Shown here piece by piece: positions 1 through 64,000 of a stretch of DNA of 64,000 nucleotides. Each line of letters starts with the position of its first letter. Positions within the stretch are counted from its first letter, which is position 1. This DNA is from Clavelina lepadiformis (taxonomy: Eukaryota; Chordata; Ascidiacea; Aplousobranchia; Clavelinidae). The notes under the pieces were generated by a model, which made no database searches, was not told the origin of the DNA, and saw only the letters and a program-made list of their open reading frames with translations. The stretch spans positions 19,036,501-19,100,500 of the forward strand of contig NC_135241.1 of the NCBI RefSeq assembly GCF_947623445.1. Reading direction: 5' to 3'. Both the position numbers and the translations under genes were made by a program.

Positions 1-183
1 CAACAAAGCTCACAACCTAACGGAGAACAGAAAAAGCAGTTTAAGGTAAAATGAGAGAAATTATTGTTTAAATGACATTAGGACACTTGCATGTGAGCTG
101 CAACAATTTACACACAACATAATCAAGAAGATCTGGAACCGGAAGCAGACAATTGCGAATAGAGAGCAAAGTAAATAACTTAC

Positions 184-1345
<1,162 letters not shown>

Positions 1346-2708
1346 CTAAAAAGTTAATATTAAAACAACTAGTTTAAAACATAGACACAACAATGCTGCA
1401 ATAGATTTTTACAAAAAACTTTTTATTGGCAAGGAAAATTACATATATATTCCAGTTTTCCGTACTTTCTGATCTCAAGTTGATAAATGGTACTACTAAG
1501 CAATATGAAAGTCTATTGTACCCTGCCATCTGAACTGGTATATACTATTTATTAATAAAATGGCATTTGTCTGCTTTCTTAATATCAGCGATTTATGATG
1601 ATATGTATACATTATACATTAAGTAAGCTACACATTCAGATCAAAACAAAGAATTTAGAAATATTCACCATAGTATTATCCATCTTTAGAGATTAGAATA
1701 AGCATATGATTACAGTGCTCTTGTTAAAATTACCCTACTTAAATATTGACTAAATTTTGAGTTAAACAAAAGCCTATCCATAAATCAATAGCTGATGAAA
1801 CAAGGCGTTGACAGAGAGAACATTCACAACACTGCTTTCCACAACAACTATGTTAGCACCACATATTCAAGCATATTGGGCTATAACTTGAAGTGATACA
1901 ATACATACCGGTACAAACAACTGAGACAAACTTGGAATTACAACAATTACAACAAGGTAAATATGTAGGATGCGTATTGAGTACTGATGGTACGACAAAG
2001 ATGATTTTACTAAAATTAAATAAAACCCAATAAAAAGTATTATATCTAATACATAGAAATTTTACGTAATTCTACAACAGTAATTTCCTAAAAAGATTAT
2101 CAAGAATAACAGTACATGTTGATGGTCGCCTCTGATTCTTCAAAATTCTTCTCAAAAAAAACAACAAAACAAATATATATAGTTTGAATAAGATCAATAG
2201 TAAAATAAAATAAAAAAGCATAAAATGGAATGTGACAAGGATTTGTTTCACTTTTTTCAAAGAGCCTGTTTTTCATTTAAAGCAGTTATTAAACCTGTTT
2301 TTTAAAGTTTACTTGGCTGAAATTGTTATGATGCTTACCACATATCATGAACACATCAGATTAAAACTATTTCAAAGAACAACCAGGAAAAACTATGACA
2401 GCTGATTCATACACATTGGATGTAAGGAAAAAAGGCCCAACAATAGGTTACATTTAAAACACGCATGCAGTTATTTTTTTGTTATTCAATTTAAGTTTTG
2501 TGTTATTCTAAAAACAATTATGACACTAGTTTTCAAAGATTGGTTTTGCTTTACAAACTTCTAGGAAATTAAAAAAAAACTTTGCTGAAACTGCGCAATG
2601 TTTATTGTGTACTGAAAATGTAAAGCTGTGCCATTGTCATAAATGACATTACTGATTACACAGATTACTGAAACAATTTTTGAATGAGATCCAGATTTAC
2701 AACCTTAC

Positions 2709-2771
2709 CTGTTGCGCAGAAAGTTTGCTATGTCCATACCAAGGTAGTTTTTGAATGTTTACGTGCAAACG
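2709..2771 (-). other. Possible upstream exon of the USP gene
   Basis: Read on the minus strand, an open stretch ending LPWYGHSKLSAQQ is followed by a good donor (CAG|gtaagg), and its phase matches the USP exon that starts at 1345. No AG acceptor or in-frame ATG lies between it and the in-frame stop just upstream, so its 5' boundary is unexplained. It could be a first exon with an unusual start, or chance. Confidence 0.35.
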
Positions 2772-2922
2772 TCATTACATTTTCACATTGCAAAAATATA
2801 ACACAAACATATAGGTTCAACTTGGAACATTTTTCTGCATAGGCTCTAAGCAGACCAGGGCTATTGCATGAAATCGTATTGTTAGCTCATAGCAGCATTA
2901 GCTATCATCTTAGGAAGAAAGA

Positions 2923-3312
2923 TCACTCTGCACAAGGAGCAGGTTGTGCATCATCCACTGTGTCTGTGCCATCACTTGGCACATCGTGTTTAACACGAAG
3001 TGGGGACACATAAAATGTCTTTTTATCACTTAAAATGTGTGCTCCAATTGGGCCAATCTCACAATCAGCACAAGCAAGGTATTTAATGTTCTCCACAGTA
3101 TTACAAAAGCCAACATTTTCAAATGCGAACATGTCCGACACTGTCCAGAATTCATATCCCTTTGCACCTTCTCCATCCGTTGTTTTCATTGCTGGCAAGA
3201 AAATTCCATCTGGGACTTCAGTCCATACGGCAGCATTTTCTAGAAGTATAACAGACCCACATTTTTCACATAAAATCTTTCCAGGATTTTTCTTAACTAG
3301 TGCTTCCGCCAT
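2923..3312 (-). CDS. RABIF: RABIF / MSS4 (DSS4 homologue), Rab-interacting zinc-binding factor
   Basis: An intron-less ORF of 129 aa; vertebrate MSS4 is about 123 aa. MSS4 binds nucleotide-free exocytic Rab GTPases and acts as a weak exchange factor or chaperone in the cytosol. Two zinc-binding CxxC knuckles are visible, C15/C18 (LCEKCGS) and C81/C84 (YLACADCE), with the family core between them (VPDGIFLPA, GYEFWTVSDMFAFENVGF, and IGPIGAH after the second knuckle). The ATG at 3310-3312 was chosen because the family start follows directly; an upstream in-frame extension of 14 codons looks like 5' UTR. The C-terminal tail (DTVDDAQPAPCAE) is lineage-specific. It sits head-to-tail with the USP gene about 150-200 bp downstream. 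Confidence 0.95.
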   Translation of the reverse strand: MAEALVKKNPGKILCEKCGSVILLENAAVWTEVPDGIFLPAMKTTDGEGAKGYEFWTVSDMFAFENVGFCNTVENIKYLACADCEIGPIGAHILSDKKTFYVSPLRVKHDVPSDGTDTVDDAQPAPCAE

Positions 3313-3354
3313 CGTAGGTGCTTGAGCAACTATATATTTTAAATATAAAATCAA

Positions 3355-5149
3355 TGCTAAAAAAGAATCAAATTCAACACAAAGAACAAGTTTTAACTAT
3401 GGATGTATCGATATATACATTTATATATAAAGCAACCCATCCAGCTTAAGTGTTAAAAAGTTATGCAAATAGGATATTTAACAGCGATTGAAACTACATA
3501 TCATAAATCATTTGGTAAACAACCTCTAATTCTAAAATTGTTGTCCCTACTTTGGCAAAGTCATCAAACTCCATCTTGCCAAAGTTGATAAATTTATAAC
3601 TAATATTGTATTCGGGTTTGTACGTGTCTTTCATTTAGCCAATACTCGGCGAATCTACTTGAGTTTGTGTTGGCCTATCCCTACTGACAATAACAAACAA
3701 TGGAAGTAAACTAAACACAATAAGTGTTCTTTTCCTAAGAAATAAAGTGCTGATCTTTAAAACTCAAAATAAGCCTTTAAGTCAGCATGATTGGATAACG
3801 ACATTGGCTTAATTGCATCACTACAATAGTGGCCAAATACTCGCATATGGTTGTACTGGGTCTGGTCGCAACTGGTTGTAAGTTTTTATGAGATCAACAA
3901 AATATTTCTTGGTTGTGTGGACTGTGGAGTGCAGATCACAGTATCAGTTAGCAACAATTTACTTTAAAATTTGAAATATAATCCTAATTTTTTCCCCATC
4001 ATGATATGATAGTTAAACCGTATAAGTCTATACTAAGTACAAATAGTGATGGCATAAGAGGGCCATGCATATTGTTTACGAAAAAGTGTTTCAGTACAAT
4101 TCAGAACCATCACTACAGTACAAGTCTTGCTCATTAGGTTTACTTCATTTGCTAGCAACCACACTTCAAGTGAAAGTGAAAACTTACTCAATGGGCTGTT
4201 ATTCACTGAATCTGTTATCATTGACCTAGGAACTTAACAGTAATGTAAAGATGATGATTTTGATTAAAATTCTGCAACAATATAACATATTATACTGATA
4301 ATGAATTTAGTAAATGGTAAAACTGCTAAAAGCCAGTCATTGACTTGTGAGCGAAAAGTTTGCATTTTTGAGAACACAGATTTATACAGAGAAAGAATCT
4401 ATGACAATATTTTATAAATCATTTTTATGAAAGAAAAATTTTACAAGAATCTCTAAATGCCTCTTTCCGGGAAGTGTTTTCATTTGTAACTTGTGTAGCC
4501 CACTCATATTTTGCTGTTGTTTTAGTTTGAAATATGACATGCATAAATTCTAAATAAGACACAGTTTTATTTAAACTCTAAACTTTAGAATTAACTTTAA
4601 ATTTGTCATTTCTTAAACTAAAAACTAAAAATCAATCAAGTCCCCCTTTTTTGGTAACAATAGCTAGCTGATAATGCAAACTTATTTCTTAAAAATTACC
4701 AATACACCGGTGGGTTACTGGTATGTAAGCAGTTCTGTAAGATAAACTTCTGAAAGTTATAGAAACAAAAGGCATATTTGGTATGGTAACAGAAGTTTAA
4801 ACCCAAATTTCTTTATAAAATACAGTGTATCGTAGGCTACTACACCAACGATGCCATTGAATATCTCATTAATATTGCATGTCTAAATTGTCTGCATATT
4901 ATTCTTTGAGGATATTAGCCATACATCAAAACATTTTCCTAATTTTAAACTACCACACCGCTGAACTGGTGGCTAGCTAATGAATCACAGGCAAACTGCA
5001 CACCACACGACTAATTCAGAAAGTTAGAAGTTACTTCAACCGTAGACATCTTTACATCTTGAGTTACGGCAGTACCGATATACTTTAACTGATGTGCAGG
5101 TTACATATTAGATATTAGCTTATTACAAACAAAAGCTTGTAACTAACAA
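3355..5149. other. Intergenic; contains a dispersed-repeat tail at 3530-3690
   Basis: No coding exon was recognised. About 3530-3690 matches 26404-26576 (see the repeat entries). The rest is AT-rich sequence without visible structure. Confidence 0.5.
3530..3690 (+). repeat. Dispersed repeat, copy A (end reads TATCCCTACTG)
   Basis: Shares an order of blocks with 26404-26576: TAAATTTATAA, TAATATTGTATTCGGGTT, CGGCGAATCTA, GTTTG and a terminal ATCCCTA. The rightmost ATCCCTA looks like a transposon terminus, but the left border and a target duplication were not found. Confidence 0.6.
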
Positions 5150-5325
5150 AGTGACTGTTTCACCGGTGTACGCTTATCAAAATTGCAAAGACACAATACC
5201 AGACCAAGCAGATTTCCATTGAAAGATTTATCACTCTTGTCTTGGACGAAGAAAATGAGAATTGCAGTGGTGAAATGTTTAGTGATTGGGGCGGAATGTT
5301 AAAGGTTCCGTGTTTAAATCTTGCC
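5150..5325 (+). repeat. tRNA-related SINE-like repeat, copy 1
   Basis: Starts AGTGACTGTTTCACCGGTGT and matches copy 2 at 5932-6110 through the head, the block GTTTATCACTCT/ATTTATCACTCT followed by TTGGACGA, and a tRNA-like tail. The tail, from about 5264 (GCAGTGGTGAAATG...), ends in GGTTCCGTGTTTAAATCTTG, which resembles a degenerate pol III B box. No gene-like tRNA fold can be drawn, so it is an old tRNA-derived insertion rather than a tRNA gene. Confidence 0.55.
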
Positions 5326-5931
5326 TTTGTTAAATAATTTTTTTCAAATTTATTTTTGAAGTAACTCACGAAAGATGAGAGTTTGGGTTGAAGGGGATGA
5401 GTTGGAAATTAGAGCTTGGAAAAGATAGTATGTCATTTTAAGTTGAACATTAGCGTTTATTTCAATTTGCAGCCTAGCTTAAGAATTTCATCATCAAAGT
5501 CAAAGTTTGTGTCAGAAGTTATAGCGTAAACTGTGAAACCTGCATGCGCGAGGTCCAGCAATGTGCATGCTGAACTTCTCTATCTTCACGCCGATTTATT
5601 GGCTGAAATTGGCTGCTTGAATGCCAAGTTGTAATAAATAAATAATTGAGGCTTCAATGCACCTCATCACGCAAAAATTTGCTTCTTTGGATGAACGAGT
5701 TCTTATCGAAAACTGCCAGAGTTGCCAGTTGGAGTCAGACGGAGTTAGTTTTGAGTTAATTTACGCATTCAAAAATTATGTCCTTTCAATTGAAAATTCG
5801 CATACATTTATGTTCAGACTAGCCTAATTGCTGTTTACCAACCCTGCTGAAAAGTTTGCTTTCAGTGCGCCAATAAATGTAATGCCAAAATTTGCATCAC
5901 GTTTTTTTAATAAGTTATACGCAGTGACTAT

Positions 5932-6110
5932 TTCACCGGCGTTTTTTTACAGAAGTTGCTGAATCACAATATGGTGACTAGCAGATTTTCACTGATAAGT
6001 TTATCACTCTGTTTTGGACGAGGGGAAGAAAGCAGTGAGGTGGTGTAGTGGTTAATGATGGGGCTCATATGCTGGAGGTCTTCTGGAGCACAGCTGGTGA
6101 AATAGCCTAT
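5932..6110 (+). repeat. tRNA-related SINE-like repeat, copy 2
   Basis: Begins AGTGACTATTTCACCGGCGT like copy 1. Its tRNA-like part holds a clean pol III A-box match, TGGTGTAGTGG at 6041-6051, followed by TTAATGATGGGGCTCATATG. The B-box region (GGAGGTCTTCTGG) is degenerate. Same family and orientation as 5150-5325. Confidence 0.55.
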
Positions 6111-6239
6111 AACTCAGATTGGAAAGTGCGCTGTTTTGGGGTGAGAAATCCCCTGCAGAATCAAGATGAAACACTAGCCAATATAAGCACTACATATAAT
6201 TTGTGCACTACATTGCAGCTCAGTAATTTCTTAAAATGA

Positions 6240-7348
6240 GCGGATAGAGCAGATAGGGTAGTGTACAGAGAATCATAGAGAGTACCGTAAAGTTACATAG
6301 CGCACAAGCACTCAAGCACAAATTCCCCACAAAAGGCATTCAAGAGACTTTCCCCTGGATTTCCCCTAACTGACATGACCTTTCGGACTGGAAACAATAA
6401 AACGTGAATCTGAAACTGAAACACAAAAATTAATCGGTTTATCGATTACAATCTTAACCATAAAATATCGACAAACAGAAAAAAAAATTTGTGAAAACAA
6501 TATCATGTAAAAAATTGGAAAATAGTAAAGGCCTACTGAAACGCCCGAAATGGACCTACTATACAAATTTGAATTCGGACAACATAACAAAAACTCATAG
6601 AAACAAATACAAAATGAGTGATAATCGGAACTTTCAGTAAGGCAAGTTTGGCAATCGGAGCTTGAGCGATGAAGAACCATCACCAGGTACCCTAGTTTAA
6701 GTGGTGCAAAGCCTTTCCTTAGTCTGAGAATAAAGATAATAATACCAAACCAAATCAACACTAGGCGCTACAGAAAAAAAAATGGAAATGGATATATTTC
6801 TATAGAAAACGGATGGAAAACTCGAGTAGGCGGAACAGACCGAGATCTTTGAAACACATTATCGTTCGAAATTAGAACTTTTGCTTACCTTGGAGAAAAA
6901 TGAACAATAAACAAGCAAAGCTAACTCTCTAGAATAAAATCACTGGGCAGATCGTTTTGCGGCGGTGTGGATGGCATTTTCTTATAACATTACATCTTTT
7001 CTTACAATGTGTTTTCCTACTTATGATTGACATTTATTAATGTGTTTGGAACAGATGATTGATAATTGGTAACTTGACCTAAACTAGTTTGTGTGAAAAC
7101 GCCTCTTCGTACTTGCCCATTTTGTTTTCCTGTATGTATTGTGACAAATAATCATTATTGGAAGCGTTTATTCTTTTTTATATCTGTCCAACTAACTTAG
7201 ATATGACTCATTTTTTAAGCTATTTAGCTACATGTAACTATCATTCTGTTGTCATTGCTTTGCCCGTTGCACCTACGGTAATCAGTCGCTGTGTATCATG
7301 ACACACATTTCTTCTTCCCATTACAAACGTTTGCACTTTTATCAGCGA

Positions 7349-7385
<37 letters not shown>

Positions 7386-7500
7386 AGAGAAAATCACCAG
7401 AACAAGCCTCAGCCAGACTTCTATTATGTCAACGTTCACATTCTCTTAGACATTATTAAAAAGTTATTGATGGTCATTTGAACTTCATGAAATAATCATT
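6240..7500. other. Intergenic with a (GA)n microsatellite
   Basis: No recognisable exon. A 131-codon minus-strand ORF at 6366-6761 is AT-rich, hydrophobic and unlike any known family. The only structure is the GA repeat at 7350-7381. Confidence 0.5.
7350..7381. repeat. (AG)n dinucleotide microsatellite
   Basis: About 16 perfect AG units, directly seen. It lies about 130 bp outside the left inverted repeat of the next element. Confidence 0.97.
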
Positions 7501-7510
7501 TGTGAGCGTA

Positions 7511-7904
7511 TTGGTTGTTATGTTTTGCCCAAAGAGATTTAAACACATGAGTAGAAACTTCTCTTTTGCGCATGACGTCATGTTTGTTTCTTTTATTCTC
7601 TTGGAGCATATTCTACTTTCTCCACGGTCACGGTTCACTACATAACAATAAACATGCAGACGACGACGATGATTTTCAGATCTGTTTGCTGCTGGAACAG
7701 ATTAGTCTTATTATTAGGGTGCAGTTATTGGGATCCATTGGGTGTTAATTTTAATTGAAATTAATTATTGAAATCAGGTGAGAGTTTTAGGTTCAGCAAT
7801 TAACTTAGTTTCAGTTCCTTGAACTGATAATGCTGCTGTTTTGTATCAAGGCATGGCTTAGCCTACTTGAGTTGCGCGGGAAGATTTTTTCGTTCACCAC
7901 ATTT
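7511..7904 (+). repeat. Left terminal inverted repeat of the THAP/C2H2 element
   Basis: Matches the reverse complement of 9587-9990 with only scattered substitutions and small indels, from AAAGAGATTTAAACACATGA inward to CGTTCACCACATTTA. Both arms keep a parallel 60-codon reading frame containing a run of Asp codons. The arm holds a perfect CRE palindrome and a decayed version of the first exon of the internal plus-strand gene (about 7690-7780). Confidence 0.9.
7571..7582. promoter_or_regulatory. CRE-type palindrome in the left inverted repeat
   Basis: CATGACGTCATG contains TGACGTCA, the full CREB/ATF consensus. It is preserved exactly in the other arm at 9910-9921. Position upstream of the decayed first exon fits a promoter role, which is an inference. 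Confidence 0.5.
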
Positions 7905-8041
7905 ATCTTCGACCAGGCAATTAGCAACTAAACTCATTACTCATTAGCATAGGCCTTATGTTGCAGGTGTTGTGTCATTAAAATAGGCTACTGAAAGTCT
8001 GATTTCAGATCTTGTTATTGTGGTGCAGTTGTTGGGATCTA

Positions 8042-8651
8042 ATGGATGTCAACTTGAAGTTAATTATTGAAATAGATTGTGACCCAGAAGACGATGCAGC
8101 AAACTTCATGTAAGATACGATATGCCTATTAATCAATTAGCCAACTGCTGTTGAGCTTGTCCTGTATGGCGGTCACCCAGAGTGTACGTTCTCGCCAATT
8201 TATAATAAACAGCCAAGCAAAACAACAAATTAATGTAAGTCGTAACGAGTATTTGAAGTAATACTGTACTGATATATTGATGTCATTTAATCTGATAATG
8301 AAAATATTTATTTGCAGATGTGGACAATGTTTGCATAACTGCACAAGTAATGAAACTTTGCTGGCTCATCAAAAAACTGCTCACGGTATATTTGTTTGAA
8401 ACTTATTTCATTTTGAGCTCTATCATTGGCAGATTCCGATTAAAAAAATCAAACAAACTTAATTTTACACTTGTCTTGCAGAATCTTCTTGCAATAATGT
8501 TACAAGAGAAAAGCTGATGGAATGGTGGGAAACAGTGGGTGGCGTTAAAACAGATCTAACTGCAGATGCGGTTAACTATTTTATGAAGCTATTTTCTTCG
8601 TACAGTTCACCGGATGAACTGTTTACCGGACTGAACCGGATATTAACGTAA
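8042..8651 (+). CDS. Small C2H2 zinc-finger protein within the TIR element
   Basis: Three exons (8042-8109, 8318-8385, 8482-8651) join in frame with AG/GT boundaries to give 101 aa, starting at ATG 8042 and ending at TAA 8649-8651. Residues 24-45 form one classical finger, C24-x2-C27-x12-H40-x4-H45 (core CGQCLHNC and LLAHQKTAH). The N-terminus is acidic (IDCDPEDDAA). The C-terminal part (KLMEWWETVGGVKTDL, SSPDELFTGLNRILT) matches no family I recognise. The region around exon 1 (about 8009-8075) is a diverged direct copy of a stretch in the terminal repeat at about 7685-7775; the repeat carries TTG or ATA where this exon has its ATG. Likely a nuclear DNA-binding protein by motif; function unknown. 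Confidence 0.6.
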
Positions 8652-8712
8652 ACTTCACAAAAACACACGACACAAAAAGACTGAGTTATATGCATTGTGT
8701 AGGTGCATCACA

Positions 8713-9405
8713 TTACATTTGTAGCTTCATTAGAATAGTTATAAGTAACATATTCTGGATTACCAGCTTTGTAATCGGTATGATACCTGCTTTAACAATG
8801 GCTGTCATGTCATCTGACATAATTTTATCTACCTCCACTTGCACCGTATCATCAGCTAACAGAGTCGAAACCTTAGCTTCTAATTCTCTAATGCTAATAA
8901 AGAATTACTTCATAACAACAAGACTATCTTAAATAATACTGTTTTATTTCTATCTTCTGGCATTGCTCAATCTACATATAGTTAAGTGTAAAAAGCACAG
9001 CTACTGACCCTGACAATCTTGCGAATGAGACTATTACTAGTAAATTTAATGAAGTTCTGCATCAAACCATCTCATGGAAAACAAACACTGCATCAAACGC
9101 TAGATATGCCATTACATTAAATATCTTTCCTCAATACACTAGTTACACTGCATGTAAGTCTATGTAGAACAAATTTTACTTAAAACAATGTCAGATCTTT
9201 CAAAATGCACTTCACACATTTTCACAGCATCTCGAGCAAATAGATTTTTTATGTGCTCGTCGCTTCTGCAAGCCAGCACGATACACTCCAACCTTTCTGC
9301 CCAGCTTTCCTTCTCCTTTTTTACAAATTTTCTCGAAGGTATCTTAAACAGAGTCACGGCAGGTGACCTGTTGTTGCACATTGGTAAACAGCACAAATTT
9401 GCCAT
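8713..9405 (-). CDS. Small THAP-domain protein within the TIR element
   Basis: Two exons (9405-9180 and 8879-8713) give 130 aa; a donor at 8764 would allow a further unseen exon instead. Residues 1-75 are a THAP (C2CH) zinc domain: C5, C10, C64 and H67 (CEVHFERSD), with W35 and the Phe-x-x-Pro element FKIPS in place. The second exon gives a heptad-like acidic segment (AKVSTLLADD, VQVEVDKIMSDDM), as expected of the leucine-zipper region that follows THAP in P-element-type transposases. No RNase H-like catalytic region follows. It is convergent with the C2H2 gene. It may bind the element's own ends, or be the remaining N-terminus of a transposase. Confidence 0.65.
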
Positions 9406-9586
9406 TATTTCAGACTATTTAGCTTATTTCAATAACTTAAAGCCTGCAACATAAGACCTGTACTATTGAGTCTTAATCTGTAAAGTTTTTATTCTGCGCG
9501 TGGAGCGAAATTTTATGCGCAGATGAAACAATACAATATGACTCGGTCTATCTAAATTTTTCATCCATTCATTTTATTTTTCACCT

Positions 9587-9990
9587 TAAATGTGGTGAAC
9601 GAAAAAATCTTCCCGCGCAACTCAAGTAGGCTAAGCCATGCCTTGATACAAAACAGCAGCATTATCAGTTCAAGGAACTGAAAATAAGTTAATTGCTGAA
9701 CCTAAAACTCTCACCTGATTTCATTAATTAATTTCAATTAAAGTTAACACCTATTGGATCCCAACAACTGCACCCTAATAATAAGACTAATCTGTTCCAG
9801 CAGCAAACAGATCTGAAAATCATCGTCGTCGTCTGCATGTTTATTGTTATGTAGTGAACCGTGACCGTGGAGAAAGTAAAATATGCTCCAAGAGAATAAA
9901 AGAAACAAACATGACGTCATGCGCAAAAGAGAAGTTTCTACTCATGTGTTTAAATCTCTTTGGTTTTGCCATAACAAGGTTAGCACCAAT
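9587..9990 (-). repeat. Right terminal inverted repeat of the THAP/C2H2 element
   Basis: Inverted partner of 7511-7904. The outermost 25 bases differ by a small insertion (AACAAGGTTAGCACCAAT on this side). High identity between the arms suggests recent insertion or arm-to-arm conversion. Confidence 0.9.
9910..9921. promoter_or_regulatory. CRE-type palindrome in the right inverted repeat
   Basis: Same 12-bp palindrome as at 7571-7582, read inward toward the minus-strand THAP gene. Confidence 0.5.
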
Positions 9991-9999
9991 CTATTCGCT

Positions 10000-10572
10000 C
10001 CCATAATCGAATATCGAAAAATAAAATGAATAAATAAATGTATGCACTAAAATACCAAATAATGATTTTTTACTCATTTAAAAATATTTTGCAATGTTAA
10101 AAGTAGAATTTTATAACATTTAAAGCTACTGTACAATGTAGTAGGTCTACCTTTGATTTTAAGCACTGTTAAATCATAGCATCTCTTATTATTCTGTGTC
10201 AAAATTAATTTGATAAATTGCAGGTTAGGTTTTTCCCCTAAATAGTATCATTACTTTTTTGCAGTTGTATGCTTTTATTGGTAGACCTAGTGAGTAAAAG
10301 CCGGAGGTCCGGATCTTCCGGAAGTGATGTTAGATATAACCTACAGAAAAAACGCGTTTTAACTGAGCATGCAGTCTAGGGTTTTTTCAATTAGGCTAAA
10401 AATGAAACACAAGATCAGTAAATATAAAAAAACTGAAAAAATAAAACTTAAAGGCAAGCTAGACAATTATTAGTGCTTGTTGCCTTAGTTACTCCTTACG
10501 GCTTTACGGGTTCAGCCTTCTATGTAGACCTAGTTTAATTTCGTCCTTTTTCGCCTAGATCCGCTGTACTAC
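10000..10572. other. Intergenic spacer between two mobile elements
   Basis: No exon seen. A perfect palindrome CTTCCGGAAG (10315-10324), reading into GTGATG, matches the ETS-family core CCGGAAGTG. Confidence 0.4.
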
Positions 10573-11397
10573 CAAATATTGACCCCTCATTTGTGACGTA
10601 TTAAATTTGTAATGGAATTGTTGGTTTATGGTTGTTGAACTTGATAGGTTGACCCACTCCACTACAATGTTTGCTTGTCAAATTGTTTATTGCGGGTGAT
10701 GGTATATGAGTCTCATAGGGTCGTTTTCTGCTTTTCTCAACCTTGGACTTGATTGTTCACCTTAATGAATTATTGTCGTATGAAGGTGACAACAAAGTTG
10801 TCTAACTTGACACTGAACTTCTTCAAATTGAATTCAACAGTAATTTTCACAAGAATGACAACTGTATAAACTGATTATATTGAAGCTTCTTTGAACGATT
10901 ACATTTAGACAAAACATTGGCACATCAACAGCATAAAGACGTCCATTTTACAGCATTGATCTCAGTAGACTTTTTGCTTATTGTCAACTGTATAATATTA
11001 CTGGTACTGATAATAATAAACGCTAATGAAAACTTATACTGCAAACCAAACGCATGCAAGAAAGGCAAGCACGACATCTATGTCACAACTTTAAAACGAT
11101 AATAAGGAAGTTATCATGACGCAGTGTTACGCTTCGCTGATTCGATACTTGAAGACGAGAGTTCCAAATCTTATTTAACCCATATATTACATTAATTATA
11201 ATATCATCACAAATTCATTAGCTGAAAAAGAATTTGACTCAACAGAAAACGTGCGCCTGCGCACTTCGGTAAATTTGGTTATCTTAGCATATTACTGTAG
11301 TGTAGAAGACAAGGGGAATGAAAGTATTTAGGTTCTGTAAGTGTTATTTATTCTGTGAGCGTTAATTTATTCTGTCACAAAACGGGGTCAATATTTG
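10573..11397. mobile_element. Non-autonomous inverted-repeat DNA element (~825 bp)
   Basis: The left end (10573 onward) begins CAAATATTGACCCC and continues TTTGTGAC..ATTAAATT. The right end (about 11362-11397), reverse-complemented, begins with the same 14 bases and continues TTTTGTGAC..AATAAATT. That gives inverted ends of roughly 30-35 bp. The interior shows no transposase; a 61-codon ORF at 10917-11102 is unremarkable. No convincing target duplication was found, so the superfamily is unassigned. It ends about 290 bp before the TAF1B start. Confidence 0.6.
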
Positions 11398-11684
11398 ACA
11401 TGACACGGGATCTTTAGTAAATGGTTCGGGTAATTAGCCTATAGCTTACCGCGAACTGACAAAACGGTTTTTATATTATGCCCCTAATTAGGAGAATTTT
11501 TATTGCCAAAATCCATCAGTCCATTGCCTGACTGGATTCCAAATTTAAACAAAAGTAGGCTGATTTTTTGTTACTTCTGAATGATCCGGACCAGCGGGTC
11601 TTGGTATGCACCGCTTTTATCAACTAATATCACTAAGTTTGCAGCGCAAGGAAAAATTAATATTTAACGTCTAGTACGATAAAT

Positions 11685-14600
11685 ATGCCAGTTTGTCATG
11701 TATGCGATGGCCAAGATTTTGAATTGCTCAATGGTTTGTACTTCTGTCAAGTATGCAGTACACAATCGCAGGACGTTGTTGAGGAAGATTTTGAAAACGT
11801 TGCTGAGGTTTCAGTAGGAAAAATTTTGGACAACAAAAACAAAGGAAGAAAATCTAATCGCCTTTACAATGAAGCAAATAGAGGAAAACCGTGGTACAGT
11901 GTGGAAGGTCTTCAGGTAAATAATAACAGAAACAGGATTTTGATTCCTAGGATAGTGTTTCTTTTCACTGGGGTTTTATTCAAACCATCCATGTGCACAT
12001 AAGGGACTCCCTGCAAGCATTTGCTTGTATCGATTTAGTTATTGACATTCTGTGATTTTGTTACTGCATTTGTTTTGTTTTTTTTGGTATCTGTCAACGT
12101 AAGCATTTATTGGGCTTGGTAGTCGTTCTAACCTTCCATTGTTGTAGCATCATAATGTATAGAGGATCACTATGCTATGCTCATTGGTTACAATATTCTG
12201 TATTACAACTATTACGACTTATTCTGATCTGATTTATGCTTGAATGTAGGTGCTTCTTAAAGCTCAAGTTGAAGCATTAATTCAGCTTGGATGCAGTGAG
12301 GAACTTCGAGAAGTTGTTAAACAAATTTGGTTTAAATATGTTCACAAAAGTGGGATTGCAGTTATTGACCCAAGCATTAAACCTGTGAATACCCCAAGAA
12401 AGGGTTCCATGACTTTTCGAGATGAGTACCTAAGTGGAGCTCTTGGCGGCACATGCATTAAAAAAGATTTGTTTCCAAGCATAACTAGTAAATTCATAAA
12501 ACTAAAGTTACCCACTTATACGAAGGGTGGAAAACGAAGGTAAAAATGTCCTACTTGTTTTAACAGAAATATTATTTCTCAAATATTTCAACAATTTTTT
12601 GCAGTCACATCATTTGTTAAATTTTTCTCTTTTTTCATGCACATTAGAAGAACATCTTCATCATCTGATGATGAAGCTGAATTTTCTGGAAGAATAGCAA
12701 GGAAAAGAAAGATAAAAGAACCAAAAGGTATATTGTATTTCAAGCAAAACCATTTTTTACTGTTCTAAGCATTCTTGTGAGTCTTATTTTTTATATTGCT
12801 TCTAGAATTAGAGGACAAGCCTTGGCGTTCTGATGAAGAGTGGTTTTCATTGGCAAGCAATGATTCTTCTGATTCAGACTCAAATCTGAGCACACAGTCA
12901 GCACCTGTCAAACGTTATCAGCGTCCTGATCGCCGTAGACCATGCAAACGGTAGTAGAAAAGAACTTTGTTTCTATGTTTCACATACAATATTTTTCAAA
13001 AGCATATTTTGCGGCTTCTAATTAAAAGCACCTTGAAATCAAAGGTACTTTAATTTTTTTACCATAATATGTTTATTTGACCAGTACTTTTTGCACTAAA
13101 ATTACTGAGTAGTTTGTCCTGTTAATCAGTTGTTTGTAGTTACATTCACTTCTTTGAATCTCCTTTGTTGATAAAACAATGTTTCACACTTCCAAGTCTT
13201 ATGCTGGAGGTTTTTCAGTATGGTATTTTTATAGTAATATTTAGTCAAATATATAAATTCCGTATCTAGATGTTATTTTGTGATAGAGAATCAGTTAATC
13301 TGTACTAATCTTCTCAGGCGAGATTTGCCAAAAATAATCGAAGAAAGAAAACAACTGCACAATCTCACGCTTAGTAAATTGATTTCAATACTGTACATAG
13401 GTGTGCAGTGGTGTAAGGAATTAATAACGCTTGGTGATTTAATAAAGTGGATTGAACAAGGCTATATACCTTACATTGGTAAGTAAGTGTATTAAGCTGT
13501 GTTGCGTGTGGGGAGAGATGTTGAAAGCTTTCATTGCTTACGTTTTAATTTTACTTGCAGATTGGTTTCATCATCTATTACCACACATGAAATTAACTAA
13601 CTTTGACATTACATCAACCCAAAAACCTATACCGTCTTATCAAATGGTAATTAGTAAAAGTTGTGAGTGGTAAAAAGTGCTGCTTCTGTTCTGCTGAAGG
13701 TTTGATACATAAAACTTATTCTAAAATTCTCCAGAACTTTTGATATTTTTATTGTGCTATTTTCTAGCTGGTTCGTCAAACAACATTATTGATTGATTAT
13801 GTTGAAATGCCAACTATGCCTGAAGCTGACATTCACCATCTGGTGCTTCGCTACATCACTCAACTCAACCTTCCTCGTTCATTGGCGTCTTTAGTTCATG
13901 GCTTGATGACATTAAATGGTTTCAAGTACGCCAGGTTAAACAAATAGATTTTGCACTATCTGTGCGCATTAATGCTATCACTTGTGTAACTTCAGAGTAC
14001 TTAGTTACATCAACTTATCATGCAGAAAGAAAAAGGTTGGACTTCTGGTGCAAATGTATCAGCCCGATGTAGTTGCCATGTCTTTGATTGTTGTCATAAT
14101 GAAACTGTTTCTCGGTCTGGATGATGAACGGGAATGGGCTTTGGATGAGTCTGCTCAAGAATGTCATGCTTTTGGTACAGAATCAAGCATAATCATGTTG
14201 GCTTTTGTAGAAAAAAAGTGTACTTTTTACATAGCAACAGTTTGTATTGATTTTAGTATACAGTGGATGGTCATTAACTAAATTTTGTTCAAGTGAAAAA
14301 ATTTCAAAAATTTGAAGTAACTCAACTAGTTCCAGCAAAATACTCATATAGTAAGATCATTTATTGCACGATAAGTCAAATTTTGGGTAACTCATAAGTT
14401 GGGCAATTATTTATTAACTTGTCAAAATAAATTCAAAATTATGGTTAGATCAAAATTTGTCAAAAATGGTTTAAAGTGAGGAGCAACTCCTAAAATACAT
14501 TGGTTAAGAAACTATTGCCAAAACTATGTCGCAAAAATATACAATTTTGTCTCTTAATTATTTATGACAAACATTACGGCTCTGTTACCACACAATATAA

Positions 14601-16122
14601 CAACGGGCTTGATTCAGTGTGTTTGGTAAGCATTAATACAATGTTTCATGTGATCGATAGGTAAAAGCTGTAACTAGAAAGTACCAAAGTGTATAACAAG
14701 AATATTTTGCATTAAATAAGTCAAGGCCAGCTAACTGTTAGTGTATTTGTAATGATGAATATTATTGCTAAGCTCTAGCTGAGTTTACGCTGTTGCTGGT
14801 GCTAGGCCTGGGATAGTGGTGTACCAGTAATTGCCAATTTGTCAGAAAAGTAGTTATTTGGTCAAAAATATTTTTCCTTTTTTGGTCAAAATGTTTCATT
14901 TTTAGGTCAAAAATTAATTGCCCTACTCACGAGTATCTGAAGTGGTCCCTTCACTTTCAAGTTCATAAACCTTTATTGTGAGTAGTTTCCAGCAGTAACT
15001 GAAATTATTCCAAAACTATTTTCCTCTAGGTCATGACTGCAAACCATTCCTTTGGAAAACTTGGTCAGGTTACCATTTGAGAAGGTGGCAAAAGGTACGA
15101 AACAATCCAAACAACATTTTTCAAGGCAATGATCCAGAAGCCATTGAAGATCTTCATTCATATACCGAGCATTGGGAAAATATTATACTGAGTGCCGCAG
15201 AAGCAGGAAAAGAAATAGCCGGGGGACAAATAAGCTCAATGTATTACTGAGTAATATTTCCACCTTAAAATAACGTTACCTTGACTTGTCACTGAAATTT
15301 TTAGTGAAGACTCATCAGTTCAATTTTGACAGATGTTAAGGTTTTATTGTGTTTTTTAATGGTAAGTTTTTGAAGTTGTTGATAATTTCTTGCGCATGTT
15401 TAGATCCAAGAAAAGCAGCGCTGAAACAAAAAGGTGGGTTTTTGATAAGCTCTGTGAAATGCAAGGAACAGCTGATGAATGGGAAAGAAGGAAACTTTCT
15501 CGTGATGAGCAATTTGTATATACAAACACAGAAGATTCAATGGCACAGTTTTGTGTTCAGCACGTCCTCCATAGTGTAAGGAGTAATGACTGGGACTATA
15601 ATTGGTATTCTGACAGCTATACAAGGTTAGTTTTTTGTGGTATGACCAGATTTTTCCACTCGTTTATCTCAGTTTTGTGTGTTGATAAAAGGGCATAACT
15701 TCTGTTTTTAATTGCAAAGGTTTTGTCTGATTAATACGGCAGTGCTAAACCCATCTTGAACCTCACAGTTTTCCACTGAAATAAAATGGTCAAAAATGAA
15801 ATTGTCCATGGTTAGCTTTCTCCCTAATTTTCAATGTTTTATTTCAAGGGTGGAAAATTGTATCAAAAAGACACGTGGTTCTGCTTTTTATGATTTTGGC
15901 CGTGATTGTCTTGCTCATGGTGAAATGAATTTCCATCAGTCATACGACTTCATACTAGCTCTAGCTTCTGAACTAACTTGCGCAACGAAAGGCGTCATCC
16001 ATACAACTGTCCAAGAACTCGAACGGGATTTGATCAGTCCACATTGGAGCCCTAAGAACAGGCAGATATATTCCAGCACAAGCTGGACCAGTTCTGAACA
16101 TGCTCGAAAGTGGCTGAATTAA
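11685..16122 (+). CDS. TAF1B: TAF1B / RRN7-like RNA polymerase I initiation factor
   Basis: Subunit of the SL1/core-factor complex that places RNA polymerase I on the rDNA promoter; a TFIIB-like protein of the nucleolus. Eleven exons: 11685-11915, 12250-12539, 12648-12727, 12806-12950, 13318-13478, 13561-13646, 13768-13934, 14026-14174, 15030-15240, 15404-15625 and 15849-16122. They sum to 2016 nt, 671 aa, with every junction in phase; human TAF1B is 588 aa. The N-terminal zinc ribbon has C4/C7 and C21/C24. It is followed by the RRN7-type WYSVEGLQ, the first cyclin-fold segments (KELITLGDLIKWIEQGYIPY) and QPDVVAMSLIVVIMKLFLGL before LDDEREWALDES. A Ser/Asp-rich basic linker (about residues 175-250) is lineage-specific. 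The gene is convergent with EIF5. Confidence 0.93.
14859..14912 (+). repeat. Short intronic tandem repeat (GGTCAAAA units)
   Basis: Within TAF1B intron 8, three spaced GGTCAAAA units separated by T-rich runs give an irregular ~25-bp periodicity. Confidence 0.6.
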
Positions 16123-16238
16123 ATTGTTTCCTTTTATTACCTCTGGCCTTTTTTCTGGTCACTTTTGCTTTGGTGTAAGTTATTCCATGTGAACAACCTT
16201 TTTTAATATGAGGTTGAGAATTTGACTTAATGATGATT

Positions 16239-16244
16239 AATAAA
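16239..16244 (+). terminator. Poly(A) signal for TAF1B
   Basis: AATAAA about 115 nt after the TAF1B stop, the first canonical hexamer downstream. Confidence 0.6.
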
Positions 16245-16656
16245 CAATGTTATTTACATATGAAGAAGTAATAATTACCAGACCAGACATAGTGAAACAG
16301 GTATTTTGACTAGATCATTGAGAACTACATTATTTTCAATCAATCACTTGAGCCCACTTACACCATGTTATGGGTCCATTTCTGAACCAAAAAATTACAA
16401 GCACTGAAGGGAGGGGGTACTTCTGTGACAAATTAAAAATGGGATCTGAATGGATCAAATAGCTAGTAACATTGGCTTTAAATAAATGATATCAGCACAG
16501 TGAAGCAGCCTGTGGTGCCATGTATATCTGATTAATCATTGTTACATGGATCCTTATAAAACATTTTGCCAACCACATTTTTTTTCCAGGAAGTTATCTA
16601 CCAGCGTAGGTTAATAACCTCCAAAAAGCTTGTGCACCAATGATTTTGTAATTACT

Positions 16657-16662
16657 TTTATT
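16657..16662 (-). terminator. Candidate poly(A) signal for EIF5
   Basis: AATAAA on the minus strand about 800 nt after the EIF5 stop. It would leave about 400 bp between the two convergent 3' ends. Shorter 3' UTRs using variant hexamers cannot be excluded. Confidence 0.4.
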
Positions 16663-17458
16663 AACACCCAAACAACAAACACGAATTACCTTTGTACACG
16701 AAGGGAAAAGAGAAAAACATTTTCCAAGAACCCAATACAGGAAATAATGTACAAGGATACACTGAGGACGTTTACTGCAAGCTATTCAGCACTCGTTACT
16801 CATTTCAAGGTCATGCAACTTTCTATCGCTGTGTCCAGAACACAACTTCAATGCAAAACACACATCAAAACGTTGGCAATAAAACAATAGTATTCTGCAA
16901 GCTCCCATCTCCTGTATTACGAGCCATAACAAATAGGGGAACATTAGAAACAATTCAAACAAGTGTACATCAGGTTTGGTTCAAATGAGCAGGAATGCGA
17001 ATATGCGGTACATGTCAATAGCACAAACTTGCCATGCATACGGTGCAAGTTACTCAAAGCAGTATGAGATCTACACAGTACATTTTTTACATTTTCTTCA
17101 AATTTTGGGAGATTTCTCTTTGATAAAGAACTGTTCACAGATGAAAAATTTAATTAACCACAGGAAATTAGTCGAGCCAAAAATGTCGAAATTTTTTAAA
17201 AATCAACAGAATCAGTGAAGTGAACCTACTGAAACATCAATGACAATGGAAGGCAATCTTATGCACTGTACAAGCATGAATTACCCAATCGATTTTTCCC
17301 ACAACTGGACGTACTGTTGTACACTAAACAAGCAGAATGTATAGATGCAAGAGCTACTAGAGTGACGAAATAAAACAGGTCAGCACGAATCAAAGCATAT
17401 TATACATTATTGTATTGTATCACACACAAAAAACACACGAGTTATGACTAAACATACT

Positions 17459-20400
17459 TTAAATGTCGTCAATATCAAAATCTTCACCCTCTTCCTCTGC
17501 CGGTGTATCTTGTTTCTGCTCAGCATCTCCGTTTCCAGCATGCTGCGGTATTGCTTGTGGCTTGTCCTCCATCTTCAGCTCACTTCCAGCACGATGAGTG
17601 TATTCAATCTCGATCTGAATTCACATTACAGGGTCATAGCATAACATGACTCGACAGTTACATCAACTTCATTGATATAAATGAAAATATCTGCAGTACA
17701 TTTCTAAAGTGGGTTCTGCAAGATGAGTAGCCTACTGCAAATATCCCAATCAATTTTGACTTAACACAGCGCTATTTGTTTATGAGTCGTAACCATAATG
17801 TTATTGAGCGTAGCGACAGCAGACACCAATGACCATAAAGGTCGTTCCTTGTCCAACGCTGTGCAATGTATCAATTTTTCATTTTATATTAGCAAGGTAT
17901 GATAGTGGAATAAATGTATCTCTCCTAATTAGATTCTGTATAGTATGATAAATCTTCATCTTGGCACTGAGGAAAGTCTATGCATGACTTAAACCCTGTG
18001 ATGATTCCTCATCTCTGAAGCCCCGGTTACTGAGCTAGCCTTTGTGCAAGATCCGATCGTCACACATTGTTTGTCTGGCTTCTTGATTTTTCATACCTTA
18101 TTGCCAAATTTAGAACTGTCCACCAGGTCCACTGAACAGGAGCAAGCGCAGTTAATGCCTGGAGCAAACTTAAATCATAAATAATTGATTTTGGTATGAA
18201 ATGATAAATTTATCATATGGTTGTCTACTGATCTGTTATTAATTTATTTTATTTGCTGTTCTATTTCTATTTAGCCTTGGCAAAATTTTGCGTTTTGTGG
18301 AAAATCATAAAATTTAGGTGCATGATGATTGATGACCAATGAACAGAGTTGCAGAATACTTATGACATGTTTACCTTACAATATACATACAACCAGTAAT
18401 TTTAAGGTGGGAATAAAACCATGTCTCAAAATCTATGCCTTAGTTTTGACAAGTGATTGACGTAAGTGAGATTGCTAAGTACATCCAAAATTTGTATTTT
18501 GCTTTATTTTAAATTCGCATGGTGATATAAGTTTTGTTATTTTTCTAGCAATGATTCAAGTTTTATTGCTACAACATACGCTCAATGTTGAGCAAAGAAG
18601 CCTGAATTGACCATTACAAAATATATTGCATATAATTCACAGAATTAAATGAATTGGTGGTATGAATTATTTTCTGGGTCATCAATATTGAGTTAGATTG
18701 ACAATGACAAAATTATTTCCTAGCGTAGTCAGAAAATGCAAATTATGTAAGCCCACTATTGTAACTTGTCACTTGTTTGGTTTTGCTTATTATGGCGTTG
18801 ACATGCGCTGGATACCAAGGTCAATTAAATCCACTCCCATGTTATTTTCATAACTTGAAATGCAATAAGTCCTGAAGGATTGGATTCATCATCATCAACA
18901 ACAACGGAGGCAGTTGTGTTTATATTAAAATTTAAGGTTTGTATAATATTCCGTATAAGGTAAAAAGTATTTGTGAACTGTTGGCAAATATCCCACACAG
19001 CATTAGAAATTTTCACAACATGTCATGCTTATCATAAGGTGCTGGCAAGTTTAAGTGTTGTAAACCTCTTTGAAAATCACCACCTACTTGCTTTGAAAAA
19101 GAATCTTACAGCCATCCACATTACATGTTCCTGGTTAAAGTTTAACTAAGCGGTATGCACTGAAACATGGTAGAAGTGATTTCTTGATAAACAAGGCCCT
19201 TTTGTAAGAAATAAGGTTGAAACCTGACATGACTCATCAAGCCTTCCAGTTACCGAATAGCTTTCAAGGTTGCTATTAGCTAATGGTAAGTTTAAAAAAA
19301 TGTCTGATATTGATAATTTAATCTTTGTTTAATTGAATTAAAATATTTATGACAGATAAAATGATTGGATTCGAATAGAAAACTAATAAATCGTGATTGT
19401 TTTGGCATTAATGGCTCACATGTGTAAGTTAACAAAGAAAATAAATAACTTAGTAAATTTAAGGTCAAGGTTACCTCCTCTTCTTCCTCTTCACTGCTTT
19501 CTTCCTCTGCCTCCTTGAGCCAATTGATGACGGGTTGAGCCTTAGCATGGATTTGCTTGCTTAAGTCTTTGGAGACGTACTTCTTGCTTGGGTGGTCACC
19601 CCACGCTATTATAACCTCCTCATCAATGATGTCCAAGTCGTAAAACTCCTGTAATGCCGTCAGTGATTACTGGTTTTAATGATGGTGATATTCACAATAA
19701 TGTTATCCAGGTAGTTGGTATTTAACTAAAAAACTTTCCGATCTTTTGTTAAGAAAACACAGTAGCTGTTGTATTTTGAGGATAGTTGATGACACTTGTA
19801 CTGAATTTACAAAATAAGAAATTGCTATATTCATACCTTAATGATGTGAGCAGCTTTGGGCAATAAAGCATCTCGATGTAGTTCAACCATCTTTTCAAAC
19901 CCACCAAGCAAGGCCTTTTGAGCTTTCTGATTCTCATGGCATACCTACAGAAGTAACAAAAAAGTAAAAAATCAGTTATGTGAATCAGTTTAGCCATTTC
20001 AGTTTGAAGAAACGCAAAATAATGCATGAAAGTGATTCCAACCCCATCAACCATTGTGGTCACTGACTCAGATCTCAGCTTTAACGTACCAGTAACTGTA
20101 AACTCACAGTCAAAGGCAGGGGGGGGGAATAAGATAAGACAAAGCAAATGTAACTGCAATTTCATTTTAAAGAGCTTGGCAATCCACTTATCTGGTGTAT
20201 GTATTATCACAAGTATGCAAATGAAAAGCATAGAAAACAAGCTGGAAACTGTACCACTCAGGAAATGAATATTGAGAATAATACATCTGGTATAACATGA
20301 CTACTACACAGAGTGGGACTTGTGAACTGTGCTAAATCACGTGCATTTACCAAACTGAAATTGAGTTAATAAGCCCCAGGAAACAGTTGTACCAAACTCA

Positions 20401-22615
20401 TGACATTTAGCACATACGCAAAAATTGTTTTACTGTAACACACCGTTTAACTCTTTGTTGTAAGCCCATCCTTAAGATTGTGCTACAATTCAAAACCCAT
20501 CATTTGCTTATCACATGGCAAAGTTGGCAGTAAAAATAGGAGACCTACATTAGTTAATGGATAACACTTGGGAGTTGTTCAAAAGCCAATACAGCAGTGC
20601 AAAATAGTCTGGCCATGCTATTCCTATGGAGGTTGTTTTGTTTACCCAAACGACTGACAAGTGCACACTCAACACTAAATATAGGTTGCTGTTTTAGCCC
20701 AAGGGCTACAGGCAAATGGCAGAGGAACTTTATACACATATTTTGAAAAGCTTTAATTTCAACATTTAAAATGTAAACTTAACACACAAGTAAGCACAAG
20801 TTTTTGTTTTCTTCAAAAAAAAACAATGAAAAGTTTTAAATTAAAAATACTGTTTTTAACAAAAATATTATTAAAAATGTTTGTTCCTCAAAACAAAATG
20901 CTAAACTACAAAAATAGTGATGTAGGACGGTAGGAGACGTACAAAAATTGTTTAGGTAGGCTACTTGAAATAACACTTACTCTAAGAAAGTGATTTTTGT
21001 ATGTTTTTATCTGTTCCCTCATGTTCTGGTCACACAGCAACTCAACCAAAATCAGAGGGGCCTTGCTTTTCATGTCCAAACGTTCCGCTTCATTTACTAT
21101 TTCTTTTGAAGCCTGAAATGTGAAAGAAAAAACACTGATAACAGTGCAGGCACCCATAGACTGAAATTAGTTAATTATTGCTTGTTATGCGGCATACAAT
21201 ATCCTGTTGTGTGTCAAGAGCAAATGCAACAATTGCACATTTATATTATAGATGACAAAGGGGTTTACCAAATTAAACACTTATAAAGTGGATTGACAAT
21301 TAACTTAGCCATCGAATTTAAACAGCTGTTTGAAACAAACGTATTAGGATTGTAACCGGAGCTTTTGCAGTTTTGTACGGTTGAATTATAAATTACTTAC
21401 AGTTTTGATTGTCCCTGCACTGATATGCTTCTTAACAAATGCATAAAGCATGTTTGCCCTCTCAGTAGGGGTCCGTTCCAAATCATCAGAAATGGTCAAG
21501 GTAGCAGCCCCAGAAGATATCTCCATCATGCGTTGAGCCACTGCTTCATCTGACACGTCCACTGACCAATCATCATCAGCAAATCCATTGTTTATATTCT
21601 AATGGATTGTAAAAGATAAAAAAGGGTATATATATACTATTTTTGTTACAGTTTTGTTCAGCAGGATAGACTGTAGAACTTACTTGAGACACTTTACCAT
21701 TTGAATTTGGCATTGAATCCTTATTTACTCCATTACTTTTAGGTTTTTCTTCCTCACTGGAGTGACCACGCTCATTTGTATCTTTGCTCCCTTTTGTCTT
21801 TTCCTTTTTGTCCTTCTGTGGAGGATTTTTTATGATGTACGTGCACAATTTGTGACGAAGATCGACTAAACTCTGATTGCCGCAAGCTTTGCAAACAAGA
21901 CCAACTGTACCACGCTTCACGACCTATTTAAATAATTAAAGCTGATAGCTTTCCGAACACTAGCACATTGAGTTTTGAACGGATTAGCACAAAGTAATGC
22001 TCTGTAAGTTTATATTACCATAGTTGTTTCTGGATTTTCACACTCTTGGCAGAGCACAAATTTTTTGACAAAGATATCCAACATGTCCTGTAGCCTGGAG
22101 CCTTCATGTGATCCGTTGACAATATAGCGATCATTTTTATTATCAAACTGAGTTTGAGCACCAAGTTCACAGCCAAAAAACTTGCATGTATCTGCAAAAA
22201 CAGTATCACATGTACACACACTATAGCCTATACTGTGACTGTCTCAAAACTTGCGACTACGTAAATATACTAATACCTTGCTGAACAAACGTTTGGTTCC
22301 AGCAGCAAACGAAATGCAATACAGTGGACAGTTTACACAGTAAAACTTGACTGTAAGTACTTACATTTGGCTGGGCGGCCCAGTGCTTTTGCAACGTCAC
22401 TCATGTTCACAATTACAGTTTTAACACCATTCCCTTTCCCTTCAACCTGCACACACCAACGTTGAATTATTATAATTTTTGAGAATTACTATACTATAAC
22501 TGTGTTTTTTAATTGAGAAAAGTAGTGCTAAATGCCATACCTTGGCTATAATGGCTGGCATCTTGTATCGATAAAAGGCATCCTGGACTTCACGGTTGAC
22601 ATTGTAAAGAGCCAT
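17459..22615 (-). CDS. EIF5: Eukaryotic translation initiation factor 5 (eIF5)
   Basis: GTPase-activating protein for eIF2 in the 43S preinitiation complex; cytosolic. Nine exons: 22615-22541, 22446-22365, 22191-22019, 21923-21684, 21598-21401, 21112-20981, 19944-19837, 19648-19475 and 17614-17459. They sum to 1338 nt, 445 aa, all in phase; human eIF5 is 431 aa. The N-terminal GAP domain has [16 protein letters not shown], including the catalytic Arg of FYRYKMP, then [16 protein letters not shown] and KYFGCEL-type [20 protein letters not shown]. The zinc ribbon is CQEC...CKAC. A Lys/Ser linker is followed by the HEAT-type W2 domain, ending [16 protein letters not shown], and a DIDDI terminus. 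The tail exon holds about 30 residues unlike the vertebrate protein. The last intron is the longest (~1.86 kb). Confidence 0.98.
20110..20119 (+). repeat. Poly-G run in an EIF5 intron
   Basis: An uninterrupted run of about nine to ten G on the plus strand (poly-C in the transcript) in the intron between EIF5 exons 6 and 7, near a polypyrimidine context. Confidence 0.7.
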
Positions 22616-23460
22616 TCTCTTTTCAAGTTTGATAAAACTTTAGTACTTCTTAAAGAGTTCCAATTGTTTTTGTTGGATGTTAGCTTTCTTTGCTTTGGGT
22701 AACGTGAACTCGACTTTTTACAAACAGTTAAGCTTCCACATATGTGACTGTTTGACCGGATGAAATGAGACGCATTAGCACATAAATTAACTCGTTTTTG
22801 TTGGTCGACGTTTCTCCCATTCAGACACTGAGTCGTTTTTATAAAAGTATGACATGTAGAGACGTAAGGACGTTGTATGAACCCCTCCAGGCTTCTTGGC
22901 AACTGAATTGCTTGATTATATGTACGATCTGTAAGCATGCAATAACAGTTAAATGGCCAAATCTTTCAAATAAAATGTTCGGGTATTGCAACACACCTCT
23001 CAGAGAATTGACCTGTGTTTGTTGTCATGCTATTATCCCACTCTTATCGCTATTGATAATTTTAATTATAACTATAAAAAGAAAAAGGGCGAGCCGCACT
23101 GCCTAAAAATGCAAAAAATGCAAGAAAAAGGCCTGCATTGTTTTGTCATCTTGATCTAAATACACTGAATCCAGCCAAATTTTTATAAGACGATCCTGAT
23201 CCAAAACAAACAGGCTATAGATTGGGATCCTGTTATTACAAACCATTGTGTCAGACAAGTGAGGTTTCTGGAATAATAAACCGAATAGGCTTACAATATG
23301 TTTAGGGAGAAACGGAATAATTTAGTCCTTGATAACTTAAGGCTAAATTCTGTATAACTTGTTAACAAGTTCAAAATAATAAACTATGGATTAACGAGAT
23401 CCCACTGTAGTATTATCATATATGAGTAAAATCACCGAGCACAATCATTTAACTGTTGCA

Positions 23461-23515
23461 ATATAATTAATATAATATATAATTAATATAATAATTAATA
23501 TAATATAATAAATAC
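23461..23515. repeat. AT-rich simple repeat (ATATAATTA units)
   Basis: Irregular repeats of AATATAATTAATATAAT, directly seen. Confidence 0.9.
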
Positions 23516-24441
23516 ATACCATAATTAAAACCAGCATAAAAAGCATTAATGAGGGATCCAAAATATCAGGTCAAGAAAACACCAAGTATGATGATGACAT
23601 AAGTTTACGTTGCGTTAAAATAGAACTTATGTGGAGTATGGTTAGCTGTACGATTCAATTATAAAAGTATAATTATCCCGTTGTTGACCACTATGTCAGG
23701 TTGTATATACATATGTCAATCACTTAGATACTCAACAATGGAAATCATTGACCAACTTCAATGAAACTTAATAAACCCAAAACAAACTGGTTATTAAATT
23801 TTAGAGATTTTACTTCGGTGAGAAGCACAAGAAGTTATTTAAACAAAAAACTGAGAAAACATTGTCATGCTCAACTTACTCTACCATTTGAACATTATAT
23901 TGACAAGTCCAAGGTAAAATATTTAAAGTGTGGTAAAATAAAAACAGAAGGGACTAGTAGCCTATTATTCAAAATACTAAAAATAAAGTTTTAATAAAGT
24001 CACAATAAAAAGCGTAGAAATTAGAAAATAACTGCCAACTCACCGATTTTGTTGGAAAAATACATAAACACTGTGGGCACTCTTGCAAGGAAAATAAAAA
24101 ACAGAATGTAAAGAAAGCTCCTTTACTGATGTTTTATTCCTGAAAATAAGACAGATGTGTGATACTGTAACATCAATAGATATAGTAGGTTTAATCTAGT
24201 ATCACAATTTTTAGGTTTTACAATCAGGGTCATGGAAAATTACATCCCACAAAGACCTAAATGGAAAGACACTTGTGGAGTGATAACATGCTCTGAAGCT
24301 GGACTGCAGAGTATCGTTATTTTCAGCAAGATCTTGGGTGACGTATACTAAACTGACAAATCTCAAGAGTTCATGTGGCAAACTTTCCACTATATGGCCG
24401 ATATGGAGCGTAATAAATAATTTGCTTGTTATTGTCTAGAC

Positions 24442-24745
24442 CAGTGGTCTTCAACCTGGGGGTCGCGACCCCCGAGTGGGTCGTTTGCCTTTTCTCTGGG
24501 GGTCAAGACAATTAAATACCAATCACTATTACGAGAATGCGAATTAATAAATGCCTATTCAATAAATGAGTATTATTTTTAACAGAGTGGTATCATAATT
24601 CATGTTATTTTTAATTATATGTTTTGTACTATTGCGCATACACAAATGTATTACATATGCCTGAATCAAAATTTTTGGAAGGGTGTCGTTAGTTACATTG
24701 GGTTGTTAAAATGGGTCGCGGTATGAAAAAGGTTGAAAATCACTG
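24442..24745 (+). mobile_element. hAT-type MITE with 8-bp target duplication
   Basis: 304 bp. The left end CAGTGGTCTTCAACCTGGGG pairs with the reverse-complemented right end CAGTGATTTTCAACCTTTTT. It is flanked by GTCTAGAC (24434-24441) and GTTTAGAC (24746-24753), an 8-bp duplication with one mismatch. The ends also hold GGGTCGCG blocks in inverted arrangement. No coding capacity. Confidence 0.92.
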
Positions 24746-26011
24746 GTTTAGACCTATTCGGTAGGCTATATGCAATGAACATTTATATCAGTTTTTACTA
24801 GTCCCACACGTCAGCACGCAGATTTCTACGTAGGCCCTATTACCTCAGAGGCTAACAATTATATAAGTATTGATTTTCACTTGTTGTCGACATTTACTTT
24901 CAGACTTAATAACTACGAACTACTGGACTAGGCTCTAACTGCATGTTACTGGCTACCATTAGGTCTAGCCTATCTAATTTGGAAAAAATAACCCATGGCG
25001 ATATGGTACAAATATAGGCCTACAATGTAACTTAGTAAACTCTGTAACACTGGTAAACTAAGACAAGGATTTAGACCAGTTATTCGATCTTTAATTGCAA
25101 AATTACTGAGACAAATTTGCATCTCTAACGAATGGACAGAAAAAACGCATGTTTACCACGTACGCCCACCTTTCAACACGTTTCACGTCTTCTTGCTCGA
25201 AAACAGCACTGAAGCTCTCAATCCTCGCTCTGTTTGGTTAATTGAAAATGACGCAATCACAAAGAACCCGGATGTACAAATCAAACGACGTCACATATGT
25301 CACATAAATACGAAATAAGTACGTTATTATTTCAACTGCATCATCTCATGTAATTATTAGCTCAGTACGCTGCTTGTCTCATTCAGCTTCCTTTACAAGT
25401 TACGATTAGTGCTACCTTGTAATATTTAGCCTGCCAGAACAGTAATTAATACATGTGAATATTCTCAACAAGACACTATCAAATCAAACAATTGTACACA
25501 AAAAACGCAGGGCACTGTAAAACACCAGTAGCCTACAGAATTAACTAAACTGGATATTAATTTTCAAATAAGTAAATGCAACATCTTGCACGATAATAAC
25601 CAACTGGTTGCGTTATTAAATTCCAACAAATTTTTAATTTTTAAACAAGAAATAAAAACTATTAAATTGGAACTTAGTAAACAGAAAATATGCAAACAAG
25701 AAATGAACAAATTTTATTAAGCTTAATTTTATCAGGAATTTGTCAAAGCGGATAAATATAAACAAGATGACAGAAAAGACGATCACCAAGATCAATCCTT
25801 GGTGTTCACGCTTATTCATGTTATTAGTAGAAAAGATGCTTTGCCGTTCGAGTTTGAGTTAAATGATCTGCTCTTTTAAAATTAAACGCCTCCAAAAATA
25901 AATTTTCTAGAGCGCTTTTGAAAATGTTTGCACCAAGGATTAACGAGTACTGCTAATAAGAAATGAAAAATACACTTAAACTTAAGGAACAATAAGCTAA
26001 AAAAGATGTGG

Positions 26012-26576
26012 TAGGGATATTTTTACGACACCATATGGTACGATATGAACTTTTTGCGACAAAATCTTTAAAATGATATCAAGAACAATGGAATTGGAAC
26101 ACATTCAATATTGGTATTATGCTTACTGGTGTGATATGATGTTGTGTGAAAATTAAGGATGTTCCGCGAGGGAAATTATTCGGGTTCGTGCGAATCCGAA
26201 TATAATGAAGGTCCACACGAACGAATCCCGAATCTATTCGTATTAGAACCAAACAATAAAATTTCATCCAAAATTTGTCAAGTCTTGCTTCTAAAATGAC
26301 GTAATCGATAAACAAATCGCTTTCTTTCGAAAAATATTGTTTAAAAAACGATCGAAAAAGCAAAATCGTTAGGAAAACGACCTTCATTGTAAGTACTGCT
26401 AACTCTAGTTTAAAATTGTCGGGAAACTAGATCATCATTTTTTACGAAAGTCAGTAAATTTATAAGTAATATTGTATTCGGGTTCGCCATTGTTGGTATT
26501 CGTGTTCGCCCGAATCTTCCATAAAGGCGATATTCGGCGAATCTATTTGGGTTTGGGTTCGTATCGGCCCATCCCT
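26012..26576. mobile_element. Dispersed repeat, copy B, possible DNA-transposon remnant
   Basis: The right end reads GGCCCATCCCTA and the left candidate end TAGGGAT is at 26012. Inner blocks rich in ATTCGGGTTCG/CGAATCCGAAT occur in both orientations. The 26404-26576 part matches 3530-3690. No target duplication was found, so the borders are uncertain. Confidence 0.5.
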
Positions 26577-27384
26577 AGTGAAAATAGAGCGTAAGACGCG
26601 ACATTGCGGAACCACGTACCGAAATCCTTTTATATTACAGTCTCACTGAATATACCTTGGAGAGTTAAAATGGATTTAACCTTCACTGAAATTTTCTGTC
26701 TGAAGTACAATGACTCTATCTAATGTTTTCTTATTTTCAGGCCTGGGAGCGATGAGCCGATCATTCCCTATCTGGATTCGCTTTCACCCCTGGTAAAATG
26801 CTACCCTTCGAGCAAGTAGCCTAGTCTATAAGGCTGATTGTCTACCAGTCTTGCTCTGGTTATAGGTCAGTGCGCAAAAATATTTTGCGCAATAATGAAT
26901 TGATTTTTATCTGCAAAAAGCTTATAGTGCTGAATTTTGTATGAAGCTTCAAAGAAACTCGATTTGGGCTCTTTATACAAAAAAACTCAAGCGGGCCGTA
27001 GTTTGCCAACCCACGCTCTGTTGTCTACAGTCTACATTCTAATGTCATGAGCTCACCCACTGCTGTAGTTGTAATTTCATTCTACCTTTTTTGATGTGAG
27101 CATGATGGAGACGTAACAAACACTCAAATGATAAAGTATAAGTCGTTATAGATATAATATTAGTTCTTTATCAAATCACACAGGGTAGTTTTCTCACATT
27201 ATTACTATTTTAGGGCATGCCTGCTGCACAACTACACATCAGAAATCATTCGCTCCCATTTCCAAGATGATGAATTTCATTACTTGGTAACAATGAATGT
27301 TTGTGATGTTTGAATTGTTTGACTTAAAGAAGAATATTTTAAGAAGTTTTAACACCCAGCAGTCAATTCAAATAAAGCAGCGAC

Positions 27385-30300
27385 ATGAAAGATATGGAAG
27401 CTAATGAAGATTCATATGACCGCCCCGAAAGACGAACCGAGTTGATAAATTTACCTTGGTTAGTTGCGTTTTTACTACCTGTGATTTTTGTAGCTGCATT
27501 CTCTGGTTATGCCTTTCAAAGTTGCTTTCCCTCACGTTTTTACTTGGGAATTGATTCCTGGGGTAATATATGTGGGGCAGGTAGCGAAGTGAGAACATAT
27601 GTTGCTGGTGTCAATGGCAGTGGAAAAGTAATGTCCGAACAACCCTATCTCTGGCTAGTTGGAATCAACCAAATGAATGCTGCAGATGGCGAAATTGTGT
27701 ACTGCGACCCGGTCGTTGGCGTACCATCAGCATCGAACATATCTACAATCAGTGTTTGCGTTAAAACTTGCCCCACGATTGGCTTAAATGACTCCAGCTT
27801 GCATGAAGATTGTAAAGCTGTTTTACATGAAAGTAGCTACGATAGACTGACATTTTCAGTAGCTTATGAGAAATGCCAACAGCTGGTTGCCGCATCGTAC
27901 GCCACAAACCAAACGTGCACATCGTTGAGGCAAGTTTTTAGCGTATTTTTAAAAATTCTGGGCTTAGATACCAGTACTTTTACTACTACTTAGGTACTTT
28001 TTTTGCTATTTCGTATCAAGTTACCCACAATTTTACAAAATGATTTTAATTTTGATGTAGTACGATCAATACGACAAGAATGACGGAAATTTTGGGTCGA
28101 TGTCTTCCTTTGGATTTGTTACAAAACAGATACGTCTCCATTTCCAGCTATATTTCGGTTTGGCATTACGCAGTTTACGATTTGTTGTCAAATGCAGATG
28201 TCGTTGGATCATGCGTAGTGCTGGTGATGGCAGCTTGCGTTGTGATAAGTGTATTGGTCATAAAATATCCCCAATTTGCTTGCTTTTTGTGCTACGGAAC
28301 AAGCATTTTCCTTTCCTTGTCATCTTGCATCTATCACATCGTGCGTGCCATTCGTAGTACCGGTGATGAATTTATGATCAGCATGTTTACAAGCGTGCTT
28401 TCTGTGAGTGCTACTTTGATATTGCTATATCTTTTTATAAGAAACTATCAAGCTGCCAGAATGTGCAAGGGAATGTTAATAGAAACTTCTAAGTGCTTGC
28501 GAACTTTGCCTAAGTTGTTAAGTCAGCCTTTGTTGACACTGGTTCTGTTTTTCATAGCCAACTTGTTATTAGTGTTATACATATTTTACGCTTATAGTTG
28601 CCAATCATTGATTGCAGCCAATGATTTCCAAACTGTTATCTATTCGCCATCCGTACCAATATTAGCTTCACCCGGAGTCGTTAGTGTTGTTATTTTGTTT
28701 TACCTATGGTGTATCAACATATTTAAGACAATGCAGCAAGCTGTAGTGGCAGGCGCCGTGTATCAGTGGTACTACGCCCGAGTTAAATTCAAACTACTTC
28801 ATCCTATCACCAAGTCGTTGCGTGCTCTTCTGCTATATAACTTAGGCAGCGTCATTGGCTGCTCTTTCAATGGAAGCATACAGAGCAAAATTGTACGTTA
28901 CATTTTATCGTTCAAAAGACAAAACAAAGTTGAAGATGTCAATATAAATAATGAACACAGGTTCCGCTCATTGACATCATATTTATCGCCCATCGCTCCA
29001 GCATCAATTGGGATCTATGGGTTCGTGAGATCAACATGCCTCTGTGGCGATAAACATTTACATTTTGCTTATTCCCAAAATGTTCAAATTCCATCTTCAC
29101 AAGTTCTGGTTAAAAAAAAGTCGTCCCAAATCTTGCAAACAGAAGCACTTGGGTTATACAAAACTATTCAAATCGGTCATTTTGCCGCAAGATGGTGCTT
29201 CAGATCTTGTCACCTTGCGTTTGTGTGTTCGATTGTTACAATCTACGTTGTCTTAATCGAGTACAAAGGATTTACAGTCTACGTCAAGTTGGTACCGTTT
29301 GCAACGCTACTCTTTGTGTCGCACTTTATCTGCGACGTATGTATGAGTATCATGACCTCAACAATAGACGCCATCGGAGTGTGTTTTTACGAAGATTTGT
29401 GCAGAAACGATGGACAAATTAATTTATTTTACGGAAGTAGAGGACTGGTATACTGGGTGACTGGCGTAAAGCTGTCTGAAACTTCTACGTATGGTGGATT
29501 GAATCGACTGAAGAAAAAAGAGGCACAGGAAGAGAGGCAGAGGAAGAGAAGAGAAGTCCAGCGTTTGCGAGAGCAAGAAGCCAAAGCTAGAATTCGGAAT
29601 CGGAAACAGGAACAAATAAGGAGGCCCCGTTTGATTGAGAGCAGATCGCTGGCCGCGAAAGTGAAGAGTGCATATCGAATGAATCACTTAGATACAGGGT
29701 TGATAGGACCAGGGGAAAAAAAGTTGAATTTCAATGTTAGTGAAGACTATGCTTTTCCTGAGATTGACAGTTCTATTTGGAAAGATTTTCAGGAAGACTT
29801 GCCTGAAATTTATCAGGAAAATGAAAGAGATTCTCCAATGGTCGCGAAAATGGATCAGTTTCAACCCGACGAGGAAGAAATCAGCAAATCTTTCAGTACG
29901 GAACTTTCGGAGGATTTAGCAAAGGAAGAAGAAAAAAAATCCAACGTAAGCATTTCGCTGAGTATGCAAGAAACTTCAACCCAAAGAAAATCGTTTATAG
30001 ATTTCGGATTACCAATACTTAAAAAAAGCATAGCAGAGACCAACAACGAATCAAATCAGGAAAATGAAAGAAGAGATTCTGAAGTGATGGCGCAAATGAG
30101 TCAGTTTCATCCCGAAAACGAAATTAGCCAATCGTTCAGTACGGAAATCCTCGAGGATTTAACAAACGAAGAAGAAGAAGAAAAGTTTGCCAAAAGCACT
30201 CGGGTGGATGCGGAAGGATCTCCATCTCCCGGAAAACCATTTATAGATTTTGGGATGCCGATATTCCACAAAAACACGGCGGATAATAGCCAAGAAAACG

Positions 30301-30515
30301 AAACGGGGAGTGCTGCATTTCAGAATACGCGAGATACTTTCGGATGGCCTAAAACGGTTATCAAAGCGGCGCAAACTTTCTTTCCGAAAGCAATTGAGAA
30401 GCGAACCACGTTTCGACAAATCAGGACAGTACGACATGAAGATGTTTCAAATGAGAATCTTGATGAAAAAACTAAATACGAAAAATCTATTTGGAATGAA
30501 AGCATGGGCTGGTGA
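27385..30515 (+). CDS. Choline transporter-like protein (SLC44/CTL family) with long C-terminal tail
   Basis: A multipass plasma-membrane protein of the CTL family, whose members move choline or related solutes. Two exons (27385-27929, 28061-30515) give 3000 nt, 999 aa; the intron starts with GC (AG|gcaagt), and only that donor keeps the family frame. Family marks: an N-terminal TM (about 26-46) followed by LGIDSWGNICG, a Cys-rich extracellular loop with Asn-x-Ser/Thr sites, LGRCLP, about nine more TMs, QQAVVAGAVYQWYYAR, YNLGSVIGCSFNGSIQ, and the C-terminal signature DAIGVCFYEDLCRNDGQ. Usual family length is about 650-720 aa. Here an extra ~340-residue hydrophilic tail follows: a basic coiled coil (about 661-715), then a twofold acidic repeat (about 768-928). 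Confidence 0.9.
29817..30297 (+). repeat. Internal tandem duplication in the SLC44-like tail
   Basis: Two ~80-residue units in tandem. Unit 1 has ENERDSPMVAKMDQF, SKSFSTELSEDL and KSFIDFGLPILKK. Unit 2 has ENERRDSEVMAQMSQF, SQSFSTEILEDL and KPFIDFGMPIFHK. DNA similarity is still visible, for example in CAGGAAAATGAAAGA and TTTCAGTACGGAA-type blocks. Confidence 0.85.
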
Positions 30516-31819
30516 AACAAAGAGCTCCGTTGTTGCGCAACTTTTCTTTAAATTTTATGCTTGTCATAAACCGTACTTTTGCAATATCTTTACAAAACTA
30601 ATGTAAAACATATTTCGTAAAACATGGAAGTAAGAAATTGTAACTTGATTTTTATCGTTTTGCCTATGCGTCTAAAAATACTGTTCGCATTAAATTCGTG
30701 GATGCATTTCCATATCAAGAGCAGACCAATAGTCCATCATTACCAAAATAAGGTCAAAATGACCAGAATAATTCCAAACAATACGCTCTCGCATCATTTT
30801 CATTCTTAGGTAAAGGCTGTTTTGGTTTTATTTCATCCGTTGAATATTGTATTTCAATATACTATTAATTTTGTTCTCATGTTGATCATCAACATTTGAT
30901 CTTATTTCTTTGAGGGAATTTACATGGGCGTTTTTAAATTCTGCCACTGTCACCATTCATTCCATATGTTATATGTATGACGCTAAAGGTTGAATTAAAA
31001 TGAGAGAAATAGTAACCGCACGTATAAAAGTGTTTTAAAAATAATTTTAATGACAGATCAATGATTTGCATAGTGCAGTGAATATAACAAAATTAGGAAC
31101 CTCAAATGAACTCAAGCAAACTTCGAGTACAGCAATAGAAGAAAAGCAAAAAATTAAACAAATTACGTTTGAAGCTTTTGTTTTATCAGGCTTCAGGCAG
31201 CACAGTTAACATTTACACAACAGGCAGATTCGCATCGCTACAACTACACTCGATAATAAAATCATAATTAGTCATTAAAAATGAGCCGAATTTTGATTTA
31301 CATTCTATGATTAATAGGCAACACTGTAAACTGGTGCTTAATGGCGATAAAAGGGTGACGAATTGGCCACTGCAACAAGACTGCTATAAGCTCAAAACAC
31401 GGTCTAGTTCGCAGACATAATATTGGACTAAGAAACTTTGTTCTATGTTGATACCAATTAAGGTCGTGCGCTGAAGTAAAAACTAAAAACAAATTAGCAA
31501 AGATAATCAAGGTAGAAACAAAGATAGAGAGAAAGGGGGAAGCGAAAGACCTCGCGTTTTACAGTATTTATATGAGTTTGCGTAACAACTAACTTTGTTG
31601 CTGCATCAATGCCTAAAATTTTCTGTTTAGGAATAAATAAAAGGAAGGCGCTCATGTCAACATAAAGGATAATTATGATATACAAAGGTATAAGAATAAC
31701 ACTTTTATCAAATGAAATTACAGAAAATATCACGTTAACAAAGACTGTTAAGTTCATTGTACAAATAATGGCCTATATTTAACGGGTAATGCGCTATTTA
31801 CATTATAAAGTAATACAAT
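30516..31819. other. Convergent 3' flanks of the SLC44-like and Kir genes
   Basis: Both genes end here. The space should hold two 3' UTRs. Several AATAAA-like hexamers exist on both strands, but none can be assigned. No further exon seen. Confidence 0.5.
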
Positions 31820-34751
31820 TTAGATAGCGTTTTCCTCGGAAAGTGGCAACGGTTGCGCTGATTGAGCTAGGCAGTTGTCGTCGGCGAATACTTCATCACT
31901 TGTCGAAAAAACGTCATCTTCAGTTTCATTTCGAGATTCCTCCACTAGTGGCACAGTCGAGTCGCTTCGAGAATGCCAGCGAGGTTGGTACTTCCCCACT
32001 TTGCGTAATGGTGCAGATTCCTTGACGACGTCGTGAAATTTGCTGAAGTCGACCACGTACTTTTTCTTTTCGGGACATTTCGTTATAATCGGAACAAACC
32101 TAAAGGAATTTTGGGGATAAATAATCTCCTTAAAGAAAACATTTATTGCAAGTGTGGTGCTGAGCTGAATAATGAAAACCTTTAAAATTTAAATAAGCCA
32201 AATTGCATACAAGAATAAAGTAAAAACGACAATATAGATAGAACAGCGGAAATTTCTACCTGTGACCGCACATAATCTCAGAACTGAGGTAAGATGTTTG
32301 AGACTGCATTGTGAGTCCAGTTGACTCCAATGTTCCGGTTACAATAAAAACGATTTCGAAGTAGTTTTTCCTATCAGCGTTATTGTACATGCAAGGCTTG
32401 ATATCTGAAGGATGTGAAATTATTTGAAACTGGAATAGTTAAACTTTTTCTGTATTTTACTTCCTTTAATATTTTTAATATAAGACAAATTAACAGGAAA
32501 CTAGTATTTAGCCCACACTGAAAAGCTGTTTATACCTAAAATAGCTCACGTAAAGGCCAATTATAACGTAAAGTATAACACTTTTCCCCAAATATATGAC
32601 TTACTGTACAAAGGACTGTCATTGTCAATGACATGTTTGTATTCAATTGGAGCAGTCAGAAGGGCGGAAGAAGAATTTTCAAACGCGATTTGTCGTTGTT
32701 CCAACATACCCTGATAGCCCACGTTTTTCTCCCTATTGTGAGCAGCTGCAAACAGAAAAGAAGAATATTGTTTTATTTGTGTAAAATGCAACAAAAGTGA
32801 CTTCCCCATAAACGAAGTTCCCGTTTCAGAAGCCAATAAGGAAAGGAAGTTACGAAAGTCTGATTACTAGTTTTTATGACGACTATAAAAGATACCGGTA
32901 AGTAAAAATGTTTAACATCTGCGGTAAGTTTATGGAGCAATTTGGTGTTGGTTATAGAAAACGTCTGATAAAATTTGACGTCTTGACCTACCTCTTATTG
33001 TTATGAGTCTCGCACGGACGGAAACATTTAGCAAAAGACTTTTTCTCAAGTTGGCGAATCGAATCAATAAATACCTAAAAATGAAAAGCATTTATATATA
33101 TCTATATTTAAATACACCATAACGTTTATACTTCAATTTTCAAATTCAGCAAAGTGACATAAAAATTTTCAGTAGCAACGGTTTAAAGCTTCAAAAAACA
33201 ATGAATGTAATAAGATTTAGAGACATACCTTTTGCCATCCCTCTTGCAGATAACAGCTTTTTTGGAAAACAGGGTAGTCCTTGTCCTTGCATCTGGTCTT
33301 GCTAACTTTCCATAACACATACCAATTACCCAGGTGTCGAAAATGGCCGATATGATGCACTGTAACGTCAAGCAAACGACTGCGTGGGGACACGCAGTAG
33401 AAATTGTGCGATAACCGTAGCCTAAACAATGTCGAGAGCATAATTAGTGCGATATTTACCCAAGCATTGACTCAAACATTCAAAAATAACAGTTTTGCAA
33501 AAATTGGTCAAACTATTTTGGATCAGCCTTTTAACGAATAACAAAGAACTTACCAATCGTCGTTTCGGACTCCAGCGAAAAGAGAAAAGCTGACCAACCA
33601 TCATGAACATTGAAAACGCACGGATCGTCATTGGAGGAATGAGATGCCTCAACTGTCGAGTTTGTGGCGTGTTCCTCGTAATGCTCCTCAGCGTATCCCA
33701 AGATTTTATAATAGTCATCATTAGCTATTGCAAACAGCCAATAGATGACGCCGAAAATGATCCAATGTCCAACGTAAACAAAAATTGTGATGAATAAAAC
33801 CCACGACCAGCTGGAATCGAGCATTGTGGTAAAGATGTCGCTGAAATAGCGACTAAACAGATCGCAGCGGCTTATTTCCTGAAAAAAGTGAATTTTTGTT
33901 AAAATTGGTATAAACAAAGTTATTATTGTTAATATTACCATTGAAATATATTGAAGATAACAATGCATGTACGCAACTTAAGCTCTAAGTATTTCAGCGT
34001 ATATACAGAGTATTCTAATGACCATTAAAAATAACTTAATGTAACTTATACGAGATTAACTCACACTCGAAGAAACATTCGAGTTTCCATCGCGTTCAAT
34101 GAGTCGCTTTCCGTATTCCATCTTTGGATGCGGATCCATCCAAGAGTTTGTCCCTTTTTTCTCATTCGATGACGACAAAGCTCTTATAGATGAAAGCTGC
34201 ACACTTCTCAGCCTGGACATTTGTCGACTCCTTGATCCGTCTTCATGTTTTTTCGCGAAGGAACGATCATTTGTCAGACGAAAGTTAACTGCGCGATGCT
34301 TTGCTCCGTTCTTGGCCTCCAGGATGCGGGATTTCTTCTTTTTGTTATTATTGGAGTTGAGATTGTGACTTCCTTGCGCTTCGAACGATGAATCGTTAAG
34401 TGACTCATCGTTACTAGAGTCTGAGTCCGATTCGGAGCCGGAGTACGAGTTTTCGTGTTCATTTTCAAATGTTAGTGTGTCGCTCCGAGAGTGTGACGGA
34501 AGATCATTTGAGGATATACCTTCATTCATTTTGATCGCGTGGTGATGACGAGCACCATATCCTGAATGATGCAATCGATCTTTATTGGTCTCCTTCCTCT
34601 TTAACTGACCTTCTTCGTTGTTGTTTGGGTCAGCAATCGGGTGACAATCAGTGTTTCTTTCGCAATCTTCACTGTCGATGTATTTCAGTTCAGATATTCC
34701 ATCAGAATGCTCACAAACATCATCACTTTGAAGTTTACTTTCATATTCCAT
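31820..34751 (-). CDS. Inward-rectifier potassium channel (Kir/KCNJ family), long N-terminus
   Basis: Forms tetrameric inwardly rectifying K+ channels of the plasma membrane. Seven exons (34751-34065, 33878-33554, 33421-33229, 33074-32992, 32745-32605, 32404-32260, 32099-31820) total 1854 nt, 617 aa, all in phase. Kir marks: RYFSDIFTTMLDSSWSWVL slide helix/M1, WSAFLFSLESETTIGYGYR pore with the TIGYG filter at 336-340, M2 QCIISAIFDTWVIGMCYGKLARP with the acidic pore residue D366 (position of Kir2.1 D172), NLRKSLLLNVSVRARL, IDNDSPLY, and DRKNYFEIVFIVTGTLESTG in the cytoplasmic domain. The first exon adds ~200 residues of His/Ser/Asp/Glu-rich sequence before the conserved cytoplasmic N-segment (KRLIERDGNSNV). 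The subfamily is unassigned. Confidence 0.93.
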
Positions 34752-37700
34752 TAAACTTTAAGAACTTGGCTAAATTCATTGGATTCAGTTTAAACAGTGG
34801 GCGTATAACAAAAGACGGTGTTAATTAACAAAAACCAAACAATGTTGGTGTAATTCATTACGCAACTGAATACATATCGGAAACATTGTACGTGGGGGAA
34901 AACCAACGGCGCACACCCCATTGCGGTTGGTATAGTCATACAAAGAGTTTACTCAATTAAGTCGCTAAACCTCCTAGTTTTTGGATTTAGTTTGCTTTGG
35001 TGTTGCAACTTCCATACCAAATAAAAAAATTTTCATTAAGAAGCTATGAATAAGAGAATTAAAATGATTGATGTTTAAATTCAATAAGCTAAATACTTCT
35101 GCAAGCGTTGGCCTACATTCTCGCTATAAACTATACTGGTCGTCAAATACAAGCCAACCACCAAGAGTTTCGAAACCAAGCGATATTCTTTTACAGCACA
35201 TTACTTAACATCATGGTTCTGAACTTGGAACAAGGTCTATAGGCTCACTTAAAAGAGCACTCTATCTTCCTCTGTAACCGCAGTACATATTGTTGTTTTT
35301 GATGTCTGAAAAAGCATATAAAATAGCGCGCAAACCACTAGCAGCTTCAATGTGTTTGGTCGATGTTAAAACGTCCTTTCTAGGCCTCACTTTAATACTT
35401 TTAAACGTTTGGTACTTTGCAATCCAAATTTTACTGCTCTTCAACTATTAGGCTAATCTACAACAACTCTCTACATGCGATTTCACCGTCGTGGTTGTCA
35501 TCTCTCGAAGCACACACATTTGGAGCCGCGGCCTCTATTTTCTATGTGAAGGCCTACTTCCTGTGTACGGGTTCTCTTTTCCTGTGTTTATTAATGGCAC
35601 AAAAACTGCAGCAGTCCATACCGTATGGCTACGCAAATGTCTATTACGAGAACGAGTGCCGGCGTACGGCTACATTTGTATACAAAAAATTTAAAAACAT
35701 ATTAATACGGCGGAGAGAAAAATTTGAAAAGCAAAGATTTAACACATAGTTGAAATCGAAAAACGCTTTGCCAATAAACAAGGTCAAGGCAACACATCGA
35801 AATGTTCTTGAAAAATGTTTGCCAAATACTTTATTTCCCAAAATTCACTCGAGGTACGTCGCCGTTGCCTGATTCTGAACACACTCTGAGCTCGCACGTG
35901 CTCGTGCATTTGTAAAGCTTGTTTCAAACGCAAAAATCAAAGTTTTTTTCCTAAAACTTGAAATCGCCTACCAGCGTTTACCACGTTTCGATGCGGCGTT
36001 ACAGAACTTTATTCTGCATCCGTTTGGTCCTCAGGCAATAGATGTTTACTGCCAATCTGACGGTTTACAGCAACGCTAATTTTTTGTGAAATAAAGCAAG
36101 TCGAGCTTAGCAATTTGCAAATCATTTAAACTGCCACAACAACTTCAGAAACCTTTGCCGCAATTAAACTAAACGATTGTAAAAATTACAGTGCAAAATT
36201 TGACATTATATAACTCTAAATATTCTATTTTTATTCCAGACACTATCATAAATTAACGCTAACCCTGGATAGGTATATCAACAACTATAAAATCATGGTC
36301 ATGCTCATGACTTTAGATTCGTAATGAGAAGAGGACTCCAGATATTTAACCATCAACGATGTCTCTGACGTGTGCAGGAAGTCGGAATAAGTAAGATTGA
36401 CAGATCGACCTCGACCATGAACCTTATCTTTAACGTCTGTCTAGAGTTAACAAGAAAATGCTTGGCCAGCGTGCGTAAATTTAAAGCGCATAATAATTAA
36501 CGCATAACATAACGTTTTTCAATTGTGCCACTTGCTTTTAAACAAATATTATCCTCTCGTTATCGCTAATCAAAAAAAAAAATACTGAGTATCGCAAGAA
36601 TAGTTGCGAGTTGAAACCCGAAAAGACCTTTGACCTTTGCGTTTGATCGGATTCAGTTACGCTTGCGTTACGTTCTCACGCACACGCGTAATGTACGACA
36701 GATGCAGCTGTTTCAATGCAGATCTGCCATACGTGCGTTGTGTGACGAAATTATACACGCTGATAGCTCGGCAAGCGCAAAACATCAAAAGCATTCTTTA
36801 AACCCGCGTAACTGAAAAGAAACTTCAACGTTGGAATGCCCGCTGGGGTTGAAATGTAATAAATCGAAAATTGTTTTGAAAACTGAAAATCGTTGAGGTT
36901 TTCAACCAAAATATTTTGGAACGACTTATACGAAAGTCCCGTATTATTATCGGATGATTCGGGATTGTAGCTAATGCGTGCAAACATCACAACATTAGCC
37001 GCAAACCAAGCAATTAACAGCCGCGTGAAATTATACGTAACAACTGGTTCAAGTTATATCGAGCAAAGCTAATAAGTTACTTATGATTAACGCTAAACTG
37101 AAATTAACAGCATCTCAAAAAACCTTCGCCATTCAAAACTCTCTATAATAAGTCAGCAGTATTGTTTAAAATTAACGTTGAATATTGTATTCTCTGATCA
37201 CACTTCGAAGATACCGAAGCTGAGCTGTACAATTGAGTTAAGGTTACACATTTCGATCCTTGCTTACATGCTTGCTGTTTACAAAGAGTCAGTTCATCCC
37301 ATTCTTGCAGCGCTGAATGACACAAGTAGCGTCAGATTTCATTTGACCAAAGCAGACTGACCTAAAACGTAATTGTAATTGAGGGATTTTTTATCTTCAG
37401 TTACCTATTATCTTCTTTTGTGGCATAAGTAAAAACAGTGCCACGGATACTTGCGGTTATTTCTTTTTACAGAGACAACCTTTCTGGCCTCATGGCCACG
37501 CGTTTACAGTCCATTGAATTTAGCAGCCGCAAAGTTTTCTTAATAAAACCGCTCATAGACAAATTCAAAACTAAGATTGGTCCGGAAGTATTGTGCATTA
37601 AAAACACTTAAAGACTTTACCAACAAGTACGGCGTTAGCCCAACATGCAAATATTCTGTAGGGTTCCACTCAAAATATCCTGTAACTGTAAATGCTTAAA

Positions 37701-40281
37701 CATCAGAATTTTTAAATTGGCCAATTTAATTGACATATTCTTACACAACCTGGAAAAAGCTACAGTTGTTACATTTCTTGAAATCAGCTCATTCAAATTA
37801 AGATATGCGCTTCCAGGAGAGTACGATAAGAGGTTGAAATACGCATTCCAGGGAGTATGTCTGGACGCCACAAGCAAAGTTATACTTCTTACTACACCGC
37901 TTCCAATGGTTGTGCGGTATATGAAATACTATCGCATACTTCCCGAAAAGGCAATTGTTTTTTTTCTACACCAGTTGACAAATGTCTGTAACCGGGGCCT
38001 ATTGCAGCGAAATCAAAATCGGAGTTATATAATTATACACAACAGTTTACGCTATTCCTGTATAACTGAAGCAAAAACATCACAAACACGTTTAAAACAA
38101 ACACACTTCAGAGTAGACAACATTTTAAGTCAGGCATTCAGGCTTTTAAGCCGGACTGCTTGGTGACGGTCCACCTGATTTGGTACATAGTACAATGCAA
38201 ACTTGGCCTGCGTCAAGGCGGAAATTTCTTTCAACAACCTCTTATTGGTCCACTTTTGTAACTGTTTTTCCTGACACTACTTTTAGCCAGTACGTCTGAG
38301 TTAATTTCTATACTTTCAGCAGGCAATAGAATTTTAGTAACTAAACCGTGGTTCTCATTTCGTGAAGGTGACAACGACTTTGTTGCATTATTACTTCCGT
38401 GAGCGACATGAATATAAGCTGGAAAATTAAGGACTTAGGATCGCTACTATCAAGCAGCGGTAAACGTAAAAGTGCGAGTTTACTGCTTGCACTCATATAC
38501 TTCATAACACTGCACAGAAACAAACCATTTAAGCCAAGGTTTAAAACATACCTTGGCTTTCCAGTGTTTGGAAAGGCAAAGAACTAACATAGAGAGCCTC
38601 TTGAAAATGTTAAAGTTGATATCCACATTTCTTTTTCAAAATCTCAACTTTATGAAAAGCAATTTTTAGTGTAAACGTTCCAACTTAAATATTCTCAAAC
38701 TATCACATCGGTTCATTCAATAACAAATTTTTCATACTGTTAATTATACAGGATAAATCTCAACAGAAAGCAGGCTAGTCGATTTTATCGCATGTATTAA
38801 TTGTTTAGTCTGAATAGCTTTGAAATGATAGGGCAATTGCCAATGTGATCGACTAGTGAGATAATCGCCAATTAAAAGTGCTTCTGGTTAATAATTAATT
38901 ATTATTTATGAGTCAACCCTGGTCGAATCAACAGCACAATTAACCTGCGTAAAAATGGCCCTTTGTTTTCAATGGCTGTGGGAAATCTAGATAAATTAAA
39001 ACATGCTCAAATTGAAAAAGTATTAAACTTCAATCGATTCACAAGCCTGGCATTTGTGCAAATGTGAACAATTGGGGTCGTGTTTTGTTCACCTGGCAAA
39101 ATAGGAACGGTTAAATGGCTTGAAGCGCAAACACTTATAAATTTGTCTAAATAAAGCAATCAAACTGTCTTTTGAACGCGCTGTTATTTACAACTTTTAC
39201 ACGCCCAGCAAAAAACAACATTCCGTTGTCAGCCAGTCGTCCATCAGAAACTTAAGTGGTTGGTGTAATATTGTCAATCGACCATAAGGTTAATAATTAT
39301 CGAAATAATCACCAAACCGGAGCTGCCTGGATACCCTGAGCAAGTCTTTCGTTGCCTTATTCTAACGAGGAATGACCTTTGAAACGAATTCGTCGCACTG
39401 TTTTAATATCTTCACCTTGCCTTCTTTTCATCGTATTCTAAACCGCAGCATGTTATGATCGTCGGAGGTAAAATATATCAGCTTGAGCGAGGGTAATGTA
39501 CACATTGCGTAATCTTAAGCAAACTAAGCTGAGTCACAGTTAAACTTGCAAATTCCAGTGCAAATGTCTAACTGCGCACTTTTTCTGTAAGTTATTTTAT
39601 TGTAACTGCAAAAAGTGCGCATAAAATTTCCAAGATCCTCTTAATTTCGTCCTGACTAGACTAAGACTTTTACACGCAGTTCCGTAAGTTTTTAACACGT
39701 TCGATAATGGTATATTTGTTCCATGCACATGCCATGTCAGCTGAAAAACTCTATGAAAAACTTGCCCTAGGCCAAAGGTAAATATATCGTTTCTGGCTTT
39801 CTGCCGACAAGACTTCCAGGTTTTCCCAAAACGGTTGATTTTGAGATAATTCATTGCGGGGATTTCCCTTAAGCAGAAAACTACCATCTTATTTGCAGAA
39901 CAGAAATAGAATTAATTCTGTGGCATGATAATAAAATCTGGTTCGCGCCAGTAGAATTAGTAACGGTATAACGAAAATTTACTTCTCAAATAACGTGTTT
40001 TTCAATATAACCAACAGAATTAATTAGCTAGCAAGAAGGCCTGTACGAGGTTGAGACGTGTCAAAACAATTCTTCTCCTTGAGTATAATGTGCTTAATTA
40101 ACAGACACGTGACAGAGCTACTTGATCACAGCATGTACCAACATGATAGTGATTCTTTGAAAAATATTTTAACCTTTTGGAAGTTAAATTACACCATCAT
40201 TAACCGCCAAGTTTCTCGGACATCAACTTGACAAATAACTTTTAGGATTATATTAAAATGGGCTTTTAAAAGGACTATAGC
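34752..40281. other. Intergenic, no recognised gene
   Basis: Only an unassigned 173-codon ORF at 37645-38166 stands out (listed separately). Other ORFs are of chance length. Confidence 0.5.
37645..38166 (+). CDS. Unassigned 173-codon ORF
   Basis: ATG to TGA uninterrupted in AT-rich DNA, encoding 173 aa with mixed composition. No signal peptide, domain or motif is recognised. It reads through Leu/Ile-rich segments (IFKLANLIDIFLHNLEKA), then a basic C-terminus (RLKQTHFRVDNILSQAF). It could be an orphan gene, an exon of an unseen gene, or chance. No flanking splice-site support was established. Confidence 0.2.
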   Translation: MQIFCRVPLKISCNCKCLNIRIFKLANLIDIFLHNLEKATVVTFLEISSFKLRYALPGEYDKRLKYAFQGVCLDATSKVILLTTPLPMVVRYMKYYRILPEKAIVFFLHQLTNVCNRGLLQRNQNRSYIIIHNSLRYSCITEAKTSQTRLKQTHFRVDNILSQAFRLLSRTAW

Positions 40282-40632
40282 CAGGGTTGCCATACCGTCC
40301 TTATTTCTAAGATTTGTCCTTATTTTGAAGGTCCGTGTCTTAGAAAATATTTTTGTCCTTTTTTCTAAGAAATGTCCTTATTTTCACTTGCGTCCTTATT
40401 TTCGTCTTATTTTTAGGGCAGAGGTTCGTATTTTGGGCATTTTGTCACCTTTACGATACCATTTTGTACCAAAGAGATACCAAAATTATGAACATGCAGA
40501 TAGTGTCTTGTTTTTTTTTGTTTTTTTTTAGGAACATTGGTTGCTTTCTCCTGTTGTACACTGTTTAAGGTGGTATTCGTCTTTCATTTTGTAGTCGTCC
40601 TTATTTTTGAGTTGAGACTGATGGCAACCCTG
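40282..40632 (+). mobile_element. hAT-type MITE with perfect 8-bp target duplication
   Basis: 351 bp. Both ends read CAGGGTTGCCAT inward (the right one as ATGGCAACCCTG). It is flanked by ACTATAGC at 40274-40281 and again at 40633-40640, a perfect 8-bp duplication as made by hAT transposases. The interior is built on repeated GTCCTTATTTT-like units (at least five), with no coding capacity. Confidence 0.96.
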
Positions 40633-40640
40633 ACTATAGC

Positions 40641-43600
40641 CTATTAGGTTTCATAGCAAACTATATAAAAAGTTGTACGTGTTTTCAAGAACTTGTACAA
40701 GTATGTTGCTATACCACATACAAACCACAGCCATGGAAAGCTTTTTTCTTAAAATTAATTTACCTGACAAATATTTCAACAATCTACAAAAAAGAGAAAA
40801 CCTTACCAAAACTTTAAGGTTAGGAAATTTTTGTTTTCACCTAATAAACTGATGAGAAGCATGTAGCAAAAATGTATCTAGCAGTTTGGACACTAGTTTA
40901 TCTTGACGCAGTTATTTCTGGCCACGTGGCTGTTTTTGCTGTTTTTTTTTTTGGAACTTTTCTCAGCGATAAATTTGGGCGGTTCTTTTACGCCATGCTG
41001 CTGGGAAACAAGAAAACAGATTTTGTTTGACAATACGGCTCACAAGTAGCGGTTAGCCAAGCGAATGGTGTTTCGTGGGAACAGTAAATATAACTCACGT
41101 TTGACACACAAAGGAAACCTGTAAATTATGTGCGAAGTTTCGAGCTGTAGATAATATTAGGCCATGAGGAATTTTTGCCAGCATCGCAAATATATGCATA
41201 CCGCCTCAACTTAGTTCTTTTCTGGATAATAATCACATGTTCTAAACTGCTATAGGTCCTCGCTAAAACGACAAATTCGAAATATTTCTGTAAAATTTCT
41301 TTAAAATGGCCTCAACCTTAATAAAATTTCTCTATGAACTACATATACGTCATTTATTACCATGACAGACAAATCTACGAAAAGCTGCCTCCAATCAAGC
41401 CAAAAAGAATGCATGGAAGAAACCGGCCGTATATGCTTTTTTGGCTAAGAATTCGGCTGCGGTCTTCGACGTAGCCATCGTGAGTCAGTCAGATCACAAA
41501 GAACTATAACTTTGGGCTGCTTTTTTTCTTGCTATGTACTACCAAACTTCTTCATGTTCCCGGCATTACGCGCAGAGCTGGTGCGGAAAAATAATAACAA
41601 CCAGTGCCGCTTTGTCCGGGACCTCCCCTGATGCAGGTCTATTGATCAGAAATCCAATACCCCTGGGCTCTTTTATTTGCTCGCTTTGTGATTTATTGCC
41701 CAGAGTTTGTGGCATTTCTTGACCAAATAAAAACTAAACTGCACAAAAGAATTTCCAGTCTCATATACGCGCTCGGCGTCCCAGAGAAACCCTTGTGTTT
41801 AGTTGACATGTTATTTGGGATCCACGAAATTATTCTTGTATTTTTACATCATTTATCTAGAAGCAGATTCTTTATTGTTTGATGCCATTTAATGGACATG
41901 GAATTTTAGTCACATTACAGTTAATTAAAATGGCATCTTAACAGAAAAAGATCACTAAAATGATCACATTTCGGGAGTAATATAGAAAAAAGTTTTGGGC
42001 TTATCAAAGTTGCATAAAAGCTCATAACCAATAACAAAGATTCCCTTTGATACAATTAAACCAAGCACGATATACAAGACATTCTTATTTGAATTTAAAA
42101 AACATATAATGTCGTGGCTAGATTTCAGCAGGCTAGGACCGAAATATATTTTGTCGAAAGAATTTTCTGACGTCAACGCACTGACTCAGCACGAAACCTT
42201 GCCTGACGTAAGACAGGCGTTGCCGGCCTACCTGTTTTCAAATACCTCCTAGAAATGGCTGCGAAACGAAAAATGTAACAAAAAGTAAAGACTAACCTTA
42301 CCTTACCTAACCTTCGCTAAATATCGACAGGGACGAGGATGTTATGTCGAAGCTTGTATTTACAAGCGAGGAAATGGAGATGGAAGTGCCACTCAAAAGC
42401 GCTTTTGCGTGAGGAACCGCGTATAAATGAGTGTAAATATGTTTCGGATGACAGCATGGCAACTCGTATCCCGTCGGTAATGCTTCAAGTGTATATAACC
42501 GGGCGATACGGCGTAAATGCTGGTAACAAACGAAACAGGATGTGACTAAACATATGTTAGTATTATGTAGATCTTGTCTTACGTGATGTTTTCGAGAAAA
42601 TGCAGCGCCACGTTCATTTTGCTGACGACGAAAACAAACAGATAAACAAGAAGATCCTGGAAAGTTCTTATTGTGCTCTTCATGTTGTTTCTCGGTAACA
42701 ATTGACCTTAAAATCAATTCCAATTTTATACACGTGACAATCATTCTATACTTGATACTTGTCTTGTACTCGATTTGTCTTTATAGAGATTAATATGTTT
42801 AGACACTCTAAAAAGTAATTTAAAGATTAAATATGTTAACGTAATTTCTGTTACGAAAAACTTACATAACACGATAAAATTTTAATCCAATGTCATTAGT
42901 TTTGGCAGAAAATATTCGGAAGAAACAAAAAACTTTTGGGATTTTTACAAATCTTCTTCAAACAGTTACCTGTTATTGGGTATTTATAGAATTAACCACA
43001 CCCAACTCATGTTGATCAGAATGTAGTGAGCTTTCAGATGTAAGCACTCCACTTTGTATATGTTTTTATTTAGTTGTTGGTGACGTGATATATAGAGTCA
43101 TGTATTAAGTAAAGTAAAGAAAGTAAAAATCTCACCATAAAAAAACCTTAAATTCTCAAAAGGTGGGAAAGCTACAAGAAGTAACCGTTTTATGCTAACA
43201 GCTAACACAGCTTCTAAAGGCTGTTAGCACCATCTTCTGTGGTTGTTTGTCTGTTATTTTATGCCTTCAAGTAAACTTATAAATTCTTCGACGCAACTGT
43301 TGTGCCATTTTTAACCTTCGCTATTTTATCCCATGTAATTCCTATGGGACCGGCCAAAAATAAACTGCAAACCACGTAAACGATGAATATAATTCATGCA
43401 CGTGTCTTTTAGAGAGTCTGTTTCGATCAATTTGTTGAAAATTACAAATTAATTTAATCCCCCATTAGAAGTGCAAGTTGTCTAATAAACGAGATCAGCG
43501 ATGATTTCAACTTTAATCAAATGAACTGGACACTGTGACTTAAAACGTTTAGTTATGTGGACGAGCAAAAATATCAAAGTATATGCGTGAAATGTTGACA

Positions 43601-46600
43601 TTAACAACGAATATACCTCATTGAAAGTTTTGAGTTAAATTTAAGACCAATTAAACATCTAGAGCAAAATTTCAATATACAGGTCAAGTTCTTTGAGAGA
43701 CCGCATTTTTTCTCCGTTTTGTGGCAGATAGCTCATGTCTTTCACGCTTAGGCTAAACATAGACAGCGCAATTGGGTTAAGTTATAGGTTAAGGTAACAC
43801 GCAAGTTGTTCTTTGAATTTAAGTTCAGAACTTTAAAAAAAGATTAAATCCTTGTTGATTAATAGAATTACAAGTTGTTCCATTTCCCTAAAATTGCCTG
43901 TTACGTAAGCGAGTAATTATAGACTCCGTGACCATGGCCTCCAAATGTAAGCCTGATGCATAGCTAATTTAATTATGCATAAGTCGGATTACATTAATGT
44001 AACTTTAAAGTCTTTGTTGGACTGTCGGGAGTTTGTTTTAGACCTATAAAATTATAAGTTAATGGCGCATTTTTCCATACCCATGCACTATTTTTAAAAC
44101 AAGCTAAACTTAAGAAACGACGGCACGCTGCTGTGAGTTAGGATATTTAAACAGATGACAACGACGCAGTTGGTTGCATTTACAAAAAACAAAACTTCTA
44201 GCTTTTAGTTTAATTTTGATAACAATAGAAATCTCATTTCAGTAAACGATCCTTGTCGAAAATGTGCACTCGATTTTATTGAAATAAACTTGCAAAAGGC
44301 TGTTAATGGGCAATTAAATATGAAAGAAGAAATCGCGTTTGCTGATTTCTCGCTGCTTTGCAAAGCTGCAAGCGCTCACAATGATAAAAATAGTTTGTGA
44401 AAGTTCACTGGAGTGTAGGGGAATCTAGGAGTTAAAGCACTTTCTTCTTTTTAATCGTGATCATCTGAAATGATAGGACGGTCTGAGTACGTCCGAAAAA
44501 TAATCTTTCTGCTACAACGCATTGCTACAAATATTTGATATGTTTTCCGTATCAACACTCGATAATTGGAAAGCAATAAACCATTGTCCAGCCAACCGAG
44601 GTTTATGAAGAAAACTAGCTCTAACTTATACTAAATGCAAGAACAAGCTGAAAATGATAGGCTTAATGTGGCCTCGGATGTTAAGCGTCTATCAACATTT
44701 GTAGCCTGCATTAGTCTAATTATATTACAAAGAAAGTTTCCCCCGGGCTTGAACAAAGATTATCCATAAATTACATTGCAAATGAACCCGATAATTAGAT
44801 AATTGTATCTGATAAATGCTGTATCTGCAGTTCATTTTTTTCTAAAAATTCTATTTAACTTAAGTTAGTTATCTTTACACCCTATCTGATCTTGCAGCAG
44901 TAATTACTATTTATAGGTAAAATGGTTTTCTTGCTGATTATCATCACATCATTACACATCATCGAATATAGGCTACCTGTGTTTTTCAAAGACTCTCAAC
45001 TACCCAAAGATGGCATATTTGGACTATTGAGTGTTTTGACATGAAGCAACGAACGACATAAAAACGTGTAAACATTATCAGATGCACACAAAGTATTTCT
45101 AAAAAAACTGACTGAGGTATATTGAAACGTCTACAGCTAATCATCATATTCTAGGATTAAACAAGCTGTTGTCGTCAGATTACATAACCACCCGGTGGGG
45201 CATAACCCTAAATCGTAAAATTAACTCTATAATTCCATTGTCTGCCATTTTTGTCTATTAATTCAGCATTTGTCAAATGGCAATCGTCTTGGTGTGTATT
45301 GTCACTTATTATTTTAAATTTTTAATGCGCTGTGCTACACTGAAATGAGGCAAACGTGAGCAATCCATTCTTACGATAAGCTACTATATAGGTGGACAAC
45401 TAGGGAAACTTTCAAAATTATTGCACATTGCTTACATGCAATAATTGCAGAAGCATAGTTCACGGATCTGTCAACTGATTTTTTGTATATATTTGGATCT
45501 TAGATATATAGCCATTACTTCTCCTAGACGCGTTTATAAACGGCATCATCGCTCATTTCCTTATCGATAGAGGAAATAGAAATACGGAAATAACTGCAGC
45601 TGTTGTTACATATACTATCCCATATTTATCCGATCGTTAACAAAATTAGAAGTTCCTGACTTTAAAGATTATAGTTTTTATATAAAACATCTGCTTATAT
45701 TAAGGTAACTATGTCAGGAACATGAACATATGTGACATGTCTTTCAACAGCACAAAAGATTTAAAGAAAGTGTTGAGAATGTTAAAGATGTATTGCGGTT
45801 CACCTGATTTTCGACCATTTTGCATTTTTTGACATTAAAAGCATTATAATCAAGGTTAAGTTTTAGCCGAAAGGCCAGTGAGTAAGCCAACATGTGTATA
45901 AAACACTTTTGCATCGACTAATTAATTTAAGAGAGGTTTGTAGAAAGTCAGTTTCCACCATGGAAGTCAGTTCCCAATTTACCATGTTTTGGAAAGTTCA
46001 CATCAAATCGTGTTTTCATACTTAAAACACCTTTATATATTCAACATGTTCTCAAATAGCAAAATAATTATAATCTCGCTTAAGTCTAAACAAAAAGGAA
46101 ACTCAGATGTTCGCTCAAAAAGTGTTTTAACGTCTTTAGCAATATTTTTAACTTTGATCACTTGTATTTCTGCGTAAGTTTGACTGGAACAGATGTGGTT
46201 TTCGATGCGACTTTGCGAAAACAACTTCTCAAAGCGACTGAGTCCTATATGACATCACCGTTATGAAATGAAGACGAAACAAAGAGGCCTGCTTTTCCGC
46301 CGCCAGCTAAAATAATGATTTAGCATCAGGTATACGTGATTTTTCCGATTAATTATGCCGCAAAACGTCACAAATATATCTTGAATCATGTCGTTAGTCG
46401 GATGATCGTGACCAAGCTTTGCCAAGGGCCAGAAGCTGAGGTCGCCCAAATCGGTAATCTTGTTTTTCAAAACGTACAAAAACAGGATACTTTCAAAGAA
46501 ATTCAATTTTCCCATCAGATAAACTTTTCAAAGAACTTTTTCCTAGAACAACGATAAAACAATCTCGCTTTTTGCTGGAATGCTTATTGGTTTATAGAAA

Positions 46601-48562
46601 TCTATTTTGGCTACATTAAAAAAACACATAGCTTTATCAAATTGTAACGGGCTATATAACCTCAAGCGAATGTGTACACGCATTGGTGCACGGATTAATT
46701 CGAAAATGTTTGTTTGCTCAAAAGCTCTGCGCAGCAAGGTGGAAGTTAGAACATGAACATTGTATCTCATGTATTAGATAAGGGCATATCTTGCTTTTTG
46801 CGAAACATATTTCAAGAGATCCGGTTTATTTACATTTGTCCAATTACAGTAGCCTAATATAAGATGTGTTGGGTATAAAGTTACGACCAAAAATTTTTAC
46901 TTTCATTCAGATAAAACAACCCAGTGAAGCATATTTCGTTTAGAACTTAAATCGATTTTTTGTTGTGCAAGGGTTACAGGCCTACCAATAGAAAATAAAT
47001 CGGAATTTTAATCAGATTTATTCACGCATTTCAGAACCATCTGCGATATTGCAATACAAAGGAGTTACGCATTTTTAAGAAAGTAAAAATTTAAACAAAA
47101 GTCATCGAGATAAATGAGAGGAAATGTCGAAGACCATCATTCGTCAATCATTGCCCCATTTTGTTTAAATGATCCATAAAATTCCCTATCTCACATTGTC
47201 CACAACACAACTTTTCCTGTCACGGGTTTTTGAATTCGTTTGCATTGTTTTGCAAATGGTTTATTTGGAGAAGGTAGGCTAAATATATGCCGGACCATTT
47301 GTGGTTATTGCTCGCTGCGAATTTAGTCCTTCTCATATAACTTGTCATAACATGCTTTATTAAGTTATTTATTGATGCCCTATTTAATACTTATCGACTA
47401 ATGTAATAGGCCTATACTGAAAGACTGTGCAGTAAACCCGGCTTGATAGTAGAAACGGTTTATACAGAAAATCGCTTATAAAAGCAGTTTCCGCTGATAT
47501 GCAGAACGAACGATGGTTTCTCTTTTATAAATTCACCGCTTATTGGGGCAACTTGACACGAGGCGACACGTTTTCGGCAGAAGAATAGCCCATGCTGTCG
47601 CAGTATGATAGGGATTGATGGCGTTTTTGGCCATGCAACCAAAGCAAAGGCAGTCAAAAAAATGAGCGGTTTAAAATTGGTGATAACTCTTCATCACTGC
47701 TCTTATATACTGTATTACGCCATTACTATTCACATTCAAATTAGAACTTTTCCGCTCGATATATTTTGATAGAAACTTCTATGGAACCAGTCGCTACCAG
47801 GCAAAGCTGTAAATTGCATTGACATTACGCTCCACGGCGCGTAAAGCTAAACAGGTATAATTTACGTAACTCTACAACGACTTGGAAACGTCTAAGTCTT
47901 CTATTCAGATTAAAACGCCTGAACAAGTGTGTTATATCGTGGAAAATTATATCACAGTTAACTTTAGGTAATCACCAATTGACACTCAGCAGAAAAAGTT
48001 TCGTGCTTTCTGAAAAAAGCATCACCATGGGCATAACACAAAAAATTGGGCAATGTGCCTTAATAAATTTAATTAATTAGCTCTAACACATCCAAAGACA
48101 AAGTGCGTGCTGTTAATATTTTGCAGATGCTTGCTTGAACCAAAAACAATCATTATATTTATCGGCTGATACATAACCTTTCGAATACATTTCAAGCGTT
48201 AGCTTTTCCGAACTCTCTGCTGCCTTACAGCGGTAACCAGTAAAATATATCACAGTTTTTGCTTCAAACAACTGTTTGATATTATGGCATTATACTAACT
48301 AAATACTTTGTAGTCACAAACTTCTGTTCCATGTGCATAAACTTTGTGAAAGGTTTTAAAATTTTATCAAGTGGCAGAAACAAGTAAATAAAAAACTAAA
48401 CTGAAACTTAAATAGCTGGGGAATGAAATAATTTTAAACAACTGGTGTATTCAACAACTTCAGTCTAAAGTCATTTTCATAATAAAAATGTTTTAGTCCA
48501 GCAAATTATTTGAATTTAATTATTCGCCTGAAATATATGTTAACAATGAAAGGTTTTATGAC
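40641..48562. other. Intergenic, no recognised gene
   Basis: About 8 kb AT-rich. The longest ORF is a 145-codon minus-strand frame at 42307-42744, of chance length and without recognisable domains. Nothing else could be supported. Confidence 0.5.
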
Positions 48563-49372
48563 TTAAAACAAATCCAAAGAACGCAGCCACATATCAATTG
48601 GGTGAATGAAAGAAATTCCAAAAACATTTGATAACACTATAATAAATATACCCTTCACCAATGAGCAATTAACAATCAAGCTGAAAGCCAAAGAACTACA
48701 AAGCATGACATAAAATATAATCATTTGCAGATACAACGGGCTTTCTCCTTGTGCCCATATTATAGCTGGGATAAACAATAATTTTCCTGCTCCAGACAAA
48801 AGTAGGCACCTAATTATTTCCATCGAAGTGGGCTTTTCCATAAAACCAAGTCGCATTTTTTTCCATGTAAGTCCATTAAATAGCTTGCATTTTACCATAA
48901 GATAATTGAAAAATAAAACAAAAAGGAGATATGCCATCAGTTCTAGGCCCGACACAAATGATAAAACATACAGCTCGACTTGTTTTGCAGCTTGAAATAC
49001 AAAGTCATCATCATTCATTGATTTATTTGGATTAAACTCGTTTAACGAAGATGATGTGATCAGCTTCATGTAACCATTGCAAAATAAACATATCACTGCG
49101 ATTTTCCAATGAAGATAAGTTGTTTCCTGATTAATCAAAACATGACGCCAAACAGGCTTACTAAGAAGAAGCAAATCAAGCAGTTGAAGGGTTACATCAT
49201 GTTCAATATATCTGTCCACTGGTTCTTTGCATTTCTTGCAATGTTCTATTCTTACGTTTCCACTGCCAGGAAAAGTGGAATAGAGTTTATCTGAAGGAGC
49301 TTCACACTCCACACAGACATATTTCCCTTTATCTTGAGAAGAACTTTCTTCTACATTAGATGCTGCTGACAT
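48563..49372 (-). CDS. ARV1: ARV1, ER sterol/lipid homeostasis protein
   Basis: A multipass ER membrane protein needed for sterol distribution and GPI-anchor or sphingolipid homeostasis. A single exon of 269 aa; human ARV1 is 271 aa. The N-terminal ARV homology domain has its zinc-type cysteines C20/C23 (YVCVECEAP) and C45/C48 (EHCKKCKEPVD), followed by DRYIEHD and the family segment LLLLSKPVWRHVL. Four or so hydrophobic TM segments follow (AVICLFCNGYM, LMAYLLFVLFFNYLM, IFYVMLCSSLAFSLIVNCSL and GIFIIVLSNVFGI). The ATG at 49370-49372 is the first in frame; the frame stays open a few codons further upstream. Confidence 0.95.
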   Translation of the reverse strand: MSAASNVEESSSQDKGKYVCVECEAPSDKLYSTFPGSGNVRIEHCKKCKEPVDRYIEHDVTLQLLDLLLLSKPVWRHVLINQETTYLHWKIAVICLFCNGYMKLITSSSLNEFNPNKSMNDDDFVFQAAKQVELYVLSFVSGLELMAYLLFVLFFNYLMVKCKLFNGLTWKKMRLGFMEKPTSMEIIRCLLLSGAGKLLFIPAIIWAQGESPLYLQMIIFYVMLCSSLAFSLIVNCSLVKGIFIIVLSNVFGISFIHPIDMWLRSLDLF

Positions 49373-50255
49373 TTTGTCTATGATACACAACAGTTCTACA
49401 ATAATAGTTCATATGTCAAAATGAAAGTTACAATCCACAAACAGTGCTCCCTTTTATAAATAGTAATTTTAGTACCCCAGTATACATATTATCTTCTTAC
49501 TTGGAAAAAATATAATACAGTTAAAAGTTACAATAGCAACTAGCAAAGGTGCAACCCCTTAGGCCCCAATCCTAAACTTGGTAAGCAATCATTTCAATAT
49601 TAAAATGATATAAAACTAACCTTGAAGATTTTAACTTGATATAAAGTAGGTCATAAACTATTTAATGCAGCCTACATATTTTAATATTTAATAAAAATTG
49701 TGGTGCACACATGAGACTTGTCAAAGTGCACGTGAAACGTTTATGGTAATCAGGGACCTATTTTGCTAGAAAACTTTGGAAGGGAAAACTCGGTGTGATA
49801 TGCATTGGCAGTTACAGAATACAGTTCCAATTATGATAAACTATAATCTTAATTGATCAAAAATTGGGGGGATATGTCCCTGTACCCTGATTGGAAAGTG
49901 TGTTGAGTAAGGTTGAAATTAATTGCGTAAGTAATAATTATTGTTTCATCTTGTTGCACGGCGATTTCTCACCAATAACAGCAAACTTTCCAACCTGGGA
50001 GTAAACAAAAAGTTAAATTTTGTGACATTGTTGTAACTATAAAGTTAAGTTATTAAGTTAGCAAGGAATCGGAAAAACAGTTTTACAGGGATATATATAG
50101 TTAAGTATACACTATTTTTCCTGAACATTGAAGTAGTAACAGCCTAAAATGTGTTAAGTTAAGTATAACAGTAGCCTACAGCTGTAATGCAGTAAAGTTG
50201 AAATAGACCAGCGGTTTTTCGATATTATTACTCATTCTTCGGGTTTAGTGCAGAA

Positions 50256-50327
50256 GTGCACAACCAAATGACGTCTTAATTTTGGAATTGGTGTTCTAGT
50301 ATAATAATGCATGACGTGGTTGTGCAC
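50256..50327. repeat. Short fold-back element, copy 1
   Basis: GTGCACAACCAAATGACGTC on the left pairs with GACGTGGTTGTGCAC on the right, a ~15-bp imperfect hairpin stem around a ~40-bp loop. It is followed by CGTATACTAG. Related to 55996-56078. Confidence 0.6.
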
Positions 50328-50580
50328 TCGTATACTAGACCCCAAGTACCCTAGGCTAGTATCCTCGATTGTTGGCAATCAATAGCTGAAACAAGGAAGT
50401 CAAGACCAGTATGGAATCTAAGTTTTTTGTGAACCGGACAGCGTAATCTTCTATGACTGGTTTGCACCAGTATGCAAAGACGTCTAGACCTGGATGTAGC
50501 GTATTTGTAAATCAGATCCCTACAAAAATTCCCCTAATTAACTACTGAATTTCTCAGGGAACAGTTTACATACGGTAACT

Positions 50581-50586
50581 TTTTAT
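50581..50586 (-). terminator. Candidate poly(A) signal for MLH3
   Basis: AATAAA on the minus strand about 100 nt downstream of the MLH3 stop codon. Confidence 0.5.
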
Positions 50587-50687
50587 TGTGGCAAACTTGC
50601 AATACCCACAACAATATAAGATATCAATGGGCGTATTGACAAACTAATAACACAAGACGCAAAAGCAATTTTCTTCAACAAATGCTT

Positions 50688-53600
50688 TTAATTTTGTAAA
50701 AAATTAGCTTCTGCCTGTGTAACAGCGAGGAATAATTTCTTAACATTAATTTGTTCTGCAGGTATTTCTTCTGGAAGTTCTAGCATAGGATAAATGGATG
50801 GTCTTCCATGAGCACACTGGAAGGGAAGTTTACAGCCGCCTAGATCTTGTAAAAGCTTGGAGCATTGTTCTTTCGTAAGTGGATCACCAAATTTTATTGC
50901 CCCATGACAAGCCTTTGAGCATAAAATGTTGAATAATATTGGAGACATGGTAACACCAACTGGACCTCTTGCCAATGTCTAAAAAAAACTTAAGCATTAT
51001 ATTTATCAATGCCAATTAGTATACCTGCATTGAACTTAATAAAAAGTGTTAGAATGATTATTAGTTTATTAATTCTGCTTGAAATACTGCAAATGGTATG
51101 GCATAGCAACGAAATATAGAACCGTGCACTAAGAAATCTATTACGACTTAAACCCAGAGATGATTACTCAATTATCACGCTTGTCTGCCAGCATTTTTCA
51201 AGTAAATACTGTGAACATACATTTTTATTGGATTGTTCAGTTTATTTGGTCTTGTCTGAATTGAGAACTGTTTAACAAAAACCACTGATCGAGTGCAAGT
51301 GTTATGAATACCCCACCCAAAGGTATTGTAAAAATAGTGTAGCAATGCTAAACACATAACACGATTTGTATAATTAAAAAACTGGTGCTCTACCCACTAC
51401 AATACTGTACTGCACTATTGAGCCAATAGTATAATGTTATGTCAACCATTTTTATCAAACCTTCCCAGAACCTGAATTCGTTCTTGGACCAGCTCATGAA
51501 CCACAGTTTCCAGATTCGGGTGCCCACTTTGATAATCGTTCATGAGAAACTTTGGTATTCTTGTAATTGTTACTGAAAACATTTAAAATTTGTCGACAGT
51601 ATAACATATGTATTAGCAACATTTAGAATTTTTCATAAATAAAGTATGTAGCTAACCACTGAAGCATACTTTGTAGCAGGATGTCAATAAATGCACGATA
51701 TTTATTAAGATTGCATGAATAATATAGTTTGCTAATTTTACATGATATGCCTTTTAGAACTCACATGACATAACAACTGATAACTCACATTCCGTTCTTT
51801 TGCCATGGTGGCTGTGAATAGTGAAATCGATTCCCGAGTTAGCAAAGACTTGTATGTTTTCAGTGAGGTGTCTTGTTTCAATATCATCCAATTTGAGAGT
51901 AAGAGTTCTTTTTAGTGCAACAGATGAAACTTTCTTACTTCCATCACAGTCACTTAATTCATCTGCATTTTTTGATATGTAGCATCCTATAAGCTAACGT
52001 TACGCAATGTGTATCTACAGTTTGCAACATAACGCAATACCTCATATATGAACAAAAACTGTATAGTTCAAAAATGATCAAGGGCAACGCATGGTATACA
52101 ACTAAAACCTAGTCTCACGGATCATAAAATAGTTAAGAAATAATGGTTTACTCTTGAGGTAGGATTCAAGTCTTATTCTCTCATGCACTGCATGCTGATC
52201 AAAAAGAAGAAGTAACCTTTGACTGGGGGAAGAAGATTTGGCGTGGCATGCAATAAACTTGTTGTCAACCTGCCCTATAACCTATTGTGTTTATAAAATT
52301 AAGTGATAGCAAGGTTTTAATTATGCTAATAGATTAACAGTAATAATTCAAACAGCTTATTTTAAACTCTTTGTGGTGTTAACATGTTTCAGGAAAAAGT
52401 TTCCTTCTTTTTTGATTAAAAAAGCGCTTCAAGCTACTCATTAAATGTTATACAATACAAGTAAGCAGAGTTAACTTAAGTAAAACATTACTAACTTGTA
52501 GACTCTGAAACATTTCCTTGGGCAACTTTAACTCTATTTCATTTTTCATGAATTTTTTGTTGCACATGCATCTGGCATTGAGCTAATTTTAGCAAATACA
52601 TCATGATAAGAATCGAAAAGCTGGGTTTAAGATGACATAAAATACCAAAAAAAAACAAACCTTAGGACAAACTGGAGGAACAAACACCATTTTCTTGGAA
52701 AATTCCTTATTTCTACAAAAGTATGTTCATGTTGTTTAGGTAACCTGGTAAATACATATTGCAACCACAGATAAAGTTACTATGTCGATGGTCATAGCCA
52801 TACACTGTATTCATTATGCTCATCATAGAAAACTTACACATGTTGCATGTTTTGTTTTTTTGTGCTAACTAGTTTAAATTCTTTTATCCAGTAATTCGAT
52901 CACTAATTTGAAATGATGATATTAACTAAACAACTTCATAGAACAACCAAACCTGTTTGAAAAGTTTTAAACCATTGCCATAAAATAAAATGGATTTTTT
53001 TATGGCCTAACTCATAGGCATAAGCAAAAAATTTTTAATGGGAGATATTTATGAGGTTCAAGAATTTTACCCCCCGAACAGTCCCCTTACATATGTCAAT
53101 AGCCTAATTGCATCTAGAATCTAAATAAAACCAATTAACCTATTACCTTGACACACTGTCAATGAACTGAAATCCAATAGACGTTTTTTCTTTTTTGCCC
53201 TTCGTAGAGTTTCCTAGAATAAATATCAAACATTAACAGCCCATATAAATAACCTACCAAATATCAACTTTTGGGCATGGTAAGTTGCCTTGAGTCAACT
53301 GTGTGTTATTTTGTCGTTTCAGGCATGGCTTATCTCTTCTGACACATCCAGTTTTCACATTTATGTAAATTTTACCAAACTTTGCATCAGCCTGTTCAAT
53401 CCAATCTGAAAAAATTGAAACAGTTTTTCTGAAAGAAACTTTATATAAAAAAATGTGTTAAGCCCTTAACGTATTCTTCAACCTGGTCCCAGTTTGTAAT
53501 TATCATTATTTCTTGCTCCCATCTTCTTTTCTTTGGCAGACTTTAAATTGGAGTCCTGACCCATTACACGAGAAGAATCTGGAGCATTGTTAGAAAATTC

Positions 53601-56600
53601 TCCAGTGTGACCAGTTGTGCTTTTGTCTACCTTTGTTTCAGCGAAGGAGTTTCTTTCAGCTTTTCTTCCCATCATACATACAAAGTCAACAGCAGAGTCA
53701 AAGGTTGTCCCATTGGTTTGAAACTGCACCTGACAAATGTCCACAGTACAATACAATGCCAAGAGAACGTATGCAGTAAACAGTCATTAACATAACCTTG
53801 CAAGTAACTCCATTGGCCCACCAGATTTGCCTGTTAAATTACTTGTAAACAACCAATAATAACTCAAAGCTCGTTAATTCAAAAGTTTAGTTAACTTATA
53901 ATGTATTGTGGTCCGTAGGGCATAAAAAAGGCCCATTATACATGGAAGTTGTGGAGAAATCAAAATAAAGCCTGCTACCTGGGCATTAGTCAAAACATTA
54001 TTCATTATAACATAAAATCGATAGTGATTCGATTTTGTATTGGGTTGACATTTTAATTTTTTATCCCAGGTGTAAAGTGATTTCTTCGAAGATTAGTTGA
54101 AGAAACTTGATTGGCCTTACTAAGTAAACAACATAATTATCTATTTCACATTTCATATTTTAGGAATCACAATAAAATGTATAAAAAGTGCTATGTAACA
54201 AAAACACATGCCCATTGATCCCCATTACGACATATCTGTCATTGCTGAGTCTCGTTGTCATGAATATTCTGGCCCAATTTTACAACTTGAAACAGTTCGA
54301 GGTGATTTCAACGGCCTCTTCAACATCGAGTTAACGAGCTTCTATTGTATCATATATATAACTAAACATTATGAGTTCCTTAAATTAAATCTTACATTGT
54401 CTCCTTCTTTATAGGATTGTGAGAAGCTTTTTGCTTTGGATTCATCAGTATTAAGATTATCCATAATAGATTGCACAGCAAAGAGTATAGGGTGCCAATC
54501 ACAAAATTCGATACCTGTTTCCTGATCCTTTACGTAGTCTGCAGGATCACACCTTAATAAATATTTTACCAACAAGCATTCAAATTTTGAATTTACCTGC
54601 TTGATTTAAGTGTCTAAAATAGGAATTACGGAATAACTTACTGAATCAAAATCATGTAGACCAGATGCGAATTATGGTCTTCTTGTGATCGTTTCTTCTT
54701 TTGCATATCTTTCATCAATTGATGAATTTTAGTCTATTAAAGTGTTAGAAATAGACGAAATGTATGTTTCCCAGAAAAGTAATGTGACATATACCAAATA
54801 TAACACGCTAAATAGTTGACAGTGTAATACATTAAAAATTAATTTTTTGTTGATATAAACAAACTGCAAAGATTTGCTATGATGTAAAGTTTTGCTGATA
54901 TAAACATTAATTTCCATCCCGTTTGTAGTTTTTGCAGTCTTTTCAAAGTGGAAGGTTGAACCAAATAGTTGAGTAAACCTGTGACAAATGCTTTAATGGT
55001 GTATTCACTGCAACAAACAACTTTAACTTAAATGTACTGAAAAGCATATCGAATAAAAACAACTCTACCATCAATGCAAAGGTTTGTTGGGTCTAGTACA
55101 CGAGTGAACAATAGCGCATCAAAAAGAAGGCAAGCGGTTTGGTGGCCGTTCTAACACCAGTAACTTTTTTATTTTCTCATATTATTTCATAATGCACATT
55201 TTTGCCCTCGAGACCTTGCCACATTTGCCCGTCTGATTAGTGAAAATTGTTACCATAACTTCTACTAATATGTTCGTGGTCACCTGCATTAGCACTATTT
55301 TTCGTCCCACACATTAAAGGTGATAAATAAAAAAATGAATGAAAAAATCACTTTGTTACACTACTTTGTTCACTTTGTTACACTACTTAGTCACTTTGAT
55401 ATGATTGTAAACTTGTACACTAGGCACGTTTTAGGAATGATACTTACCTTGAGAGTATATCTATGTCACGCACTATGCGCCTCTTGAAGTTACTTCTCAC
55501 TTCAATTAAATTAAATAATATGTGAGGATGGACTAAAGCAATTTGGTTGAGAATGAATTGAATTTTCTCCAGTTCAGTATTTGGAACAATCGATGCTCTT
55601 CTAACTGGCATTGTTGAAAAAAGATCCTGTACTGTCACTGATGAGCCATGTCCCCTGTTCTTTGAATTGTTATCCAAGCATATAGTATCCCCAGTTTTGT
55701 TAAATTTGTTTACAGTCTTTGTGTACACCTGGCCGTTAGTACATGTAGTAATTTGAAGATGTGATGACAAGTTAGCCATGCTTGACAATGCTTCACCCTT
55801 TCTCCCAAAATACAAGGGCTTTTTACTATCATGTGGAACATTTTCTTTGTTTGTTGAATATCTGACTCCTGCAAAAGCGTTTCTCGGCATATAATATTGT
55901 GGCCAAAATGGATTACTTACAGTATAGCCTACTTATTTAGATCATGCTACTGCTTGGTTATATTTTGATTGTCATAAAAGGTCTAAATGCAAAAAATGCA
56001 CAACTATGTGATGCATTTGTATACTAGGCTAGACCTCTGCTACCAAAACTGTCATGTTATTCGGTAATGGTTGTGCACCTCTGCATCACACTGGCTCAAA
56101 AAGTCATATAGTCTAGCTCAGGGATGTCCAACCTGCGATCTACAGAAAACTTCGTGGGAAAAACTAGTCCGCAGAGAAAGAAAAACTTGGCGTCTCCTTT
56201 TTTGGAGACACCAATTAGACCCGGTGTGCAATGCCGTTTTGAAAACAAATCTCGATTGTGCTCTTGTCATACTCTGCAGTCTGGTGTACCGTTATGTTGT
56301 GCTTAGTCATCCTAGGATTAAAACATCCTTTATTTGGCCCTTGAAAGCAAAAAAGGTTGGACACTCCTGGCCTAGCCTATAAATCATGAAATAAAATGGC
56401 CTAATTTATACGAAGTTACTATTTTCACCATGTCTATAGGTCACACACCCTGTTGTTAAAGATATGTGGTTAAGTTAGGAGAATGGGTATGCAAAAAGTT
56501 GATTTTAGCTATTTAAGGTTTCATTGGAGTTAAGTTATGTTACGGTTAGAAGAAACTGAAAAAATAGCTTATCACTTTCCTGCAAGTTTTAAACTCTCCA

Positions 56601-56793
56601 TCGAAAATCCACAGCCATTATCTGTAATTTTTACCGACAATTTAGACAAATCCAACTTTATTGCAACATCTGTAGCGCCAGCATCAATACTGTTTTCAAG
56701 CAACTCTTCCACACATTGCCACAGACTTGTGATAGCCAGGGTACTTCTAAGTTTCAAATATACGTCCTGGCTGTAACGTTGCAATTTCTCCAT
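50688..56793 (-). CDS. MLH3: MLH3, MutL-gamma mismatch-repair/meiotic endonuclease subunit
   Basis: Partners MLH1 in MutL-gamma for mismatch repair and meiotic crossover resolution. Thirteen exons: 56793-56576, 55861-55448, 54978-54831, 54733-54642, 54552-54396, 53729-53483, 53405-53289, 53213-53147, 52712-52661, 52269-52152, 51962-51789, 51572-51472 and 50978-50688. They total 2196 nt, 731 aa, every phase closing; intron 7 begins with GC (AAG|gcaact). The GHKL ATPase has [15 protein letters not shown] and ITDNGCGF; the third motif reads GRKGEALSS where GFRGEAL is usual. The C-terminal endonuclease site is intact: VDNKFIAC and D528[11 protein letters not shown], [10 protein letters not shown] (C659, H660), and C690 in FQCAHGRPS. 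Human MLH3 is ~1450 aa; the difference is mostly a short linker here. The exon 1/2 junction lacks the Arg of GNRYFTSK-type sequence and may be a base or two off. Confidence 0.93.
55996..56078. repeat. Short fold-back element, copy 2
   Basis: ATGCACAACTATGTGATGCA on the left pairs with GGTTGTGCACCTCTGCATCA on the right. TATACTAGG lies inside. Similar sequence and layout to 50256-50327; located in MLH3 intron 1. Confidence 0.55.
56119..56369 (+). mobile_element. hAT-type MITE in MLH3 intron 1
   Basis: 251 bp. The left end CAGGGATGTCCAACCTGCG pairs with the reverse-complemented right end CAGGAGTGTCCAACCTTTTT. Flanks GTCTAGCT (56111-56118) and GCCTAGCC (56370-56377) agree at 6 of 8 positions, suggesting an older target duplication. 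Non-coding. Confidence 0.85.
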
Positions 56794-57121
56794 TGATGAA
56801 TTTTTTTCTAGAGTTTGATGACCACCAGGCCACAACAGGACAGCTACAAGCTTAGACTATAATCTTTTCTCTTTGCAAAGCAGACGACCTGGAATGACAA
56901 CTTCAAAAATTTGTTCAACAGAGTTTCTGGTGATTTATAGAAATCTTAGTCCAAAAGATTTTCGACAAGCGAGCAACAGAAATTTCAGGTTAGAAAAATT
57001 ACACGAACTGCAAAAACAAGTGTTAACATAAAATTCGTAAGCTTTACTTCGATAAGGCATCTTATACGAATTACTTTTGTCCGAAGAACGCTTCATTGGC
57101 TGCACGATCGGTGGTGGCTCT

Positions 57122-57394
57122 TCAACCCGAATTTGTGTGGACGTTGTCGTCGATCGTTTGTGGTGCAGGTTTGCGTCGGTGTTGACGTTGCTTACTAATG
57201 ATGTTGACCCTTTCTAAAGGTTTCAGGTCGGGCTGATGCTGACAAAGTCGTGTTGATTGACGATTGCCCGTTGCCGGTTGGTTTGTATCATTTGCAGCAC
57301 TTTGTGCATTTTCTAGCCGACTCTCCAAACTTTCGATAGTAATAGCATAGTTTCGATATACGCTGCTGCTTGTAGATGGTGGGAGAGTTGTCAT
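57122..57394 (-). CDS. Unassigned 90-codon ORF upstream of MLH3
   Basis: ATG-initiated and rich in Ser/Thr/Asn/Gln/Arg (SLESRLENAQSAAND, ISKQRQHRRKPAPQ), unlike the surrounding AT-rich codons. An overlapping minus frame continues past its stop toward 57030 with protein-like composition (VEEPPPIVQPMKRSSD). It may therefore be an exon of a larger gene, or a broken one. No family recognised. Confidence 0.3.
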   Translation of the reverse strand: MTTLPPSTSSSVYRNYAITIESLESRLENAQSAANDTNQPATGNRQSTRLCQHQPDLKPLERVNIISKQRQHRRKPAPQTIDDNVHTNSG

Positions 57395-57422
57395 GTGGAT
57401 TTTGAAATCATGTTAATTTCAC

Positions 57423-57623
57423 ATGTTCCTTGATTCCTCTAACCCCTTGGCTGCACAAATATATGAGGCGAGTGGATCGCAAACGGTTGACTACGACGTT
57501 GTTTGCGTATCCTGTGGAATCCCTGATTATCATGGCGTTGAATGCGCAACACTTCGTGATCCAAGCAAATACAAACTTTTATTTGCTGTTGCATGTGAAG
57601 TTCGTTTAAGATTTTACATGTAA
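57423..57623 (+). pseudogene. Possible MYND-type fragment
   Basis: A 66-codon ORF with DYHGVECATL followed by KYKLLFAVACEVRLRF. This resembles the C-terminal knuckle of a MYND finger and the following helix in SMYD proteins. The preceding cysteine pairs are incomplete (VVCVSCG). It lies directly before the TPR-like pseudogene and may be part of the same decayed copy. Confidence 0.3.
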
Positions 57624-57641
57624 AAGAAGGCTGCAAATTAA

Positions 57642-58819
57642 ATGATTCGGAAACGCATAACTTCCAAAAGATATGTATCAGAGCTGTTAGATACTGTTGG
57701 CAAGTACTCTTTGGTGAAGTATTTTGATACTTCTCATTCTTTGCAAAGTGTTATGTCTGAAATTTTTTATTTTCAGCCAATCCAAGGATTTGCTCTTCGC
57801 AATGTAGAACATTCTGTGCAGGGAATATACTACTTTCTGCATATGTATGAAAATTCCATTGAGTTATTTCAGCAGGAAGTGTTAAAGCGATGAAACTGAT
57901 ATGTCTTACACTGAAAAGCTGGTTTACTTGAAGTTCAGAATTGGCCATGCTTTATAACAAATGAAGAAATATGCCAAAGCAGAAGAAGAATTTCAAGATT
58001 TGCTTGAAATTTTACAAAAAATACCAAGGGATTCAAATAAGGAGTAAACGTGTTTAAAATGCCACCAGTTACTTGCAAAATGTCTTGTTGATTGTACAAG
58101 ATTTGATGAAGCTTTAACTCATTTCATTTACCACTACACAGCAGCAGTTGCAAATGACACAATAAATATCACAGATATTAATAACTATGGAGTGGGCGTA
58201 CTAAAAGTTACAAGATATCATGGTGCAATGGCACAGTTTGAAAATGCTCTTAATGAAGCTAGGAAAAGTAACCAGAACAAATGCGACAAAAACAATGCAC
58301 TTTTTGTTTACAACAAAGGGCGATGTCACTATGAAAAAAAGGATTTTCATCATGCTCTTGAACAATTTGAAGAGTCTCTGAATATAAGAAAGAAGGGTCC
58401 TGACTATGAAAATGACCAAAATCTTGGCTTGACTGTTGTTTTTTGTTGTTGTTGTTGTTGTTGATTGTTCTTGACGTTGTTTTCTTTGCCTTGAAAAGTT
58501 TGAGCAAGCCGAATCATACTTCAACAACGCAAGTGATATACAAAACGAAATAACATTCGATAGAAATTCAGATGGGGACGTTGCTAACACAATGCATTAC
58601 TCTGCAAAATTACTGAACAACATTGATAAAAAAAGTGAAGCAGTGCAATATCTGGAAAACGAGTATGTTATTCGCTGTAATATGTCAGAAGTTGGCAATG
58701 ACGATGACATCGTAGATTGTCTTGCCACAATGGGACCCTGTTTGTTTTGTGTGATGAAATATCAACAAGCGAAAGAAGCTTTTATTGGAGAATTAGTATT
58801 ACGTAACTGTTGTATTTAA
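57642..58819 (+). pseudogene. TPR-repeat protein pseudogene, apparently intron-less copy
   Basis: Several tetratricopeptide-like helices are readable across ~1.2 kb without introns: MKKYAKAEEEFQDLLEIL, LAKCLVDCTRFDEALTHF, NKGRCHYEKKDFHHALEQF, FEQAESYFNNASD and VMKYQQAKEAFIGEL. The frame is broken: a frame change near 57890, in-frame TAA codons near 57949 and 58046, and a TTG-rich simple repeat (58434-58463) interrupting the reading between about 58430 and 58500. Absence of introns suggests a retrocopy of a TPR-protein mRNA. The parent gene is not identified and no poly(A) tract was recognised. Confidence 0.6.
58434..58463. repeat. (TTG)n simple repeat
   Basis: About eight TTG/GTT units with one T-run interruption, inside the TPR pseudogene. 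Confidence 0.9.
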
Positions 58820-61800
58820 TTGTAACAAAATAACACTTTGCCCATGTATAAATATAAACAAAATGGTAACTTAAGAATATAAACAAGATGTGGCAACAAC
58901 AACGTAAGTTAAAGATTTTTATGTTATTGTAGCATTCGTGGTGTGCCTTACCGTTTTAGTACACATACAAATTTCAGGAACTTATAGTGAGTTGTTTGAT
59001 ATCTCTGTTTGTTATTTCACATGGTTTGGTAAAGTGAAGAGTGAATAATTTTAATTTTTTTGCTAATTAATTTTTAGTTTCCAGTCAGTTATGCAACCAG
59101 TGGTGTTGTTTCTAAAGTTTAATCAATATTATAGAATGGTGTTTTGGAATGCTTTCTAAATAATAGCCGACTACTCCCACACAAGTCATAGATACATCGA
59201 CAAATGTCAGCAGCGGCTCCCTTATGGTTGTTCATTATTCTACCGCTAGATGACGCTATTTCACTGTTACTCGAGCAAGTTGAATTTTAGTGCAAACAGG
59301 GATTAAACAATTTCTGTACAAACTGCGAGTTAATTAAATCAAAATGTTCACATCTGCTGTTTTGTGCATGCTTCGGTCACCCTGTATTGATTAAATACAA
59401 CAGTATATTGATATACTTTCTCCTGCAATTTTTTTAGCTACTAAAAACCATCTGTTTTTCGGTGTTTTGCAAACAACTTTACTAACTACATAACGCCTTC
59501 TGCGGGCTAATGTTTATGAGTATGGCAGGTTTCAACGATATTTCTATTTCGTCCTTAAGTAGATGAGAAAAGGATCACGTATTTAGTTTTACTGTCTCAT
59601 ATGTTAAACTAGTGTTAAAAGCTCCACAAAATTGTGAGAAATGCACGTAAATGAACTGAAGAAGGAAGATTTAACGCTTCAAATCATTTCAATTGAGATA
59701 TCGCCAGCCAAAAGAGAAGAAATCTTTGTTCTGCGTTAGCCGCTCTACTCTCTATGCAGTAAAGCCTGACGGCTCCAACAGATCAAACTGATTTAACTTA
59801 TGTTCTGAATGACTTCACCTAACTTTTAAGAAAATAAACCAAAAGTCGAAAAAATCCAGAATGGTCTTAGTGATTCTTTGTTTAATTCAAAACTTTAAAT
59901 TTCGCAGCGTTTATAAACGTTTAGCGTTTATAAACGTTCAACGTTTACAGCAATTTATTGGCTTCCATCAACCATAAGCTAAAGGGTTTTCATCAATAAA
60001 AACGCAGACATGTGAAAAACAAATTATCTTGGTTAATAAACCAATCACAATTAAGTACAAAACATTAAGATCTGTCATCATTCTCGGATTCCACTTTGTA
60101 CTTTTACGGTGACGTCAAACCCCTTTGACTCTGCTACATGCTTCAGTGAGCTTTTGATATGCGAGAAGCAATAAGGGATCTGTTTTCCAAGGTTTCAAAA
60201 TGACTTTCAAACACGTTTGACGTGTAAAATAGAAAAAAAACATTTTTGCGTATAATTTTCACGCCTACGTGTATCACTCGGCAAAAGCACAAAGCATTGC
60301 ACGTGATTTTTCAGAAGACTAGCCTCTTAAAAACCTTTTTTCGAATCTCATGAAAGAAGATATCGCGGCTTAATCAGTTACCGAGATTTTCTCCTTAAAA
60401 TATCCTGTTGTAGAATACATTACCAATTTATCATCTTGTGAAATTGCTGCGTCTCTGACCGATATACAGCAAGCGTCAAAACAGATTTTGTTTCAAGTTC
60501 ATTCATCGAAACTAATAGAGGCCTCTTTTCGAAAAGCTAGGGAACAATTGTATTGGGCCAACTTAATGTGAAGAAGCTGTTTTCGTTTCTTGCGTTCTTT
60601 GCTGTGTCAGATTTCAACGCGGCGTGTATAAAATTGTATGCTTGTTTGTTTTCTCAACTGAAAACAACCAATTCTGCCTTTGCTCAGTGAACTTTTGTTT
60701 AAAACATGTTCATGTTTTAATCAATTAAAAATCTCTGTAAGAAACCTATACTTAAATATCAGTATCCAACGTTAAGCAATTGAATGTTGAGAGACTGAAA
60801 GAGTTTCTTATAAAAGTGTTTTGCTTAGTAGTTTTTTCCAGTCCTTCGTACGGGTTACATGGCTTATATCACAAGTGGTTTGTACTGTATTACGTCATTT
60901 CGAAAAGACGTAAAGTCCCCACTCCTAAAGAAATTTTGTCAGCGACATTGTTATAACCCATGCAAACAAGAAGTTCCTAGCCTGCTCTTGCTGAGCTGAA
61001 TGAACGCTTGAGCGGTGTGACCATTATCACAATACTAACTGGTCATTTAAAAGCGTAAAATGGCGTGTTATTGTGATGCCACACACAATATGCTAAGTCG
61101 TGGACATGCCTCTTTTCTTCTTATTAGCTTTACGTACATGGTGTAATTTGTTCAGCGCGGGGTAATAACCATGATTAAACAGTAATTTTTGTTTTCATAT
61201 GAAGCAAAAGCTTACTTAAGAGTTTGATGTCGTTTTGCGTCGGTTGTAACCTTTTTACTGGCTCTGCAGGTGGGCTTAAAGACTAGAAATTATAGCTGTC
61301 TCGGTATTACTATTATGCCATTAAACGTTTATTTGTTCGTTTTGTGTGTTTGCCGCTTATTGTAATAGTAATACTTACAATTACATGTTTCAGCTTCAAC
61401 AAACAGTATTCCAATTATCTCTTATAAATTACTTGTCCTTTATACCATTTCATGCTCAACAATGTTTAAAATTGTAGTGGCTTTACATATTATATTTCAT
61501 TCATTCGTATTTGCTTCTTTCCTGCGCTAGTATCACAACTCTTTTCTTCAATAAGCTTATCGACTTTTATAAATGTGTCTAGCCTAACTGTACATAAATC
61601 AACCAAAAACTATTCCGATGCAATCCCTTTTATTTTTATCGGTTGGAACACAATTTGACATACAATCAACGAATATTTGGCAGTGGATTCACGTCTTAAA
61701 GCCCTGGTTATCGTGCATATTAAAACAAACAACACTTTCCTTTAGCATGCAGCTGTCATTTTCAAACTACAGGCAAGTACACAAGATTGTATGTATCAGT

Positions 61801-64000
61801 TTTGCTGTGTTATCGAAAACGCAAACGTGGTTCATAAAAATGCAACGAAAAGTCTCACAAGAACGATCTTAACCAGTAAGACGACATCATAAAGAATATT
61901 TTTAATATCAGCTCCGCTGATAAAAATGACCTGCATTTATAGTTGGTTTTGGTAGACCAAAAATATCAAGTGAGCAAGACCTGTCTTGCGTGAAAATTTT
62001 TAAGAAATTAAACTTGAAAATGACGGGGATGTAAATAGTGCTGTTAACTTTTTTACAAAATGTTTTGAGTTATTTTATGAAACTTTCCAATTATACCAGT
62101 ACAGTCAACATAAGGCACTTGTACACACTATTAATAAACATCAAACAGAAGGCGGAAAGATGGATTGTCCAAACCAAATATAAGAACATAAAATGGCAAT
62201 TACCAAAAGTTGTGCTATAACAGCTAAAATTTCTAGTCCAGAGGTGAAACACAAATTTCAAGATGATTGGACGGCACCATAACGAGATAAAGCAGCGTTC
62301 ATAACATGTTTGATACTGAAGTAATTGTCACTCGACACGTATCACATGTTAAACTGCAACAATTCACATACAAAGTTACATACCATAATGTCCCGCATTT
62401 AAAAATGAACCGTATACCAGACGGTTTTAAAAAATTTAACCATCGCAGATGGCTTCTTTCTTAAAATCTGGTAAAAAAAACTTTACAGCGGTCGCATTTG
62501 CTTGCAAATGTTTCCCGTGCATACCAGCTGCATCAATAGAAGTAGACTTTGTAGCAGCAGAATACAAGATTAACAATAACTAACAATGATAGCCGGCATC
62601 ATGGACAATAACTTCAAAGAAAATAACAAACAGCATCGATTTTCTCATAAAAAGCTTAGCCAGCAAGCATAAGACATAGTGGCCACATTTTTGATGTAAT
62701 ACAGTTTTACAATCAATCTTGACAACAATAGTTGCCCAATCAGCATGAAGCATTAACATTTACCGAGTTACTATCACTTCATTTTTGGCAAATGATGACT
62801 GTAAAAAGTCCACGTTATTTGCATGGTAGACAACACCAGCGCATAGACTCGCTGCGTAGCCATTATATTAATACTCAATACAAAAATGAACATTTAGGTA
62901 CAGTGACGTGTTGGCCTTCAAGAAACGGAGAAAGTGGAATACAACACAGAGAAGTAGCAGGCCAGTATATGGCACAGGCGTAAACGGTCACGCTTTCATT
63001 AGTGTGTGACTTCTAACGTTTCTTCGAATGGCGCGTTCTCAATGAAGTTTTAGTCTACCTACGTGCTGACGAAAGGCTGCATGCAATTATAGGTTTCCGT
63101 TCCTTGGTGTGTTTTTCGCTCATTTCTGGGCAATAGGCATTGTTATCGTTGCAGTGGCAAACCGTAAGGAATTCGTTTTATTTTGCATTTGTTTGAAATT
63201 TTGCTGCCGAATCGCAGGTAAGTTGTTTTGAAGCCAATACATATCAAACATAGGTACTGCCACGATTTCGGAAAATCGATAAGACCGGCGCGCACTTTGT
63301 AGCAATTAATATTCGCTTAATTACTCGAATAATTTGGTAATTAAAACCTGTAAATAAAATTTCAAAAAGAAAAAACGAGGTAAATGAAGCCAAATTTAAA
63401 TTTAGGCTAACCGCATGATAACTGCAACCCGGAAGCGCAACAGTGCTCAACTGTAAACGAAGATTTGAACTTCACTGCCACATGTGTAGATCTGGAAACC
63501 CAAAGTTTGGTATTCGCAAAAAGCTTTTTGGTGTTATTAAGTCCTAAGCCTAAGCGCCGTTGCCTAAACAGAAGTTTTGAGTTTTGACTCGCTCGCTCGT
63601 GCTTTTGCCTGTCTTAGTTCCACTTGAACAAACACCGTAGCGTGAGTAAATGTGAGGTAAGCTGGCGCAACAGCATGACGGAATGTGGAGCTTATTGATT
63701 CAGCGATGTTACATCGCATAACATCCTGCAATCACTTTTAAATTCCATACTGATTTTGTTTTGAAAGTATTTTTGATAACCTATGTAAAGCCGAAAATCG
63801 CTAACCTTCACAATTAAACACTCCGCTAAAATGCTAGGCTAGACCTGTTATTAAATGTAACCCGACAATGAATTTTATATGTAGACAACGAAAAATGCAG
63901 ACATTTGTTTTAAGGTCGTGGCACGACCTGACTCTGCATTGAAGTTGTACTTGGTGTAATGTGATGTCCAAGCTACAATTAAAGTTTTAAAATAAGATAA
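58820..64000. other. Intergenic, no recognised gene
   Basis: No exon, RNA gene or transposon terminus could be supported. A palindromic tandem repeat at 59907-59945 is the only clear structure. Confidence 0.5.
59907..59945. repeat. Tandem 17-bp repeat with palindromic core
   Basis: Two complete units GCGTTTATAAACGTTTA and GCGTTTATAAACGTTCA, then a partial ACGTTTA. The core CGTTTATAAACG is a perfect 12-bp palindrome. Confidence 0.9.

Follow-up and report, generated by a model that had tools for sequence, protein, structure and literature searches.

What is the sequence that lies between two long inverted arms near the start of a 64,000-nucleotide stretch of the Clavelina lepadiformis genome (hereafter the window), and do the two short convergent reading frames inside it encode working proteins? 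A preliminary description of the locus had proposed a non-autonomous DNA transposon that carries a small C2H2 gene and a small THAP gene between its arms. The arms held up on measurement: they comprise 391 nt (7515-7905 and 9587-9977), are 97% complementary and enclose two convergent frames. Within them, exact terminal inverted repeats of 376 bp with 7 mismatches could be delimited, and the arm bases beyond these 376 bp include a target-site duplication. The copy in the window is a transposon of 2433 bp (7530-9962), bounded by the terminal inverted repeats and the target-site duplication. Its features are given below, where L019 is the reference long copy of the family (6236 bp), genes A and B are the two convergent genes of the parent element, and CTD is the C-terminal domain of P transposase.

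7522..7529, no strand: left target-site duplication GTTTTGCC, an identical 8-mer at both ends
7530..7905, plus strand: left terminal inverted repeat, 376 bp, starting CAAAGAGATTTAAAC
8042..8109, plus strand: gene B exon 1, intact, MDVNLKLIIEIDCDPEDDAANF plus a part of the codon that follows, with a predicted phase 2 join
8318..8385, plus strand: gene B exon 2, intact (predicted), with the C2H2-pattern finger CGQCLHNCTSNETLLAHQKTAH; its spacing is identical in the finger of the second family
8482..8651, plus strand: gene B exon 3, truncated, its CTD part deleted (compare L019 953-1722)
8625..8639, no strand: deletion junction 1, with about 2.63 kb gone (L019 about 1095 to 3725)
8787..8893, minus strand: remnant of gene A exon 3, SIRELEAKVSTLLADDTVQVEVDKIMSDDMTAIVKA (L019 3979-3873, placed by offset)
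9037..9042, no strand: deletion junction 2, with about 1.18 kb gone (L019 about 4128 to 5311)
9180..9405, minus strand: gene A exon 1, coding for the first 75 aa and the larger part of the THAP domain; the deletion has removed exon 2, where the domain ends in AVPTL
9587..9962, minus strand: right terminal inverted repeat, 376 bp
9963..9970, no strand: right target-site duplication GTTTTGCC

The expectation of several copies elsewhere in the genome (209 Mb in 95 contigs) was confirmed by a search with the left arm, which returned at least 67 matches at E <= 0.001 (40 of 115 candidates scored); among the 67 listed, 42 were long (526 bits or more) and 25 were short, secondary matches (under 65 bits). 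Thirty-one further loci were fetched, and two terminal arms were present in 30 of the 31, with one arm in L038. The second arm of L035 was truncated, and L026 retained 68 bp of the left arm but had an intact terminus. With L035 and L038 left out, the analyzed set consisted of 30 copies with both termini (29 loci and the window copy); a nested partial copy in L015 was excluded from the counts and L031, which has an extra right arm, was counted once.

Perfect target-site duplications flanked all 30 analyzed copies, with a length of 7 bp in 29 of them and 8 bp in the window copy, and the duplications favored GTYTGAC (29 sites, the GTCTGAC sites of L013 and L014 being neighbors and not independent). 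Duplications of 7 bp are found in some P families. Those of Drosophila and Anopheles P elements are 8 bp long (PMC7776569, PMC1562414). Element lengths among the copies ranged from 1032 to 6268 bp, and the left arms of the window copy and five long copies were 98.1 to 100% identical to the L019 arm, which suggests that this family (family 1) has moved recently. The family copies, their target-site duplications and a longer coding parent uphold the proposal of a P-related DNA transposon that is non-autonomous; with the number of copies, they also rule out an unrelated local inversion-duplication and a simple MITE. MITEs are short and non-coding with many near-identical copies, whereas the window copy has kept coding remnants and is alone among the 42 matches listed in spanning both deletion junctions.

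A longer relative encoding a transposase had also been anticipated, and the copies of ~6.24 kb indeed carry a P-type THAP-RNase H gene, gene A, on the minus strand in window orientation. Manual prediction, based on splice signals and phases, gives gene A 7 exons that span about 3.85 kb and encode 773 aa. Three domains scored above Pfam cut-offs: THAP in the spliced exons 1-2 (PF05485, 36.1 bits, positions 1-86 of 87), and RNaseH_N and GBD, the GTP-binding domain, in exon 7 (PF21787, 67.1 bits; PF21788, 32.7 bits). The RNase H C-terminal model (PF21789) reached 15.7 bits, below its cut-off of 24. When the exon-7 frame was compared with PDB, the Drosophila P transposase (6p5a_A) was the sole significant match (E 5.3e-17). 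The putative catalytic residues are D379, D470 and E710 of 773, of which D470 and E710 align with Drosophila D303 and E531 and D379 was assigned by motif only.

By its RNase H, GTP-binding domain, THAP domain and target duplication, we assign the family 1 parent to the P superfamily of transposons. The element combines a related RNase H carrying a GTP-binding insertion, a D/D/E set of residues, an N-terminal THAP domain, and inverted repeats with a 7-8-bp duplication. The single-protein form of P, in which the CTD is part of the same polypeptide as the RNase H, is not what gene A encodes: the predicted protein ends 63 aa past catalytic Glu710, without a P transposase CTD, and gene A had no match to the CTD profile.

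The second gene of the parent, gene B, lies on the plus strand, convergent with gene A, and has 3 predicted exons over about 1.21 kb. Its 301 aa are arranged as a short N-terminus, a C2H2-pattern finger (C-x2-C-x12-H-x4-H), a middle region and a CTD-like domain. The finger did not reach the Pfam cut-off (two C2H2 models, best E 0.74, the other 2.8), and searches of Pfam and PDB gave no convincing relatives of the middle region. A phage-integrase Pfam model matched gene B in 2 of 9 rows (best E 0.019) and was taken as a chance match. Single-sequence PDB searches with gene B did not find the Drosophila CTD; the best match was an ion channel (E 0.24) in one search and a designed repeat protein (E 0.0082) in a second.

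A second family with the same two genes (family 2, locus L040) has repeats of 31 nt (97%) and a 7-bp duplication, GTCACAC. Its RNase H is 60% identical to that of family 1 over 329 residues, and its gene B, also convergent, is identical to family 1 gene B in 104 of 293 columns (35.5%); the two share the finger spacing and, as read from the sequence, the phases of the first two introns, and family 2 gene B has one extra intron. Four loci representing three other P families (L046-L049), drawn from RNaseH_N loci without a gene B match, served as controls; L049, a shorter member of the L047 family, was left out of the profile and shuffle test. The identity of L046, L047 and L048 to families 1 and 2 was 23-26%, compared with the 60% between those two. 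In both L046 and L048, CTD-type sequence was found on the RNase H strand after the catalytic region, split over two reading frames in each, with the motifs YIAGYV/YISGYL and KIRLYHLGKEYNE/TIRFLTYGQHYTK.

Profile searches were then the main evidence on the nature of the gene B C-terminus. The relevant PDB chain is 6p5a_B, of 135 aa, which we take to be the CTD of the Drosophila P transposase (the record is titled P transposase). It was among 25 PDB matches of a profile built from gene B of the two families (E 0.47, below ribosomal eS26 chains at E 0.088), and it ranked first of 19 with a profile of the C-terminal part alone (E 0.098). The latter alignment comprised two colinear motifs, YIGGYILQKL/YIAGYVIKKL and FYVKIRCYQKANHLN/FYFKIRIYFRIKYFN, neither of which reached significance by itself (i-E 27 and 12). 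A further profile, made from the linked CTDs of Drosophila, L046 and L048, scored 38.0 bits on family 1 gene B, used here as 296 of its 301 aa with five residues missing between the middle region and the CTD, and 22.7 bits on family 2 gene B; these scores were reached by 0 of 5000 shuffles in either family. In the reverse direction, the gene B profile scored 20.8 bits on L046 and 14.9 bits on L048 (0 of 5000 shuffles each) and 14.6 bits on the Drosophila sequence (2 of 5000 shuffles). The 860-aa family of L047 gave no support with the gene B profile (0.1 bits, reached by 1817 of 5000 shuffles) and scored 10.3 bits with the linked-CTD profile.

When L036 and the family 2 element were scanned in six frames with the CTD profile, the CTD came up solely on the gene B strand; in L036, no frame of the opposite strand exceeded 3.1 bits (E 0.14). 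AlphaFold models of gene B were of low confidence (pLDDT 49.8 and 40.0) and predicted a helical CTD-like domain; in both families the C-terminal 40 residues are basic. Taken at the level of sequence, homology between the C-terminus of gene B and the P transposase CTD is well supported.

The pairing of the two genes extends beyond these reference copies. With at least 61 gene B places used (some merged, and short N-terminal pieces omitted) and a distance limit of 6 kb, at least 36 of 82 RNaseH_N matches had a gene B nearby, 35 of these 36 in convergent orientation and one not (gap 2.1 kb); among the matches listed, 46 of the 82 had no gene B within 6 kb. Relatives were looked for in viral contigs, and none was confirmed there; among eukaryotic genomes the analysis covered that of the host. 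The split between the two genes would predate the divergence of families 1 and 2, and we take the convergent layout to be old.

Judged by the aligned coding columns alone, gaps, insertions and stops were absent from gene A in 2, from gene B in 16 and from both genes in 1 of the 30 copies. The higher openness of gene B was not taken to indicate selection, since gene B is also a far shorter target. For gene A, dN was below dS in 6 of 7 pairs (for example 0.0033/0.0209 for L018-L036), the exception being the pair L019-L018, where dN exceeded dS. Within family 1, gene B variants confined to single copies numbered 40 nonsynonymous, 3 stop and 12 synonymous, and shared variants 10 nonsynonymous and 6 synonymous; no clear purifying selection on gene B could be read from these counts.

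The window copy is a deletion derivative, and we consider it probable that the P transposase of its parent is split over two convergent genes, A (THAP-RNase H/GBD) and B (finger-CTD). The predicted start of each gene falls a short distance inward of one of the two 376-bp repeats, which are nearly identical (in L019, the gene B ATG lies about 137 bp and the gene A ATG about 182 bp inward of its repeat), and therefore both promoters probably lie in or adjoining the same repeated sequence. The gene A protein would stop where the CTD ought to begin, and gene B, driven from the other terminal repeat, would supply the CTD from the other strand. The CTD of the Drosophila strand-transfer complex consists of helices only, is carried on a disordered linker, and packs between the RNase H and the GBD of another subunit (PMC7776569); such a placement would suit a domain that works as a protein of its own. 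In that complex the CTD also contacts both donor and target DNA, with a basic helix that faces the target (PMC7776569). From this placement, together with the helical domain predicted for gene B and its basic tail, we infer that proteins A and B act together as the active transposase.

Protein A would bind and cut the element ends, while protein B, which its finger may help to bring to the element, would dock between two subunits, at the RNase H of the one and the GTP-binding domain of the other; once docked, it would hold donor and target DNA like the linked CTD in Drosophila. Transposition would then need both proteins, and protein A alone would be inactive or repressive, resembling the Drosophila 66-kDa product, a repressor that lacks the C-terminal third (PMC7776569). 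The fullest version of this proposal is an obligate two-subunit P transposase whose CTD has been detached, moved to the opposite strand and fused to a finger, so that A alone is a built-in repressor and B a licensing switch, with a split older than two families whose cores are 60% identical; on this version our judgment is evenly balanced.

Gene B could instead be a CTD-derived regulator, either an inhibitor or a targeting factor, with gene A active in its absence. Competition by a free CTD is conceivable, the finger points to DNA targeting, and the open frames of gene B outnumber those of gene A (16 and 2 of 30 copies), gene B being much shorter. This reading is unlikely, however, given that the six-frame scan found no other CTD in the element and that in the complex from Drosophila the CTD touches donor as well as target DNA (PMC7776569).

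Alongside the proposed split of the parent transposase, the copy in the window itself can be placed firmly: it is an ordinary defective derivative, non-autonomous and internally deleted from the ~6.24-kb P-superfamily cut-and-paste transposon. Such internally deleted derivatives are typical of P elements (PMC7776569). The preliminary description had correctly noted an interior devoid of an RNase H-like transposase, and this is because the corresponding segment of the parent, present in L019, has been deleted. Junction 1 contains a filler of 14-15 bp that resembles the neighboring CCGGATGAACTG, and at junction 2 the flanks overlap by 6 bp according to BLAST, 3 bp of them exact. With its two ends retained, the copy could move only if another copy supplied the proteins.

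Both short frames read through without stops and in consistent phase, as first described, across predicted splice sites: the C2H2 frame (plus strand) has 101 aa in 3 exons, with its ATG at 8042 and joins at 8109/8318 and 8385/8482, and the THAP frame (minus strand) has 130 aa in 2 exons, with its ATG at 9405 and a join at 9180/8879. Both are truncated at the deletion junctions. Exon 3 of the C2H2 frame is native to about 8624, continues into the filler and ends in the tail TGLNRILT, so that the frame stops just beyond the filler of junction 1. The THAP frame retains exon 1 and part of exon 3 and relies on a non-native splice acceptor; exon 2 and AVPTL are lost, and therefore the THAP domain is incomplete (Pfam positions 1-62 of 87, 26.4 bits). 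Compared with the parent, we read the two short frames as truncated remnants of its genes and not as complete genes, and the earlier view of two working small genes in this copy has to be given up. Nor did further copies with the same two short genes emerge: when the stretch holding both deletion junctions was compared with the genome (40 of 103 candidates scored), no match other than the window ran through both among the 42 matches listed.

Repressors of the KP type have a complete THAP domain and a dimerization region in one truncated protein. In Drosophila, P elements with internal deletions encode the 207-aa KP protein, a repressor (PMC7776569). By analogy, the window copy might make a truncated THAP and dimerization protein that poisons transposition, and exon 1 (with most of THAP) can be joined in frame to exon 3 (perhaps a dimerization helix) through the alternative acceptor. 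We regard this as improbable: the combination of a complete THAP with a dimerization region is absent from the window copy, exon 2 being deleted, the native acceptor leads to a frameshift as read from the sequence, and the 42 matches listed include no second copy of this kind. Still more doubtful is a gene B that was captured from the host, or is an unrelated accessory protein, and resembles the CTD by chance; its Pfam and single-sequence searches were unconvincing and the direct match to the Drosophila CTD was no better than E 0.098, but the linked-CTD profile scores against 5000 shuffles, the two colinear motifs shared with the Drosophila CTD, and the lack of a CTD in gene A speak against it. 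That the short C2H2 and THAP proteins of the window copy function, by binding the ends or by regulating transposition, is a reading to which we give almost no credence, since their open frames and consistent phases are outweighed by the cuts at both deletion junctions, a THAP domain without its C-terminal box, and the window being alone in spanning both junctions among the 42 matches listed.

On this evidence, the parent family would represent a new P-element variant with a split transposase. Searches of the open PMC literature aimed at it found no description of a CTD on a separate convergent gene, and a prior description may exist in subscription papers or Repbase. In the portions of the literature surveyed, evidence on the role of the P transposase CTD comes from a single cryo-EM complex. 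If true, a split that arose naturally would make that role directly testable and excision separable from integration; it would show a route from a one-protein cut-and-paste transposase to a two-gene system, as in RAG-like elements, and offer a two-part tool of which one half could be used as a control switch.

Family 1 shares with the Drosophila P element a THAP domain, a DDE RNase H with a GTP-binding insertion, a CTD, short target duplications and internally deleted non-autonomous copies. It differs in having the CTD on a separate convergent gene, repeats of 376 bp and duplications mostly of 7 bp, whereas in the Drosophila element the CTD is part of one 87-kDa protein with the other domains, the repeats measure 31 bp and the duplications 8 bp (PMC7776569). 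P-related sequences have been reported from Ciona (PMC1562414). Zebrafish P-like elements and THAP9 likewise represent a P-type transposase in a chordate, with internally deleted copies, but they involve one protein that includes the CTD, 13-bp repeats and 8-bp duplications (PMC7776569, PMC10983969). Galileo, a member of the P superfamily in Drosophila, resembles family 1 in its unusually long terminal inverted repeats and THAP transposase, and differs in that the available part of the source describes a single transposase and does not mention a second gene (PMC3688188).

A transposase carried in two separate facing genes is an unusual layout. The second protein of PIF/Harbinger elements is a Myb-like accessory protein and is not known to be a piece of the transposase. 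These elements resemble family 1 in having two open reading frames, one of which is the transposase (PMC5543537). The nearest systems in working layout are the RAG-like transposons (RAG1L/RAG2L), which have a different catalytic protein. Their second subunit is not known to derive from the first by detachment of a domain. What they have in common with family 1 is the arrangement of two convergent genes (PMC7204232).

The target duplications of family 1, the P-superfamily transposon to which the window's internally deleted copy belongs, were compared at 29 insertion sites (loci L009-L039 without L035 and L038). They showed a tendency toward GTYTGAC, with C as the last base in 17 of the 29. Within the region C8:17837300-17850500 (loci L013 and L014), two family-1 elements and one end of the type found in F2, a second P family with the same convergent gene layout, stood in tandem, and an identical 7-mer, GTCTGAC, was present at each boundary between elements in this row. 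An F2-type end also directly adjoined the family-1 copy at L027, where the boundary reads CTCTCAC followed by CAACGATATAAAG. The choice of such sites, precisely where another P element ends, looks non-random. At L015 (locus position ~978), the terminal repeat of one family-1 element holds a second family-1 element, and this nested insertion is flanked by the duplication GCCTAGC.

The copy at L027 is 1792 bp long, as is that at L029. Because these two lie at separate genomic places and seem to have one internal deletion in common, a short derivative may itself have transposed.

Elsewhere in the window, two long open frames were observed:
27385-27993, plus strand, long open frame of 202 aa
28080-30515, plus strand, long open frame of 811 aa
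By eye, the two look like a membrane protein, and they are perhaps a single host gene.

In the window copy, 54 bp of terminal-repeat sequence (7706-7759) recur with 78% identity at 8010-8063, beginning upstream of the predicted exon 1 of gene B (the C2H2-pattern finger gene) and running into it, as if part of this exon region had been duplicated into the terminal repeat. Each terminal repeat also carries one perfect palindrome:
7573-7580, TGACGTCA
9912-9919, TGACGTCA
This palindrome is a CRE/ATF-type site.
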